NCBI RefSeq assembly: GCF_026210795.1
Contig: NC_089458.1
Coordinates: forward strand, 2,124,001 to 2,188,000
Direction of reading: 5' to 3'
From: Rhizophagus irregularis
Lineage: Eukaryota; Glomeromycota; Glomeromycetes; Glomerales; Glomeraceae
Length of the DNA stretch: 64,000 nucleotides
A program made the position numbers and the translations under genes. Positions 1 to 64,000 of this stretch are shown piece after piece. How positions within the stretch are numbered: position 1 is the stretch's first letter; each line of letters starts with the position of its first letter. The notes beneath the pieces were generated by a model, which had not been told where the DNA came from, ran no database searches, and saw nothing but the letters and a program-made list of their open reading frames with translations.

Positions 1-30
1 GATAGTGATGATGAAGATGACATTCTTTAA
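1..30 (+). CDS. 3' end of an upstream gene (acidic C-terminus)
   Basis: The window opens in a reading frame that gives DSDDEDDIL and then a TAA stop at 28-30. An all-acidic tail is a common eukaryotic C-terminus, and the frame closes exactly there, so this is probably the last exon of a plus-strand gene whose body lies to the left of the window. Its function cannot be judged. The short length makes chance possible. Confidence 0.4.
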   Translation, partial: DSDDEDDIL

Positions 31-1175
31 AAATTAATTAAATCTTTAAATCGATAGGTGTTACAAATATGTTTAACGAAAAATCTTCCTCCATTCTTGA
101 AAATGCTTCTTTAAAAATAAATATAATAGGTTAGAATCACGTGATTTTTCAAATTTTTCTTAGATTAGCCAATCAGAAGATATATATATATCCTTTCTCC
201 CGGTCTAATTTCAAATTTATTGATTGGAATTCTTACATTAAATTAGCTTCTTTTCACATACAAACTAATATGATGGGCAAAATTCGCATATTGAATGAGT
301 TTCATATACATGTTGCACATAATGCGACATAAGGTCTCACGCCAGGATTTTTTAAAAAATGGGAAATCTTAACGAAGTCACGTGATAAAAATGACCGACA
401 AAGCGACATATCGCAAAACATATTCCTTTATTTTATTTATTTATTTTTTTTTTAATTAGTAAAATTAGTTTAATAACTTTAATTAATTAAATATACATAA
501 AGATGATGATGAATTTAAAGATATTATAATACAAACAATTTTTTCTTTTAATAATAATAAAAAGAATTATAATTAATTAATTTGATCTGATGATAAATTT
601 GATTATAAATTTGATGATAATAAATTTAATTACTTGTTATTTTTTTTTTGAAATATAATTAAGATACATTTAAAATATCAAAATACTTTTATCATACTTT
701 ATTATAGTGATCCGATATTCATCCTATAATTTTCAAGAGGATTGATCCGTTGATAAATCCTCTTGAAAATTATAGGTTGAACAAAAATAGGATCGGATCA
801 CTATTTTATTTATGGGAAAAAATAATAATTTATTCTCAAACTTTTTCTAAATTCTTACGTATTTATTACTAAAAAGAGGCCAGATTTTCGTGATGCGATC
901 AATTTAACCCTAAAAGTGTATTCTCTGAGAATTATATAAAAAGGTGGGTATCCCCTAGATAAAAGTATCTTAAACTACAATCACATGATATGACGTTTGA
1001 TGACGGGCATTTCTCTGTTGATTTAAAAAAATCAATCACTTCCAATCACTTCCTTCTCACTTCCTTAACGTTAACCTCAATCATATCTTATAAACCAACT
1101 AGCTAAGCAAAATTAAGTTTATTCAACTTGAAAATTTATAAGCTAACTCTAATATAATATTTTTAATTAAACGAT
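31..1175. other. AT-rich intergenic stretch
   Basis: No convincing coding sequence. It is made of A/T runs with a perfect hairpin at 704-804 (listed separately). The motif AGAATCACGTGATT near 133-148 is shared with the end of the MITE at 22275 and may be a remnant of that family. Confidence 0.6.
704..804. repeat. Perfect-armed hairpin (MITE-like)
   Basis: Two nested pairs of inverted arms: 704-716 pairs with 792-804 (13 of 13 bases), and 723-743 pairs with 756-776 (21 of 21 bases), leaving a short loop. This is typical of a very small foldback element or a transcribed stem-loop. No clear target duplication is visible beside it. Confidence 0.7.
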
Positions 1176-1889
1176 ATGGATGGTAAGATCTAGGGAATGT
1201 ATAGAGTTTATTTAATTTGCTAATAACAATATTCTGTCATTTCAGATATACAATTAGAAAAAGGTTTTGCGACTAATGCAAATAAAAATGCAGAACCGGA
1301 AGGCTCTGCAACTAATGCAAATAAAAATGTAAAAAGTTCTGCAAAAACACCTGCTCCAACTGGACCATCAGATGATTCAACTGGACCAGATTTGACAGAT
1401 GATTTATGAGTGACTCTTAATAATTTGAGTGATTATTCGCGTCTGTTTTACAATAATCTTAATAATAATGAAGACAAGGTAGCTTATCTAAAATCGATCC
1501 AAGAATGTAATTTGCAAGCTCGTAGAAAAGGAGTATGATTTGTTTTGTTTTTCTATAATTTGCTTTTGTTTATATTCATCGCAAAGATTTTTCACTTAAA
1601 TAACTTATAGATTCTACGTATTCTCAATTTTTTACATCTTATTTAATAGAGTATTGTCATGAAACTACTTGGAAATACAATTGTATTCGCCATTGTTGTT
1701 GGTATGTTCGTGGGTAACCTAAAATCAAAAAATGAATTATATCAAGCAATTTCATATGGCATCATTTATTTCTCACAATATACTTCCACTATTCTGGATT
1801 TGTATTGGAATTTGGGTATCAATAAAAATTTTTTTCGTTTTGCAAGTTATACATCAGTACCAGAAGGTTGTTTTCTCGTACAGTTATAG
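1176..1889 (+). pseudogene. Small spliced gene of unknown function, interrupted by a TGA
   Basis: Exon 1 (1176-1182, ATGGATG) joins across a 63-bp GTAAGA...TTTCAG intron (1183-1245) to exon 2. Exon 2 codes for a low-complexity Asn/Lys/Pro/Thr stretch with a repeated SATNANKN-type motif. A TGA at 1407-1409 stops it at about 55 residues. The same frame stays open beyond the stop to a good donor at 1533 (GTATGA), and a 117-bp intron ending TTTAATAG at 1649 joins it in phase to an open exon (1650-1889) with a hydrophobic segment (about 1662-1720) and tyrosine-rich sequence. Preserved phase across two introns suggests a former three-exon gene with one nonsense change. Alternatively it is just a 55-residue peptide gene. 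No family was recognised. Confidence 0.4.
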
Positions 1890-3432
1890 TAGGTCCCCGG
1901 ACATCACATATATAACTCACATTTGAGTTTTAGCAAATTCAATCAAAATTAGGTTAAACTCATAATTTTAGATAGAGCAAATTGATTGAAAATTAATTAA
2001 TAGTCATAATTATGAGTTTTGGCAAATTGTGTTAATTTTACAAAGTCATATTTTATATTTGAGCAAATTGGTACTTTTTTTTTGAATTTAACTTATCCTT
2101 TTTTTTTTAACTTTTATTGATAATATTTTTAAAAATATTAGTTTCGGGGTCCGGGTTATATTTTGGTCAAAATTAAGCATAATGCAGACCAAAAACTGTC
2201 CGATTAGTTTCGCAACATTTTATTTTTTTAATAATTATTTATATTTAATTTATTATTGTTATTAATTATTATTTTATCTATAATTTACACATTTTTAATT
2301 ATAAATTATAAAAATTAATAGTTTAATTTATATTAATTATTTTTTATTGATAATAAAAAAAAAAGATTGTTACTGAAATTATATTTTATTAAGCAAATTT
2401 AAACCTATATTATTTAGAATTTTACTATAACTCATATTTTGAGTTTTAGCAAATTAGTATAGATTTAAAATGGGATAATTTGATTTTTAGTTAGTTAAAC
2501 ATAGCTTGTGCTTGAATTTTATTAATTTTTGCCACAAGTAACTTTAGAGAATACCAGGTATTCAAGAAAAAATTACAACAAAGTGCAGAACTAACTAATA
2601 CAAGAACAAATAATCTTCCATAAAGAAATTACATAAAAGAAAATGCTAAGATTATAAACCTAACACCCTCTCTATATAAATTACTACAGCTACTCCCCCA
2701 AGTTATATCTCAAACAAGGTAAAGTCGACTATGCTATACGTATCCAGCGAGACCTCGCTACATTTAAAGATCAAAGAACCCCATTGCCAAATATCATTAG
2801 CACCATCAAAAACGCACAAAATTCAATTTCCCCTATTTGACTACATATTATGGATAACAAACCTATTTCACAAAGGCTTCAGAGAACTTTTTAGTGGTAT
2901 GCAGTCCAGCTGATAGGAAACTTTTTAGTATCATGCAATCCTGAAGGAACACCCACCTCATTGTGAACGATTCCAAACGGAGGACATTCACCTCATTGTG
3001 AACAATCTTTCGACCTAAAATCTACCTAGATAAGTCAATCCAATGATAGTTCAACATGTGACCACCTTGATTGGCATACTACAAAAACTGCAGTACCTAA
3101 CCTGTCACCTCCTTTATCACCCGAGTGATCATTGATTTTTTAAAAATAGCATATCGGCTTATTATTAGCATTAGACCTAAATTAGAGACCCCAAATTACT
3201 ATTGAAATTGCATGTGACTATTGTAATTATTACACTACATCATATGTCCATCACTCGACTCACACACTAAAAAAAACCCTAAAAAAAAAAATTTACTAAC
3301 AACTGTCACGTCAAATCCATCTCCTCGTTATAAACCCCATCTCTTCCAAAGGTAATCTATACAAATCATACTTAGCTTAATATTTTTCAAAACTTCATAT
3401 ACTTATATTATTTATTTTGTATTTTAAGTAGT
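1890..3432. other. AT-rich stretch with weak repeats, no gene seen
   Basis: Contains several copies of a GAGTTTTAGCAAATT-like motif (about 1922, 2010, 2435), and a GGTCCCCGGAC / GGGGTCCGGG inverted pair (about 1892 and 2145) that could be decayed MITE ends. The 2540-3120 part is less AT-rich and may be a decayed retroposon tail on the minus strand, with a short duplicated phrase (CACCTCATTGTGAACAAT type) near 2955 and 2990. No reading frame here looks coding. Confidence 0.4.
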
Positions 3433-4056
3433 ATGAATCAAATTGAAGTCTCCAACGGCATTGTTTCACCTCCAATAACTCCAATAACTCCAATAACTCT
3501 AACAGCTACTATTGATTTAAGGTTTGAGTGTAATGTATGCAAAAAATTATTTTAAAAAAAAAGTGGTTTGACAAGACATCTTAATGTTGTTAAAAAATAC
3601 AATATTTTACGTTCAGATCTTAACATTTTGCCTAAAAATACTACATAACAATTTAAAGGTATCTTAGTTTATTATATTCGTAAGAAACTACCAAGAGGTT
3701 ATAAACAATTAGGCAAACAAACAGTTTCTGTTCCTGCTACTGAAAGTCAATTTTACGCAGTGTTTAAAAATTATATACATTATTATTCAACTAGAAAGGG
3801 TTTTTACAAATATATATTTCGTGAAGTTTCAGCAAATCAGATGCTGGCAAATATTTTAGATATACAGAAATGGGAGGTTAAATTTTATGAACAACAACAA
3901 CGTATTTATGTTATACTTTGTGATGATGATGATAATATTGAATCTGATGATGAAAATCCTATTTTACGAGCTACTAAACAATGTAAATCAAAATACAAAT
4001 GTGGGCAACTCATAGTGGAATGGAAACAACTATACATGCTGCCCAAATTATTTTAG
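3433..4056 (+). pseudogene. Broken C2H2 zinc-finger family protein
   Basis: One frame runs from the ATG at 3433 to the TAG at 4054-4056, with in-frame stops at 3553-3555 and 3646-3648. The order is a Pro/Thr-rich N-terminus, a single C2H2-like finger (CNVC at about residues 36-39, then TRHLNVVKK with the second His lost), then a conserved block KLPRGYKQLGKQTVS and a segment ending IVEWK. I recognise this layout (one N-terminal finger, LGKQTVS, IEWK end) as a multi-copy zinc-finger family of arbuscular mycorrhizal fungi; that is recall, not a search. The natural C-terminus is replaced by MITE sequence from 4034 on. With two stops, a damaged finger and a swapped tail it is a pseudogene. Confidence 0.7.
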
Positions 4057-4195
4057 GATGCCATTTGGGATGCCATAATTCATTCAGTTTATATATAATT
4101 TACTATGTAAAATGCCAAAATAATTTGGGATACCATAATTGAATTTGGGATTTTACTTATAATTACGGCAGTCCAAAATAATTTGGGTAGCATGT
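4034..4195. mobile_element. 162-bp MITE with 21-bp inverted ends
   Basis: Terminal inverted repeats 4034-4054 and 4175-4195 match at 20 of 21 bases (ACATGCT(G/A)CCCAAATTATTTT). The interior repeats a TTTGGGATGCCATAATT-like phrase. It has no coding capacity. It sits at the end of the zinc-finger pseudogene and supplies its present stop codon. No clean target duplication could be assigned. Confidence 0.75.
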
Positions 4196-4850
4196 CAAAA
4201 AAACATTGATTTTAATGGTAATTTCACTAAAGCAGGACATATTTATTTTTCATTTCTTTAATAGTCAAGCTATGATTCAATGAAAATAAATATTTATTTT
4301 TGATTTTTTGATTTTTTAAATATGTATTAAATTGGTATAATTACACGATAATAGATGTAGTACAAATTATATTAGAAATTAAATGATTTTGTAGCAAAGA
4401 AGTAAAATTATTGGATGTCTGATGATATTTGTAGAAAATGATTTGGGACTATCTGTTAAAAATAAATAAGCAAATAAAAGTAATTATCGGTTATATTATT
4501 GGATTCGTCTCAATGAGAGAATTCTAATGATAGTAAAATCGAATTCTTAGCTTCAATATTGATAGAATTACAGTCAACTCCCTCTATAGTCACTCCCGTT
4601 ATAGTCACATTCTACTATATAGTCACACCAGTTGAATGTTCAAAACACTTTATTATTAAAATCTATCCTATATAGTCACAATCTATCTATAGTCACTATC
4701 ACACCTATCCTCAAAAATCTTATATTAAAAAGAACCGTTTATAATCACAGTTATATAAAGAATATATTAAATAACTTGGCATCTAATAATCGTACAAAGA
4801 TGTATCATAGCTTGTTAGAATCATCTCACTGAGACGAATCGAATGGTGGT
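4196..4850. other. AT-rich spacer with satellite and a mariner-type MITE fragment
   Basis: About 4497-4570 and 4815-4850 match the GACGAATCGAATGGT satellite seen again at 12840-13240, so a satellite block has been split. Between them, from about 4570, there is a CAGTCAACTCCCTCTATAGTCAC start followed by repeated TATAGTCAC phrases, the end of a TA-type (Tc1/mariner-like) MITE family also present near 13310 and 21355-21388. No gene. Confidence 0.5.
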
Positions 4851-5120
4851 AGTTTTATTCTTTTCCTGTACAAACAGTCTTATGACTTTATCTTTTATTT
4901 ATACTTTGGACTTCGAAAATATAATCGAACAATATTACAAAAATAAGAAAATAAACTAATAAAAAATAAAAAGAGTAGCTTCACGACTCATACAAGTAAA
5001 GAAATCTATACTAAAATAAAATTAAAGCAAAGAAAAACTGAACTATTACAGAATCGCATACCCCAACTTTACCCGAAGGCCAGTGTGAGTCAACTATCCA
5101 ACATCCAAAAATCCAGTCCG

Positions 5121-8100
5121 TTACCAGAAAGAAATCCTAAGAGGTTGAACTGTTAAGCGGCGCAGAAAATCCAAGTGCGAGATCCAAGATCCACCCTGAA
5201 TTATAGAAGAGGATATCCAAGAAATCCAGGAATCCTGAGAGACTGACGCCAAAGAAGAGTTGTGTTGTTTTGGAGAAGTAGTAATAGGAAAAGAATTTAT
5301 AGATGGGCCACGTAATTTGGAAGCAGCCGAGATACCCTGCGACTCTTCCCAAGCATGAAAAAGAACATTCCAGCATAGCCAAATTTCACCATATAATTCG
5401 ACTTGGAAGTCATTAAGAAGGGGAGAAATAGTCTTGTATATAACGAGAGAGAGAAGTGTTGATTCAAAAATGTCGTTAAATGTGCAGGCAACAATCCTCG
5501 AGTAAGCCAAAGACAGGATAAAGAAGGAGCTTCATAGTTCCAACATTCCAAAGCAAAAAATTCAGTTTGAAAAGAAATATCCAAAGATTTCAAGGATAGA
5601 AAGGAAGATAAACAAGAATCTCTAAATTTAATGACTTCAGACCGGTGTGTTAAACAAGGATTTAATTCCGGTAAAATATAAGGACAAGTCCAAAGATGAT
5701 TCAAGTCTTCAGGAGCAGAATTACACTGCGGACACAGCCAGTCAGGAGAATATAAGTAAGGTTTGCGTTGTTGAAGAGTAGTTAAGGTAGGCAACATGTC
5801 CAAAAGAAGTTTAATGCGGAAGATCCAAAATTCAGGACGACCATTCCTATGTGAAGCGAAACCTTTAATTTGTGAAAGGCAAAAGTATATACCAGCCCAA
5901 TCAAAAAGTGAAGGAGAACCAAGAGCAGTAAAACGTGCTAGTGAACAGAAAGATAAAAGAGCACGAGCATCTGCAATAGAGCGGAGAAAATGTCGAATAT
6001 TCACGTCAATAGGCGCGAGTTAAAAGTCAACAAGCATGGAGCATAACAAAATGCTGAAGGTATAGCAGTGGGTTGTAAAGACGAATGAGCATCTTTTGCC
6101 AAAGAATCCGCTTGTATATTGTAGATATCATCACCATGAGCAGGGACTTTATTCAAATCGACATGAAGATTACGCTCCATGATAAGGTGTCGAATAGAAA
6201 GCCAAAGAAGATGATTAGGTTCTCGGAGCAACTTCGGTGAGAAGGGAGCATCAACAAACCGTGTCCACAGTGAAATTAATTGACTACAATCAGTATGAAT
6301 AGAGATTGATGAATCACGGGAAAGGGCGTTCAATCCTAAAAGTATAGCAGAAATTTCGGAACGCAAAGCTGAAGGAAAGTAAGAAGGGAGATGCATGGAA
6401 GAAGATTCCAGAACAAGTCCAACATCATCAAAAGCAATCCAAGCAGAAGTCATGGAAGAGGGCGAAGAATCATTGGCAGGATGGAACGAACCATCTGTGT
6501 ACAAAGATTGCACAGAAAGTGGTAAGATAGTGTCTTCAATTCTGTCGATTCTATCCTTAAAGAGAGGAGAAAGAGCGGGAGACGCGTTCGAAAAATGAAC
6601 AAGAGCCAAGGAAGTCGCATAACTCCATGAAGTAGATAGAGTAATGGGAAGATAAGCCGCGAAAACTTTGGCGTTTCTGGTAGGATAGCCCACAGTATCC
6701 GATAGAGTTACATTAAAAAAGCATTTCTCGCTATTACAGCGTTGTCTGATGGCAGATTTCATGGATAAGGCGGGAATGTTAAGAGCACAACCGGGACAAG
6801 GGTCATAGGATCGTTCATCAGCCGAGGTAGATACAGGAAGCCAATGAGACATAATAGCCGAGTTTTGTTTCTTATAAGTGATACACACACGACCAACAGA
6901 TAAAGTTTGAGTAGCAGAGTCAAGATTAATAGCCCATTGAGGATAAAAAGAATAATCTTTAACAGTATGATCTAATAAACAAGGAGAAGCTAAAGTAAAA
7001 GAAGAATTAATAAAATATGAAGATAAAAGTAAAGTAGAAGAAGAAGAAGAGAGGAAATTATTATTGATAAAAGTAAACCAATTAGGGATCCGTCCTTTAC
7101 GACCAACGATGCCAAGATAACGAAGGTCAGGCCAATTCATAAGATAACGTCCACAAGGAGAAACCAACTGAGCGAGCACAAATATATTCAAGTTTTTCCA
7201 AAGTTTCCAACTCGATTGAAAAATGGAATGAGGTAGAATAGATCGGAGTGGCAGAGCAAGTTGTAGATCATGCCTCGGAGGCCGGAAGGAAAGAGACCAC
7301 GTGATGTTTAAACGCGAAGAAAATAATAACGAATTAAACAAAGTGTGCGTTCGCAAAGAAACGATCTGTGACCATGGTTCTAAGGTAATAGTAGTCGGGC
7401 AACTTTCAGCACCCAAATATCCTTGAAGATAGGAGATAGCATAAAGGGCAAAATCCTTGAAGTCAGGGTGAATGAAAATTTTTTGCCAAGATGCAATATG
7501 GGAAGAAAGAAATCGATAAAAAGCATTCTGAATCGAAAAAGGAAGTTTAAGAAATAACAAAGCCAATGGAGTAGTTGCAGCAAGTCCAGCTTTTCTACGA
7601 AGTACTGAAAACATAGGTTTAACTATTGATTGAATAGTACTTTCAGAGAAAAGGGTAGTTTGAAGACGAAATTCCAATCGCGGAAGAAGGACAGCATTAT
7701 AAAGATAGGCCACATGTTGTGCTAATAATTTCTTCGGTCCCAGGAGAGCTGCCATATCTTTAACCATGGAGCGCACTTGTTTGAGAACAAAATCAGAAGA
7801 GGCGGACAAAGAAAACCAAACGCCTAAAAAGCGAAAGGAAGCATGTAAAGATAAAGAGGAAAGGGAAAGAGACAAATCAGAAACTAAAAAGGAAGGTGTA
7901 AGATCAAAAATAATCGTTGAAGAAGGGGAAGAAGAGGAAAGAAGAACATATTTAGCTGAATTAGCTTGAACATTATTTAAAGTATAAAATTCAGCAGTAA
8001 TAGAAAGACGATCTTCTATTCCAGATTTTGAAGAAGCAATAAGTGTAGAATCATCCATAAACGTTAAATGTGAAACTGGTAAAGAACATTGTTCAAATTC

Positions 8101-10508
8101 AAGTGGAGAATAATTTAAAAGAGCTGAAGATTTTAAAATAAAAGGATCTCGTGCTTCTTGATTCAAAACAGTAAGTAAGGGATCCAAATAAATAACCCAA
8201 AGAAGAGGGGAAATGATTTCTCCTTGATCGATACCAACATGTACTCTATAAGCAGCTGTATCGCCGACGACAAGTAATTATCTTATTATTTCGTCGTGTA
8301 AAAAGATTTAAAATAAATCGTACTAAAAGTGCAGGGATATGTAACCTATCTAAAGCTAATTTAAGCATATTTAAATCCATAGAATCAAAAGCTTTAGAGA
8401 TATCTTGAGAAACGATCCATAGTTCCTGATCATCAGTAGAGTCATGTTTATGTTGATGGATAATCGCATCAAGCATTTTGATAGGGACATCAGTAGAACC
8501 ACCAGGTAAGCCAGCAAAATTACCACCTTGGAGAACTTTATTATCAGGCAAGAATGTTGGAGAGACGATTCGTGACGACCTTAACTACACATTTTCGAAC
8601 TGTTTCCAGAAGAGTAATAGGTCGAGTGTTCTTAAGTTGAGCATCAAATTCGTGAGGTTTAGGAATAGGATAAACCACAGCTTCACGCCAGTCAGCAGGA
8701 ATATCACCGCGAGAAAGGCAGGTATTGGCCAGTAAAAGAGAGAAATCCAAGGCTTCACCGGACAGATGTTTAATCATCTCATAAGAGATTTTTGAAGGGC
8801 CGGAAGCTTTGTTATTTGGCATGGAGGAAATCGCAGTAGACCATTCTTGTAGCGAAATAGGTGCCAAAACAGGATCATATAGTGAAGCGGACACGTGTGT
8901 AAGAGGAGTGTAAGCTAGTTGCCATCGGGCGGGAAATGAAGTGATGGAAGAATAGCGGACCAACGGAGGAGAAACAATTGACTGAAAATGAGAAATAGCA
9001 GCTTGTTTAATATCCGAAGGATCCGTTAATAATGTAGGAGTTGAATCCAAAACGACCAGAACACGGTCAAGAACAATCGAGCGTTTTTCTACTGATAGGG
9101 CAGAATCGATAAAGGTGCCAAGCGAGGTCGAAAAGTGTTCGTCACGTAGTGCAGTATAATATTCCACTGAGTCCGTAAGGTGTTGGGCGAATTTAGTAGA
9201 TAAAAAGGCAGAAACTAAATTCTTCTGTGATCGTAAAAACGATTTAAATACAGATGCAGGGGTTGTAGAATAGGTAGGAACTGAATAATCAGGAAGTAAG
9301 GTTGCAAGATTTTCAAGATGGGAGGGCAAGGCAGCAGTCATTTGCGCAATCTGAGTAGGCCGATTAGAACGACGAGTAGTAAGGCGATATAAAAATCGAT
9401 CTAAAAACTTGTTAATAGCAATAAGTTTAGTTAATTCAGGAGAGTACGAATGTCGGTGTGTGTTGGAGACTTTTCGAAAAGGTAAAGTTTCAATTGCAGC
9501 ACTAATTATGGCAGCTTTCAATGCATGCCACATACGATCAAGAGAAAGAGAGGAGAAATCAAAATTAGGATGATATTGTTTGTCTAAATATACTCCAAGA
9601 GAATCATCTACTTCAGTGGTAAAATTATTCCATTGTTCAACTGAAGTGGAAGTATAAGAAAAAATAGTACGCATTTCTTTCTTTTGTTTAAGACGGGATT
9701 TGGCTAAAATAGCCAGACAAGTACTGAAATCAAAGATAGTTGTAAGAACTTTGTGATCGGTAAAAGGACGATCAAGGAGATCCGGGCAAGTAACCACTTG
9801 CGAAAAAAGACCAGGGGCAGGAAAACCAGGTGAAGACCAAATATAATCCAGTCTAGAGGATCCATTATCATGAAAGAAAGTGGGATCAGGACCATTTGTA
9901 GTAGAGTGAGCTTGATGATCAGTAAAAAACCGAAAAGAAAGCAAGCGAAGAAGCTTAAAATGATTATGTGAATAATTAGAATGAGCGATGACATCAGCAT
10001 TGAAATCGCCAAGAATAACTACAAAATAATTATTAGCTCGGGCATAATCGAGCCAAGAAAGAAGTTTGGCAAAAAGATCATTGCAAATAGATTGATGAAC
10101 AGAACCAGAAGGGGGATAATATATAGAAATAATAGAAATTTTTGTTTGATGAAAGAACAAATCTAATTTAAGAAGTCGACCGTTCCAAGAATCAATTGTT
10201 TGAACATGTTTATGAAGGGGATTTCGTAACAAAATACCAACACCATCATGAGGGCGAGAAGAAGAAGATGAACAAGCCCAATAGGACTTAAAGTGATGTT
10301 GGGAGTGTTCATTTTTAAAAATAAATTTAGCATTTGAAGGGGAAAGACGCGTATCATTAATAGATAAAGCACCAAAAGAGGAGTGGAGAAAAAAATTAAG
10401 CAAATGTTGTTGTCGAACTGGGGAACATAAACCATTAACATTTAATTGACCAAATTTAATAAGGGGAGAGGGGTGAGGGGAAAAATTATGTTTATTGTTG
10501 TCCATCAT
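5121..10508 (-). pseudogene. ORF2 of non-LTR copy 1: endonuclease, reverse transcriptase, RNase H (frameshifted)
   Basis: Starts ATGATG at 10508. The N-terminal APE-like endonuclease shows NVNGLCSP, ILGDFNAD, SRLDYIWSSP and TDHKVL. The reverse transcriptase follows (YPIPKPHE, NFAGLPGGSTD, SQDISKAFDS), with the catalytic box FMDDS near 8050. RNase H has LYTDGS, a conserved Glu in LRSEISA, HTDCSQL and ADSLAKDA. The C-terminus carries a zinc-binding motif, CPQC then HLWTC, near 5680-5740. ORF2 nicks the target, copies the element RNA and removes RNA. Frame breaks lie near 8548 and 8247 (each fits one extra base against copy 2), near 6005 (one base short) and near 5500, so this copy is probably dead unless some are sequence errors. 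Confidence 0.9.
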
Positions 10509-10557
10509 TATTACACACTGATAAATCGGTAATAAAGAAGGGGGGAAAAGAGAACAA

Positions 10558-12581
10558 TTATTGATTAGCTTGGCCTTGTTGCCGAGCTAAGATAAGGTTG
10601 TTTTGTTGGATTCCTTCTTTAATCGAGCCAGCCAAAGAGGCAACAGTATCGGAAAGAGAGGAGAGACGCTGTTCCATATCAATAGGGGAGGAAGGAGCGA
10701 CGTTGGAAGGTGGAATGGGAGCAAAATGAGGAATCGGGGAAAACCCACTTGTGGATTGCAAAGGAGGAGAATTAACATCAACGAGGATATTATTATCATT
10801 TCGATTCACTGTATCATCCCATCCTTGCATAGAGGAAGGGATGTAGGAAGGAGGTTTAGTGACAAAAGGGCCAGGAACAGGAGCACGAGCAGCCATCGCA
10901 GATTCCAAATTAGTGATGCGGCTGTTCATGGTAGCAAATTGTGTGGTAAGAAGGGCTAATTCTGCAACTACTTTTTCAAGAGCAGCACCAATAGATTTCC
11001 AATCAGTAAGTACAGTAGGAGGAGCAGGGGTATGTAACATCCATGCCATCAGCATAGTGATCAAGTTCATTTGCATCAGGAATACGACGATGTTGATTAT
11101 TATTATTGTGATTAAGGTTGTCGCGGTTCCATGGGCGATGTTGAGAGCGAGAACGAGATTGTTGTCGGGTATTAGGTCTGGATTTAGAGCGATGGCGAGA
11201 AGCATTGGTACGAGCTTTGTCCATCATTATTGTTATCAGGGCGGGCAAAACGGTTATGTCGTTTAGCAGGATGAGAAGGAGGTAAATGCTTGTTATATAA
11301 AGCACGTAATTTATCATTAGATTGCCAAGGGCGAGGAGGGCGATTAGATCTAGATGAAGAACCACATCGATCAGGGTTACAATTAGGGCGACCACATCGA
11401 TGACAGAGAGAAGTGACTTCATCCGGAGAGTGCCAGGTAAGGCCAACTTTCTTGAGGGCACATGAAATAGATTTAGCATTTTCCATAGCTGTTTCAGAGG
11501 CAAAATGGCAATAGGCGTAAGGTTTGGGATTGTAAGAATTCATAGAGAAGGGAACATTGATAGATTTAGCGGAAATTTCTTCGGCAATTTCAGCAAGATC
11601 GACCGCTATAGTGCCACGCGGGAGACCGGCAAGTAAAGCAACATGAGCGCGTCTTTCAGCGCGTTGGTCAGGAGAGAAAGTAGTGGGGCAGATGCGTAAA
11701 CAATGTCCTCCACAAAGGACGCCCCAGGTAGAGTCAAGGTTCTGTAAAGCACCAGTAGATTCAAAAGTAATGTATGCAGTACGATAAAGTTTAGATAAAC
11801 GGGTATGGCAACGAGTAATATTGCCGTAACGAGAAAAGGTACCACGCAAAAGAGCGTCAGATAGAAAAAGGGGGATATCGGTAACCACCAGGGTACGCGC
11901 GTGTTCATCAGCCTTAATAGCCTGGGGGTCATATGCATGGAAATGCAAGCCAAACAAAGAATCCATAGGGGAGGCTGTGGCTTTGTCAAGATCATCCTTT
12001 TTTCGGAAATGTACGATGATCCTCTTCAAATCGTTGGATCCACTACACGTGGCACGACTACCATAAGAGGAGAACAAGGAAAGTTGTCGATCAACCGCGT
12101 CGCACGCGTCGCGGTTCGAAGCGAAGTGATTCCAAAAGCCATCGACGTCATTAGGAGCGGCCGAGGCGTAGAAGAGTGTAGGTTGAGATTGTACTGCAGC
12201 TTGGGACACGTCCGGAGAGGCAGCACGTTCAGGGAAGGAGACTGCGGGAGTAATTTCAGGGCTTTTGCCTTTATCGTTATTATTAGCAGGTGCGTGCTGA
12301 GAAGCGTCAAGAGAGGAGGTAGCAGGTTGAGAAGGTATCTCAGCGGAAGTTGTCTCAACAGGGCCAGAAGGCGTGAGAGGTTTATCAACATCCATGACAG
12401 AGTCATCAGCACTGACTCTGGTACGTTTATTAGTAGAGGTGGTCGAAGGTGGAGTGTTCGAAGGGCTAGACATAGAGGAACCTTGACCAGAAACGTTGCC
12501 AGTTGGAGAGCTAGAGGCAGGACGTTTAGAAGTAGTATCGTTGTTAGACTTTTTATTTTTCTTCTTGTTGTCTGTAGTCAT
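10558..12581 (-). pseudogene. ORF1 of non-LTR copy 1: RNA-binding protein with RRM-like fold and zinc knuckle
   Basis: Begins at 12581 with a Lys/Ser/Thr/Pro-rich disordered N-terminus. It is followed by an RRM-like region (VVTDIPLFLSDALL, SRYGNITRC, AYITFESTGAL), a second fold, and a knuckle CHRCGRPNCNPDRC near 11375-11415. The remainder is an Arg/Ser-rich tail (about 11100-11220) and a coiled segment (DWKSIGAALEKVV onwards). The frame breaks near 11215 and 11040, so three frames are needed to follow it. ORF1 proteins coat the element RNA. The stop is about 50 bp before the ORF2 start. Confidence 0.82.
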
Positions 12582-12724
12582 TTTATAGAGTGTCGTAGTT
12601 ATCTAAAATAAAGAAAATATAAAGAAAAAGTAATAAAAAACTCCGAAAAAATTTTTTATTTTTTCGTAAATATTGTCAAGTGAGCAGAACGGGAGAGAGT
12701 TAGTTTTTAGTTTTATTCTTTTCC

Positions 12725-13333
12725 GATCACTGGCTGACGAGTTATTCAACAAAATGTTAAACATCGGCATTATAATATTTCTTGATTTATGTTTACTGCG
12801 CCATTTAACATTTTGCTAGATTTCTCAGTACCTAGTGATTGTAAAACGACGATTTATAGCTCGTTGGAATCGCCTCACCGAGACGAATCGAATGGTGGTA
12901 AGCTCATCTCTCTGTGATCAATATTGACGGAGTTATTACTTAAAAACCATTTAATATTTTTTAATTTCTGAAATTGATCTAGTGATTGGATTTCGATGTA
13001 TCGTATACCATTAGATTCGTCTCATCAAGACGAATCGAATGGTAGTAAGATCGTCTTTCTAGGATCAATATTGACAGAGTTATTACACAAAACCATTAAT
13101 ATTTTTTTAATTTCGGAAATTAATCTAGTGATTGGATTTCGACGTATTTTATACCATTAGAACCGTCTCATTAAGACGAATCGAATGGCGGTAAGATCAT
13201 CTCTCTACGATTAATATTGGCGAAGTTACGATACAATAAATATTAAGTATAATTCTGGCTAAAATTATGTTAATTTTTGGCCAGAATTATGATATACAAA
13301 TATAAGAAATTTTTTATATAGTCACATCTCTTT
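12725..13333. repeat. Tandem satellite, 146-147 bp period, between two retrotransposons
   Basis: The phrase AGACGAATCGAATGG recurs at 12881, 13028 and 13174 with the same order of flanking motifs (AATATTGACGGAGTTATTAC, GATTGGATTTCGA). That gives about three units plus a diverged one before 12840. The TCTCACTGAGACGAATCGAATGGTGGT phrase at 4822-4850 belongs to the same satellite, so copy 1 landed inside it. From about 13305 the TATAGTCAC motif of the mariner-type MITE begins. No gene. Confidence 0.8.
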
Positions 13334-13489
13334 ATAATCACCAAATATGGAGGATCACCGCAACTCTTTCCTGAATTTTTGAAAATACTAATAAAAATTT
13401 ATTTTTGAAATTTTCGTTCGAAAATTTCTAAGTGCTCGTTCTAAATACTAATATTTCTTCAGTTGCCTTCCTCTTTACTGAGCTTCTAC

Positions 13490-15610
13490 TATGTCTACAC
13501 CTCCAGCTCCTTCTGTTATTAACCCGGATATTCCACCGCCACCGCGTCCTACTACTTCTACTCCTTCTGGAGACCGACCTTTGTCTCCCACGACTACCGC
13601 TGGCGCGCCTAATAAACGTTCACGTATTGTCACTGATGATGCATGAATGTTGATATAACTTCGCCCTCTGCTCCTGCTCCCACCCTTACTTCTACTGTTC
13701 CTTCTGGTCTTCCTGTCAACAAAGTCCACGTGATTACCTCTCCTCAAAATACTACCACTCCTGTTCGAAACTGTTGACGCTTCTATCCATGCTCCCACTA
13801 ACACCAATGGTAAAGGCAAAGCTGTTGCCTTCGACGTCCCTGAACGACGACCATCCCCTGATGGTAATGCTGCCGCTATAAAATCTGCTCCATCTCATTA
13901 TTATGCTGCGGCATATTTACGCGACGCGCCTGACGCGTTCAAGAGTAAATTTACCACCAATTGCTCCATGTGTGATGAAGTGGATTGCTCACTCTCCCGA
14001 TATTTCTCATATGGCACCCGTGCACGCTGCGATGGATCAGGCGATAACAAAAAAATCCTTGTCTTCTTCTTTGATCAACATGATTTTACCGATTGTGTCA
14101 GCTCCCCACGTGCCGATCTCCTCGATTTGGCCTTCAGTCATTATTCCCCTGCAGACGCCAAGCTCAGTGACGAAATGAAGTCTTTTTTCGTCACTGATAT
14201 CCCACTTTTTCTTACTGAGACTCAAGTCCGTCAGGCATTTTCCCGATATGGCACTGTGATTAAATGCAAACTCACCCCTAAAAAACATTACTATAATGGA
14301 CATATCCAGTTTTCCTCCGCGAATGCAGTTACCCAATTTAATGATATTTGGGCAATCATTTGCCTTGGTAATTCTTTACGTGTCTGCCCAGCATCTTTTT
14401 CGAAATCCCAACGCGATAGCCGCAGAGAACATGTTGCTATCCTTGCCGGCATTCCTAAGAATATTAAAGAAGCTGATCTACTAGAAATTGCCACTCAAGT
14501 CAATGCTAAGGCCCTTAACGTTCCATTATCTGTCAATTCCTACAAGCCTAAACCATATGTATATTTGAATTTCTCCTCATTTGAATCTCTTGAAGCTGCC
14601 AAAGAAATGACCGTGGCTTTCCGCGGCAAAGGATTAACATGGCACCCTCCTAACGAAGCACAAACTCTATGTTATGTTTGTGGGCGTCCTGGTTGTTCTC
14701 CCTCTGTATGCAATCTCCGTACCACATGAAAAGTGGACGATCGCCTTAACAAACTTTATTCTCGTTTCAATGCTGGCCCTAGACGTGGCTGTCAGGATTC
14801 ACGACAATCACGTGACAATTCTAATTCCCGTTCAAGATCGCGTTCCAATTCTCGATCTCGCAATAATAATTCCTCTTCATCCCGCTCTAACAACAGCAAT
14901 AATAATCCTAACACTTCTCGTCCCAATACTTCTCGAAGTAGCAAACGGACCAACAATAATAATAATCCCAGGAACAATGAAAATTCTTCTGGACCTACTC
15001 AACCTCTGCACAGCCTCATCCTATCATTTCTACAACGCCTACTTCTTCATCCAACAATCCTGCCCTACGCTTCCTCAGCATGTTATTGATGAATTAAAGG
15101 TGCAGATCAAAGAGATCGCTAACACTCTCCATACTTTGGAAGAAACTGTCTCTTGGATGAATGATACTATCACGTCTCATGAGTATAGGTTATCTGAATT
15201 GGAATCCATGATGAATTATGATGCCCCTGGCGACTCTGAATTGCATTCGCCTCCGTCAGGATGCTCATGAACATTATAATCATTCTTATGATAATGGATG
15301 GGATGATGCTTCAACTCAAGACACGAATTCTGGTTTCAATCTTCCTCCCCATACTTCCTTTTCTCTTATGGACGTTTTTCCTGATGCTTCCTTCTCAGCC
15401 CTGGATCCTAGCTCCATCCTATCAAGAAGACATGTCCCCTTACCTGTCTCCCGACCTACTAATATTGCCCCTGATGCTACCACTTCCCGTTTGCAATCAG
15501 AAATTTTTAATGTTACTAATACACAAATGAATCTTTCTGCCCAACTTGGTTCGATTATGGAAAAATTGGACTCCTTCTCCCCCTCAAAACCCTCCCCTTC
15601 CAATGATTGA
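13490..15610 (+). pseudogene. ORF1 of non-LTR copy 2 (frameshifted)
   Basis: Starts ATGTCTACACCTCC at 13490 with a Pro/Thr/Ser-rich tail, then loses frame near 13643 and again near 13770. The long open part (13968-14729) holds an RRM-like fold (FFVTDIPLFLTE, FSRYGTVIKC, YNGHIQF) and the knuckle CYVCGRPGCSPSVC near 14670-14710. The frame breaks just after the knuckle, and an Arg/Ser/Asn-rich segment (about 14790-14990) follows in another frame. The last frame runs to TGA at 15608-15610, overlapping the ORF2 start. The role is the same as in copy 1: binding the element RNA. Confidence 0.82.
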
Positions 15611-18600
15611 ACACCAATTTATATCGGGTGCATTACAGGGATTTCACTTTCCTAATAGTGCGATACCTAATAATAACATTCTTAATAATTCTCCCTCTCC
15701 TTTTTCTTCCCCTCTTATTCACTTTGGACAAATCAATGTTAATGGTTTGTGTTCCCCTGTTCGACAATTGCATTTGTTAAATTATTTTCTCCATTCTTCT
15801 TTTGGCGTTTTATCTTTAAATGATACTCGTCTTACTTCTTCAGGTACCAAATTTATTTACCAAAATGAACATTCCCAACATAATTTTAAGTCCTATTGGG
15901 CCCCTTCCCCTTCTAATTCACGACCTCATGATGGTGTTGGTCTTTTACTCCGTCATCCTTTACACAAACATGTTCAGAAGATTGATCCCTGGAAAGGTCG
16001 TCTTTTAAAATTAGATCTTTTTTTTCATCAGACAAAAATTTCTATTATTTCTGTTTATATTCCTCCTTATCATTCTATTCATTATAAAGAACGTGATGCT
16101 ATTTTTGCTCAACTTAATTTATGGCTTGATAAAGCCCGCTCTAATAACTATCACGTAGTCATCCTTGGTGATTTTAATGCAGATGAAATTTCACATTCAC
16201 ATCTTCCTCAACATCATTTAAAAATTTTACGATCACTTTCTTCTCGATATTTTACGGATCATCAATCCCATATCTCTTCAATTTCAGGTCCTAGTCCCAC
16301 CTTTTATCATCAGAATGGTTCTTCAAGACTTGATTATATTTGGTCATCCCCTGGATTTCCTGCTCCTGGTCTTTTCTCTCAAGTTGAAACTTGTCCTATG
16401 CTGAATAATAATCAATTTACTGATCACCGTGTACTTATAACGGCCTTTGATTTTAGCTCCTGTTTCGCTACTTTATCCAAAGCTAGATTAAAGCAGAAAA
16501 GCGAACAACGCACCATCTTTCTTTACAGAAATTTGAAAGATGATACTTGGGACAAATTTTCCAATGAAGTAAACTCACGTCTCAAGTTATACTTGACCAC
16601 ACATCACCCTTCAGTATCTTCACTTTCAGCTTTTTCATTGGACAAACTTTGGCACGCTCTTAAACGTTCTATTCTTGGAGGTGCCATTGATTCCCTACCA
16701 TTTCAACATGTATCTAATACTCACCATCATAAATATCCTCCCGAGCTTACCATGCTTATTGCTATCAACAAATTTTTGGATAGATTATTGTTTAAATTGA
16801 CCACATAAGTATAGGTCGTCCTGCTCAAATTTCACAAATGATTAATTCCTTACCAACCCAATTAATCCTCCTTAAGTCTCTTTTAACAGATTATACTATA
16901 CCTTCTTATAGTACAGCACCACTTCCTACTTTTGTCAAATTTTTACGTTCACAAAAAGCTTTGGTCTCAGCTTATCTTTCCACGCAATTTCATCAACATC
17001 GTGCAGATTCCATTGAATATTATACTGCTCTTAGAGATGAACATTTCTCTATGTCTCCGGGCTCCTTTATTTCTTCAGCCCTATCAGTAGAACATCGTTC
17101 TATCGTTCTTGACAGAGTTTTGGTTGTTATTGACTCCAAACCCACATTACTTACTGATCCTTCAGATATCAAACAAGCTGCTATTAAACACTTCCAATCG
17201 GTTGTTACTCCTCCTTTGGTCCAGTATTCTTCTACGGATTCATTTCCTCCACGTTGGCAAAGAGCATATACTCCTCTTTCTGACATTGATTCGTCCTTAT
17301 ATACTTCGGTTATGTCTTCTATTCTGGAAGATGAATGGAAGAACATTCTCAATTCTATGCCTAATAACAAAGCCTCTGGTCCTTCCAAAATTTCTTATGA
17401 GATGCTCAAACATTTAACTGGCGAAGCTTTCAATTTATCCCTTATTTTAGCTAATGCCTGCCTCATTCATGGAGATATTCCTGCTGATTGGCGTGAAGCG
17501 CTTATTTATCCCATTCCAAAGCCTCATGAATTTGACGCACAATTAAAGAATACGCGACCTATCACTTTGTTGGAAACTGTACGAAAATGTGTGGTTAAGG
17601 TCGTTACAACTCGTCTTTCAAAAATCCTAGCTGACAACCAAATGCTCCAAGGTGGTAATTTTGCTGGATTGCCAGGCGGTTCCACTGATATTCCTATTAA
17701 GATGCTTGATGCTATTATTCATCAACGACGCTTTGACAAAACTGATGACCAAGATTTATGGATTGTTTCTCAGGACATTTCTAAGGCCTTTGACTCAATT
17801 GATTTAAACATGCTTAGACTGGCTTTAATTCGTCTGCATATCCCGTCTTTATTGATCAAATTTATCATTAACCTTTTTACAAGACGTAATAATAAAATTA
17901 TTACCCATTATGGTGATACTTCTGGATATAGAGTTAGAATTGGTATTGACCAGGGTGAAATTATTTCTCCATTATTATGGGTTATTTACTTGGATCCTTT
18001 GCTTACCACACTTAATCGAGAAGCTTGTGATCCTTTTATTTTGAAATCTTCTGCATTATTGGATTATTCTCCAATTGAATATGAACAACACAATCTTCCT
18101 GTTTCGCATATTACATTTATGGATGATTCTACTTTAATTGCTTCATCTAAACGAGGAATTGAAGATCGTCTTTCCATTACTGCTGAATTTTATACTTTAA
18201 ATAATACTCAAGCCAATTCAGCAAAATATATTCTTCTTTCTTCTGAACAATTTTCTCAAACTATTGTGTTTGATCTTTCTCCATCCCCTCTAATTACATC
18301 TCATACCCTTACTTTAAAGGCATTAGCCTTATCTACATCTTTTCGATTTTTAGGTGTTTGGTTTAATCTTTCGGCTTCTTCTCGTTTTGTTCACAACCAA
18401 ACTGTTTCCATGGTCAAAGATATGGCTGCTTTACTTAGTCCCAAAAAACTTTTGGCACAACACGTGGCCTATCTTTATAATATTGTTTTACTTCTGAGGC
18501 TAGAATTTCGCCTACAATCCACATTATTTGCTGAATCCACCATTAATCGCATGGTTTCTCCAATGCTTTCTCTTATTCGTCAGAAGGCTGGTTTGGCCTC

Positions 18601-21013
18601 AGTTACTCCTCTCTCTGCGCTTTTCACACTGTTGCCATTCTCTATCCAACAAGCGTTTGGTCGATTTCTATCATCTCATGTGGCTTCATGGCAAAGAATT
18701 TTTTCTCACCCTTCATATAAGCTTTTTGCCAACTATATGATTACCTATCTCCAAGGATTTTTGGATTGTGATGCCTGTCCCTCTACTATTGATTTGGAAC
18801 CATGGTCCTATACCTTTTTCCTACGAACACATTCTTTGTTCAATTCTTTATTGTTCTCTTCTCGATTGAATATCACGTGGTCTTTATTGTTCCGACCTCC
18901 GAGGAAAGATTTACGACTGGCGATTCCACTCCAGTCTATTTTACCAAAAGATTTATTTACTTCCATGAAAAATGTTCGGAAAAATTTCTGCACTCGTTTT
19001 CTTGCTCAACTGATTACACCATGTGGCTCTCGACTTCTCTCATGGAAAGATTTACGATTTCTTAAACGAGTCTCGAACAAAGGATCTGTGCCTGTTTGGT
19101 TTACTTATTTATTTAATTTTATTGTTATTTCTAATTCTTCTTCTTTTTTTGTTTTACCACAATTTAAAATTCCTATTTCTCATACTGTAGCTTCCATTTC
19201 TCTTATAGACATTAGTCGTAATTATTGGTTTAACCCTCAATGGGCTATTTCTTTTAATCGCAATACTAACTCTTTCCTCGTTGGCCATGTGATTACTACC
19301 TATCCTGCTCCACGTAATGAAGCTCTTATTTCACATTGGATTGCGTCATTGGTTGATGATTTGGTTTCTGAATTTACTGCATGCCAAGGATGTGCCTCTG
19401 CTATTCTGCGATCCTCTACCTCTAAGACTTTGATTAAACGATGTCCCTCTGAAGGATGTTTTTCTTATGTTCCGTTATCAAGTTTGATCCGTTATCCTAC
19501 GAAACCTCGTACTTATATACATGCGGATACTCGCTCGGTTTCACTTTCTGCCTCGTTAGGCTATGCCAAATCCCTTTTGTTATTTCATCTTTTTGCTTTG
19601 GTTCGGCTACCTCCTGTGCTTAACCAAGCGCCTAGGATTTCTGATATCCAACTTCCTTTTTCGGTGTCTACACTTTATATTGATGGTTCCTTCCTTCCTC
19701 CTTCTAGTCATCCGGTATCATCGATGGCTTATGCATGGACTGCTATGGATATTGATGGATTCATTTTGGACTCTCACTATAATATTATTTCTTCTATTTT
19801 TCCTTCTGCTTTACGTTCAGAAGTTTTTGCTTTATTGCATGGTTTGGACTCCCTCCCTCAGAATTCAAAGATTACTGTCGCTACTGATTGCGCCCAATTA
19901 CTTTCTTTATGGTCTTTGTATGTGGATGCTCCTTTTATTCCCAGAATGCTTAAAGAATCCAACCACCTTTTGTGGTCCTCTATACGCACTATTATGTCGC
20001 AAAAGAATCTGAATGTTCTCTTGATCAAGGTTCCTGCTCACGCTGACGACCCTCTGAATAATCATGTGGATGCATTAGCCAAAGCTGCTCATACCGATTC
20101 AAACCTTTCTTCTCGTCCTTTATCGGATTTGCTGGCTCCTTGCATTTTACAATTTAATTCCTTACCTGTGGATATGAATATCCGGAAATTTATTAGAGAT
20201 ATTTTTGATGCAAAAAGTCTTTTAACTCTTGCTGTATTACCAAGATTTATTTCCCATTCTTCAACTTCTGATATCGATTGGGCATGCACCAAATTTTGTC
20301 TTAACAATAATAAGCAATTTATCTCTCATCAGAATGGCCATTCCGAGTTTTGCAGTTTCCGTATTAAATTATTATTAGATATGCTTTCAACGCTTACAAC
20401 TCTCCAGCGACGAAAACCTCATATTTATAATCCGAGTTGGCTTTGTCCTCAATGTAACTCTTCTCCTGAGACTTTAGACCACTTGTGGACTTGTCCTTAT
20501 ATTTTACCGGAATTTAGCCCTTTAAATACCTTTAAAACATTACTGTTGGCTCTTCGGACTAATTATCTTGATAAATTCCTTTCCGCATCATCTTTGATAT
20601 CTTTACCGGACTCTTTTGCTGCTGAGTTTACGGCTCTTAATTGCTGGGATTGTGACCCTCCTTCAATTTCCTGCCTACGTCTCGCAAGAGGACTTATACC
20701 GATATCTCTTACTAAATTTCTTGGAATTTACTTTTCTTCACCTACCATATGGTCTATCTTAGATACACCTTTGCATGACTTTCATTTTAACCTTTATGTT
20801 CAAATCTGGTTGTGCCGTTCTATTTTCTTTCATCATTGGGAATCAGCTCAAGGCATCACTAAAAAAATGAAATCGTCAGCTCTTGGGCCTTCTTCTATTT
20901 CTCATACTTCCTCTAATATCCTTCCTGATTCTTCAACACCTTCTCTGGCGACAGTTTCCTTGGATTCCTGGGTTTCTTGGGTTTCCTCTTCTATAATCCA
21001 TGGGGGATCTTAG
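15603..21013 (+). pseudogene. ORF2 of non-LTR copy 2: endonuclease, RT, RNase H (one frameshift)
   Basis: The ATG at 15603 overlaps the ORF1 stop as ATGATTGA. The endonuclease (INVNGLCSP, VILGDFNAD, SRLDYIWSSP, TDHRVL) occupies 15720-16450. One frame break near 16808 is followed by a 1,391-codon open frame containing the RT (YPIPKPHE, GGSTDIPIKML, SQDISKAFDS, FMDDST near 18115-18130), RNase H (LYIDGSF near 19675, LRSEVFAL, ATDCAQL, VDALAKAAH) and the zinc motif CPQC...HLWTC near 20445-20495. The TAG at 21011-21013 stands where copy 1 has a Trp codon and the downstream frame still resembles copy 1, so the natural end was probably farther on. It is the best preserved ORF2 in the window. Confidence 0.9.
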
Positions 21014-21354
21014 ATTTCACACTTGGATTTTTGGCGCCGCTTAACAGTTCAGCCTCTACTTAGGATTTCTCTTTGGGAACGGATTGGATCTTAGGGCATG
21101 CTGGATAGTTGACTCACACTGGCCTTCGGGTAAAGATGGGGTATGCGTTTCTGTAATAGTTTAGTTTTTCTTTACTTAATTTTATTTTGTTTAGATTTCT
21201 TTACTTGTATGAATCGTGAAGCTAGTTCTTTTTTATTTTTGTTTAATTTTCTATATTTTGTAATATTGTTCGATTTGATTATTGTACTTTTCGTTTAAAA
21301 TTTATAATAAAAATAAAGTCTTAAGACTGTTTGCTCATAATCACCAAATATGGA

Positions 21355-22251
21355 CTGTCCCAAATGTGTGACTATAAAGAGAGTTGACTGTATGTCATAA
21401 AATGTATTTTTACTTCAGTACTTAAAGTTTACTTTTGAGTTATATTAGTATTATTTGGGATCCTGCTATAAATCGTCTTGATTAGATCAGTAGATAGTTA
21501 AATATTTTTGAATTACTATAATTATTCAAATTTAAGAGCGTAAACTTTTGTAATATTATGTTTTTAGTGTAATATTTTGAAATTTTACATCACCTCTAAA
21601 ATATTACACTAAATTACGTCTAAACAAATTTTCTGATGTATAAACTTTAAGTAATATAACAACAATTCACAACATAATAGAAATGAATGAAATAATCAAA
21701 TAAGCTCAAGAATGAAAGTGATCAATAAAGCAATTATAATGACTAATAAGCCTAAAATTAATACAACAGAAAATACCAAAAAAAAAGATAAACAATGCAG
21801 GAAAATAATAACAAGGCCACAGAGTACTAAAAACAAATAAGTAGGTAATACGACTGTAAGTAACTGAATATAAGTAACATTATAAACATAAGTAAGCAAC
21901 ACTATAATATAAGTAGGCAATACTCTTATAAAAGTGTTGCTTATTAATGCTAGTAAAGATTTATAATTCAAATATTCTATTTATTTGTACAAATATAATT
22001 ATCATGCTTTTTAAAATTCTGTTATCCTCCATATAAATCATCTAATAAAAAGATTATTAGTAAATTATCAAATTATCAGAGATTATAGCAGTAATCTAAG
22101 TAATAATCTAATAATCTATGGTTTATATGAACCTGGTGTAAGAGGTAGTAGAATTCTGAAAAACATGACAAAAAAAACATGAATACAAAAAACACAAAAC
22201 TTTATTATTGTTGGCCAATTCGAATCATATAATGTTATACAAACTTCCAAA
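21355..22251. other. AT-rich spacer, no gene seen
   Basis: 21355-21388 completes the mariner-type MITE split by copy 2. The rest is A/T-rich. A small hydrophobic frame on the minus strand (21696-21971) is made largely of a repeated AAGTAAGCAACACTATAA-type phrase and is not believed. 21920-22130 contains several AATAATCTA phrases. Confidence 0.55.
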
Positions 22252-22642
22252 AAAGGGGCCCGTTAAAGCGGGGTAGAATCACGTGATTTAAAATTATTAT
22301 GATTTGATAAATTTTTTATAAACTAAAATTAAAGTAAACTTGAAAATCATTAAATGAGTGTATTTCGGCCTGCTCCACAAGTTTACTTAGGGAGAAAAAG
22401 TGGATTTTGAACAATGTTTTTATGAGCAAACGAATTTTGCCGATCATACCCAAAAAAGGATAGATCAATTTTAACGAAATTGAAAAAGTTGAATAAATCG
22501 AAAACGGTATTCTAAACCTCATTTTGTGCTCTAAGTAAACTTGCAGAACAGGTTAAAATGCACTTAATATATGTTTATTTGGAAGGTTTTATATATAATA
22601 AAGAGTTTTATTTAAAAAAAAGAAAAATTTCGAAAGTCACGT

Positions 22643-23173
22643 TGTTAACCGATTCGGTACGTTGAATAGATTAACTATGATTTGCAGTCAGGGAGATTAA
22701 GTACGTTTAACTATGACTGAAATCCAATCAAACAAGACACGCTTAAAAATAGGGAGTTCGTTTATAGTGTAAAAGGTTATACTTTATTATAGAACTTTAT
22801 AATTACAAGAATGAGAATTAAGGAACTAAAGATAAACTAATTCGAACTGAAGGAACTTCCCTTATAACGAAGGAAAATACCAACGTTATTTATATAAAAG
22901 TTACTACATATAAAGATATAATAAATATAATAGATATAATAAATATAAGAAATATAACTAATATAATAAATATAACTAATAAATTAAATATAATAAATAA
23001 AATAATTATATCGATTATATTAAATATAATTAATATAATAAATATAATAGAAATAATAGGCTAAGTAGGCTGCGGCTAGGTCAGCTTGGCACAGTTGGGC
23101 ACAGTAGATCCTAATTTTCCACATGATCTTCTGGCGCAGTAAGTTGTAACTCTACACGTGACTAGGGGTAACA
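22643..23173 (-). repeat. 3' LTR (left copy)
   Basis: 531 bp, starts TGTTAACCG and ends TAACA. It holds a long AATATAATA-type microsatellite (about 22916-23047) and matches the other LTR throughout except an A/G difference near 23080. As the element reads leftwards this is the downstream LTR. Confidence 0.95.
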
Positions 23174-23186
23174 GGTTCCTCCTCTT
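23174..23186 (-). promoter_or_regulatory. Polypurine tract
   Basis: On the minus strand AAGAGGAGGAACC directly abuts the 3' LTR, the expected place for the plus-strand DNA primer. It overlaps the stop codon of the 137-aa accessory ORF by two bases. Confidence 0.8.
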
Positions 23187-23598
23187 AATTTGCAGCTCCT
23201 GCAAAAATCAATAAATTATTTCTAAGTTTCCTTATCTGAGGTCTGGTAATTTTCCTAATAACCTGGACGTCTAGTTTCTTCGTCCTTAAGATTTGTTCCG
23301 GAAAAAACTCAAAAATATCAAAAGTCTTTTCTACAATTGTTGCATAATGTAATGACATTTTATGCTTGTATTTCAATCGTTCGCTAGGAGTTGGTAGTTG
23401 GTCTAGGAGTTGTCCTAAATAGAAAGAGTTAATCATCGCCAATTGTGTGTCCTTTAGTCGTATTGACTTCGTTACACTTCTTAGAGTTGCAGAAAATTTA
23501 ACTTGGAAATCTTCTTCTTCCATGTAGGGCGGCGGTGGAAAATTAATTTCTTCTGAAGTAGTTTGTTGAATATCTTCTAATATTTCTGAAAAATCCAT
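23185..23598 (-). CDS. Accessory 137-aa protein with PPPY motif, between integrase and 3' LTR
   Basis: Intact ORF, ATG at 23598 and TAA at 23185-23187, lying just before the polypurine tract on the sense strand of the Gypsy element. The N-terminus is acidic (MDFSEILEDIQQ) and contains FPPPPYMEEEDF at about residues 20-31. PPPY fits the PPxY consensus bound by WW-domain proteins such as Nedd4-type ubiquitin ligases. The middle and C-terminus are a mixed helical, basic region (KLDVQVIRKITRPQIRKLR). No family was recognised. A TATATATAG box sits about 44 bp upstream (23642-23650), so it may have its own promoter. It is intronless, as expected for sense cargo that passes through the element's genomic RNA. 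It could be an envelope-position accessory protein or captured host sequence. Confidence 0.75.
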   Translation of the reverse strand: MDFSEILEDIQQTTSEEINFPPPPYMEEEDFQVKFSATLRSVTKSIRLKDTQLAMINSFYLGQLLDQLPTPSERLKYKHKMSLHYATIVEKTFDIFEFFPEQILRTKKLDVQVIRKITRPQIRKLRNNLLIFAGAAN

Positions 23599-24099
23599 TT
23601 TTCTTCAAGCGGTTTAAACTCTTTTGTCAACTTATCCACATCTATATATATGTTTTAAATTTCTGTAGATCGTTTTGCTGATTAGATTTTTGTTTATTTC
23701 TGATGAGATTTTTGTATTACTCATCATGTTTCACCACATCTATCAGTTATTTTTAGCGCTTAAATTATTTAACCGCGTTTTTCTATTTTAAGATTATTTT
23801 TCCTTGTTCTAAAAATATCTTCACATTTTTCTCTAGAACTTTTCAGAAATATTTTCAAAAGTGATTTTTGCGCGTCTTACGCGTCCACATTTTCATAATT
23901 TTTCGCGTCGTGATTTTTCGTGATATTTTTGTTGTGCCTGATCTTAACGTGTTTTCGCGTCATGCCTATTTCTTATATAAGGTCTAAATTTTTTCCCCTT
24001 TCTCTTTTTCTTATCTTCTTGTAAAATCTTTATATTATCCCAAAATTTTTCCAAAATTTTCTTTGTCTACCTATCTATCTATCTACCAATCTATCTATC
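23599..24099. promoter_or_regulatory. Divergent promoter between the two accessory genes
   Basis: About 500 bp separate the two start codons. A minus-strand TATA box (23642-23650) lies close to the 137-aa ORF and a plus-strand TATATAAGG (23974-23982) lies 118 bp before the bZIP-like start. Four GCGTC motifs cluster at 23872, 23881, 23905 and 23957; on the other strand they read GACGC, and the last is inside TGACGCG, which resembles a CRE/ATF half-site bound by bZIP factors. ACGCGT at 23879-23884 also matches an MluI cell-cycle box. A CTAT microsatellite (24068-24099) forms the plus-strand leader. Function is inferred. Confidence 0.6.
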
Positions 24100-24796
24100 A
24101 TGACCTGTCGTCGATCTAATACCTCACGTCAGAAATCTCGAGCAAGATTTCAAAGACTTAAAGAAGCACGTAAAATGAAAGTTCGTCAACTTGAAGGTGG
24201 GTATTGTACGCAAGGTTCTTAAGATGTCTCTTGAACGGTATGATTGCCTGTAGACAGGGTTTCGACCTTATATCCGGTTCTTAAAAGGTTGATTTTGCGC
24301 AGCTTGTAGACGGGGTACTTGTACTTCTAGGATATTTAAGTCTTGAAAGGCCTCTACCTGTAGAACTTTTTTGTACTATCGACCTTATTCACTTAGTTTT
24401 TAACTAACTTGGAGTGACCATAAATCTCCATTTTTATTTCTAATAGAGGACCTTACGAAAGCTAAGGAAGAAAAAGAAGATCTTCAAGAGAAATTTGAAA
24501 ACTTGCTGGAAATGGGGACCCATAAGAATCTCGAGACAGAATTCCAAAATAAAATCTGGGCTGGGGAGCAGCGAAAATTATGGGAGGCCCAAAAATTAAT
24601 TATCGACCAGCAGCGAACAATAGAAGGTCTGGAAGAAGGCGTTTGTCAATTAATTTCACATAATATAGGCTTGCAGAGTAGTAGAGGTCGTGCTGAAGCA
24701 GCATTTGAAGAAGCAAAACAAATGCTTTTTGAAGAATGTAATATAATTTTGTCAAACGGTTCTACTTCTAATCCTAGTTATGAAGAAGTTGATTAA
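24100..24796 (+). CDS. bZIP-like protein encoded antisense inside the Gypsy element (one intron)
   Basis: Exon 1 is 24100-24196 and exon 2 24447-24796, joined in phase across a 250-bp intron (GTGGGT...TTTCTAATAG), giving 148 residues. The N-terminus is a basic region: RRSNTSRQKSRARFQRLKE (residues 4-22). Counting from Arg14, heptad positions 24, 31, 38, 45 and 52 carry Arg, Leu, Ala, Leu, Leu, the register of a leucine zipper. The canonical basic-region Asn is Ser here, with an Asn next to it. A long charged coiled coil follows (LEEDLTKAKEEKEDL onwards), then a polar tail. The gene runs opposite to gag-pol and ends tail to tail with integrase, about 220 bp apart. In that orientation the intron is invisible to splicing of the genomic RNA, which explains why it survives. 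DNA binding is inferred. Confidence 0.8.
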
Positions 24797-25014
24797 ATAA
24801 AAAAAAATTTCTTCTTTCTGATTTTTCCTATAATTTTCTAATAATTTTTGTAATAAATTTTTCATTAAGTTTTTCACAATAAAATTTCTAAAATTTTTCA
24901 TCTTTTTAATAAATTTTTCTGGGGCATTGAGTCGCAAATTCATTTTGATCATCTGTAACACTTGTAAATAAAATTAACTATTTGCCACGAGTTGTAGATC
25001 TTAATCGTGACTAA
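24797..25014. other. Spacer between the bZIP-like gene and the integrase end
   Basis: About 220 bp, AT-rich, with AATAAA-like motifs on both strands (for example 24796-24803 and near 24966). It probably holds both 3' ends of this convergent pair. Confidence 0.45.
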
Positions 25015-28000
25015 TTATACTACAATTATTGGTTCCCAATTTTGTCGATCGTGATACAATTTTAATAAACTTCCATTTACAGGAGTTCGTAAGACTTTTC
25101 CATCTATAGTTCGTAATTTGTACGCTCCTTTTTCTCCAACTTGATGAATATAGTATGGTCCTTTCCATTTTGGATTTAGTTTTCCAGTCCATTGCTTTTC
25201 TTTTGCTGCGTCATAATATAAGACTTTATCTCCAATAGAAAATTTTATTTGATGACATAATTTTCTATCATGTCGTTCCTTTTGTTTTTGTTGAGATATT
25301 TCAATATTTGTCTTAGCTATTTCGATTTCTTGAGGTAGTTGGTCAACTAAATTTTCTATGTGATTTATTAAAGTTGGATTTCCATTATTTTCTAATGAAT
25401 CAGTTGGTAGTTTAGCATCTCGTCCATATAATAAAAAGAAAGGTGCGATTTTTGTAGTCGAATGTTTTGTAGTACGATAAGCAAATAAAATTGGTGCAAT
25501 ATAATTATCCCAATTATCAATATGATCTGTTGATAATTTTGCTAAAGATTCTGATAAAGTACGATTAAATCTTTCTACAAGTCCATTTGTTTGAGGGTGG
25601 TATGGTGTTGAAAATAAATGTTTTATCTGAAATTTTTCCATTAATTTTTCAATTATTTGATTTCTAAAATAAGTTCCTTGGTCTGATAATATTTTTGCTG
25701 GACATCCATGTCGACAAATTATTTCTTCATAAATAAAAAGTGCAGCTTGTTCTGCAGTAGCTTCTTTTACAGGTCGTGCTTCTGGCCATTTTGTTAAATA
25801 ATCCATTGCTGTAATTATATATTTGTTTCCATTTGTAGTTATAGGTAAAGGTCCTACAAAATCTATTCCTATTTGATGAAAAGGACTTTCTACTGGAATA
25901 GGATGTAAAGGTAACTTTGTCTTTTGTTTTCCTCTTCGTTGACAAGAGTCACATGACATGACATAAGCTCTGATGTCATTGTACATTTGTGGCCAATAAT
26001 ATCTTGATTGAATTTTGTCGAAACATTGTGTCAACTGAAAAATGCGCAGCAGTAGGATCGTTGTGGAACATAAAAAGAACTGGTTCCAATTCATGTCTTC
26101 TAATTACTCGTAGTAAATTATTTTGTCTCTTTTTATCCTTTTTATAAATGAAATTATTTTTGATAATAAAATATACTGATTGTTTTTGAATTTGTTGTTG
26201 TTGTTGGTTATTTAATGTAAAAGGTAATTGATTATATTTTAAATAATTATATATGTTATTGTAATGTTCAATATCCATTTTTGAAAATTTAGGCTGTCTC
26301 GTCACGATGCGGACACTTTCGCTTTCACCTTTTGATACTTTGTTAATTATAATATGTAAAAGAGGTGGACTTTTAGTCCAAATTGGCAATGAAAGGTTCC
26401 AAAGATACTTTGTAAACTGGTAAATCATTCATTAATCGTTCGATATATTTAAGATAATTGATATTATTTTCAAGTTGTACTGCTTGAGGTTCTTTCCACC
26501 ATTGATTATTAATAAGGAATTTGGGATTCATATCTGGCCTAATTTTTCCTAAAGTGAATCCAATGATACAGTCGTGCATAGTAGTTCCATAAAATAGATT
26601 CTTCTTGCACATCGTACAATATGTATGCACGTGATGATTTTCTGTATCGCATTCCATGGTACAACGACTTCCACCATGATTGATTGGTTGACCGGCGATT
26701 ACTTGTTTAATTTTTATATTTTCCAAATACATATTTTCTAGAGCTTGACGGTTCATACCACACATGGTCCAGGCGATATGTTCTTCAATATTAATCTGAT
26801 TTTCTTCTGAATAATCAGAGAATGCATCTCCATAAATTTGTCTTTCCCACAAATTATTATATTCTTCTGTATCAATCGAATAGTTATCTTCATTACACTG
26901 ACAAATAATTTCGTTACAACAACTATATGGTGATGGTGAACGGGCTGGAGGAGGTTGACAAACTTTACAAATACAATCTTCTGGATGAAGTCCATTGGGG
27001 TTGTCAAAATCATATCGAATTCCTGAAACAATATTAATAGGAGAGTTATTTTCAGATCGTTCTTCAATGTAGCTTTGCATATCATATATTAGATTATCAC
27101 AACGATTTAACAAATCAATAGCTCTTTGAGCAGGTCTATCAGTATAATCATCTTCTGAATCTGCATCGTACTCTTCATGTACTGGAGTAGAACTTTCATT
27201 TACATTAGTTTGTCCTTCTTTTTCAATAGAAATCATGAAACAACTAAGAGTTTGGCTATCTTCTTCAAACATTCTAGATAATGCATCTGCATTTGCGTTT
27301 GCTTTTCCCGCTCGATGCTTAATATTAAAGTCATACTGTTGAAGGTCCATGACCCATCTCGCACGGCGACCTTTTGGGATTTTGGATGTCTTTAACCATT
27401 TTAGAGCAGAATGGTCAGTAACAATTGCGAAAGGTTTTAATCCTAAGTAATGTTGGAAATGTTTGATAGCCCACACTATCGCAAGACATTCCCTGGTCAG
27501 TTATAGGGTAATTACACTCAGCCTTATTCAAAGATCTGCTGGCATAAGCGACTACATGTTCTTTTCCATCCTCTCTTATTTGTGATAACACAGCACCAAG
27601 TCCAGTTCCAGATGCGTCTGTATGGATAATGAAAGGTTGTTCAAAGTCAGGATATGTTAAGATTGGAGATTTAATTAATCTTTCCTTCAAATAATCAAAT
27701 GCAGTTTGTTGTTTCTCAGTCCAATGAAAAGGAGTTTCCTTCTTTAAAAGTAATAACATTGGTTTGGCTATTTTTGAGAAATCTTTGATGAACTTTCGAT
27801 AGTAAGAGAATAAGCCTAATGCTGAGCGAAGTTGTGTTAGATTTGTTGGAACCGGAAAGGTTCTAATTTTTTCAATTTTTTCTGGATCAGGTCGGATACC
27901 TTCTCGTCCTACTACATGTCCTAGGAAATGAATATTTCTGAGGCAGAAATAACATTTCTTAAGTTTAATCTTCAAATTTGCTCGTCTAAGAGTCTCAAAT

Positions 28001-28965
28001 ACTTGTCTAAGATGGTCCAAGTGTTGCTCCAAGGTTCCTTTTGAATAGATGATTACATCATCTAAATATACTGCTACAAATTTCCCTAGATACTCCTGGA
28101 GTATTCTATTCATTAATCGTTGAAAAGTTCCAGGCGCATAAGCTAAACCAAAGGGCATTACTAGAAATTCATATAATCCAAAGGGAGTAATGAAGGCAGT
28201 TTTCTCCACATCTGCTGGATCCATAGCTACTTGCCAATAACCACTGGCTAAATCTAATGTGGTAAACCATGTTGCATTACTAAAAGATTCAAGCATATCA
28301 TCAATTCGAGGCAATGGGTAAGCATCTGCTTTGGTGACAGCATTCAATTTTCGATAGTCTATGCATAAACGTTTTTCTCCTCCTTTTTTATCAACAATTA
28401 CCACAGGTGAAGCCCAAGGGCTAGCTGATTTTCTTATAAGTCCTTGACTTTCCATTCTTGTGATTTCTCCTTGTAAGAATTCTCTATATTTAGGATTACA
28501 TCGATAGGGTGGTTGAGAGATAGGAGTAGCATCTTTTGTAATAATTTTGTGCTTAATTACATTTGTTTTTCCAATTTCTGTTTGGCTTTTAGCACAAATA
28601 TCTGCATAGTCACTCAAGAGTTGTTGAAATTGGCTTTGTTGATGGTAGTCTAACGGTCCTAAATGTAAGTCTGGATTGACTTTTTCTTCACTATATACTT
28701 CTGCTTGAGCTAAAGAAATGGCAGGATTTGATTCTTCCAATTCTTCATCTTCATTATTTTGGTGGGCAGGAGATACTTCATTTTCCCATGGGTTAAATTC
28801 AAGGGATTCTTCTGTTGAATAACCAGAAAAATCAGACATATAGATTTGAGCTTCTTCTAACTCTTCAGACTCATATTCTTCTTCGTCATCATACTCAAAT
28901 GATTGCTTCATTTTAATAGGTTTTGGGAGAGTAAAAATCACAGGGGACTGTTGTGGATCGTCCAT
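25015..28965 (-). pseudogene. Gypsy pol: RT, RNase H, Cys/His-rich insert, integrase (frameshifted)
   Basis: RT starts in a frame overlapping the Gag-protease end (28913-28965) and shows KRLCIDYRKLNAVT, FGLAYAPGTFQRLMN and YLDD near 28050-28080. RNase H has HTDASGTGLGAVL and ends with HRAGKANANADALSRM. A Cys/His-rich insert of about 270 residues follows (26400-27250). Integrase has an N-terminal HHCC zinc motif (C-x2-C near 25950), the DDE core (GIDFVGPL, LSDQGTYF, LVERFNRTL) and a GPY-type end (WKGPYYIHQVGEKGAYKLR). Frame breaks: near 27490 (a GGG where GG would restore phase), near 26400 and near 26030 (one extra C fits). All shift the same way. In a very young element these could be fresh mutations or base-calling errors. 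Confidence 0.9.
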
Positions 28966-31369
28966 TGTATCTGATAGTTAGTGTCTTCTTGTCCCAGTCA
29001 AGAGCAGCATTTACCTTTCTCATCCAGTTATTTCCTAGAATAAAAACACTATCGCTTGATTCTATGATTTGAACATTGGTTTTAATAATTAAATTTCTGA
29101 CTTTTAGGGGTAAGTTTTGGATTTCTCCCAATGACCTAACTCTAGTTCCATTGGCAGTTTTAATTACATATTCTGAAGGTCCATCGATAGTTAATTTCAA
29201 AGTTTTCATCATAGCAGTAGTCATAATACTAACTGCAGCTCCACTATCAATTACTGCAATAACTGATTGTTGGTTAATATGAAATTCACATTTAGCAGCG
29301 GTAGTGGGAGTTTCTTCTTCTGAGTTGGAGTCTCCATAGTAACTTTCTCCAATATAATTATTGTTATCAATCTTTTCACGCTTTCTCCTCATACTTTGAA
29401 TTAATCCTTTCCTGTAAACAGGAAGTTGGGCTGTTGCTTGACCGATAGATAGACCACAAGGAAGGTCACTAATATATTTAGCTATATCAAATTCATTGAC
29501 ATTTTCAATAGGTGCAGGGACCATTTTGGTTCTTACTTTTCTTTTTGTTGAAGGTTCTGCTGTAGCATCCATATCCATAGGTGTAGAAGGAGTTACTGGA
29601 GGAATAGGTTGGGTACGTAATTGGTCTTCCTTTCGAGATTCTGAAAATCTTGTTCTTTTTCCTCTAGGAGAAGATATCTCATATGGAACAGATCTAGAAC
29701 GAGTTGTAACATATGCTTCATATTCGTCTTCTTCTTCCCATTCTTCCTCATATTCATCCTCATATTCATCATAGTAAATTTCTGCTTCATCATCTGCATA
29801 ATTAATAGGTGTAACTGGTGCTCTTTGACGAGGGCGATTATTATTATTATTATTACCATTAATATTTCCATTATTGGTATTTCTTCCCATTTGGCAGTTT
29901 CTGGAAATATGTCCTATATTTCCACATCTAAAACAAGTAATATTTGGATTGAAGGAATTCTGAGTAGGGGCTTGACCATTCTGACGATTTTGATTGTTAT
30001 TATTATTAGGTCTTGGTCTAGTATTTCGAGGGGTGCTTTGTTGAACCATTAAAACTGATGAAAGATTTGCATAATTAAGAGCGAGTTGTTGCATTTGTTT
30101 TGTTAATGCTTCCATTTCATCTACTTGTGGAGTTGGTTTAACAGTTGTAGTAGTAGTTGGAATAGGTTCTATAGTACTAGTAGTTACAGGTGTTGTAGTT
30201 AAAAGAGTAGTATTTACACCTAATTCTACTAACTTGGCTCGGGTAATAGTTGCTTCCAAAGTATCAGTATTCCCAATTACTACCTGTCCAACTAAGAAGG
30301 GCTTGAGACCATTAATATAGTAGTTAATTTGGTATCTTGCGGCTAAAGCTTCCCCTTGGGTGGCTTTATTTAACAGCTTCTTAAAACGTCAGGAGTAATT
30401 TTCTACTGATTCATTGTCTCCTTGTTTAATATTTTGCAGTTCTCTGGTCCACTGATTCCTTCGAGCAGCAGTTGCAAAGTAGTTTAAAAATTGGGTATCA
30501 AAGTTATTTGCATTGTTATCTACATGCCATTGGTTGATATTTCCTCTATTCTCTTCATACCAATCTCGGGCAGCTTCCTTAAGAAATCCAGCGGCTAAAG
30601 CAATTTTTCGATTATCTGGCCATCCATTAGCTGCAAAGGCAGCTTCAAAGAGTCGACACCATTCATATGGATCCTCATCATCACGTCCATAGAAAAAGGG
30701 AACATCAACAACTTTAGATGTTGTACGATTTTGGTTGGCAGTTGTAAGAGCATTAATGGCATTAAGATTATTTTGTAATGCAGTAGTAATGGCATTTGTA
30801 TTGTTATTCAAAGTATTTTCCAAAAGGTTTCCAACATTTCTGGGATTAGCATTATCTATTGGGTCAGCTCCCCAAACTAACTTCATAAGATCTTTCATCT
30901 GACCTTCATTCATGTTGGCGTTATTATTTACTGGCGTATTATGAAAAATTCGGTATGCGTTGGTTACTTGAGTATCAGTTGGTAAACTCTTGAATCCGTT
31001 TGTTAATTCGAATAATTTATGTAAATAAAAGGATAATTCTAATAAAGGAGTATTTATTTGTCGAAACTTTATACTTTGTAGGATCTTAGTAGTTATACCG
31101 ACAAGTGTATTGAGTTGTGTAGTTATAAAGAATTCAGTTTTTAATACTTTAAAAGCGGCTACTGTTGCTCCAGTATATTGTTTTGCTGTGTACTGAATAG
31201 AAATCCAGAGCCAAAATTTCTCAAATCCGTCAGGGATATTGTCAGCTGGAATAGAATCTGTTGGATAACACTGAATACAGTAAACTTCTTTTTGGTTGAT
31301 TGTTCTTCCTCTACGATGTTTTCTTTGATGTGACTTTAATTCTGCTTTAGATAAATTGTAAAAGGGCAT
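28913..31369 (-). pseudogene. Gypsy Gag-protease, one in-frame TGA
   Basis: One frame from the ATG at 31369 to the stop at 28913-28915, about 818 codons, interrupted only by a TGA at 30389-30391. A basic N-terminus leads to a capsid-like Gag domain (VPFFYGRDDEDPYEWCRLFEAAF, WYEENRG, LQNIKQGDNESVENYS). After the TGA comes the CCHC knuckle CFRCGNIGHISRNC near 29895-29935, a strongly acidic run (about 29700-29800), basic nuclear-signal-like clusters (SPRGKRTRF, STKRKVRTK) and the aspartic protease (VIDSGAAVSIM near 29240, then ILGNNW). It packages element RNA and processes the polyprotein. The TGA falls inside capsid, not at a gag-pol boundary, so a mutation is likelier than programmed readthrough. 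Confidence 0.88.
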
Positions 31370-31383
31370 TCAATTTCAAAATT

Positions 31384-31592
31384 CAAATTGTTGCAAGTAC
31401 GTCTGCTAATATCTTAAGTACGTCTGAGAAAGTAAATTTCGTTTGCAAGTGCGTCTGCAAGTATCTCAAGTTCGTCTGAGAAAAGAAATTACGTCTGCAA
31501 GTTCGTCTGCAAGTATTCTCAAGTTCGTCTGAGAAAAGAAATTACGTCTGCAAGTACGTCTGCAAGTATTCTCAAGTTCGTCTGAGAAAAGA
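31384..31592 (-). repeat. Leader tandem repeats of the Gypsy element
   Basis: About four units built from CAAGTACGTCTGCAAGTAT and CAAGTTCGTCTGAGAAAAGAAATTA phrases lie between the primer-binding site and the Gag start. It is noncoding in the leader, where packaging signals are expected; that role is inference. Confidence 0.8.
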
Positions 31593-31627
31593 AATCAATT
31601 GTTAATTCACAGTATAGCCTTTTACCT

Positions 31628-31641
31628 GGCAGGAATCACCA
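31628..31641 (-). promoter_or_regulatory. Primer-binding site
   Basis: On the minus strand TGGTGATTCCTGCC begins two bases after the 5' LTR. The leading TGG pairs with the CCA end of a tRNA. The tRNA species was not identified. Confidence 0.65.
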
Positions 31642-31643
31642 CT

Positions 31644-32174
31644 TGTTAACCGATTCGGTACGTTGAATAGATTAACTATGATTTGCAGTCAGGGAGATTA
31701 AGTACGTTTAACTATGACTGAAATCCAATCAAACAAGACACGCTTAAAAATAGGGAGTTCGTTTATAGTGTAAAAGGTTATACTTTATTATAGAACTTTA
31801 TAATTACAAGAATGAGAATTAAGGAACTAAAGATAAACTAATTCGAACTGAAGGAACTTCCCTTATAACGAAGGAAAATACCAACGTTATTTATATAAAA
31901 GTTACTACATATAAAGATATAATAAATATAATAGATATAATAAATATAAGAAATATAACTAATATAATAAATATAACTAATAAATTAAATATAATAAATA
32001 AAATAATTATATCGATTATATTAAATATAATTAATATAATAAATATAATAGAAATAATAGGCTAAGTAGGCTGCGGCTAGGTCGGCTTGGCACAGTTGGG
32101 CACAGTAGATCCTAATTTTCCACATGATCTTCTGGCGCAGTAAGTTGTAACTCTACACGTGACTAGGGGTAACA
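31644..32174 (-). repeat. 5' LTR (right copy)
   Basis: 531 bp, TGTTAACCG to TAACA, the partner of 22643-23173. It should hold the promoter for the genomic RNA, which is transcribed leftwards. Confidence 0.95.
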
Positions 32175-32208
32175 ACGTGATTCTACCTTAACGGTCCCCA
32201 AAAAAAGG

Positions 32209-32552
32209 AAATTTTTATGCCAATTACTTAATTTTATTAAATTATACATAACTTTGGCCAGAATTATAAAAATTTCCTTTTTTAAATTTGTTTTTCTTAC
32301 GGTATTAAAACAATAAGTGCACCCCCTTGGGATCATAGTAAAAAAATAATAGAATGTGCACTTAGAAAGGGTGTGCATTTATAGAGAGTAAAATATTAAG
32401 AGCTCTTATAAGTTGGGACTAGGCCCGCCGTGCACTTAAAGAGAATTTATATAGTGCGTGCACTTTATAGAGGGTGCACTTATAGAGGTGTCACTGTATA
32501 TGGTTAGTATTTCGGGAAAACGGCAATCATCAACCCGGTGTTAATTCTAAAA
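32209..32552. other. Upstream region of the reductase gene with MITE remnants
   Basis: An AAAAAGGAAATTTTTAT / ATAAAAATTTCCTTTTT foldback sits at about 32208-32284. From 32305 to 32510 the phrase GTGCAC(T)TATAGAG recurs on both strands and the block ends TGTCACTGTA, the style of a TA-target (Tc1/mariner-like) MITE. This leaves only about 40 bp of unique sequence before the reductase ATG, so its promoter may lie within the MITE. Confidence 0.5.
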
Positions 32553-34167
32553 ATGACTCTTCCTCTTCGTGAGCTTGGAAAAACTGGTGTAAAAATTTCT
32601 GTAATCGGTCTGGGTTGTATGGTATGTTTATAGTAAAGTTTAATAATTTAATACTTCTTAGTTAATCATGCACGTGTCTAATAAACCTTTCGATTCTAAT
32701 AAAAAGGGCATGAGTGAGTTTTACGGTTCATCTGATGAACAAGAAAATATTAAGGTTTTGAATCGAGTGTTGGAATTAGGATGTAACTTTTGGGATACTT
32801 CTGTTCGTGTCTAATTTCCAACATATATAAAAATTTATTTTTTTAAAAAAAAACTACATCGTAAATTACTTTTATCAATTTTATTATATCAAAAGGATGC
32901 GTATGGGGTGTGGAGCCAATGAGATTCTTATTTCAAAAATTCTTAAAGATCGTCGTGATGAAGTGTTTATTTGTACAAAGTTTGGTATAGTTCGAAATTC
33001 AAATGTTAAATTTGTAGGTGTATCAAATGTATCAGGCAAACCTGAATATGCTCGTCAGGCTTGTGAAAATTCTTTGAAAAGATTGGAAATTGATTGTATC
33101 GACCTTTATTATCAACATCGTGTGGACCCTGAAACGTATTTATTATAAAATTTTTTCTTTTGCCAAAAGTTGAATTAAATAGTTGATTAATATCATTGAA
33201 TACCTTGATTATAGACCCATTGAAGATACTGTTGGTGCTTTAGCAGAACTTGTTAAGGAAGGAAAGATTAAATACATTGGCCTTTCTGAATGTTCTGCAG
33301 CGACTCTTCGACGTGCTCATAAAGTTCATCCTATTTCTGCAGTTCAAGTAAATATACATAATATATTTGTTTTTTTTAAAAATAATACTTTTGTTTTTAA
33401 CATTACGCTTTATTAGATAGAATATAGTCCTTGGACTCTTGATATTGAAACAAACGGAATTATGGAAACTTGTCGTGAATTGGGTATCACTATAGTTGCT
33501 TATGGCGCGCTTGGACGTGGGTTTCTAACAGTATTTATCATTTTTAAGATGATTTAGAATTTTTTTTTTTTAATAAGAATTTTCCAGATTACAAAATATA
33601 TATACATATTTTTTTTTTATCGTAGGGAAAATTTAGGTCTATTGATGATTTTGATCCGGATGATATTAGGAGAAATCATCCTCGTTTTCAAGCTGAAACT
33701 TTTGCTAAAAATTTAGAACTTGCAGATAAATTTAGCGAATTCGCAAGTAAGAAAGGTTTAACTTCAAGTCAACTTTGTTTGGCATGGGTTCTAGCTCAGG
33801 TAAAACATAATTCTATTCCTTCTCAATATATTTTATGAGAATGATCAGTTTAAATAACAATTCATGCTTTTCATGGTTTTTTTTATAGAGTGATAATATC
33901 GTTGCTATTCCTGGTACAAGAAAAATTAAATATTTAGAAGAAAATCTTGAAGCAGCAAAAATTCAACTTAGTCCCGAAGAATTATCTGAAATTAGACAAA
34001 TAATCGATTCTTTTGAAATTATTGGTGATAGATATACCGCCGCCGGTATGAAGGTAAGAAATCACATATAATTGGTACTTTGATTTAATAAAAATAATAC
34101 AAATCAATATTAACTATTGTATATATATATATATATATATTTAAAAAAAAAGAGCGTGAATATATAA
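32553..34167 (+). CDS. Aldo-keto reductase (AKR13-like), possible one-base frameshift in exon 3
   Basis: NADP-dependent reduction of a carbonyl substrate is the family role. Exons: 32553-32621, 32707-32802, 32896-33135, 33215-33347, 33417-33530, 33626-33799, 33889-34053, and probably 34153-34167; all introns are GT-AG and in phase. About 334 residues. It shows the N-terminal strand [29 protein letters not shown] (Asp and Tyr of the tetrad), CTKFG (Lys), YYQHRVD (His), [20 protein letters not shown], and the NADP-site [15 protein letters not shown]. In exon 3 a GGGG run (32905-32908) must be read as GGG to join DAYG to GANEILI; otherwise a stop follows. Everything else is conserved, so a sequence error or a very recent mutation is likely. 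If the last intron is retained, the protein ends a few residues differently. Confidence 0.85.
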
Positions 34168-34832
34168 AAAAAAAACTCCACGAATAGTTTAAAGAATTGT
34201 ACTGTATGTACTGTATTAATAATGATGTACTAAGGATTTTTAAATTAAATAAATGAATACGTTCATTATGAAATTTTATGAATGAAAGTGAATGATTTAT
34301 ATAAAAACATACGAATTGTAAATGCTATATATACATATTATTTTCTATTAACTCAAGCTAATTTATGTATCCCCAATTCATCGGCTTTGGCAGTTGTCAA
34401 ACTTGAACCTTAATTTAGTATATAACATGAGATATTAAATATATGGCAGTTTTAAACATTCTGGTTTCATCAAATTACAAGATTCTTAGAAGAAGGTGGT
34501 TTTTGAATGATCTGAACCTTTATTCAATGCAGACAATTTATATCTGTAGGCATTATTGTCCATTTGTAAAGATGAAATTTGTATGTGGGTGGATTATTAT
34601 GTGGGTATTACATAATAAAAAATTGTTTTCTACCCTACGATATTGTAACCTGATGTTGAACTCACAACCAATAGGATTAAGATCAAACTCACTTACCTCT
34701 AGGATTGTTGTCGAACAAACAATTCAACAGGATCAAAGTCGAACTCATTTACCTTTAGGATCGTTGTCAAAAACACAACTTATCGATGTTATGTGTAGGA
34801 TCGATGTTGCACTAATATCATATAACAAAAGC
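34168..34832. other. AT-rich spacer with a short tandem repeat
   Basis: 34665-34795 contains about two copies of a 60-bp phrase (AGGATTAAGATCAAACTCACTTACCTCTAGGATTGTTGTC type). A 151-codon frame spans 34443-34898 but runs through this repeat and into a MITE, so it is not taken as a gene. Confidence 0.5.
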
Positions 34833-34840
34833 GTTACAAT

Positions 34841-35085
34841 TAAGGTTGCTGGAGAAACCAAGAGGTTTTGGCAAGTTGGCAAAATGCTGAAATGGTGAAA
34901 TTTTGCCAAAACTATATAAAAGTTTTATTAAAAAGTTGGCAAAATTCTGGAGAAAAGCAAAATCTGACGAAACTTATTATAAATGCCAAAACTGCCAAAA
35001 CTTTGCCAAAATTATAATAAAACTATAGTAAAATTTTGGAGAAACTAATTGTAGAATTTTGGAGAGGTTTAGGCAGGCAACCTTA
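34841..35085. mobile_element. hAT-type MITE, TAAGGTTGC family (245 bp)
   Basis: Ends TAAGGTTGCTGG and GCAGGCAACCTTA are inverted. The 8-bp duplication GTTACAAT is perfect at 34833-34840 and 35086-35093. The interior is built of TTTGGCAAAATT / GCCAAAACT phrases and has no gene. Same family and size as 37947-38190. Confidence 0.9.
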
Positions 35086-35093
35086 GTTACAAT

Positions 35094-35603
35094 ATAATAA
35101 ATAAATCTATTGTTTTTCCATTTATACTTTAAATATAAAAATAAACAAAAATTTTTTTTCTTAAACTGCAAACCAATTAGTTATTCCCTTCTGTCTTTCA
35201 TATTAACGATGTTATATATATAGCATGATTAATTTTATGTATGACAAAATTAAATCGGTGGATTACATAAGATCCCACATAATATTACTGAAATTTTACT
35301 AGTAAACTGACAAAAATTCATAATACATACCTCAATTGTCTTACATTGTTAAAAATTAATCCATCAATATTGTTTATGAAATATATCTCTTTTTCAGTTC
35401 AATTCAATTGTATACAGAATTAGCTTAAAAAATTGAAATAAAATTACATGATTAATATTAAATATAGACTTCTAGCACTATATTTAACAAATTATTAAGA
35501 CTAGTATTATAAATTTATAGATTACAAATTATCTACGGTATAATTAAAAAGAATATTTATTTACTTTGTATAATTTTGATATTAAATAATATGGCAATTT
35601 AAT
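35094..35603. other. AT-rich spacer, nothing recognised
   Basis: No coding frame, repeat or RNA motif could be supported here. Confidence 0.5.
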
Positions 35604-35631
35604 ATATTACAAGATAAGTGAAAGTTGATCA

Positions 35632-35714
35632 CCCTTGGCTCATTGGTTAGTCCATGAGTCTTCTTGTGAAGCCTGAGTATGGTGAGGTCGCAAGTTCAAT
35701 TCTGCCAATCACGG
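35632..35714 (+). promoter_or_regulatory. tRNA-like pol III promoter (A and B boxes) of the retroposon
   Basis: TGGCTCATTGG at about 35635-35645 fits the A box and AAGTTCAATTCTG at 35691-35703 fits a B box, at normal tRNA spacing. The sequence does not fold with a proper acceptor stem as far as I can see, so it is a SINE head and not a working tRNA gene. Confidence 0.7.
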
Positions 35715-36120
35715 AAATTAAAAGAATTTTACTGCAAATACTACTACCAATAGTGTGAAGATACAGGGATTAGTGTAGGCTGGACTGCATCATGGTGAAT
35801 TAGTATGTACCGGTCAGTGGCATATTTCAACAAAGGGTTATGGTGTCCTCCTAATGTCCTTTATAAAGCCATTGGAAAGCCTATTGTCCTATCTGGATGG
35901 TCACTTCTTGCATACCATCTGGGTGAGCTCTTGTCTTAGTGGTCACTCTATAATACCACTAAGGGTGTGGTAAACTTTACTGTAGAGGTTTACTACGCTA
36001 AATGGTCTTCATAAATGGTAAAGTCTCAAGTGCAATGTCTTAGCAGTAGTTTATCTTCTAATAGGTTTAGGCTGATTGGAGACGTTCGTAGGCTCACAGG
36101 TATATAAGGTTCTAAGGTGA

Positions 36121-36131
36121 GGTTCGATTCC
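36121..36131 (+). promoter_or_regulatory. Second, consensus B box inside the retroposon
   Basis: GGTTCGATTCC is an exact pol III B-box consensus, with TAGGCTCACAGG about 30 bp upstream as a weak A box. The junction 37935-37946 / 38199-38209 also gives TTGCTCAACGGTAGAAG, a third A-box-like phrase. This suggests the body is made from more than one tRNA-like module. Confidence 0.5.
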
Positions 36132-36269
36132 TCAGTGAATTTGACGTACTGGTAGGTGATTCTTGGGTAACTGGGTTGGTTACTTATAATAAAGGGATGA
36201 TCCCAGTACCCTTAGCAGCTTACTGTTCTGTAGTTACTGCTATATTACCGGAGGATTTACAACTATGAT

Positions 36270-37611
36270 TAGTGCTCCGAAAAAAATCTGATCTGATCTG
36301 GATCTGCAGATTTGATCCGAAGTCGAATCTGGTTCAGGTTTCAAAATTCTGATCGTAGATCGATCAGATTTAAAAAAAATCTGATCTGATTAATTTCGGA
36401 TCGGATCAGATCATAACACAAGAAAATCTGATCCGATCTGAACAGATTCAGATCAGATTTTTTTAAATAAAAAAAAAAAATTTTTTTTTTTTTAAAAAAC
36501 TTTTCCCTGGACGAACGGACGAAGCTGGACGACCAAGATTTAAAAGAACGAACTAGGTAAATTCGTTTCTTTTTTTTTGTTTTTTTTACTTGAGGGAATG
36601 TAATTAACGGTTCCCTTCTTTTTTAGTAGGAAGCCTAGACGAACGAAGCCTAATGACACGACCAGGATTTAAAAAAATGAACGAACTATGGTAAGTTCGT
36701 TCCTTTTTTTTATTTTTTATTTTTTATTTAAGGGAACGTAATTAACGTTCCCTTTCTTTTTTTTTAGGAAACCTGGACGTGAGACGAAGGAACGACCAGG
36801 ATTTAAGAGAACGAACTATGGTAAGTTCGTTTCTTTTATTTTATTTTATTTTTTTTACTTAAGGGAACGTAATTAACGTTCCTTTTCTTTTTTAGGAAAC
36901 CTGGACGTGAGACGAAGGAACGACCAGGGATTTAAGAAGAAAAACGAACTATGGTAAGTTTGTTTCTTTTATTTTATTTTATTTTTTTTTACTTAAGGGA
37001 ACGTAATTAACGTTCCTTTCTTTTTTTTTAGGAAACCTGGACGTGAGACGAAGGAACGACCAGGATTTTAAGAGAACGAACTATGGTAAGTTTGTTTCTT
37101 TTATTTTATTTTATTTTTTTTACTTAAGGAACGTAATTAACGTTCCCTTTCTTTTTTTAGGAAACTTGGACGTGAGACGAAGGAACGACCAGGATTTAAG
37201 AGAACGAACTATGGTAAGTTCAATTTCTTTTTTGTTTTTTTTTATACTTAAGGAAACATACTAATTAACGTTCCCTTTCTTTTTTTTAGGAAACCTGGAC
37301 GTGAGACGAAGCTGAACGACCAGGATTCAAAAAAAAGAACGAACTATGGTAAGTTCGTTTCTTTTTTTTGTTTTTTTTTATTTTTACTTAAGGGAACGTA
37401 ATTAACGTTTCCTTCCTTTTTTAGGATAAGGACCAGATCCGAACTAGATTCGGATCAGATTCAAATCGGATTCAAATGGATCCGAACTAGATTTGGATCA
37501 AATTGAACCAGATCTGATCAGATTCGGATCAGATCAGATCTATTAAAATAAAAATCAGATCGGATCAGATTTAAGCTGAATCCAGTCTGAACCGATCTGT
37601 TAGGAGCACTA
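36270..37611. mobile_element. Non-autonomous hAT element, TAGTGCTCC ends, 1,342 bp
   Basis: Ends TAGTGCTCC and GGAGCACTA are inverted, and the 8-bp duplication ACTATGAT is perfect at 36262-36269 and 37612-37619. Both subterminal regions (36277-36465, 37425-37600) are crowded with GATCTGATC / GATCAGATC / GGATCCGAAC phrases, candidate transposase binding sites. There is no transposase; the core is the exon-intron-like tandem array at 36486-37425. Confidence 0.92.
36486..37425 (+). repeat. Tandem array A: exon-intron-like units
   Basis: Six to seven units of roughly 120-135 bp. Each has a ~53-base block (GAAACCTGGACGTGAGACGA ... CGAACTATG) followed by GTAAGTTCG or a close variant, a T-rich tract, the near-palindrome GGGAACGTAATTAACGTTCCC, and a pyrimidine run ending TTTTTTAG. 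So every block is bounded by a strong 3' and 5' splice site. The block length (53) is not a multiple of three, so a spliced product would not keep one frame. Confidence 0.85.
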
Positions 37612-37946
37612 ACTATGATGGACTGGTATGGTAATCGTGGTCTGTAGTGGGCTTTGAGTGAGGCCATATTAGTAAACTTAGTATTGCAGTACCTCTAAGG
37701 TAACCATCATGGGAGGACTTCTAGATGTCTGCTCCGTTATATTTGCCGTATGTGGATGGTTGCTCATTTTTGACAGGCGCTAGTGGGTAGCATAACTGTG
37801 TCAAAAACCCTGCTACATTACGACCCATTCTTATGTGGGTATAAACTTGGGTTGTCTTCCCAGTGTGGTATATAAGGGTAGGGGGGATGAACATCCGGTT
37901 ACTTCTAAATAATTAGAGTAGGTTGCTTGGTTATCTGTTGCTCAAC

Positions 37947-38190
37947 TAAGGTTGCTTGTCTAAATCTCTTCAAAATCTTACGATTAGTTTCGTCAAAATT
38001 TTACTATAGATTTATTATAGTTTTGGTAGAGTTTCGGCAGTTTCGGCATTTATAATAAGTTTCGGCAGTTTCGCCTTTCTCCAAAGTTTCACCAGTTTTT
38101 TAATATAACTTTAATATAGTTTTGGCAGAATTTCGCTTTTCGGCGAAACGCCATCTTGCCTAAACCCCTAGGTTTCGGCAAGCAACCTTA
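37947..38190. mobile_element. hAT-type MITE, TAAGGTTGC family (244 bp)
   Basis: Ends TAAGGTTGCTTG and AAGCAACCTTA are inverted; the 8-bp duplication TGCTCAAC is at 37939-37946 and 38191-38198. The interior has repeated TTTCGGCAGTTTCGGC phrases. It is inserted in the tRNA-headed retroposon. Confidence 0.9.
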
Positions 38191-38316
38191 TGCTCAACGG
38201 TAGAAGTGTATTACTGCAACTGGTGTTGTAATGCTCCCTCCACGTAGCTTTAGTGAGCTGGCTATGCTGATGTCTCCTAAAACGCCAAAAAAAAAAAAAA
38301 ATATTACAAGATAAGT

Positions 38317-39287
38317 TTATATACCATAATTAATTCAATATAATATGAATTAAGAATGAGTAGATGATAGCATTTAAGAATAAAGTTTTTGTTATTATAT
38401 TTGCAAAAATATTATAAATAATTACTTAAAATTTTTTAATTTTAATATACTTATAAATTTCAATTTATTAAATATCATTTAATAGGTAAGTTTTTTGGTA
38501 ATATTGCTTAATTATTATAATTATTTCATTATAATTGTAATTTTATTAACATTATCCTTTAACTTCTTAAATTTTACTAATAAATTCATTTGAAGTTTAG
38601 GTATTATTATTTTTATTACTAATATATCAATAGAAATAAATAAATTAAAATTTCTTTCATTATTCTATATTAATATAATACAACTATTTAAGTGTAATTA
38701 ATTTGCTTTTTATTTTTTTTTAATATAACTGATAATAGTACTATTAGCATAAGATTTTATATATTATATATATAGGAGTGGAAGATTAAAATTTATAACA
38801 AATAAGGCTGTTTCAAATTAATAATTAGTTTAACGTCCTTTCTGGCCAAAAATTTTGAGAAGGGGAAGGGGATAATTTAAACAAACATGAAAATTAAACA
38901 TATTAAAAATTTCAGAAATTTTGGTAAAATCGGAAATTCTCAGTACTATTAAATTTTAGTAAAGAAGGGTGTGTTTTATAAAGCATATTTAAACGTATCA
39001 AACATATATGTTTAAATCACCTTTAAATTTTTCAAAAATAGAGGGAGGAGGACATTAAACTAAAGATTAAATTGGGATGGCCTAAATATTATATTAATAA
39101 ATATTACTGCCTTTAACAAGTTGTTAATTAAACAGAATTTTCATATCTATAGAAATAGTTAAATTTTGTATATATAAAAAATATTTTTGCTAAAATATAC
39201 TTAAAATAAACTTAAGATTTTATTTTATACTTAAAATATATTGAAATAGGCAAAAATTAAATATTATTTAAGTATAATTTAAGTATA
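38317..39287. other. AT-rich spacer, nothing recognised
   Basis: No gene seen. A block near 39210-39280 (ACTTAAAATATATTGAAATAGGCAAAA) is echoed just beyond the next element at about 40790-40835, so the flanks of that element may have arisen from a local duplication. Confidence 0.5.
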
Positions 39288-40753
39288 TCAGTCAGTGGAA
39301 ATGTCATTTCTCTTGCCGATCATTAATTAAAATAATTTTGTGTAACCATAATTGAATATATCACCACGTAGCTAAAAAAAGAAATTTTTAATACAATGCT
39401 TATACAAATTAAGTAAATTAATAGTTCATCATGTGTACTATAAATATTCGTCATCATTTCCTCTTTAGTAATATTTTTTTTTCTTTACATATTACAAGAA
39501 AGTTCGTCTCAAAAATGAAGTTTTCCTCAAAATGCAACTTAAAGGTGGGTATAAAATACAATTTAAATAATGCAAATATATGTAATTTTACGAGAAGAAA
39601 AAGATTTATTAAGTTAAAAAGGGCAGTTATTTAGGGAGATTTTGTGTAAACCGCAAAAAACCAATTTTTATAATAAAAAAAATTTTTCTTGATTTCAATA
39701 AAACTCTTAACAAAAGCTTTCTTAATCAGCAATTATTTCATTTTTAGGTATAATTTGGTGAAATGAACAACTTTTGTTAAGCTTAGAATAGTGATTATTA
39801 AGCTAGATTTTTTGTTATTTATAAATTTTGTTGAATTTTTTAATTATAGTGCTAATAAAAAAAATTTTTTTTTATTAAAATAATATTATTAGGTCTATTT
39901 GGGCGGTATAAATGAGGTTTAATCGCAAAAATAGTTAAATATTATGTTTTTATTTGTTTATTTAAATTAGACATTTAATGCTTAATTCTTAATATTATAG
40001 TAATCATGTAAATTATTATAACATTAAAAAAAACTTTAAAATTTTTAATTTTAGTTCGTTTAACAAGAAAATAAAACAAAAATTATTTATTCATAGAAAA
40101 ATTCTTATTGACTATTAGGTCTATTTACTTTGTTAAGTCATAAATACAAATAGTATAATATGAATAAGTAAAATATTTTTTTATATATATAAAAAGTATC
40201 TAAGTAGCGTCGAAATAAAAGATATTTATATATATAAAAATATCTAAAGTAGCGTCAAAATAAAAGATATTTATTGAATATTTAAAAAAAAATAAGCAAA
40301 AGAATAAGGTTAAATAAATTTTCTTAATTTTTATTAGTTTGTTGTATTAAAATAACCATATAATTGACTACTTTCTTTGGCCAGATGCAACCGAATAAAG
40401 TGAAGTTTTTGACTTTTAAAAGGTTTAAAAATATTTTTCAAACCTTGAACGAACATGTTTACTATTGTTGGAAAAAATGTTACATTGCATAAATATGGTG
40501 TTACCTTTGACCTGAAAATTTCAATTTTAATGTAATTTGGGCCAGCATTACGAATTCGGCCAGAATTAAGAAAATTTCGGCCAGAATTAAGATCTGAAAA
40601 TTGTCGATTTTAGCCATTTGTACCAACTTTGGCCAACCTTAAGTTTACATATATACTATATATCATATAGCCATACTGTCACAATAATTTATATTGAGAT
40701 ATCATAGTACAAAAAATCTCACTCTAATTTTTGGGAACATTTCCACTGACTGA
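39288..40753. mobile_element. Non-autonomous Tc1/mariner-like element, TCAGTCAGTGGAAATGT ends
   Basis: The 17-bp ends TCAGTCAGTGGAAATGT are perfect inverted repeats (39288-39304, and 40737-40753 on the other strand), each flanked by TA, the usual target of this superfamily. The 1.47-kb interior is AT-rich with no transposase. It includes a short duplication near 40180-40275 (AAAATATCTAAGTAGCGTCAAAATAAAAGATATTTA) and GGCCAGAATTAAG phrases near 40555-40590. Confidence 0.75.
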
Positions 40754-41206
40754 TATAATAATGTACTTAAAATATTCTTATTTTAAATATCCTTAAAATA
40801 TACTGAAATGGGCAAAATTTAAATGTAAATTAAATATATTTTAAGTATATATTAAATACAATTTAATTCTTTTTTTTTTTATTTATCTTTATAGGGATCG
40901 ATATTTAATTATGGTAAGAAGTTTACGTAATCATAAACATTAACCTCTAAAATACCCCACTCGACCAGCAAATGTTCCCGATGAGCTAAATACAATTTAA
41001 TTCAAATTTTGCGAAAATTCAATTTTCAGTATATTTTAAGTATAAAATAAGAAAATTAAGTATATTTTAAAGAAAATTAAATATATTTTAAATATATTTT
41101 AAGTAAAATTTTTTTTTATAGGGTATTAGTTATAGTTTTTATTTATCTACTATAATTTACTATAAAATACTTTAAATTAAACAGAACTCTAGAATTTTCT
41201 AATACA
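40754..41206. other. AT-rich spacer, no gene seen
   Basis: Contains repeated TTTTAAGTATATTTTAAATATA-like phrases; no coding frame. Confidence 0.5.
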
Positions 41207-41569
41207 AGTCATAAGTCACACTTTTGGGCAAACATGGCATAGTAGCCTTTATCTTTATTAATTATTTATCGAACTTTACAAATTTACAATTTAAGAAAAA
41301 GAAAATAAAATAAAAACTAACTAAAAACTGAACAAAGCTAAATAGTCTCCTAGAAAGAAATTAAAACTAAACAAAAATTCAAAAAGAAAAATCGCTAATA
41401 CTAACACTTCCTAGATCTTCCTCCTTGATATATTCCAACCAAAGTTAAAGCAACTATGCTATCAAAATAACGAATGACGTGCCCATTATTAAAATCAACA
41501 CTCCATCCTGCAAAAGCTGTTATTAAGTAGTACTGTTAGATGATCCATAAAACCTGAAATGTGATTAAA

Positions 41570-44500
41570 CTAAGATAATCCATACTGCATCGAGTTCTTC
41601 AACCAATTAGTTCTGAAATCACGTAAATCAACATGGATTAGAGGAGGTAAAGAAGAGTAAAATAAGTATGATGACTTAGGCAAACCTTTAGACCTTGAAG
41701 AATTTTTAAATTTTGAAGTAATGTTCATCACCTGTTTCCATAATCCTTTATCATAAAAACGCAGATTCCAAATTCGTTTACAGAATTTACTAATAAAATT
41801 GTTATGAATAGCGGCAATAACATTCAAAGCTGCAAGACAAGGCACATCTAAATCGGTGAAGGTTTCAATAAAAGCGGTGGGTAAGCAACCACAAATAAAG
41901 GCATAAGGGGGCTAACTTGTAGAAGAGAACATCCAACAAGGAAGGAAAGTGATTCTATCAATTTGACAAGAATAATCACGATTAGCATTGATGCCAGTTT
42001 TTTTGATTTTCACTAAAAGATGGTGCATATAAGAGTTGAGAATTAATTGCATTTTGCAGCGACGTTTCTTGCATATAAATAGATGCATGAAATCTTCAAG
42101 TTGGTCTTCACATGAGCGACAAGTGAAAATCTCAATATAAAGATCAGGCCGTGTCCGCTTAAGGAATTCTAAAGTAGGTAAATCTTCCAAAAAGAGCTGA
42201 AATTTCAACGTGTAATGCTTAGAAGCATTTGTCAAAGTGAAAGAGTCATCAAACTTAGGTTGAAACAGTAAGGAGTGCCAAGTGAGAGCCCAATCAACCA
42301 CGTATAGTGAGAAGTCCGTTAAAAGGGAAAGGAAACAGAAACGTGACAAAGTGAGTAAATCTTTCATGTACATCATTTGATGATACTACTTGAAGAGGTG
42401 TCTGGGATTGGATTCACAAACAATGCCATTGTAAACAAGGATAAAATCATGGACTGCAGCAAGATCTAGACGAGAAATTAAAACACTCTCATCAGAGGTA
42501 GTGTGTGCAGTATTGGCCAAAAAATCAGTAAATTGGAGTGGGCTTTGACTTTAAAGGGTAAAATAGAGAGATTCTTGTCTATAATTAGTTTTTGGATAAT
42601 TGCCCATAATTCAAAATTAGTAGTCTTGTAATACAGGCGAGAATTGGAGTAGGTAAGCACAGAACATTGCTTCAAGTCATTAATAGCAGTTTTGAGTCAG
42701 TATAGAGATGAACAACAGAATTTACAGGTGTAGTAGATAAAGCAGTATACAGAACAGCAACTTCAGCTCGAGAAGAAAAAGGTCAGTTACAAATAATACC
42801 ATATTTGTGAGTGGCAATAGAGTTGAGAAAACCAGAGTCTTTAACAATTTAAACCTAATTCCAACCTATGGAAACATCACTCGATCCTAAATTAATAAGA
42901 GATCTGTCAGTGTAAAACATGTAATGTGAATCAGAAAATAAAATAACGGGCGTTGAAGCAACAATATCATCAGCCGTAAATAAGGATGTTGCAGACGAAT
43001 CCAAATCAGTCATCAACGGAAGAGCAGAAGGATTAGTAGTAGAATAATCTGGAAAAATGTTAAAACAGTAAAAATACGAAGTAACTGAATCCATAATTTC
43101 AGCCCATAATACGGTAGATGCAATCTGAGTAGTATACTTCATAATAGAGGTCTTTTGAATAGAAAGAATCATCGATTGCAATAGAGGGATTGTACAAGAA
43201 TAGGCAACAAAATTGGTAGTGACAGATTTCTTTGAATATGAAAATTTATTTATATCCAAGAAACAGCTGGAGGCTGGAGCATAGTTTTAGAGTAATTAAA
43301 TCGCTAGGGCAAGATATGCAATTAGAGATCCAATGCACAATAGTGCAAGTAGAACAAACAGGTTGGAATTGGAGTTGTTTACTGAACAAGAGATGATCAT
43401 CAGCGTCTAAAGTAACAATCCAGTTTTTCTTATGGCCAACAAGAGGTGTACAAAGGGTAAGTTCTTTAGCAGCCAGACTGAAAGGCAACGTTGTCATATA
43501 TTGGTCTAATAAAAGATCAGGACAATTAGGAGAGGTAACATTGGCAGAAAGATCTTTATACCATTTAGAAATACGGGCGTTGCCAAGCTTCTGAACAGAA
43601 TGGGAGTATATGACAGATCAAAAAATTAAATGCGTCCCTTGCAGCGTAAGTAATTGAGACAGATAAAATAAACCATATTTACGAAGGCGCATTAAATTAG
43701 TTTTGAATACTTCAGGAGTGAAACATTGATATATAGGGGTGTGACCATAGGAATAAGTCATATCAGGCATAGAAGCAGAACCAGCACGTAAAAGGCGAAA
43801 GGAAGTAATCACCAGTGAAGCAATAGTACTAGCAATATAATCTTATTTGAATATAGTCAAAGTTGACTAACGAGACTAATCCAAAACCATTAAAGGAGAA
43901 ATGGAAATTAAAAAATAAAATTGAATAAAACGTAACCTATATATAAAAAGAGATTTCATAAAAAAAGAAGAATTCGCTAATAAAAATAAATTAGTAAAAT
44001 GACATTGTTGTTGATGCGAAAATAAGTTAATCAAACCTAAGGCTTGAGATAAATATAAGATAGCGTTAGGAGTAAAACGTGATAACTTAGCCTTGTGTTT
44101 GACCAAAGAACGAACAGAAGAGGTAGCCACTGAATATTTAGCTTCAAAAAGATGCGTAACTTGCATTCAATAATCCAATTTAGGAATCAAAACAGTATTA
44201 TGAAGATAAACCACTTGTTGAGAGGTCAGCTTTGCAGGACGGAAAATAGTTGAAAAGGAATTACATTCTTGTTTAAATTGTTTCTAAATAAAGGAGCGGG
44301 AATCATTGATATTAAACCAAACACCTAAAAACTGAAAAGACGAAGACATAGGAATAGGAGTGACAGTAATTAATCTAACATTGTTAAGTAAAGATGTTGT
44401 GAGGTCAAAAGTGATTGCAGCTAAATCCTGAACAGTAGAGATAGCATTAGTAGCCAAAACATATTTTTTATAATTGGCAGAAGTATTGTTGATGTAATAA

Positions 44501-45040
44501 AATTCTTCAGTAATTGACAACATATATTCTATTCCTTGTTTCATTGAGAAAATTAAAGTGGAATCGTCCATGAATACCAAATTATTAATTGATAAATCAT
44601 CAAAAAAAGATGAAAAGAATCAGGAGCACTAGGGAAAACCAAGTAATAAGGGTCCAAAATCTCTTTCTTTAAGGCTGTAAGTAAAGGATCTATATAAATG
44701 CAACATAAAAGGGGAGAAATAATCTCGCCTTAGTCTATACCAATGTGGATTCTATAAGGAGAAGTAGGACCATGTGCAGTAATGACATGATTAGAATGTG
44801 TCATAAATAGTGATAATACAGTATAAATTGTATGACATTGCTTGGCAAGTGAAGACGCTAAAGAGCGAAACGCAACATATTAAGATCCACTGAATCAAAG
44901 GCTTTTAAAATGTTCTGAGATAAAATCCACAATGATTGCTTAGTGACCACAGAATTATGTATAATAGATTCAAGTATAATAATGGGATCTTTACAAGAAC
45001 CTCCAGGTAGTCCTGCAAAATTTCCATCTTAAAGAACGTT
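41570..45040 (-). pseudogene. Copy 3 ORF2, C-terminal half: RT core, RNase H, zinc tail
   Basis: Recognisable pieces in order on the minus strand: GNFAGLPGGS (about 45000-45030), FDSVDLNML (about 44880-44900), a VFMDDSTLIFS catalytic box near 44545-44575, the ITEEFYYINN region, then an RNase H with FYTDRSL near 42905-42925, and a cysteine-bearing tail (ETFTCRSCEDQ type near 42110-42130) equivalent to the CPQC...TC motif of copies 1 and 2. At least eight frame changes or stops. Not functional. Confidence 0.8.
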
Positions 45041-45790
45041 ATGAGAAGTAGAGTTCCAAATAGATCAGGTCAGATCAGGTAAAGCTCTAAATGGTCCGGA
45101 TTGGTCCAGATTAAAGGGTAATCCGGGACCAGACCAAAAAATTATTTCATTTCGGTCCGATCCGGGTTATATTAAAAAGATAATCCAGGACCAGACCGGA
45201 CTGGACCAAAATAACTGGTCCAGTCCAGTCCGGTTCTTTAAATAAAGATTAAATATTAGAAAAATTCTTACGAACTTTTCTTAATATTATCTATTTTTTT
45301 TTTAATGTACAATTTTAAACATAATTTAATTTATTATTTACTAAAAAAGTTCGTTTTTATGTCATTTTTTTTTAATTATTATATTACTTTCTTAATTATT
45401 TATTAAATTTGAAATTATTTAATATTTACAGTCTAAGGTTGCCTGCCGAAACTGAAACCGAAATCCGGAATGCTTTCCGAAATTGCCGAAACTATTATTA
45501 AGCAAAAAAAGAAACATTGAAAGGTTTCGATAAAAAAATTAATCATAAATAAAACTCCCATTACCTATATTTTCATCCAGCAACCCTATGAAAAGAAATG
45601 GAAAATGTTAGTAACGGTTCTTAAAAAAATAACGAATCCCCTCCCTCTCAGTTCCTCTTTACCTCATTTCAGTTTTTTCGTCCGGAAAATCTACAAAAAA
45701 GCAAAAATAATAAATTAGTTAAAATTTAAAAAAAACATTAAAAATATAACGAAGTCACTATACCTCGCTCAATTTCAAAAGTCCGGTCGT

Positions 45791-48190
45791 TAGGGATGGG
45801 GGTTAATTAACCACGGTTAATTAACCATGGTTAATTAACCGTTAATTTTGTTAGTTATGATTGATTTAAAATGGTTAATTAACCGTTATTTATAATTAGC
45901 CAATCAAAATGCAGAATTTAAATCATGTGATTAAATGATAATCCATTATTTTGTTACACAATTAAATATTAATTAATATAAATATTGATTAAATCTATGA
46001 TCTACATATTGCATGATCTTTTTTTTAAGATAAATTTTTTTTAAAAAAACACTTTTTTTTTGCAAATTTATTGTTCATTATCATGGTAAAAAAAAAGGGA
46101 ACTGTTTGGAAACATTGGACAATAATTACTGAAGCAGAAAGTAATGAAGAAAGTAGTAGGTCTAAGAAAAAAACACATCCTTCTGTACGTTGTAATTATT
46201 GTTCTAAAGTTTTTGAACAAGGTACAGCTAAAAGAATGCAAGTTCATCTTAATGATAGTTGTCCTGAGCCTCCAGAAAGTGCAAAAACAAAGAAACAACA
46301 AATTCCTGAACTATTAGAAACTTCTGACGCTACTACTTCTACTTTTATTCCTACAGTAAAAACATCAAAAAAGCATTTAAAAAATACAACAATTGAGAAT
46401 TTTGTTGATCGTATGAGTGAAGAAGAACAAGATACTCTTGAAATTTTACTAGCTCAAGCATTATTTGCTGCTGGAGTTCCTTTTTCTTTTCTTGAAAATA
46501 ATTATGTTATTCAGTTTTTTCAACAATTACGTCCAGCATTCAAATTACCTAATCGAAGAAAACTTGCTGATGAATTACTTGATGATGTTTTTGATGAAGT
46601 TAAAGCTGAATGTAATGAACAAATTTTACAAGCTAAATCTCTTACAATGGTTTCAGATGGTTGGTCTAATATTAATCGAGAATCAGTTCAAAATTTTGTT
46701 ATTTGTACTCCAAAACCATTATTCTTTGATGCTATTTATTCTGGTGAAGAATCTCATACAGCTAAATGGGTTGCAGATGAAATTATTAAATTCAAATGGA
46801 AATTGTTGGTATTAATAAATTTTCAGCAGTTATTACAGATACAGCTAGTGTAATGAAAGCAGCTTGGCGAATTATTGAAGATAGTTATCCAAGTATTGTT
46901 TGTTTAGGATGTAATTCTCATGTAATGAATCTTTTAATTAGTGATATTTTAAAGATTGATCAAATTAAATCTGTTGTTGAAAATGCAAAAAAGTTGGTCA
47001 ATTATTTTAAGGCACATGTACAGGCAACAGCTAAATTGAAACGTATTCAAAAAGAAAATTATTCTAAAGAAATTGCATTGGTTTTACCAGCACTTACAAG
47101 ATGGGGAACACATCTTGCTTGTTTTCAATCACTTCAAAATTCAAGAACAGCACTTGAACAGGCTTTAATGGATATAAGAATTCGTCAAAATATGGATTTA
47201 ACTTTAAGAGCTCATATTTTATCAGATGAGTTTTGGGAAGATTTAGATATAATAACAAAAATTATGGAACCAATGGTTTCAGCATTAAAGTTATTTGAAT
47301 CAGATATTTCAATTCTTTCAAATGTTTATTCATATTTCAAAGAAGTAATGAATCAAATTAATCAAATAGATTGTAATTTTTCTGATAAACTTCAAGAACT
47401 TATTGCAAAGCGATGGGAATATACTTATCATCCTATTATGATAACAGCTTATATGTTAGATCCACAATTTTTGGAAAAAAGTAAAAATGATGAAGTTGAA
47501 TCTATTGGTTATGTAGAATTTACAACATTTGTAAATAAAAGATTTAATCAGGAAGAAGCAGTAGAATTATTTGCTGAATTGGTAAATTTTCGTAATAAAA
47601 ATTCACCTTATGATAATGAAATTATTTGGAAATCTGCTAATATTCTTAATTCATCTTTATGGTGGCAATCATGGCCAACTAGTAAACTTCAACAACTGGC
47701 TATTAAAATTCTCTCAATTCCTACATCTTCTGCAGCTGCAGAAAGAAATTTTTCTACTTTTGGTTTTATTCATAATAAAATTCGAAATAGATTGAAAAAT
47801 GAACGTGTTAAAAAATTAGTTTATATTTATGGAAATCTTCGAATGTGTAATAGACTTGTAAAAATACAAAAAAAGAAACAGATTAGTAATTTTAATGAAA
47901 ATGAAGAAGATAGTAATAATAGTTCTGATAATGAAAATAAAGAAGATGATAATAATAATAGTTCTGATAATGATAGTATATTTGGATTTGAAGCAAATGT
48001 TATTAATTTAGATGATGAAGAATAAATAAAATATATTAAAATTTTATAATATTTAATAAATTATAAATTTATTTTAACTTCCTTAAAATTATATATACAG
48101 GTTATTTATGGGTTAATTAACCGTTAACTAACCGTTAATTAACCGGTTAATTAACCAAATTCATAACTAACGGTTATTTTACCAACCCTA
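45791..48190 (+). mobile_element. 2.4-kb hAT element, TAGGG(A/T)TGG ends
   Basis: Left end TAGGGATGGGGG, right end CCAACCCTA; the perfect 8-bp duplication CCGGTCGT lies at 45783-45790 and 48191-48198, and the target was a unit of array B. The subterminal regions repeat GGTTAATTAACC (45801-45840, 48110-48155). It carries one transposase gene on the plus strand, and is the innermost, hence youngest, insertion of the stack. Confidence 0.94.
46083..48025 (+). pseudogene. hAT transposase with BED finger (single frameshift)
   Basis: The true ATG is at 46083. The N-terminus is basic, then a BED-type finger RCNYCSKVFEQG...MQVHLNDSC at about residues 34-63. The catalytic region follows: MVSDGWSNINRES, then TDTASVMKAAW and CLGCNSHVMNLL. 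The C-terminal hAT dimerisation domain is clear (LWWQSWPTSKLQQLAIKILS, SSAAAERNFSTF, NKIRNRLKNERVKKLV), ending in an acidic tail. The frame changes once near 46790-46800, between the DEIIK and GINKFSAVI segments, so two open frames (46083-46853, 46796-48025) make up a protein of about 645 residues. Everything else is intact, so the element is only one base from coding capacity, or the break is a sequence error. The enzyme would cut and join element ends in the nucleus. Confidence 0.88.
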
Positions 48191-48830
48191 CCGGTCGTGC
48201 TTTTCGTTCGGAAACTCTACAAAAAAGAGAAAAATAATAAACTAGTTAAAATTTTAAAAAATACATTAAAAATATTACAAGTCCTCATACCTTCGCTCCA
48301 TTTCAAAAGTCCGGTCATGTTTTTCGTCCAGAAACTCTAAAAAAAGAAAAAAAATAACAAATTAGTTAATTTTAACAAATATTAAAATATAACGAAGTCA
48401 CCATACCTCGCTCAATTTCAAAAGTCCGGTCGTGCTTTTCGTTCGAAACTCTACAAAAAAGAGAAAAAAACAATAAATTAGTTAAATTTTAAAAAAAACC
48501 ATTAAAAATATAATGAAACTTGGTCCATACCTCGCTCAATTTCAAAAGTCCGGTTGTGTTTTTTGTCCGGAAACTCTGCAAAAGAGAAAAAAAAAACAAA
48601 TTAGTTAAATTTTTAGGAACAAATTAAAATATAACGATAGTTCCCATCATAAGCTCAATTTCAAAAGTCCAGTAGTTTATTTTCGTCGAAAGCCCTACAA
48701 AATAGAAAAAAAAAACAAATTAATTAAATTTTTAAAATATAACGAAACCTGATCTATACCTTGCTTAATACCAAAAATCCGGTCGCAATTTTATTCAGAA
48801 CTCTACAAAATAAATAAAAAAATGCGAGTT

Positions 48831-49210
48831 TACATTAGAAAAAGTTGCCCAGAAAAGAAAAAAAAGATTGTCAGTTGTACTGCGCAATCTGATTTCTGAT
48901 AATCTTAAAATTTTATTTACCGGGAGAAAAAGAAATTTTTTAATATTTTTTTTTAATAATATTAGTATTTAGTTAAGTATAATTTGATTTATATTTTATA
49001 CTAATATTATATTAAATAAAATTTATAATTTCGGCCAAATTTCGGCCTTTCGGCAAGAATTTCAGCATTATAAGTTTTGGCAAATTTATTTTTAATTGCC
49101 GAAACTTTCAGCAACATAAAAGTTTCGGCCTTAATTTACATTTATATAATAATCGCATAACAGAAATACAGAAATTAAAAGTAAATAAATTCAAAATTAA
49201 TTTGTTATTT
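48831..49210. other. AT-rich 3' flank of the inner transposase gene
   Basis: 49028-49133 repeats TTTCGGC / GCCGAAAC phrases and ends GGCCTTA, resembling the TAAGGTTGC MITE family. Together with TAAGGTTGCCTGCCG at 45434 it may mark the two ends of a further element carrying array B, but no matching duplication was found. Confidence 0.4.
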
Positions 49211-51890
49211 TTAATTATTATGACGCCACCAGCTTTTTAAACACATGCAAACTCTGATAGTTTCTGGTGATAAACTGCATCTTCTATGAGAAACTAGGTC
49301 AGTACCACCAGAAAATACACGTTCCACTGGTACACTTGTGCCTATTTTATATAATTAAATTTTAGTAAATTAACCATATTTACAATCAATTTGACCTAAG
49401 CTATTAATTATTGAAATATACCTGGCACCGCTAAATAATCTCTGGCCATTTTGGCCAAATTTGGAAATTCTTTTTCGTGAAGCTATACAATTATATAAAA
49501 ACAATAATTAATAATTAATAAAAATAATTTAATTAATTGTATTATTATAATTTAAAATAAAAAAATGATTACCTTCCAATATAACAAAGTATCTGTTTCA
49601 ATATTTGCTGGCGGACTACTCAAGTAATTATCAAGTTCATCGGATTGCACAAATTTGCGTTTTTTGTATATATGATTTGCAAGTATATTTGTTTTACTGG
49701 GTGGATTAACGCTAGCTACTTGAGTTGACATATAATTTTTTTTCCATAATTCAATTATTTGTTTTTTATATGTTTCAATATAATCATCAAACCCATTTTC
49801 ATTATAATATTCAATTTTATTTTTTGGATCTAAAACTTTTTAAATAATTGATATTATAATAATGAAATTATTATTTATCATTAATATGTAAAAAAAAAAA
49901 TTTAAACTCATATATATACATACTGGTTGAGATTATATATACAAGTCCATCGGATGTTGGATAATATTGTAATAATTTATCTTTTGCACTATTGGCAGCT
50001 ACAACAACATCTTCTGAAGGATTTTTTTGATCAATAAAATCCTCAATTATATCAATTAAATAGTTATAAATTGGAATTGTTTAACAAAGAGTGGGGTGAT
50101 TTGCTTCACTCATTGCAAGGGTTGCTGTTTGAAAACACTAACAATAAATTTAAATTTGTTAAATATTTAATACATTAATATAAAATTTATTACATATTTA
50201 CATACTTCCATCAAACTTTCAACTTCTTGGATTCGTTCCCAGTCTTCATTTGATAATAAATAATTCTTCAATTCATTATCTGCTGATGCCATATAATGTA
50301 ATGGCTAATAAATAAAATGTGATAAATTGATAATATTAATTATATACTATTAATGTATAATATTAATTAATTATTATAGTAATTTTACCTCACGTAAATG
50401 TAATGCTCTATCCATCATCATGTACGTAGAATTCTAACGTGTTTTCACGTCAGGTATTAATTCTAAATCTTTAATTTTTAAAGCAGTACATTGCAAACTG
50501 AAACGTTCACGTCTTTGGGGCGATGCTCAGATTTTAGCTACTAGGGTTCTCAACTATAACATTTAATACACAATACAATTGATAAGTTTAAATATGATTG
50601 TATGAATATAAAAATTAAAAATTGTAATAATTTAAAAAATATTACTTTTGCAATAACTCCAACAGGATTTTTATCATTTAATACTTCTTCTTCACTTTCA
50701 GGTCCAGTTCCTTTAAGTGCTTTTAAAGCATCCTGTGCGGCCAAATTAATAATGTGGGCAAAACAGTGTACACGCTGATTTTTAATATCAAATATGACAT
50801 CATTCTCATTGCACATTGTTTTAAAATGGTTAAAGAATGTATTCATGTTAGAAGCATTATCACTTGTAACGCCTAATAACTATAAAGAATAAAATGTTAA
50901 TATAAATTAAAACTATTAAATATTATAAAAACATGAAAATTAAATTTACTTTTGTCAATAGTTTATATTCTTTTAATACTTGAAAAAATGCTTTGGCTAA
51001 GTTTTCGCCAGAATGTGGCCCTTTTAAATGATAAAATTCAAGCGTTATTTTTTTAAGTTCCCAATTTTCACTGATCCAATGGGCAGTGATTCCAAGAAAC
51101 GGAATTTAATTTTTTGATGTCCATGCGTCAAGAGTGAATGAAATTTGCCCAGGTACATTTTGCAATTCCTTTTGTATAGAGGTTTGTTCATCATTGAATG
51201 CTTGATGAATATCTTTGCGTATAGTAACGGCAGACGGAATAATGGCTTCACGATTAAGTCTTTTTATCATTACTTTAAAATGATCATCATCTACAACGGT
51301 AAAGGGTTGATCACTTACAACCACCCATTTGATTAAATCATTACGCCAATTATCTTGTGTAAATTTCTGTAATTAAATACATATATGGTTATTAATTATC
51401 TAAAACTAGAAATTAACGAAATAAATAATAAAAATTAATAATACATACTAGTTCATCTGCTTTTTTTACGAACTTATCCATTGCTCCTACTTTTTTTTCA
51501 GCAGCAATTATATTATTATGCTTATTTTTAAGATGTTTTATAAGTGTAGAAGTTGAACCATTTTTTGATACTTTATAGGTCATACTAAAAGAAATAATCA
51601 AAAATAAACAATTTTTTAAAAATTTAAAAGAAATTTATAATTATAAAATCAAAAGACACAAACTTTACCCGCAGTGGATACAAGAATGAGTATTATTTTG
51701 TTTATTCAAAGTAAAGTTTAAATGAGCAATTGATGTTTTTTTTTTACTTTTTTCAATCGTAATTTCTTGATCGTCATCTGCTTCATTCATTTCTTGATCA
51801 GGTTCAGTTTCAGGTAATCTGTCGTCATCTTCCATATCATATCCATCTATATCGGTATTAACATCATGAACTACCGCTTGTACTAGCCAT
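49211..51890 (-). pseudogene. hAT transposase of the inner element (multi-exon, nonsense-ridden)
   Basis: The ATG is at 51890 (MASTSG), then one base out of phase to an acidic stretch and a BED finger (HSCIHCG, intron 51585-51668, MTYKVSKNGSTSTLIKHLKNKH). Further exons, all with GT-AG borders: 51449-51584, 50950-51366 (FTQDNWRNDLIKWVV, LDAWTSKN), 50646-50879 (LLGVTSDNASNMNTFF, RVHCFAHIINLAAQDAL), 50389-50553, and several more down to a last exon with TSVPVERVFSGGTDLVSHRRCSLSPETIR and a TAA at 49211-49213. In-frame stops follow SKN, VAKI and VKTR (the last where a Trp is usual in related transposases). Once a transposase moving 45080-53681; now dead. Confidence 0.82.
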
Positions 51891-52469
51891 ATTTTAAAAA
51901 ACTAATTTTTTTTATTTTATTTTATGTGAATATTTTAAAAAACTAATTTAAAAGTGCGTAAAAAATTATTTTAAAAAAATGACGCGCAAAAAAAAGTTTC
52001 ATTATTAAAAAGAAATCAAGGACCGTGTGAATTGAAAAATAAAGGGGCTATGCAATAAAATCATAATGACATAATGATTAAGTAATAATGATGTCAATTT
52101 ATTAAATCACAATTCCGTAATTCACAAATAAATAAAAAAAATGATTTTATTAATCATTAATCCTATTAAGTAATTTAAAAAAACTTTTTTTTATTAAAAA
52201 CTGTGCAGTATTTTGATATGCCATAATTAAATTATCCACAATATCGGCCAGTTTCGGTCATATGATTTCCGTACCATACTGATTTACTAATCTGATCGTG
52301 GATGATCTTTTTTTTCAAAAAAAAAAAACCGTTAAAGTGAAAAAAAAACGGTTTATTGGTGAAACTTCCCCTATTTCATTTCTTTCCCCTTGTCCTTTCC
52401 TTTTTCCCTTTCCTTAGTCTTCTCTCTTACTTCCTGTTGAAAAACTTCTTTAACAAAACGTTTTCTAGC
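51891..52469. other. 5' flank of the inner transposase gene, no other gene seen
   Basis: AT-rich. It should contain the transposase promoter; no clear TATA box stands out from the general A/T background. Confidence 0.4.
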
Positions 52470-53110
52470 GTTTCAGTTTTATTCTTTTTTTAGGAAGTTC
52501 TTTCGGTCTCCTTGGATGTGACAGTTCGGTAAATTTACTTTTAATTCTTTTGTTTTTAATGAACGATTTTTAAGGTTATTTTTCTTAATTTTTTAGACAG
52601 CACGGCGACGGAATAAAATTTTTTTTAACAAAACAATCACTAACGTTTCATTTATTCTGTTTTTGTAGACGACTGATACTTCGGAACATTTGGGCACGTG
52701 AGAATCAGTAAGGGAGATTTTTGTGAATAATTTTTTAACAAAACTAGTACTAATTATTTCGTTTAATTTTTCTTTTTGTAGGCAGACCGATACCTCGAAT
52801 ATTTACTGGGATTGGTGAGTAGGGGAGAGGAAATTGTTTTTTGAATAGTTCTTTGACGAAACTATAACTAATTGCTTCATTTTTTTCTTCAGTTTTGTAG
52901 ATGGCCGATTCAATGGTGTATTTGGACGAATGAAAAATTTGGTGGAGGTGCTAATTTTATTAATTCTTTTAACGAAACGATCACTGACATTTCGTTTATT
53001 TCTTCTGGTTCTTCAAAACATTGGACACGTGGGACTTTGGTAAGACCTTCCCGAGACTTGGAAATAACTTTGGGAAAAGGGAGGAGCTTTCTTTTTCATT
53101 TGAAACATTA
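52470..53110 (+). repeat. Tandem array C: degenerate exon-intron-like units, plus strand
   Basis: About five diverged units of roughly 100 bp. Blocks such as GAAGTTCTTTCGGTCTCC...CAGTTCG, ACGACTGATACTTCGG..., GCAGACCGATACCTCG... and ATGGCCGATTC... are each preceded by TTTTTTAG or TTTTGTAG; most are followed by GTAAAT, TAAGGG or GTGAGT. ACGAAACTA..ACTAA-(T/C)-TTTCGTTT phrases recur in the spacers. It points rightwards, away from the transposase gene, while array B points leftwards. Confidence 0.6.
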
Positions 53111-53509
53111 GAATTTTGTTCTTTTATAGCTTTAGGAGATAATTAAAAAGGCCTCGCAGTTTCTAGAATCATAGGTTATTATATCTTATTATATATGTAG
53201 AATAATTTGTAATTTAATTTTAATTTATATAATAAATAGTTAAATATAAAAATGAAAATGCAAGTGTAATAAATATAGTTAACATATAATAAATAAAATC
53301 TATTGTAACTTGGCCATAAATAATTAATATTTCAATATTTATTAGTATAATTAATTTGTACTAATATTATGGTAATTGATTATGCTGAGTATAATTAAAA
53401 TTACTTTAAAGAACCATTTTTTAATTAAATTAATTATAAACATTTAAAAAAAGCATTATTTTAAATAATTTAAATTACTTATAAATTTAATTTTATTAAT
53501 AAGTTTAAT
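53111..53509. other. AT-rich right arm of the inner hAT, no gene
   Basis: Plain A/T-rich sequence between array C and the GGTCCGG-rich subterminal region. No reading frame or repeat of note. Confidence 0.45.
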
Positions 53510-54247
53510 ATGGTCCGATCTGGTCCAATCCGTCAAATTTGGTCCGGATTAGATTTATAATCCGAAATCAGATCGGACCGGACCGAATATTTTAGTCTGG
53601 GTTGAAACATCAACCCGGACCTGACCAATCCGAATTTTTGGGTCGGATTGCTGGATTAGGACCAGACCGATTAGAGCTTTAAGATCAGGTTAATTGATAA
53701 ACCTGACCTGAAATTTTTTTTCAGGTCAGGTCAGGTCAGGTTATATCAGGTTGTCTGTTTGACCTGACCTGACCTGAAACCTGAAAAATTTCAGGACTAT
53801 TTTTATTAAAGTATTGAAAAAAAACGGTACAAAACTTTTTTTTTTTAATATAATATTATGAAAAAAAACGTTTTTGCAACGTTTTTTATTAAAATATTGA
53901 AAAAAAATATTGCAAAACGTTTTTTTTAATATAAAAATGTTTTCGCAACGTTATTATTGAAATATCAAAAAAAAATGTTACGAAACATTTTTTTAATATA
54001 ATATTATGAAAAAAACGTTTTCGCAACGTTTTTTCTCGAAATATTGCGATTCAACATTTTTATATTAAAATCATATAAAAAAGTGAATCCCAATACTGCA
54101 ACTCACTTTTATTATATAGTAGAATCAATAGTTTCGGGTCAACAGGTCAATCAGGTCAGGTCAATCTTCATACCTGACCTGAATTTCAGGTCAGGTCAGG
54201 TCAGATTACCTGAATTTGGCTGACCTGTTTGGAGCTCTAATGAGAAG

Positions 54248-56323
54248 CTAAAAGAGGAGCATGACGATTGTAAAAAAGTTTAACTAAAGTCTTACGTATT
54301 ACTTCTAACAAAGTGATAAGATGTGTATTTTTGAGCAGGCATTTCCATTCATGTGGTTTGGGAATTGAGAAAACAGTTGCTTGTTTTCACAAATCAGAAA
54401 TATTCAATTCGGATAAACAAGAACCAACTAATAACAAAAGCAAGGAGAAAGCATGAGGACTAAGATGTTTTAGCATCTCATATGAAATAGAAGGTAGAAG
54501 CCATATCATTAGGCATATACGCGATTGTAGAAGACCATTCATTAAGAAAGAAAGGATTCATCAAAAAGTCATAAATATTTGAAAAAATCTCAACAAGCAG
54601 CTCATAAATATCTGATTATCTTTTAGGCAAGTCATCAATCGAAGAAGAAGGAGAAGAAGTAATTGGCACAAAATTCTGAAAATGATCAATAACTTCGCGA
54701 TCAATAGTGTCTAGAGAGGTGTGTAAAACAGGATTCGTAGGATGGTCAACAAATACTCGATCGAGAACAATACGACATCTAGTTCTTGATAAAGCAGACT
54801 CAATAAAAGTGGAAATATCATTGGTGAAGTTATCATTTCTAGCATTAATATTGGCTTGAATGGATGAAGCTTGAAATTCTTTTTCTTTAAGCAAAAGCAG
54901 GCCTCGTAAGAGCAAAGTCATATTTTCTAATTTGCTAAGCAAATCAACGAAATCATCAGTATGTCCTTCATAAAGAGAAGGAAGAAGAATTATGGGAACT
55001 GAAAAAGTACGACTATAAGTCGATAAAAGATTATTAAGTCGTATAAAATATGATGACCATTTAGATTCAAATTGTGAGAAATATAAAGTAGGAGTCTTAT
55101 GAAGAAGACGAATAGATTTAGCCACTTTGGAAAGAAATTGATAAGATTGAGTTAAGGACTTTAAGTCTTTAGGCTTCTTTGGAGTATAAGTATTGCCAAC
55201 AGTAACCGATGGCAGTTTAGCTTTCGCAGCTCTAAGGATCCTAGAGTAAAGATATTCACATTTTTGGTTAAGGGGCTAAGCGTCAAAACTAACTTGGTCA
55301 ATTGAAAATAAAGCATCCAATTCCTCAGCAAAGGTTATCCATTATTCAGCAGAAACAGAGTCAAATTTAAAGATACGACGAACATTATGATTGAGTTATT
55401 GAGCACGAGCAGATTTGATAGCATCTGTTAAGAGTGACATGTCAAAATATGTGATGATAGGATTATGGTCAGAGATGTGCAAATCATGTGCATCAAAAAT
55501 AGAAGCAGTCAACATATAACGGCGAAGAAGCGGGCAGGACCAAACGAAATCTATTCGTGTAATAGTATCAAGGTGATGATAAGTGCTTAAAGTGGGAGAT
55601 AAATTTAAAGGGGTACAATCTTCATAATTATGAGAGAGCAAATAATAGAATAATCTATGAACACGATTATTAGTGACCTGGGTTGATGAAGAAAAATAGA
55701 ATATAATTTGTCTAAGTTCATATTAAAATCATCACAAATAACATGATGAAAGTTTTGGGAAGCAGCCAAGAGATAAGGGAAATTAACTGATCAATAACTG
55801 TATTGCGAAGTATAGGATCATTGATAGATGGGATATATACAACAAAAATTCACAATTTAACATTGCCTTTAAAATATAAATCTACCGATAAAATTCGTGA
55901 AGAGTGGGATTCATAAAATTGGACATGGGTGGCTAAAGAGTTGTGAATGAACAAAGAAACACCGCCAGATGAGCGGCCATGTTTGGTCGAGTCAAGATTA
56001 GAATGAAAGGAGGAATAATCTTTAATTCGTTTAGATAAAAATTTCATTTGTTTAGGGGATAAATAGGTGTTAACGACACCATCAAAAGAAATATATTGTT
56101 GAGTAAAAAATGAAGAAATTTGATCAATCTTAAAGGAACCTTGTCCAGAAGTTTTAAGACCATTAACATTGAAAGAAGAAATGTTAAATGAATTGGGGAT
56201 GGGGGAGGTTGAGGAAGAAGAAAATAACGTATCAGATAAAGAATCATTAAAAATATCATTATAATCAACGGGGTTAGGAGGATTGCGCATAAAGTTATCA
56301 TAATCTATATTATTGTTCATCAT
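54248..56323 (-). pseudogene. Copy 3 ORF2, N-terminal half: APE endonuclease and start of RT
   Basis: ATGATG at 56323. The endonuclease region shows FNVNGLKTS (about 56160-56185), the GGVSLFIHNSL segment (about 55920-55955), RIDFVWSCP (about 55530-55560) and SDHNPIITYF (about 55445-55480). It is followed by the linker with ALSRTRCRIVLDRVFVDH, the counterpart of ALSVEKRSIVLDRVLVV in copy 1, and the RT start (IRKTLVKLF) just before the hAT insertion. Several stops and frame changes (near 55850, 55650, 55390, 55270, 54600). Confidence 0.8.
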
Positions 56324-56389
56324 TAATGCACCATGATAAAAATTGTAGGGTGAAAAGGAAGGATAACAAATTAATCAGACGAAATCTTA

Positions 56390-58597
56390 TTGACTAAGTC
56401 TGAGAAAGAACCACCAGAAATGAAGCTAATAAATCTTTCAATAGAGCTGGATAAGTGATTAAATTTGTTATCTAAAGATCGTTAGAAGGAATAAATTTCA
56501 GCACATTCTTTATTAATAGTGTCTTCATCAGCAGATTCGGGGATGGGAGAGGAGAAAATGTTGAGACAAGAAGCAGAGACTGTTGGAAGAGGGAGAACTG
56601 GGCCAGAAAAGGACCTGATCAAATTGGGCGGGTAAGATTGTGTTATATAAGGGGAGGACCCCGAAAAATATATAAAAAGGTTACATTTGAGTTTGCTTAA
56701 AAAGAACCTAAATTTTCATGAAAATCTTGCCTTTTTTAGATAGTGCCGGCCTAAATTTTATTGTCCGTTTTGATACAGACCAGCATTATCATAATTCCGG
56801 CCCTGAAAAGTTGCTTATTTTAGATCAAAATACTTTCTGATCATTGTAACCTCCATATGTATTTTTTGGGGTCCTATAAGGTGGATCGCTTTGGGCGATT
56901 ATCAACTAGTATGTTGGAGAATCATTAGGATCGAGGCGCGAGAACATTGTCTTGCTTGGATGTCCAAAAACACGAAGTTTCAACTAAGAAATCCTTTGGT
57001 CAGCTAATTCGAGAGCATGTATTCTAGCACGTACGTTAGCCATGTCTTCTTGAAGACTTTTAAGCACTGAAAAGATTTTGTAAATTTGGGGGCAATTAGG
57101 ATTGACTAAGGAAGGTTTTAATATGGCCAGATGAGTTAGGTGCAGAGGTATTAATACTCTGAGAAGTAGAAAAGGAAACTGAACAGTCTTTGCTTTTACG
57201 CTTATTAGATCGAGGTCGTTAAGCAGATTGATTAAGATCAGCAGAATTAGTAGATTTAGGCAAGGAGGTATTACTGATATTATTATTAGTCCGTTCAGTA
57301 TAATTAGCCAAATTGTTACGCTGTTGGGAATTGGAATGATCTTTGGATTGAGAACAGGAGCGTTGTCTACTGCGATTAGTAGAAGAGTTATTGTTGTTTG
57401 ATTGGCCAATATTGAAGCATTCTTTTAAGTATGCAACAGGATTACGAGTCGCATGGCGACTCAGAGTGGTTTAATGAGCATGCAGTGGGGCGCAGCTGAG
57501 TTTGCCGCATCGTAATGAAAGCTTGTTGGTATTCTCTAGGAGTTTCCATTAGTCATGACCTTGTAAGGCAATTGATTGTTCCATCGTGGTGTCCATCATT
57601 TGTTGTAATTTAAAAGTGATGTAAGTCCATCTTTTAGGTTTATAAGAATTAAGGGACAGGGAGATATTAATGGCCATAGCGCAATTTCTCGTACTAAGGA
57701 CGCTAAATGCATATCTTTGGTATTGAAAGAGAGCTGAGACAAAACAGCAACAAATTCACGTCATGATTTCTTTTGATCAAGGGTAAGGGAACATGGCGTA
57801 ATGCGTAAACAAGTGGAATAATAATAAATCGCCCACTGCTTGTCAATGAAATGCCAGATGGAAGAAGCATCATCGTAAACAATGCAAGCTTGTTGGACTT
57901 TAGTATTAGCACGTGTATGAAGGCGACATAATTGTATATTACCATACTTTTTGAAAAGAGCAGTAACATCATCTTTTTTGATGAAGAACGGGATATCAGT
58001 AACTTGGATAGTGCAGAGATCTTCATCAGTTCAGAGTTGCTGTGGATTGTGTAGGAAAAACTGGAGATCGGCAAGATCATCATATTAGAGGGAAAAGCAG
58101 GTATCACGTTCTTTGATCGAATTAAAGTGGATAACCAATCTTTTAAAGTCATCGGAACTAGAGATGCGGGCACGGCCAGTATATGAATGGTAAGTTTCCA
58201 AAAGGAGGTTGTTGATAGCATCAATCATAGCTTGATTGGTAGGATATTTTTTAACAAATTCAGAGGAAACATTAGGTGCTGCAGCAGCCTGATAGTCATG
58301 CCTAAGAATGGTAATAGTGGGCGTATCAAGGAGAGGAGGAGAAGCATCATTGGTGTTCATAATATTCTTATTAGGAGACGTGTTTAGGGGGAAGTTTCTT
58401 TGTCCTTTGGAGCATGCAATGGATGCGTCAGTACCAAACGCGACAGAACTAGGCACAGAAAGCGCAGCAGTATCTTTGGGAGGGGGAAATGAAAAATTGT
58501 CAGTATTATTTTGTTGAGAAGGAGTAGTATTGCTTCTTCCAGCATCAGCCGCTGAGTCGGTGATGAAATCTTCTTCTATGAAGTTTTTAGAGAGCAT
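56390..58597 (-). pseudogene. Copy 3 ORF1 remnant, split by a MITE
   Basis: The ATG at 58597 opens a 170-codon frame with a Ser/Thr/Asn-rich start and a folded part (SGRARISSSDDFKRLVIHF-like). The RRM-like region follows in other frames (VTDIPFFIKKDDV near 57975-58010), then an Arg/Ser/Asn-rich segment near 57180-57410 and a coiled end (56400-56640). A 221-bp MITE (56655-56875) interrupts the C-terminal part. The order matches ORF1 of copies 1 and 2, but many frame breaks make it dead. Confidence 0.65.
56655..56875. mobile_element. hAT-type MITE, AGGACCCC ends (221 bp)
   Basis: The ends AGGACCCCGAAAAATATATA...GGTTACA and TGTAACC...TTTTTTGGGGTCCT are inverted over about 30 bp with mismatches. 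The flanking 8-mers ATAAGGGG (56647-56654) and ATAAGGTG (56876-56883) match at 7 of 8 positions. No gene. Confidence 0.75.
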
Positions 58598-58626
58598 ACA
58601 GGTACGTTTGAAAGAGTTATTCTTAT

Positions 58627-59383
58627 TAGAGCCCCTGAATATGAACGTTTGTTATATAGTGAACTTTGTCTGAGAAAGTGTCAAAGTGTACAGCAAAATT
58701 TTGCTTAAATGTACGACATCAGCAAAAATTTTTTTATATTGTACGATGAATGTTTAATATTTGCTCCAAATTTAGCCAAAATGTACATTCAAAGCAATTG
58801 AATAAAATTGCAAAATGTACGACTATGCTAATTAGATTAAATAAGAAACATTTTTGTTATTTATTAATAAAAGTTTTTTAATAATAAGTCAATTAAAATA
58901 AATTTCATTAATTTATTTAATAATATTTATTAGTTTTTTTATATATCTTGGGTAAATACTTTTTTAAATATATTTATATAACATTGCGAAAAAATGGTGA
59001 AAAATAATTCATTAAATATTAATAAATTAATAATATAAAATGATTAACCGGTTATCGTAACTTCGCAACTATTAATTTTTATATTAATGTGCAATTATTT
59101 TAAGTTTTGTCTTAATATAAATCTTATAACTAATAATAAAAATTATCAATTTGGTTAAAAGTGTACACCAAAACTTTCTATATTATAAATTAGGTGTACA
59201 ACAAAGTCTTTTTACCACTAATTGAGTGTACGACAAATTTTTTTTATTGTTGACTATTAAGTGTACGACAAAAGTCACTTCACATAAGCACCCAAAAAGG
59301 AAATTTGTACTACAGTACGATATAACTTTCCAAAAAATTTCAAAAGTGTACGACGGGGCTTAATAGTATATTCGGGGGCCCTT
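58627..59383. mobile_element. Probable non-autonomous element with GTGTACGACAAA repeats
   Basis: TAGAGCCCCTGAATAT at 58627 is the imperfect inverse of ATATTCGGGGGCCCTT ending at 59383. Inside, GTGTACGACAAAA-like phrases recur near both ends (58680-58830, 59155-59360), typical subterminal repeats. No gene. The flanking 8-mers match only partly, so the superfamily is open. It sits in the 5' leader of non-LTR copy 3. Confidence 0.5.
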
Positions 59384-59860
59384 TTCTTTATTATTTGTTT
59401 ATTTGATGTCGAGTTCGAAACATCGGGGTCGAGTCTTTGTTATTATTGTTTTGTTTGTCTTTGCGGCTTAGGGGCCAGATTTCGGGTTACTGCCAGCTTT
59501 ATTAGCTACTTTTATTAGTCATGATAGTAGAACATAAGGTTGTGTTAGTATGAAGAAATAAAAATTTTTCTGCAAAATTTTTGACCAAGAATCTACAAGA
59601 AAGAGTTGGCAGATCGGGATCAAGTCACACTTTTGGCGAATTAACCCATTTTTTAAGGGCTTAAAAAATCAGTTTTTGTAATTATCTTGGCATCCAGTAG
59701 TCCAATTTTGATAAATGTTTTTTTAAATTGTAGATCTAAACGAGGGCTACAAAATAAAAAAATGTTCATTAAAATTGAATCACTGGATGTTGAGATATTT
59801 ACAAAAAACGATTTTTTGAGTTTTGGCAAAAAGTGGTGTTTTTAGCCAAAAGTCACTTAT

Positions 59861-61192
59861 GACCTCTATATTAGTTTTCTGGGGTTCTAATTGAACATTT
59901 ACTTTATTATTTTTTAATAAAGAATATTTAATGCACTAGTGAAATTTTAAAGTTGTATCTTAAATATAAAAATGAATAGATTTAAATACTACTATATATT
60001 TTTATCTTTAAACTGTTCTAAAATATTGGAATAATAGTATATTTGATAGTAATTTTATATATATTCATTAAAGATAGTACTGTTATTATTTTATTTATTT
60101 TTTATTTAATAAAATAAATGCAACTATATGATTATTAAAAGTGCAAAAATGCAGAATATTTTTAAGTTGACTAAAAGTTTATTAAGAATTTGTTAATTTT
60201 TTTTAGTAATTGTTGAGTTATTTTGAACCATTTTTTTTATATTAAAGTACTAAAAAATTATTCAGAAAAAATGAATTATAAAATCATTAAAAAGAGTTTA
60301 TTTAAACCTTTAATTTAAAATATTTTAATTAGAATTTTATATTAGTTATAATTACTATTATACAGAAATTTTTAATATACATATTATTTACTATATTAAT
60401 ACATAGTAAAATCTATTTATAAATTACAATTCTAGTCACATATTAAAAATTTTCATATAATTACTTTTCTATATAATTACCAATTTTAAAGGAATTAAAT
60501 AAGTAATTTTATAGGAATCAGATTTTTTTAGTATAATTATTTTTTTAATATATTATATATTTATAATTATTAGTTATCCTTTTACATAATTATTATACTT
60601 TATATTACTATATATTAATATAATAATAAATTATTATATAATAATAGAAGTTTATTATATACATTTAAGTAAATAGTTAAATAATCAAATATATTATAAC
60701 TTATTATATTTTTGATTTTTTGATAATAATACATGTAAAACATTTTAATGATCTTATTATATTAGATAAATTATATATAAGAAAAGAAATATTACTCTGA
60801 TTTTTTTCCTTTTTAGCAGTAGAATTGCAATAAAAGTTAAGGTAAATTTATATATAAAAATTTTAAGGTAGGTAATCTTCCTAGTATAATTAAAATTAAT
60901 AAATACTATATTTTAAATTTTATTAGGTAGCAAAATAATTTAATTTGCTTTATTATATTTACAATTAATTTAACTGAATTAGTGTTTTTTTAAAAAAAAA
61001 ATATAAAAAATTAATAATTAACATATATTATTTAACTTACAAAAGTTATTAATTAATTTATAAGTCATAAATTAATTATGAATTTTTTTTAATAATACTT
61101 CAGGTATTATTTAAATTATATAAGATAATAAAAAATTGGCTGAAGTTAAAAATAAATTTACTTTCTATTATTAAGTCTATGACCCCTTTTTC
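59861..61192. other. AT-rich intergenic stretch, no gene seen
   Basis: Long A/T-only runs with no credible reading frame or inverted repeat. 61193-61316 is less biased and encodes an acidic peptide in a shifted frame (see the ceramide synthase entry). Confidence 0.6.
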
Positions 61193-61316
61193 TCAGTTCT
61201 TTTTTAATTTACAATCCTTAACAACTTCATTCTGTGATGAAGAACTCTCAGAATTGACATCTTCATTATCTGTATTTAAGTCATCTTCAGAAGTAGAATC
61301 ATATACTTGGCCAGGA

Positions 61317-62751
61317 TTAATATTTGCTTCAGCTTCTTCACTAAAATAAAATAAACGGATATAATTTATAATATGTGAAAATTAAAAAATTATTGTAATA
61401 ATAATTTACTTACTGTTCAGATTCACTTCGATTATCATGTGCATTGTCGCCCATAATTACTCGATATGCAACACGGCAAATCAAATAAAACCAAAAATAA
61501 ATTAGTGCTTGTAATAATAAGAAAAGAGTCACGAAAAATATTTGCGTCTTTCTTGAATAAAAGTGTTCTTCTTCTGGGTCCCATTTAAGTTCTACAAATT
61601 GTGTAGATTCAAACATTGTGCTGTATATTATATATCCAAAAAAGAAGTGACGCGTCACTACCCATGAAATCATAAAGAATCCAAATACAACATCACAAAG
61701 CGTATTGAATCCGCAATATTTTAACATTTTAGCAAACTTAGGAAGTTAAACTTAAGTGAGAAATAGTAAATAGGTAAGAAAAGTTAAACCAAATTAATTA
61801 ACTTACTGGTAATAAAATGTCTGCAAAATCCATAACACATAAAATAGCATTCCCAATTCGAGTCCAATTCATTGAATATGAACTACAGATCAATAAAATA
61901 GTAATTGCATGATGGGCTAACATTTCAACATAATCTTTTCGTCTCTTTTCAATATTAATGACAAAAACTTGTTGAAACCAAAAAGCCAATTGTACTAAAT
62001 AATACCACTTGAGAAGACCCGGCATTTCAACATGTGGGTAACCTTTCCAAAAATATGCAGTATCAAACCAATAAGGTGATTTGGACATTATATACTAAAT
62101 CAATTCAATATGCAAGGAAAGAATTCATAAGCCCAATCAATTAATTCATTCTTAATTCGTCAAACCCTTTCTAATATATATTTCTTTATATTTCTTTTTA
62201 CTTCACTTGAAAGAAAGGCAAATTTGGGAGTAAGACAAAATCAATTGTGGCTAAATTCCCGGGTCTTAACTTACCATACCAAGTGTCCAGAAAATTGAAT
62301 AATACAAAAACGACCATCCTTGTTCAGCAAACCTTGTTTGCTGACTAACTTTCTTTATTCCGCCAAGTTTTACTGTAGGTATAAGTATGTATTCCATTAT
62401 AACAGCACGTAAGAAAGTAAAAAGTGCAATCCAAGTGAAAATAAGATACACGTCGTCTTTTCCTTTCTTATAAAGGCCGGTTTTTGGATCTCCATGCTGA
62501 AGGAAAAAGAATTTTTCTGCTCCGGGGAAAATAAAATATGCTAATATAAGAAATGCTAAAACACGTATCGGGAAACCTAAAGGTCATAAAAGAATCAAAA
62601 ATTATTTTTTAGGTCTAAACAAGTAAAATTTTCAAGATATTTTACCTATTTGATGGTTCACAAGATAGTTGGCAATTTCTACCAAAAAGGTTATCTTTTT
62701 AGCTGCTTTTTTGTTCGCACCATCAGTTTGAAGACTGATTGTTTTTAACAT
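61317..62751 (-). CDS. Ceramide synthase (sphingoid base N-acyltransferase, TLC domain)
   Basis: Joins fatty acyl-CoA to a sphingoid base in the ER membrane. Five exons on the minus strand: 62646-62751, 62275-62576, 61807-62094, 61414-61736 and 61317-61341, all with GT-AG introns in phase, 347 residues. The TLC domain shows VSQQTRFAEQGWSFLYYSIFW, WYYLVQLAFWFQQVFVINIEKRRKDY, the conserved His pair in MLAHHAITILL, and NWTRIGNAILCVMDFADI, with several hydrophobic membrane segments. As spliced, the protein ends EAEANI at a TAA (61317-61319). One base earlier or later, the frame continues into a 41-residue acidic tail (NPGQVYDSTSEDDLN onwards, to TGA at 61193-61195), the usual end of fungal Lag1-type enzymes, so an extra T in ATTTAA (about 61317-61322) is suspected. 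If the last intron is retained, it ends ESEQ at 61410. Confidence 0.9.
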
Positions 62752-63959
62752 TATAAGTTCAGGAAAGAAAAAATTCGGATGATATTTAGATAAATAACTA
62801 TTATTCCAGTAAAATAAAAGTTAATCGTTCAAAAACAGAGCCGAATTTCTCACACGTTTTTGTTTAGATAATTGTGACTGTTAAAGTGTTCGAAGTGTAA
62901 AAGGGTAGATCGGCGATCACGGGACAGGCCAACATAAAGAATGAAAGGTAATTATTCATTTAAAGGTTATTAAGTTTTTTATTGACCAAATAAAGAAATT
63001 TGATCATTTAAGGGCTTTAAAGTTTTTTATTGATCAAATAGGGAAAATTTGATCGGATTAGGTAGCCAATCATCTATAAACTCAAAAGAGGTGATTGGTG
63101 CCAACTACCAATTCTACCATCGCATATTTCTTGGGGAATTGTTAAGGAACATGATGCAAAACTTTCACGGTAAATTCCGTTGGGTGTTCATTGCAGGAAC
63201 CTTTAGCAGCAATTGCCGGTAAAAGAACAATTCCCATCTTCAACCTTAAGGAACTTATACGGCTGTACCTAATTATTTATCTCTTTTGATCGTTTACAAC
63301 ATAAATTTTGGATAAACCTATAGTGATGTTGGGTGTAATTGAGTATCGTTCAAAATATTGAGGTTCTCGAATTCGGGAGACATATATTTTATAGTAATAC
63401 GGATTATCATCAACTTCATATATCATATAAATACTTAAAAAATCGTTTATAATCACTACTACGCAACTTTGCCCATTTCAGCCCTCTTGAATCCAATTGT
63501 TTGAAACTAATGCTTTAATATGAAAAATGCAAAAATGCAAATATATATAATAATATCATAGCATTTTGTCAGCTCAGGTAAAAACCGAAAGCATTTAGGG
63601 TAGTAACTTTAGGGGTGAAAAATACAAGATCGGTAATCTTTCCTTATTTTAAACGTCTAATTACTTGATTTCGGTTTGTTATATTGTTTTATAATTTAAA
63701 TCTTTATTATCACAGTAATAACTGTCTAAATTAAATTTTCTGATACAATTTGAAAAATAAATCTACGTATATTGTTTTATCATTATTATATTAATTACGA
63801 GCTTTAAATTAGCTACATGTGAAATTTGTCTCTCTAATTGAAAAAAAATTAATAAGTTTAAATTTTTTAAAAAACGAAATGTGCTATATTAAAATAAAAT
63901 ATAAGATGAAAATGTCTGAGATAAATGCGTTTATTATTGCAAAAATGAGTTTTATCTAT
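62752..63959. other. Intergenic region upstream of the ceramide synthase
   Basis: About 1.2 kb without a gene. It should hold the ceramide synthase promoter. A phrase close to TTTAAAG(G)TTATTAAGTTTTTTATTGA(C/T)CAAATA is repeated near 62957 and 63007. Nothing else recognised. Confidence 0.5.
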
Positions 63960-64000
63960 TTAGACATCAGCGTCTTGATCTAAATCTTCTTCATATTCCC
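63960..64000 (-). CDS. 3' end of a gene running off the right edge (acidic C-terminus)
   Basis: On the minus strand the frame EYEEDLDQDADV followed by TAA at 63960-63962 reads in from the window edge. The acidic run suggests a genuine C-terminus. The gene body lies outside the window and the function is unknown. Confidence 0.45.
   Translation of the reverse strand, partial: EYEEDLDQDADV

What the first reader, a model, noticed from the sequence alone, without database searches (positions are those of the whole stretch)
23185..24796. A Gypsy element carrying a divergent accessory gene pair, one of them an antisense intron-containing bZIP-like gene
Seen: between the integrase end (25015) and the 3' LTR (23173) lie a 137-aa sense ORF with FPPPPY and, opposite to it, a two-exon gene (24100-24196, 24447-24796) whose product has a basic region and leucine heptads in the bZIP register (Arg14, then 31, 38, 45, 52). 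The two starts face away from one shared promoter. Known: antisense ORFs in Gypsy elements exist but an own, intron-bearing transcription-factor-like gene is unusual. Inference: antisense placement protects the intron during retrotransposition, and the factor could regulate the element or the host.
Basis: partly seen in the sequence, partly recalled or inferred. Interest (0 to 1): 0.9.

Follow-up and report, generated by a model that had tools for sequence, protein, structure and literature searches.

The report
Antisense spliced gene in fungal retrotransposon
A jumping element in an arbuscular mycorrhizal fungus carries a second, backwards-facing gene with its own intron, and that intron has stayed more alike between element families than part of the element's core enzyme, which hints that the intron itself does a job.

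Summary
The window is Rhizophagus irregularis-like. A Gypsy element (LTRs 22643-23173 and 31644-32174, 1 difference in 531) carries a sense ORF (23185-23598, 137 aa) and, opposite, a two-exon gene (24100-24196, 24447-24796, 148 aa). Four public gene models splice at exactly these sites. In 17 near-complete copies splice sites are kept in 17, the antisense frame in 13, the sense frame in 16; dN/dS is 0.12 and 0.10. Two further, diverged families carry the antisense gene with the same phase-1 intron. The protein is a basic helix plus zipper-type heptads, but lacks the bZIP Asn-x7-Arg signature and falls below Pfam's bZIP cut-off: bZIP-like, not shown to be bZIP. Unexpected: of the segments compared between families the intron is most conserved (80-84%; RT segment 64%; [quoted passage not shown] The sense ORF seems older: four further loci have it, none with the antisense gene. 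Best reading: an element-encoded antisense regulator analogous to HTLV HBZ/APH-2, controlled at splicing. Expression and function remain untested.

The parts
22643..23173 (-). 3' LTR of the Gypsy element (TG...CA)
   Evidence: direct repeat; 1 difference in 531 to the other LTR; flanking ACGT duplication
31644..32174 (-). 5' LTR
23174..23186 (-). polypurine tract, overlapping the stop codon of the sense ORF
   Evidence: sequence next to the 3' LTR; assignment by position
23185..23598 (-). ORF3, sense accessory gene, 137 aa, PPPPY motif, all-helical fold predicted
   Evidence: open in 16 of 17 copies; dN/dS 0.098; AlphaFold2 pLDDT 92, pTM 0.87
23599..24099 (.). region between the two start codons, presumed promoter(s); TATA-like strings at 23974 (+) and 23649 (-) among five; four CGCGTC repeats within 23871-23961
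   Evidence: 62-65% identical to family 2 over 23751-24099
24100..24196 (+). exon 1 of the antisense gene: basic region (12 Lys/Arg, 1 acidic in the first 30 residues)
24197..24446 (+). phase-1 intron, GT...AG; 5' splice site to branch point conserved between families; alternative donor at 24215
24214..24377 (+). predicted stem inside the intron: 24214-24224 with 24367-24377 (8 pairs with interior mismatches); an outer helix pairs 24197-24203 with 24386-24392
   Evidence: RNAalifold, pair counts, column shuffles; moderate support
24404..24408 (+). branch-point-like CTAAC
   Evidence: sequence
24447..24796 (+). exon 2 of the antisense gene: heptad zipper and second long helix
25015..26103 (-). 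integrase end of pol
   Evidence: Pfam rve 46 bits, H2C2 43.2 bits
27415..28977 (-). reverse transcriptase and RNase H frame
   Evidence: Pfam RVT_1 131 bits
28913..31369 (-). gag and protease frames (30389-31369 and 28913-30388)
   Evidence: Pfam gag-asp_proteas 43.3 bits, zinc knuckle 26.2 bits; Retrotrans_gag 23.6 bits, just under its cut-off of 24.1

Best explanation
The Gypsy lineage of Rhizophagus to which this element belongs carries a true antisense accessory gene between pol and the 3' LTR. It is read toward pol, spliced, and makes a basic, dimer-type coiled-coil protein. Shown: gene structure, its presence in three families, purifying selection on the protein and kept splice sites in one family, unusual conservation of the intron between families. 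Inferred: the protein enters the nucleus and acts in trans on the element (on LTR-driven or divergent promoter activity), as the antisense factors HBZ and APH-2 do in HTLV. Also inferred: output is set at splicing. Unspliced RNA can give only a 40-aa basic peptide, while splicing at one of two conserved phase-1 donors joins the basic region to the zipper; [quoted passage not shown] The sense ORF3 is an older accessory protein of the wider Gypsy group, and the antisense module was added next to it later.
For: Exact junction in public models P0001-P0003 and P0005 and, for the other two families, P0087 and P0102. dN/dS 0.123 and 0.098. Splice sites 17 of 17. Same module in families 2 and 3. Zipper register d = 31/38/45/52 as L/A/L/L, L/F/L/L and L/L/M/L; helices 2-54 and 57-138 predicted. 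Intron 80-82% identical between families 1 and 2 in five comparisons (83-84% over its first 220 nt) against 64% for an 836-nt RT segment of one family 2 element. Consensus fold -25.7 kcal on the antisense-gene strand against -3.5 on the other; column-shuffle z -2.26 and -2.50. Alternative donor used in models P0004 and P0011 and present in the four loci checked. A 1665-codon frame plus a 470-codon frame stand open in L012 and L015, 2 of 18 loci, and the window's LTRs differ at 1 of 531 positions, which suggests recent activity.
Against: No RNA reads or transcript starts were available, and I do not know on what the public gene models rest. The bZIP signature is absent. The intron fold is not more stable than shuffles in a single sequence (z 0.23); smaller subsets of the alignment give only z -1.58, -1.19 and -1.10; one of the five pair measures, the number of further pair types, does not exceed its shuffles (165 of 500 reach it). 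Among close copies alone the intron is not exceptional (19% of equal windows vary less). Nuclear location, binding and any effect on the element are untested. Four of 17 copies have a broken antisense frame, and 7 of 11 family 2 exon-2 places contain a stop.
Confidence: 0.55

Rival explanations
1. The intron is conserved because it hosts something of its own (a non-coding RNA, or an RNA or DNA site bound by a protein, possibly by the element's own basic protein), and the splicing geometry is secondary.
For: Intron 80-84% identical where exon 2 is near 50% and the RT segment 64%; 72-76% to family 3. [quoted passage not shown] Recurring CTGTAGAC and CTTGAA words inside the intron (by eye).
Against: No Rfam match there at E up to 5 and no tRNA; no canonical C/D box seen by eye in the alignment; the conserved block runs from donor to branch point, as splicing-related constraint would.
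Confidence: 0.25
2. Antisense transcription itself is the function: it makes double-stranded RNA with the element's RNA and sets silencing, and the protein is incidental.
For: R. irregularis makes small RNAs from Gypsy elements (PMC8647823, passages).
Against: dN/dS 0.123 and a zipper register shared by three families point to the protein.
Confidence: 0.08
3. A host gene captured by one element and kept for a host function.
For: Own intron and own upstream region.
Against: All 17 near-complete close copies lie beside an LTR match, 16 of 17 with an integrase match; no named relative outside Rhizophagus in either search. The surroundings of the genome matches that were not fetched were not checked, so a host copy is not excluded.
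Confidence: 0.07
4. The intron was swapped recently between families by recombination, so its likeness is not constraint.
For: Divergence along the close copies is patchy, as with recombination.
Against: Families 1 and 3 each group in the unrooted intron tree, apart from family 2 (supports 0.92, 1.00 and 0.94; several inner nodes weak), with 17-28% difference between families against 8% for the one family 2 pair compared; swaps would have to end near the splice site and branch point each time.
Confidence: 0.05

Closest known systems
HTLV-1 HBZ and HTLV-2 APH-2 antisense proteins
   Same: Antisense gene at the 3' end of an LTR element, spliced, basic plus zipper-type protein; APH-2 lacks a typical bZIP domain (PMC3736048, passages); HBZ is restricted at splicing by Tax (PMC12313066, abstract).
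   Different: No sequence relation tested or claimed. HTLV antisense RNA starts in the 3' LTR; here the start codon lies about 0.9 kb from the LTR (start of transcription unknown). The intron here is short and conserved between element families.
Antisense additional ORFs of plant Gypsy elements (Retand TRP28, Grande gene23, RIRE2)
   Same: Antisense coding region between pol and 3' LTR; own promoter and nuclear protein reported for Grande gene23 (PMC11963269 abstract and passages; PMC7264820 passages).
   Different: No TRP28 match here. The word intron does not occur in the main text of either paper (term counts); the second advises looking for spliced antisense transcripts.
Boty/BcGypsy1 antisense gene brtn of Botrytis
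   Same: Fungal Gypsy element with an antisense additional gene (cited in PMC7264820 and PMC8365987, passages).
   Different: Original paper (Zhao 2011) not read; no sequence comparison made.
Cer1 CERV of C. elegans
   Same: LTR-element accessory protein made from a spliced RNA, nuclear (PMC10309623, abstract).
   Different: CERV acts in export of genomic RNA. No sequence comparison made.
Yeast intron 'zipper stems'
   Same: [quoted passage not shown] distances).
   Different: Sequence conserved here, whereas the paper reports most yeast zipper stems as poorly conserved.

Membership tests
Ty3/Gypsy LTR retrotransposon | two LTRs with TG...CA and a target-site duplication | tested here: met
   (4-bp ACGT)
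Ty3/Gypsy LTR retrotransposon | order protease, RT, RNase H, integrase in the sense direction | tested here: met
bZIP transcription factor | basic-region signature Asn-x7-Arg (PROSITE PS00036 and its register, recalled) | tested here: not met
   pattern absent in all three family representatives; aligned to Leu31 the two positions are Ser13 and Lys21. One plain N-x7-[RK] string exists in family 3 at residue 10, out of that register
bZIP transcription factor | Pfam bZIP_1/bZIP_2 above gathering score | tested here: not met
   window protein no match at E 1; 2 of 5 alignment members match bZIP_1 at E up to 1, best 20.3 bits; P0087 20.4 of 27.6 bits needed
bZIP transcription factor | leucine-type heptads continuous with the basic helix | tested here: met
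   d = L/A/L/L, L/F/L/L/L, L/L/M/L; helix 2-54 predicted for family 1
bZIP transcription factor | sequence-specific DNA binding as a dimer | not testable with these tools
   needs a bench assay
HBZ/APH-2-type antisense regulator (by analogy) | antisense, 3' of pol, spliced coding RNA | tested here: met
   position and splice sites; splicing rests on gene models, not on reads seen here
HBZ/APH-2-type antisense regulator (by analogy) | transcription start in the 3' LTR | not testable with these tools
   no transcript start data
HBZ/APH-2-type antisense regulator (by analogy) | represses or modulates the element's own LTR | not testable with these tools
   bench only
Retand-type antisense ORF | TRP28 domain (PF04195) | tested here: not met
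   only two weak Pfam matches at E up to 1, neither of them this
[quoted passage not shown]
   distances 17 + 29 nt only, for a predicted stem with moderate support; formation in the cell not tested

The most novel reading that the evidence does not exclude
The intron is a conserved regulatory RNA of the retrotransposon in its own right: a structured splicing switch in an antisense gene, possibly bound by the basic-zipper protein that it interrupts, so that the element reads its own antisense activity through splicing. Its sequence is under stronger constraint between families than the reverse transcriptase segment compared.
Probability: 0.3. Interest if true: 0.85.

Novelty: new variant of a known kind. 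Interest (0 to 1): 0.7.

Why it matters
Antisense genes in Gypsy elements are known in plants and in Botrytis, but their function is open. Here one has a kept intron, a basic-zipper design, three diverged families to compare and a before/after contrast (loci with ORF3 but no antisense gene). That makes the question of what antisense genes do for LTR elements testable in a fungus of agricultural weight, and offers a parallel to HTLV HBZ/APH-2 that most likely arose on its own. An intron that outlasts a reverse transcriptase segment in sequence is unusual and points to an RNA-level control.

Full report
What is there. One relative of the sense protein, P0038, named R. irregularis, has a longest contig of 6,138,810 bases, the length of contig C2 here. 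The element is a Ty3/Gypsy retrotransposon on the minus strand: LTRs 22643-23173 and 31644-32174 differ at 1 of 531 positions, begin TG and end CA, and are flanked by ACGT; protease, RT, RNase H and integrase come in the Gypsy order. Between integrase end (25015) and 3' LTR lie the sense ORF (23185-23598) and, on the plus strand, exons 24100-24196 and 24447-24796.

Is it real. The own-genome DNA search gave 49 matches (a lower bound), 17 of them near-complete. I fetched those 17, the window's own among them, and one copy split into pieces. In the 17, an LTR match lies beside the region in all, a second LTR match within the fetched stretch in 12, and an integrase match in 16 (not L024) (matches over 100 nt). 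Donor GT and acceptor AG are kept in 17, the sense frame is open in 16 (L024 has a stop) and the antisense frame in 13 (L010 and L021 out of frame, L020 one stop, L025 decayed). Leaving out the broken copies, dN/dS by a Nei-Gojobori count is 0.123 for the antisense gene (13 copies) and 0.140 for the sense ORF (16 copies), or 0.098 without the outlying L025 (15 copies). Variable sites by codon position are 14/7/30 (sense, without L025) and 13/11/41 (antisense). By contrast, counting stop-to-stop frames of 250 codons or more, a 1665-codon frame is seen in 3 of 18 loci (L012, L013, L015) and together with a 470-codon frame in 2 (L012, L015); the window copy's pol is broken into several frames. 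Longer genes break sooner and some fetched stretches cut the element, so this contrast is weaker than dN/dS.

Public gene models agree. P0001, P0002, P0003 and P0005 are 148 aa and splice at the same place; P0004 (a cluster of 22 members) and P0011 use a donor 18 nt further in, which adds GGYCTQ; P0010 and P0011 skip a short piece of exon 2. P0010 resembles the L020 copy, whose stop lies in the skipped piece, so that second intron may be an annotation device there; P0011 resembles L019, which has no stop. I do not know which models rest on RNA.

Two more families. Distant matches show family 2 (L028-L032, L038-L041, partly L035 and L036) and family 3 (L034, and L033 with a different upstream part). 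In each, an ATG exon of 97 nt (96 in two decayed family 2 loci) encodes a basic stretch, followed by a phase-1 intron and a coiled-coil exon. Family 2 loci also have the sense ORF, 28% identical to the window's in L028, and an integrase match; for family 3 the stretch fetched was too short to reach a sense ORF, and its integrase-like tail was judged by eye. I inferred the family 2 and 3 products from the DNA; database models P0087 and P0102 then proved to carry them letter for letter (P0087 with a longer tail). Four R. diaphanus proteins are of interest: P0104, P0105 and P0116 share the first exon; P0105 and P0116 join it at residue 32 to a later part of exon 2, while P0104 continues differently, so the exact acceptor is not confirmed in that species; P0112 has another start. 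Many loci are decayed: of eleven exon-2 places of family 2 in the genome search four have no stop, at C1:3030694, C12:2384160, C30:2610843 and C30:162859.

The protein. The first 30 residues have 10-12 Lys/Arg and 0-1 acidic residues. The d positions 31, 38, 45, 52 (and 59 in family 2) and a positions with Asn in families 2 and 3 are typical of a dimeric zipper (recalled). Residues shared by the three family representatives are M1, R4, R5, S6, S9, K12, S13, R16, L20, K21, R24, K25 and L31. Aligned on Leu31, the bZIP invariant Asn and Arg positions are Ser13 and Lys21. Pfam bZIP_1 reaches 20.3-20.4 bits for family 2, below 27.6, and is not matched by the window protein; P0091, P0104, P0115 and P0113 show no bZIP_1 match at E 0.1. 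AlphaFold2, on 17 family 1-type sequences, gives helices 2-54 and 57-138, pLDDT 86.5, pTM 0.36. So: basic-zipper-like by design, not a bZIP by signature. The positions of the invariant residues and the PROSITE pattern are recalled.

The intron. Between the window and five family 2 loci DNA identity is 80-82% for the intron (83-84% for its first 220 nt), 60-70% for exon 1, 48-52% for exon 2, 50-51% for the sense ORF and 62-65% for the region upstream of exon 1. For one family 2 element the integrase end is 63% over 326 nt and an 836-nt segment of the RT frame 64%. Family 3 to the window: intron 76%, exon 1 59%, exon 2 45%. The genome gave 42 matches to the intron, some of them pieces of one copy. 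Families 1 and 3 each group in the intron tree, apart from family 2, which speaks for constraint rather than a recent swap. Against overreading: within family 1 alone, 19% of equal-sized windows vary less than the intron. Gag and LTRs were not compared between families.

RNA structure. A 16-sequence alignment made without reference to structure folds to -25.7 kcal on the antisense-gene strand and -3.5 on the other. On the former 96.3% of cells pair, 11 pairs show changes on both sides (4 of 500 shuffles reach this) and the covariation score is 0.199 against 0.162 (0 of 500), but the number of further pair types is not unusual (165 of 500); the tool warns that relatedness inflates these. Column shuffles give z -2.26 (1 of 200) and -2.50 (1 of 150) on the plus strand and +1.54 and +1.38 on the minus strand; subsets of three, six or nine (family 2) sequences give -1.58, -1.19 and -1.10. 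A single sequence is not more stable than shuffles. I call this moderate support. [quoted passage not shown] The outermost helix pairs the 5' splice site itself.

Unspliced RNA reads into a stop after 40 residues in four of four loci checked (window, L028, L029, L034), and the second donor is present in the same four. Retention would thus give a basic peptide without zipper.

The sense ORF. Its relatives number 60 proteins, the window's own included, and 65 genomic matches, beyond the families with the antisense gene. In the four further loci that I fetched (L049-L052) the integrase frame is followed by this ORF; the antisense proteins gave no match there at E 5 and the intron none but a 20-nt chance match in L050. 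The ORF is open in L049, L051 and L052 and has a stop in L050. Hence ORF3 is probably older and the antisense module was inserted later (inference; loss is the alternative). It carries a PPPPY/PPPY-type motif in several families, a predicted compact helical fold with high confidence and no recognised relative of known function.

What it most likely does. The closest working parallel is HTLV: HBZ and APH-2 are made from spliced antisense RNA, APH-2 without a typical bZIP domain, and both damp Tax-driven LTR activity (PMC3736048, passages); HBZ splicing is itself regulated (PMC12313066, abstract). Plant Gypsy elements have antisense genes with predicted DNA binding (PMC11963269, abstract and passages) and Botrytis Boty has brtn (cited in PMC7264820, and PMC8365987; original not read). 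In two R. irregularis TE studies the words antisense and intron do not occur in the main text (PMC8647823, PMC11075540, term counts). I therefore file it as a new variant of a known kind, with a regulator role as the best-supported but untested function.

Noticed in passing
window 16796-21013 (+): An open frame of 1405 codons resembling a LINE-type reverse transcriptase with a C-terminal RNase H-like part (by eye; not searched).
   Followed up: no
L049, L050, L051, L052: Further Gypsy loci with the sense ORF3 behind integrase and no antisense gene found; a natural comparison group for what the antisense module changes.
   Followed up: partly
window 23871-23961: Four CGCGTC repeats upstream of the antisense gene's TATA-like box, partly present in family 2; resemble fungal cell-cycle boxes (recalled).
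   Followed up: partly
database protein P0086: An annotated 111-aa protein that fuses the start of the sense ORF with a stretch of the antisense exon 2, which lie on opposite strands; rearrangement or assembly error.
   Followed up: no
L033: Family 3 intron and exon 2 are kept while the upstream exon and promoter are other sequence.
   Followed up: no
window 22860-23094: AT-rich 9-nt repeats inside each LTR.
   Followed up: no
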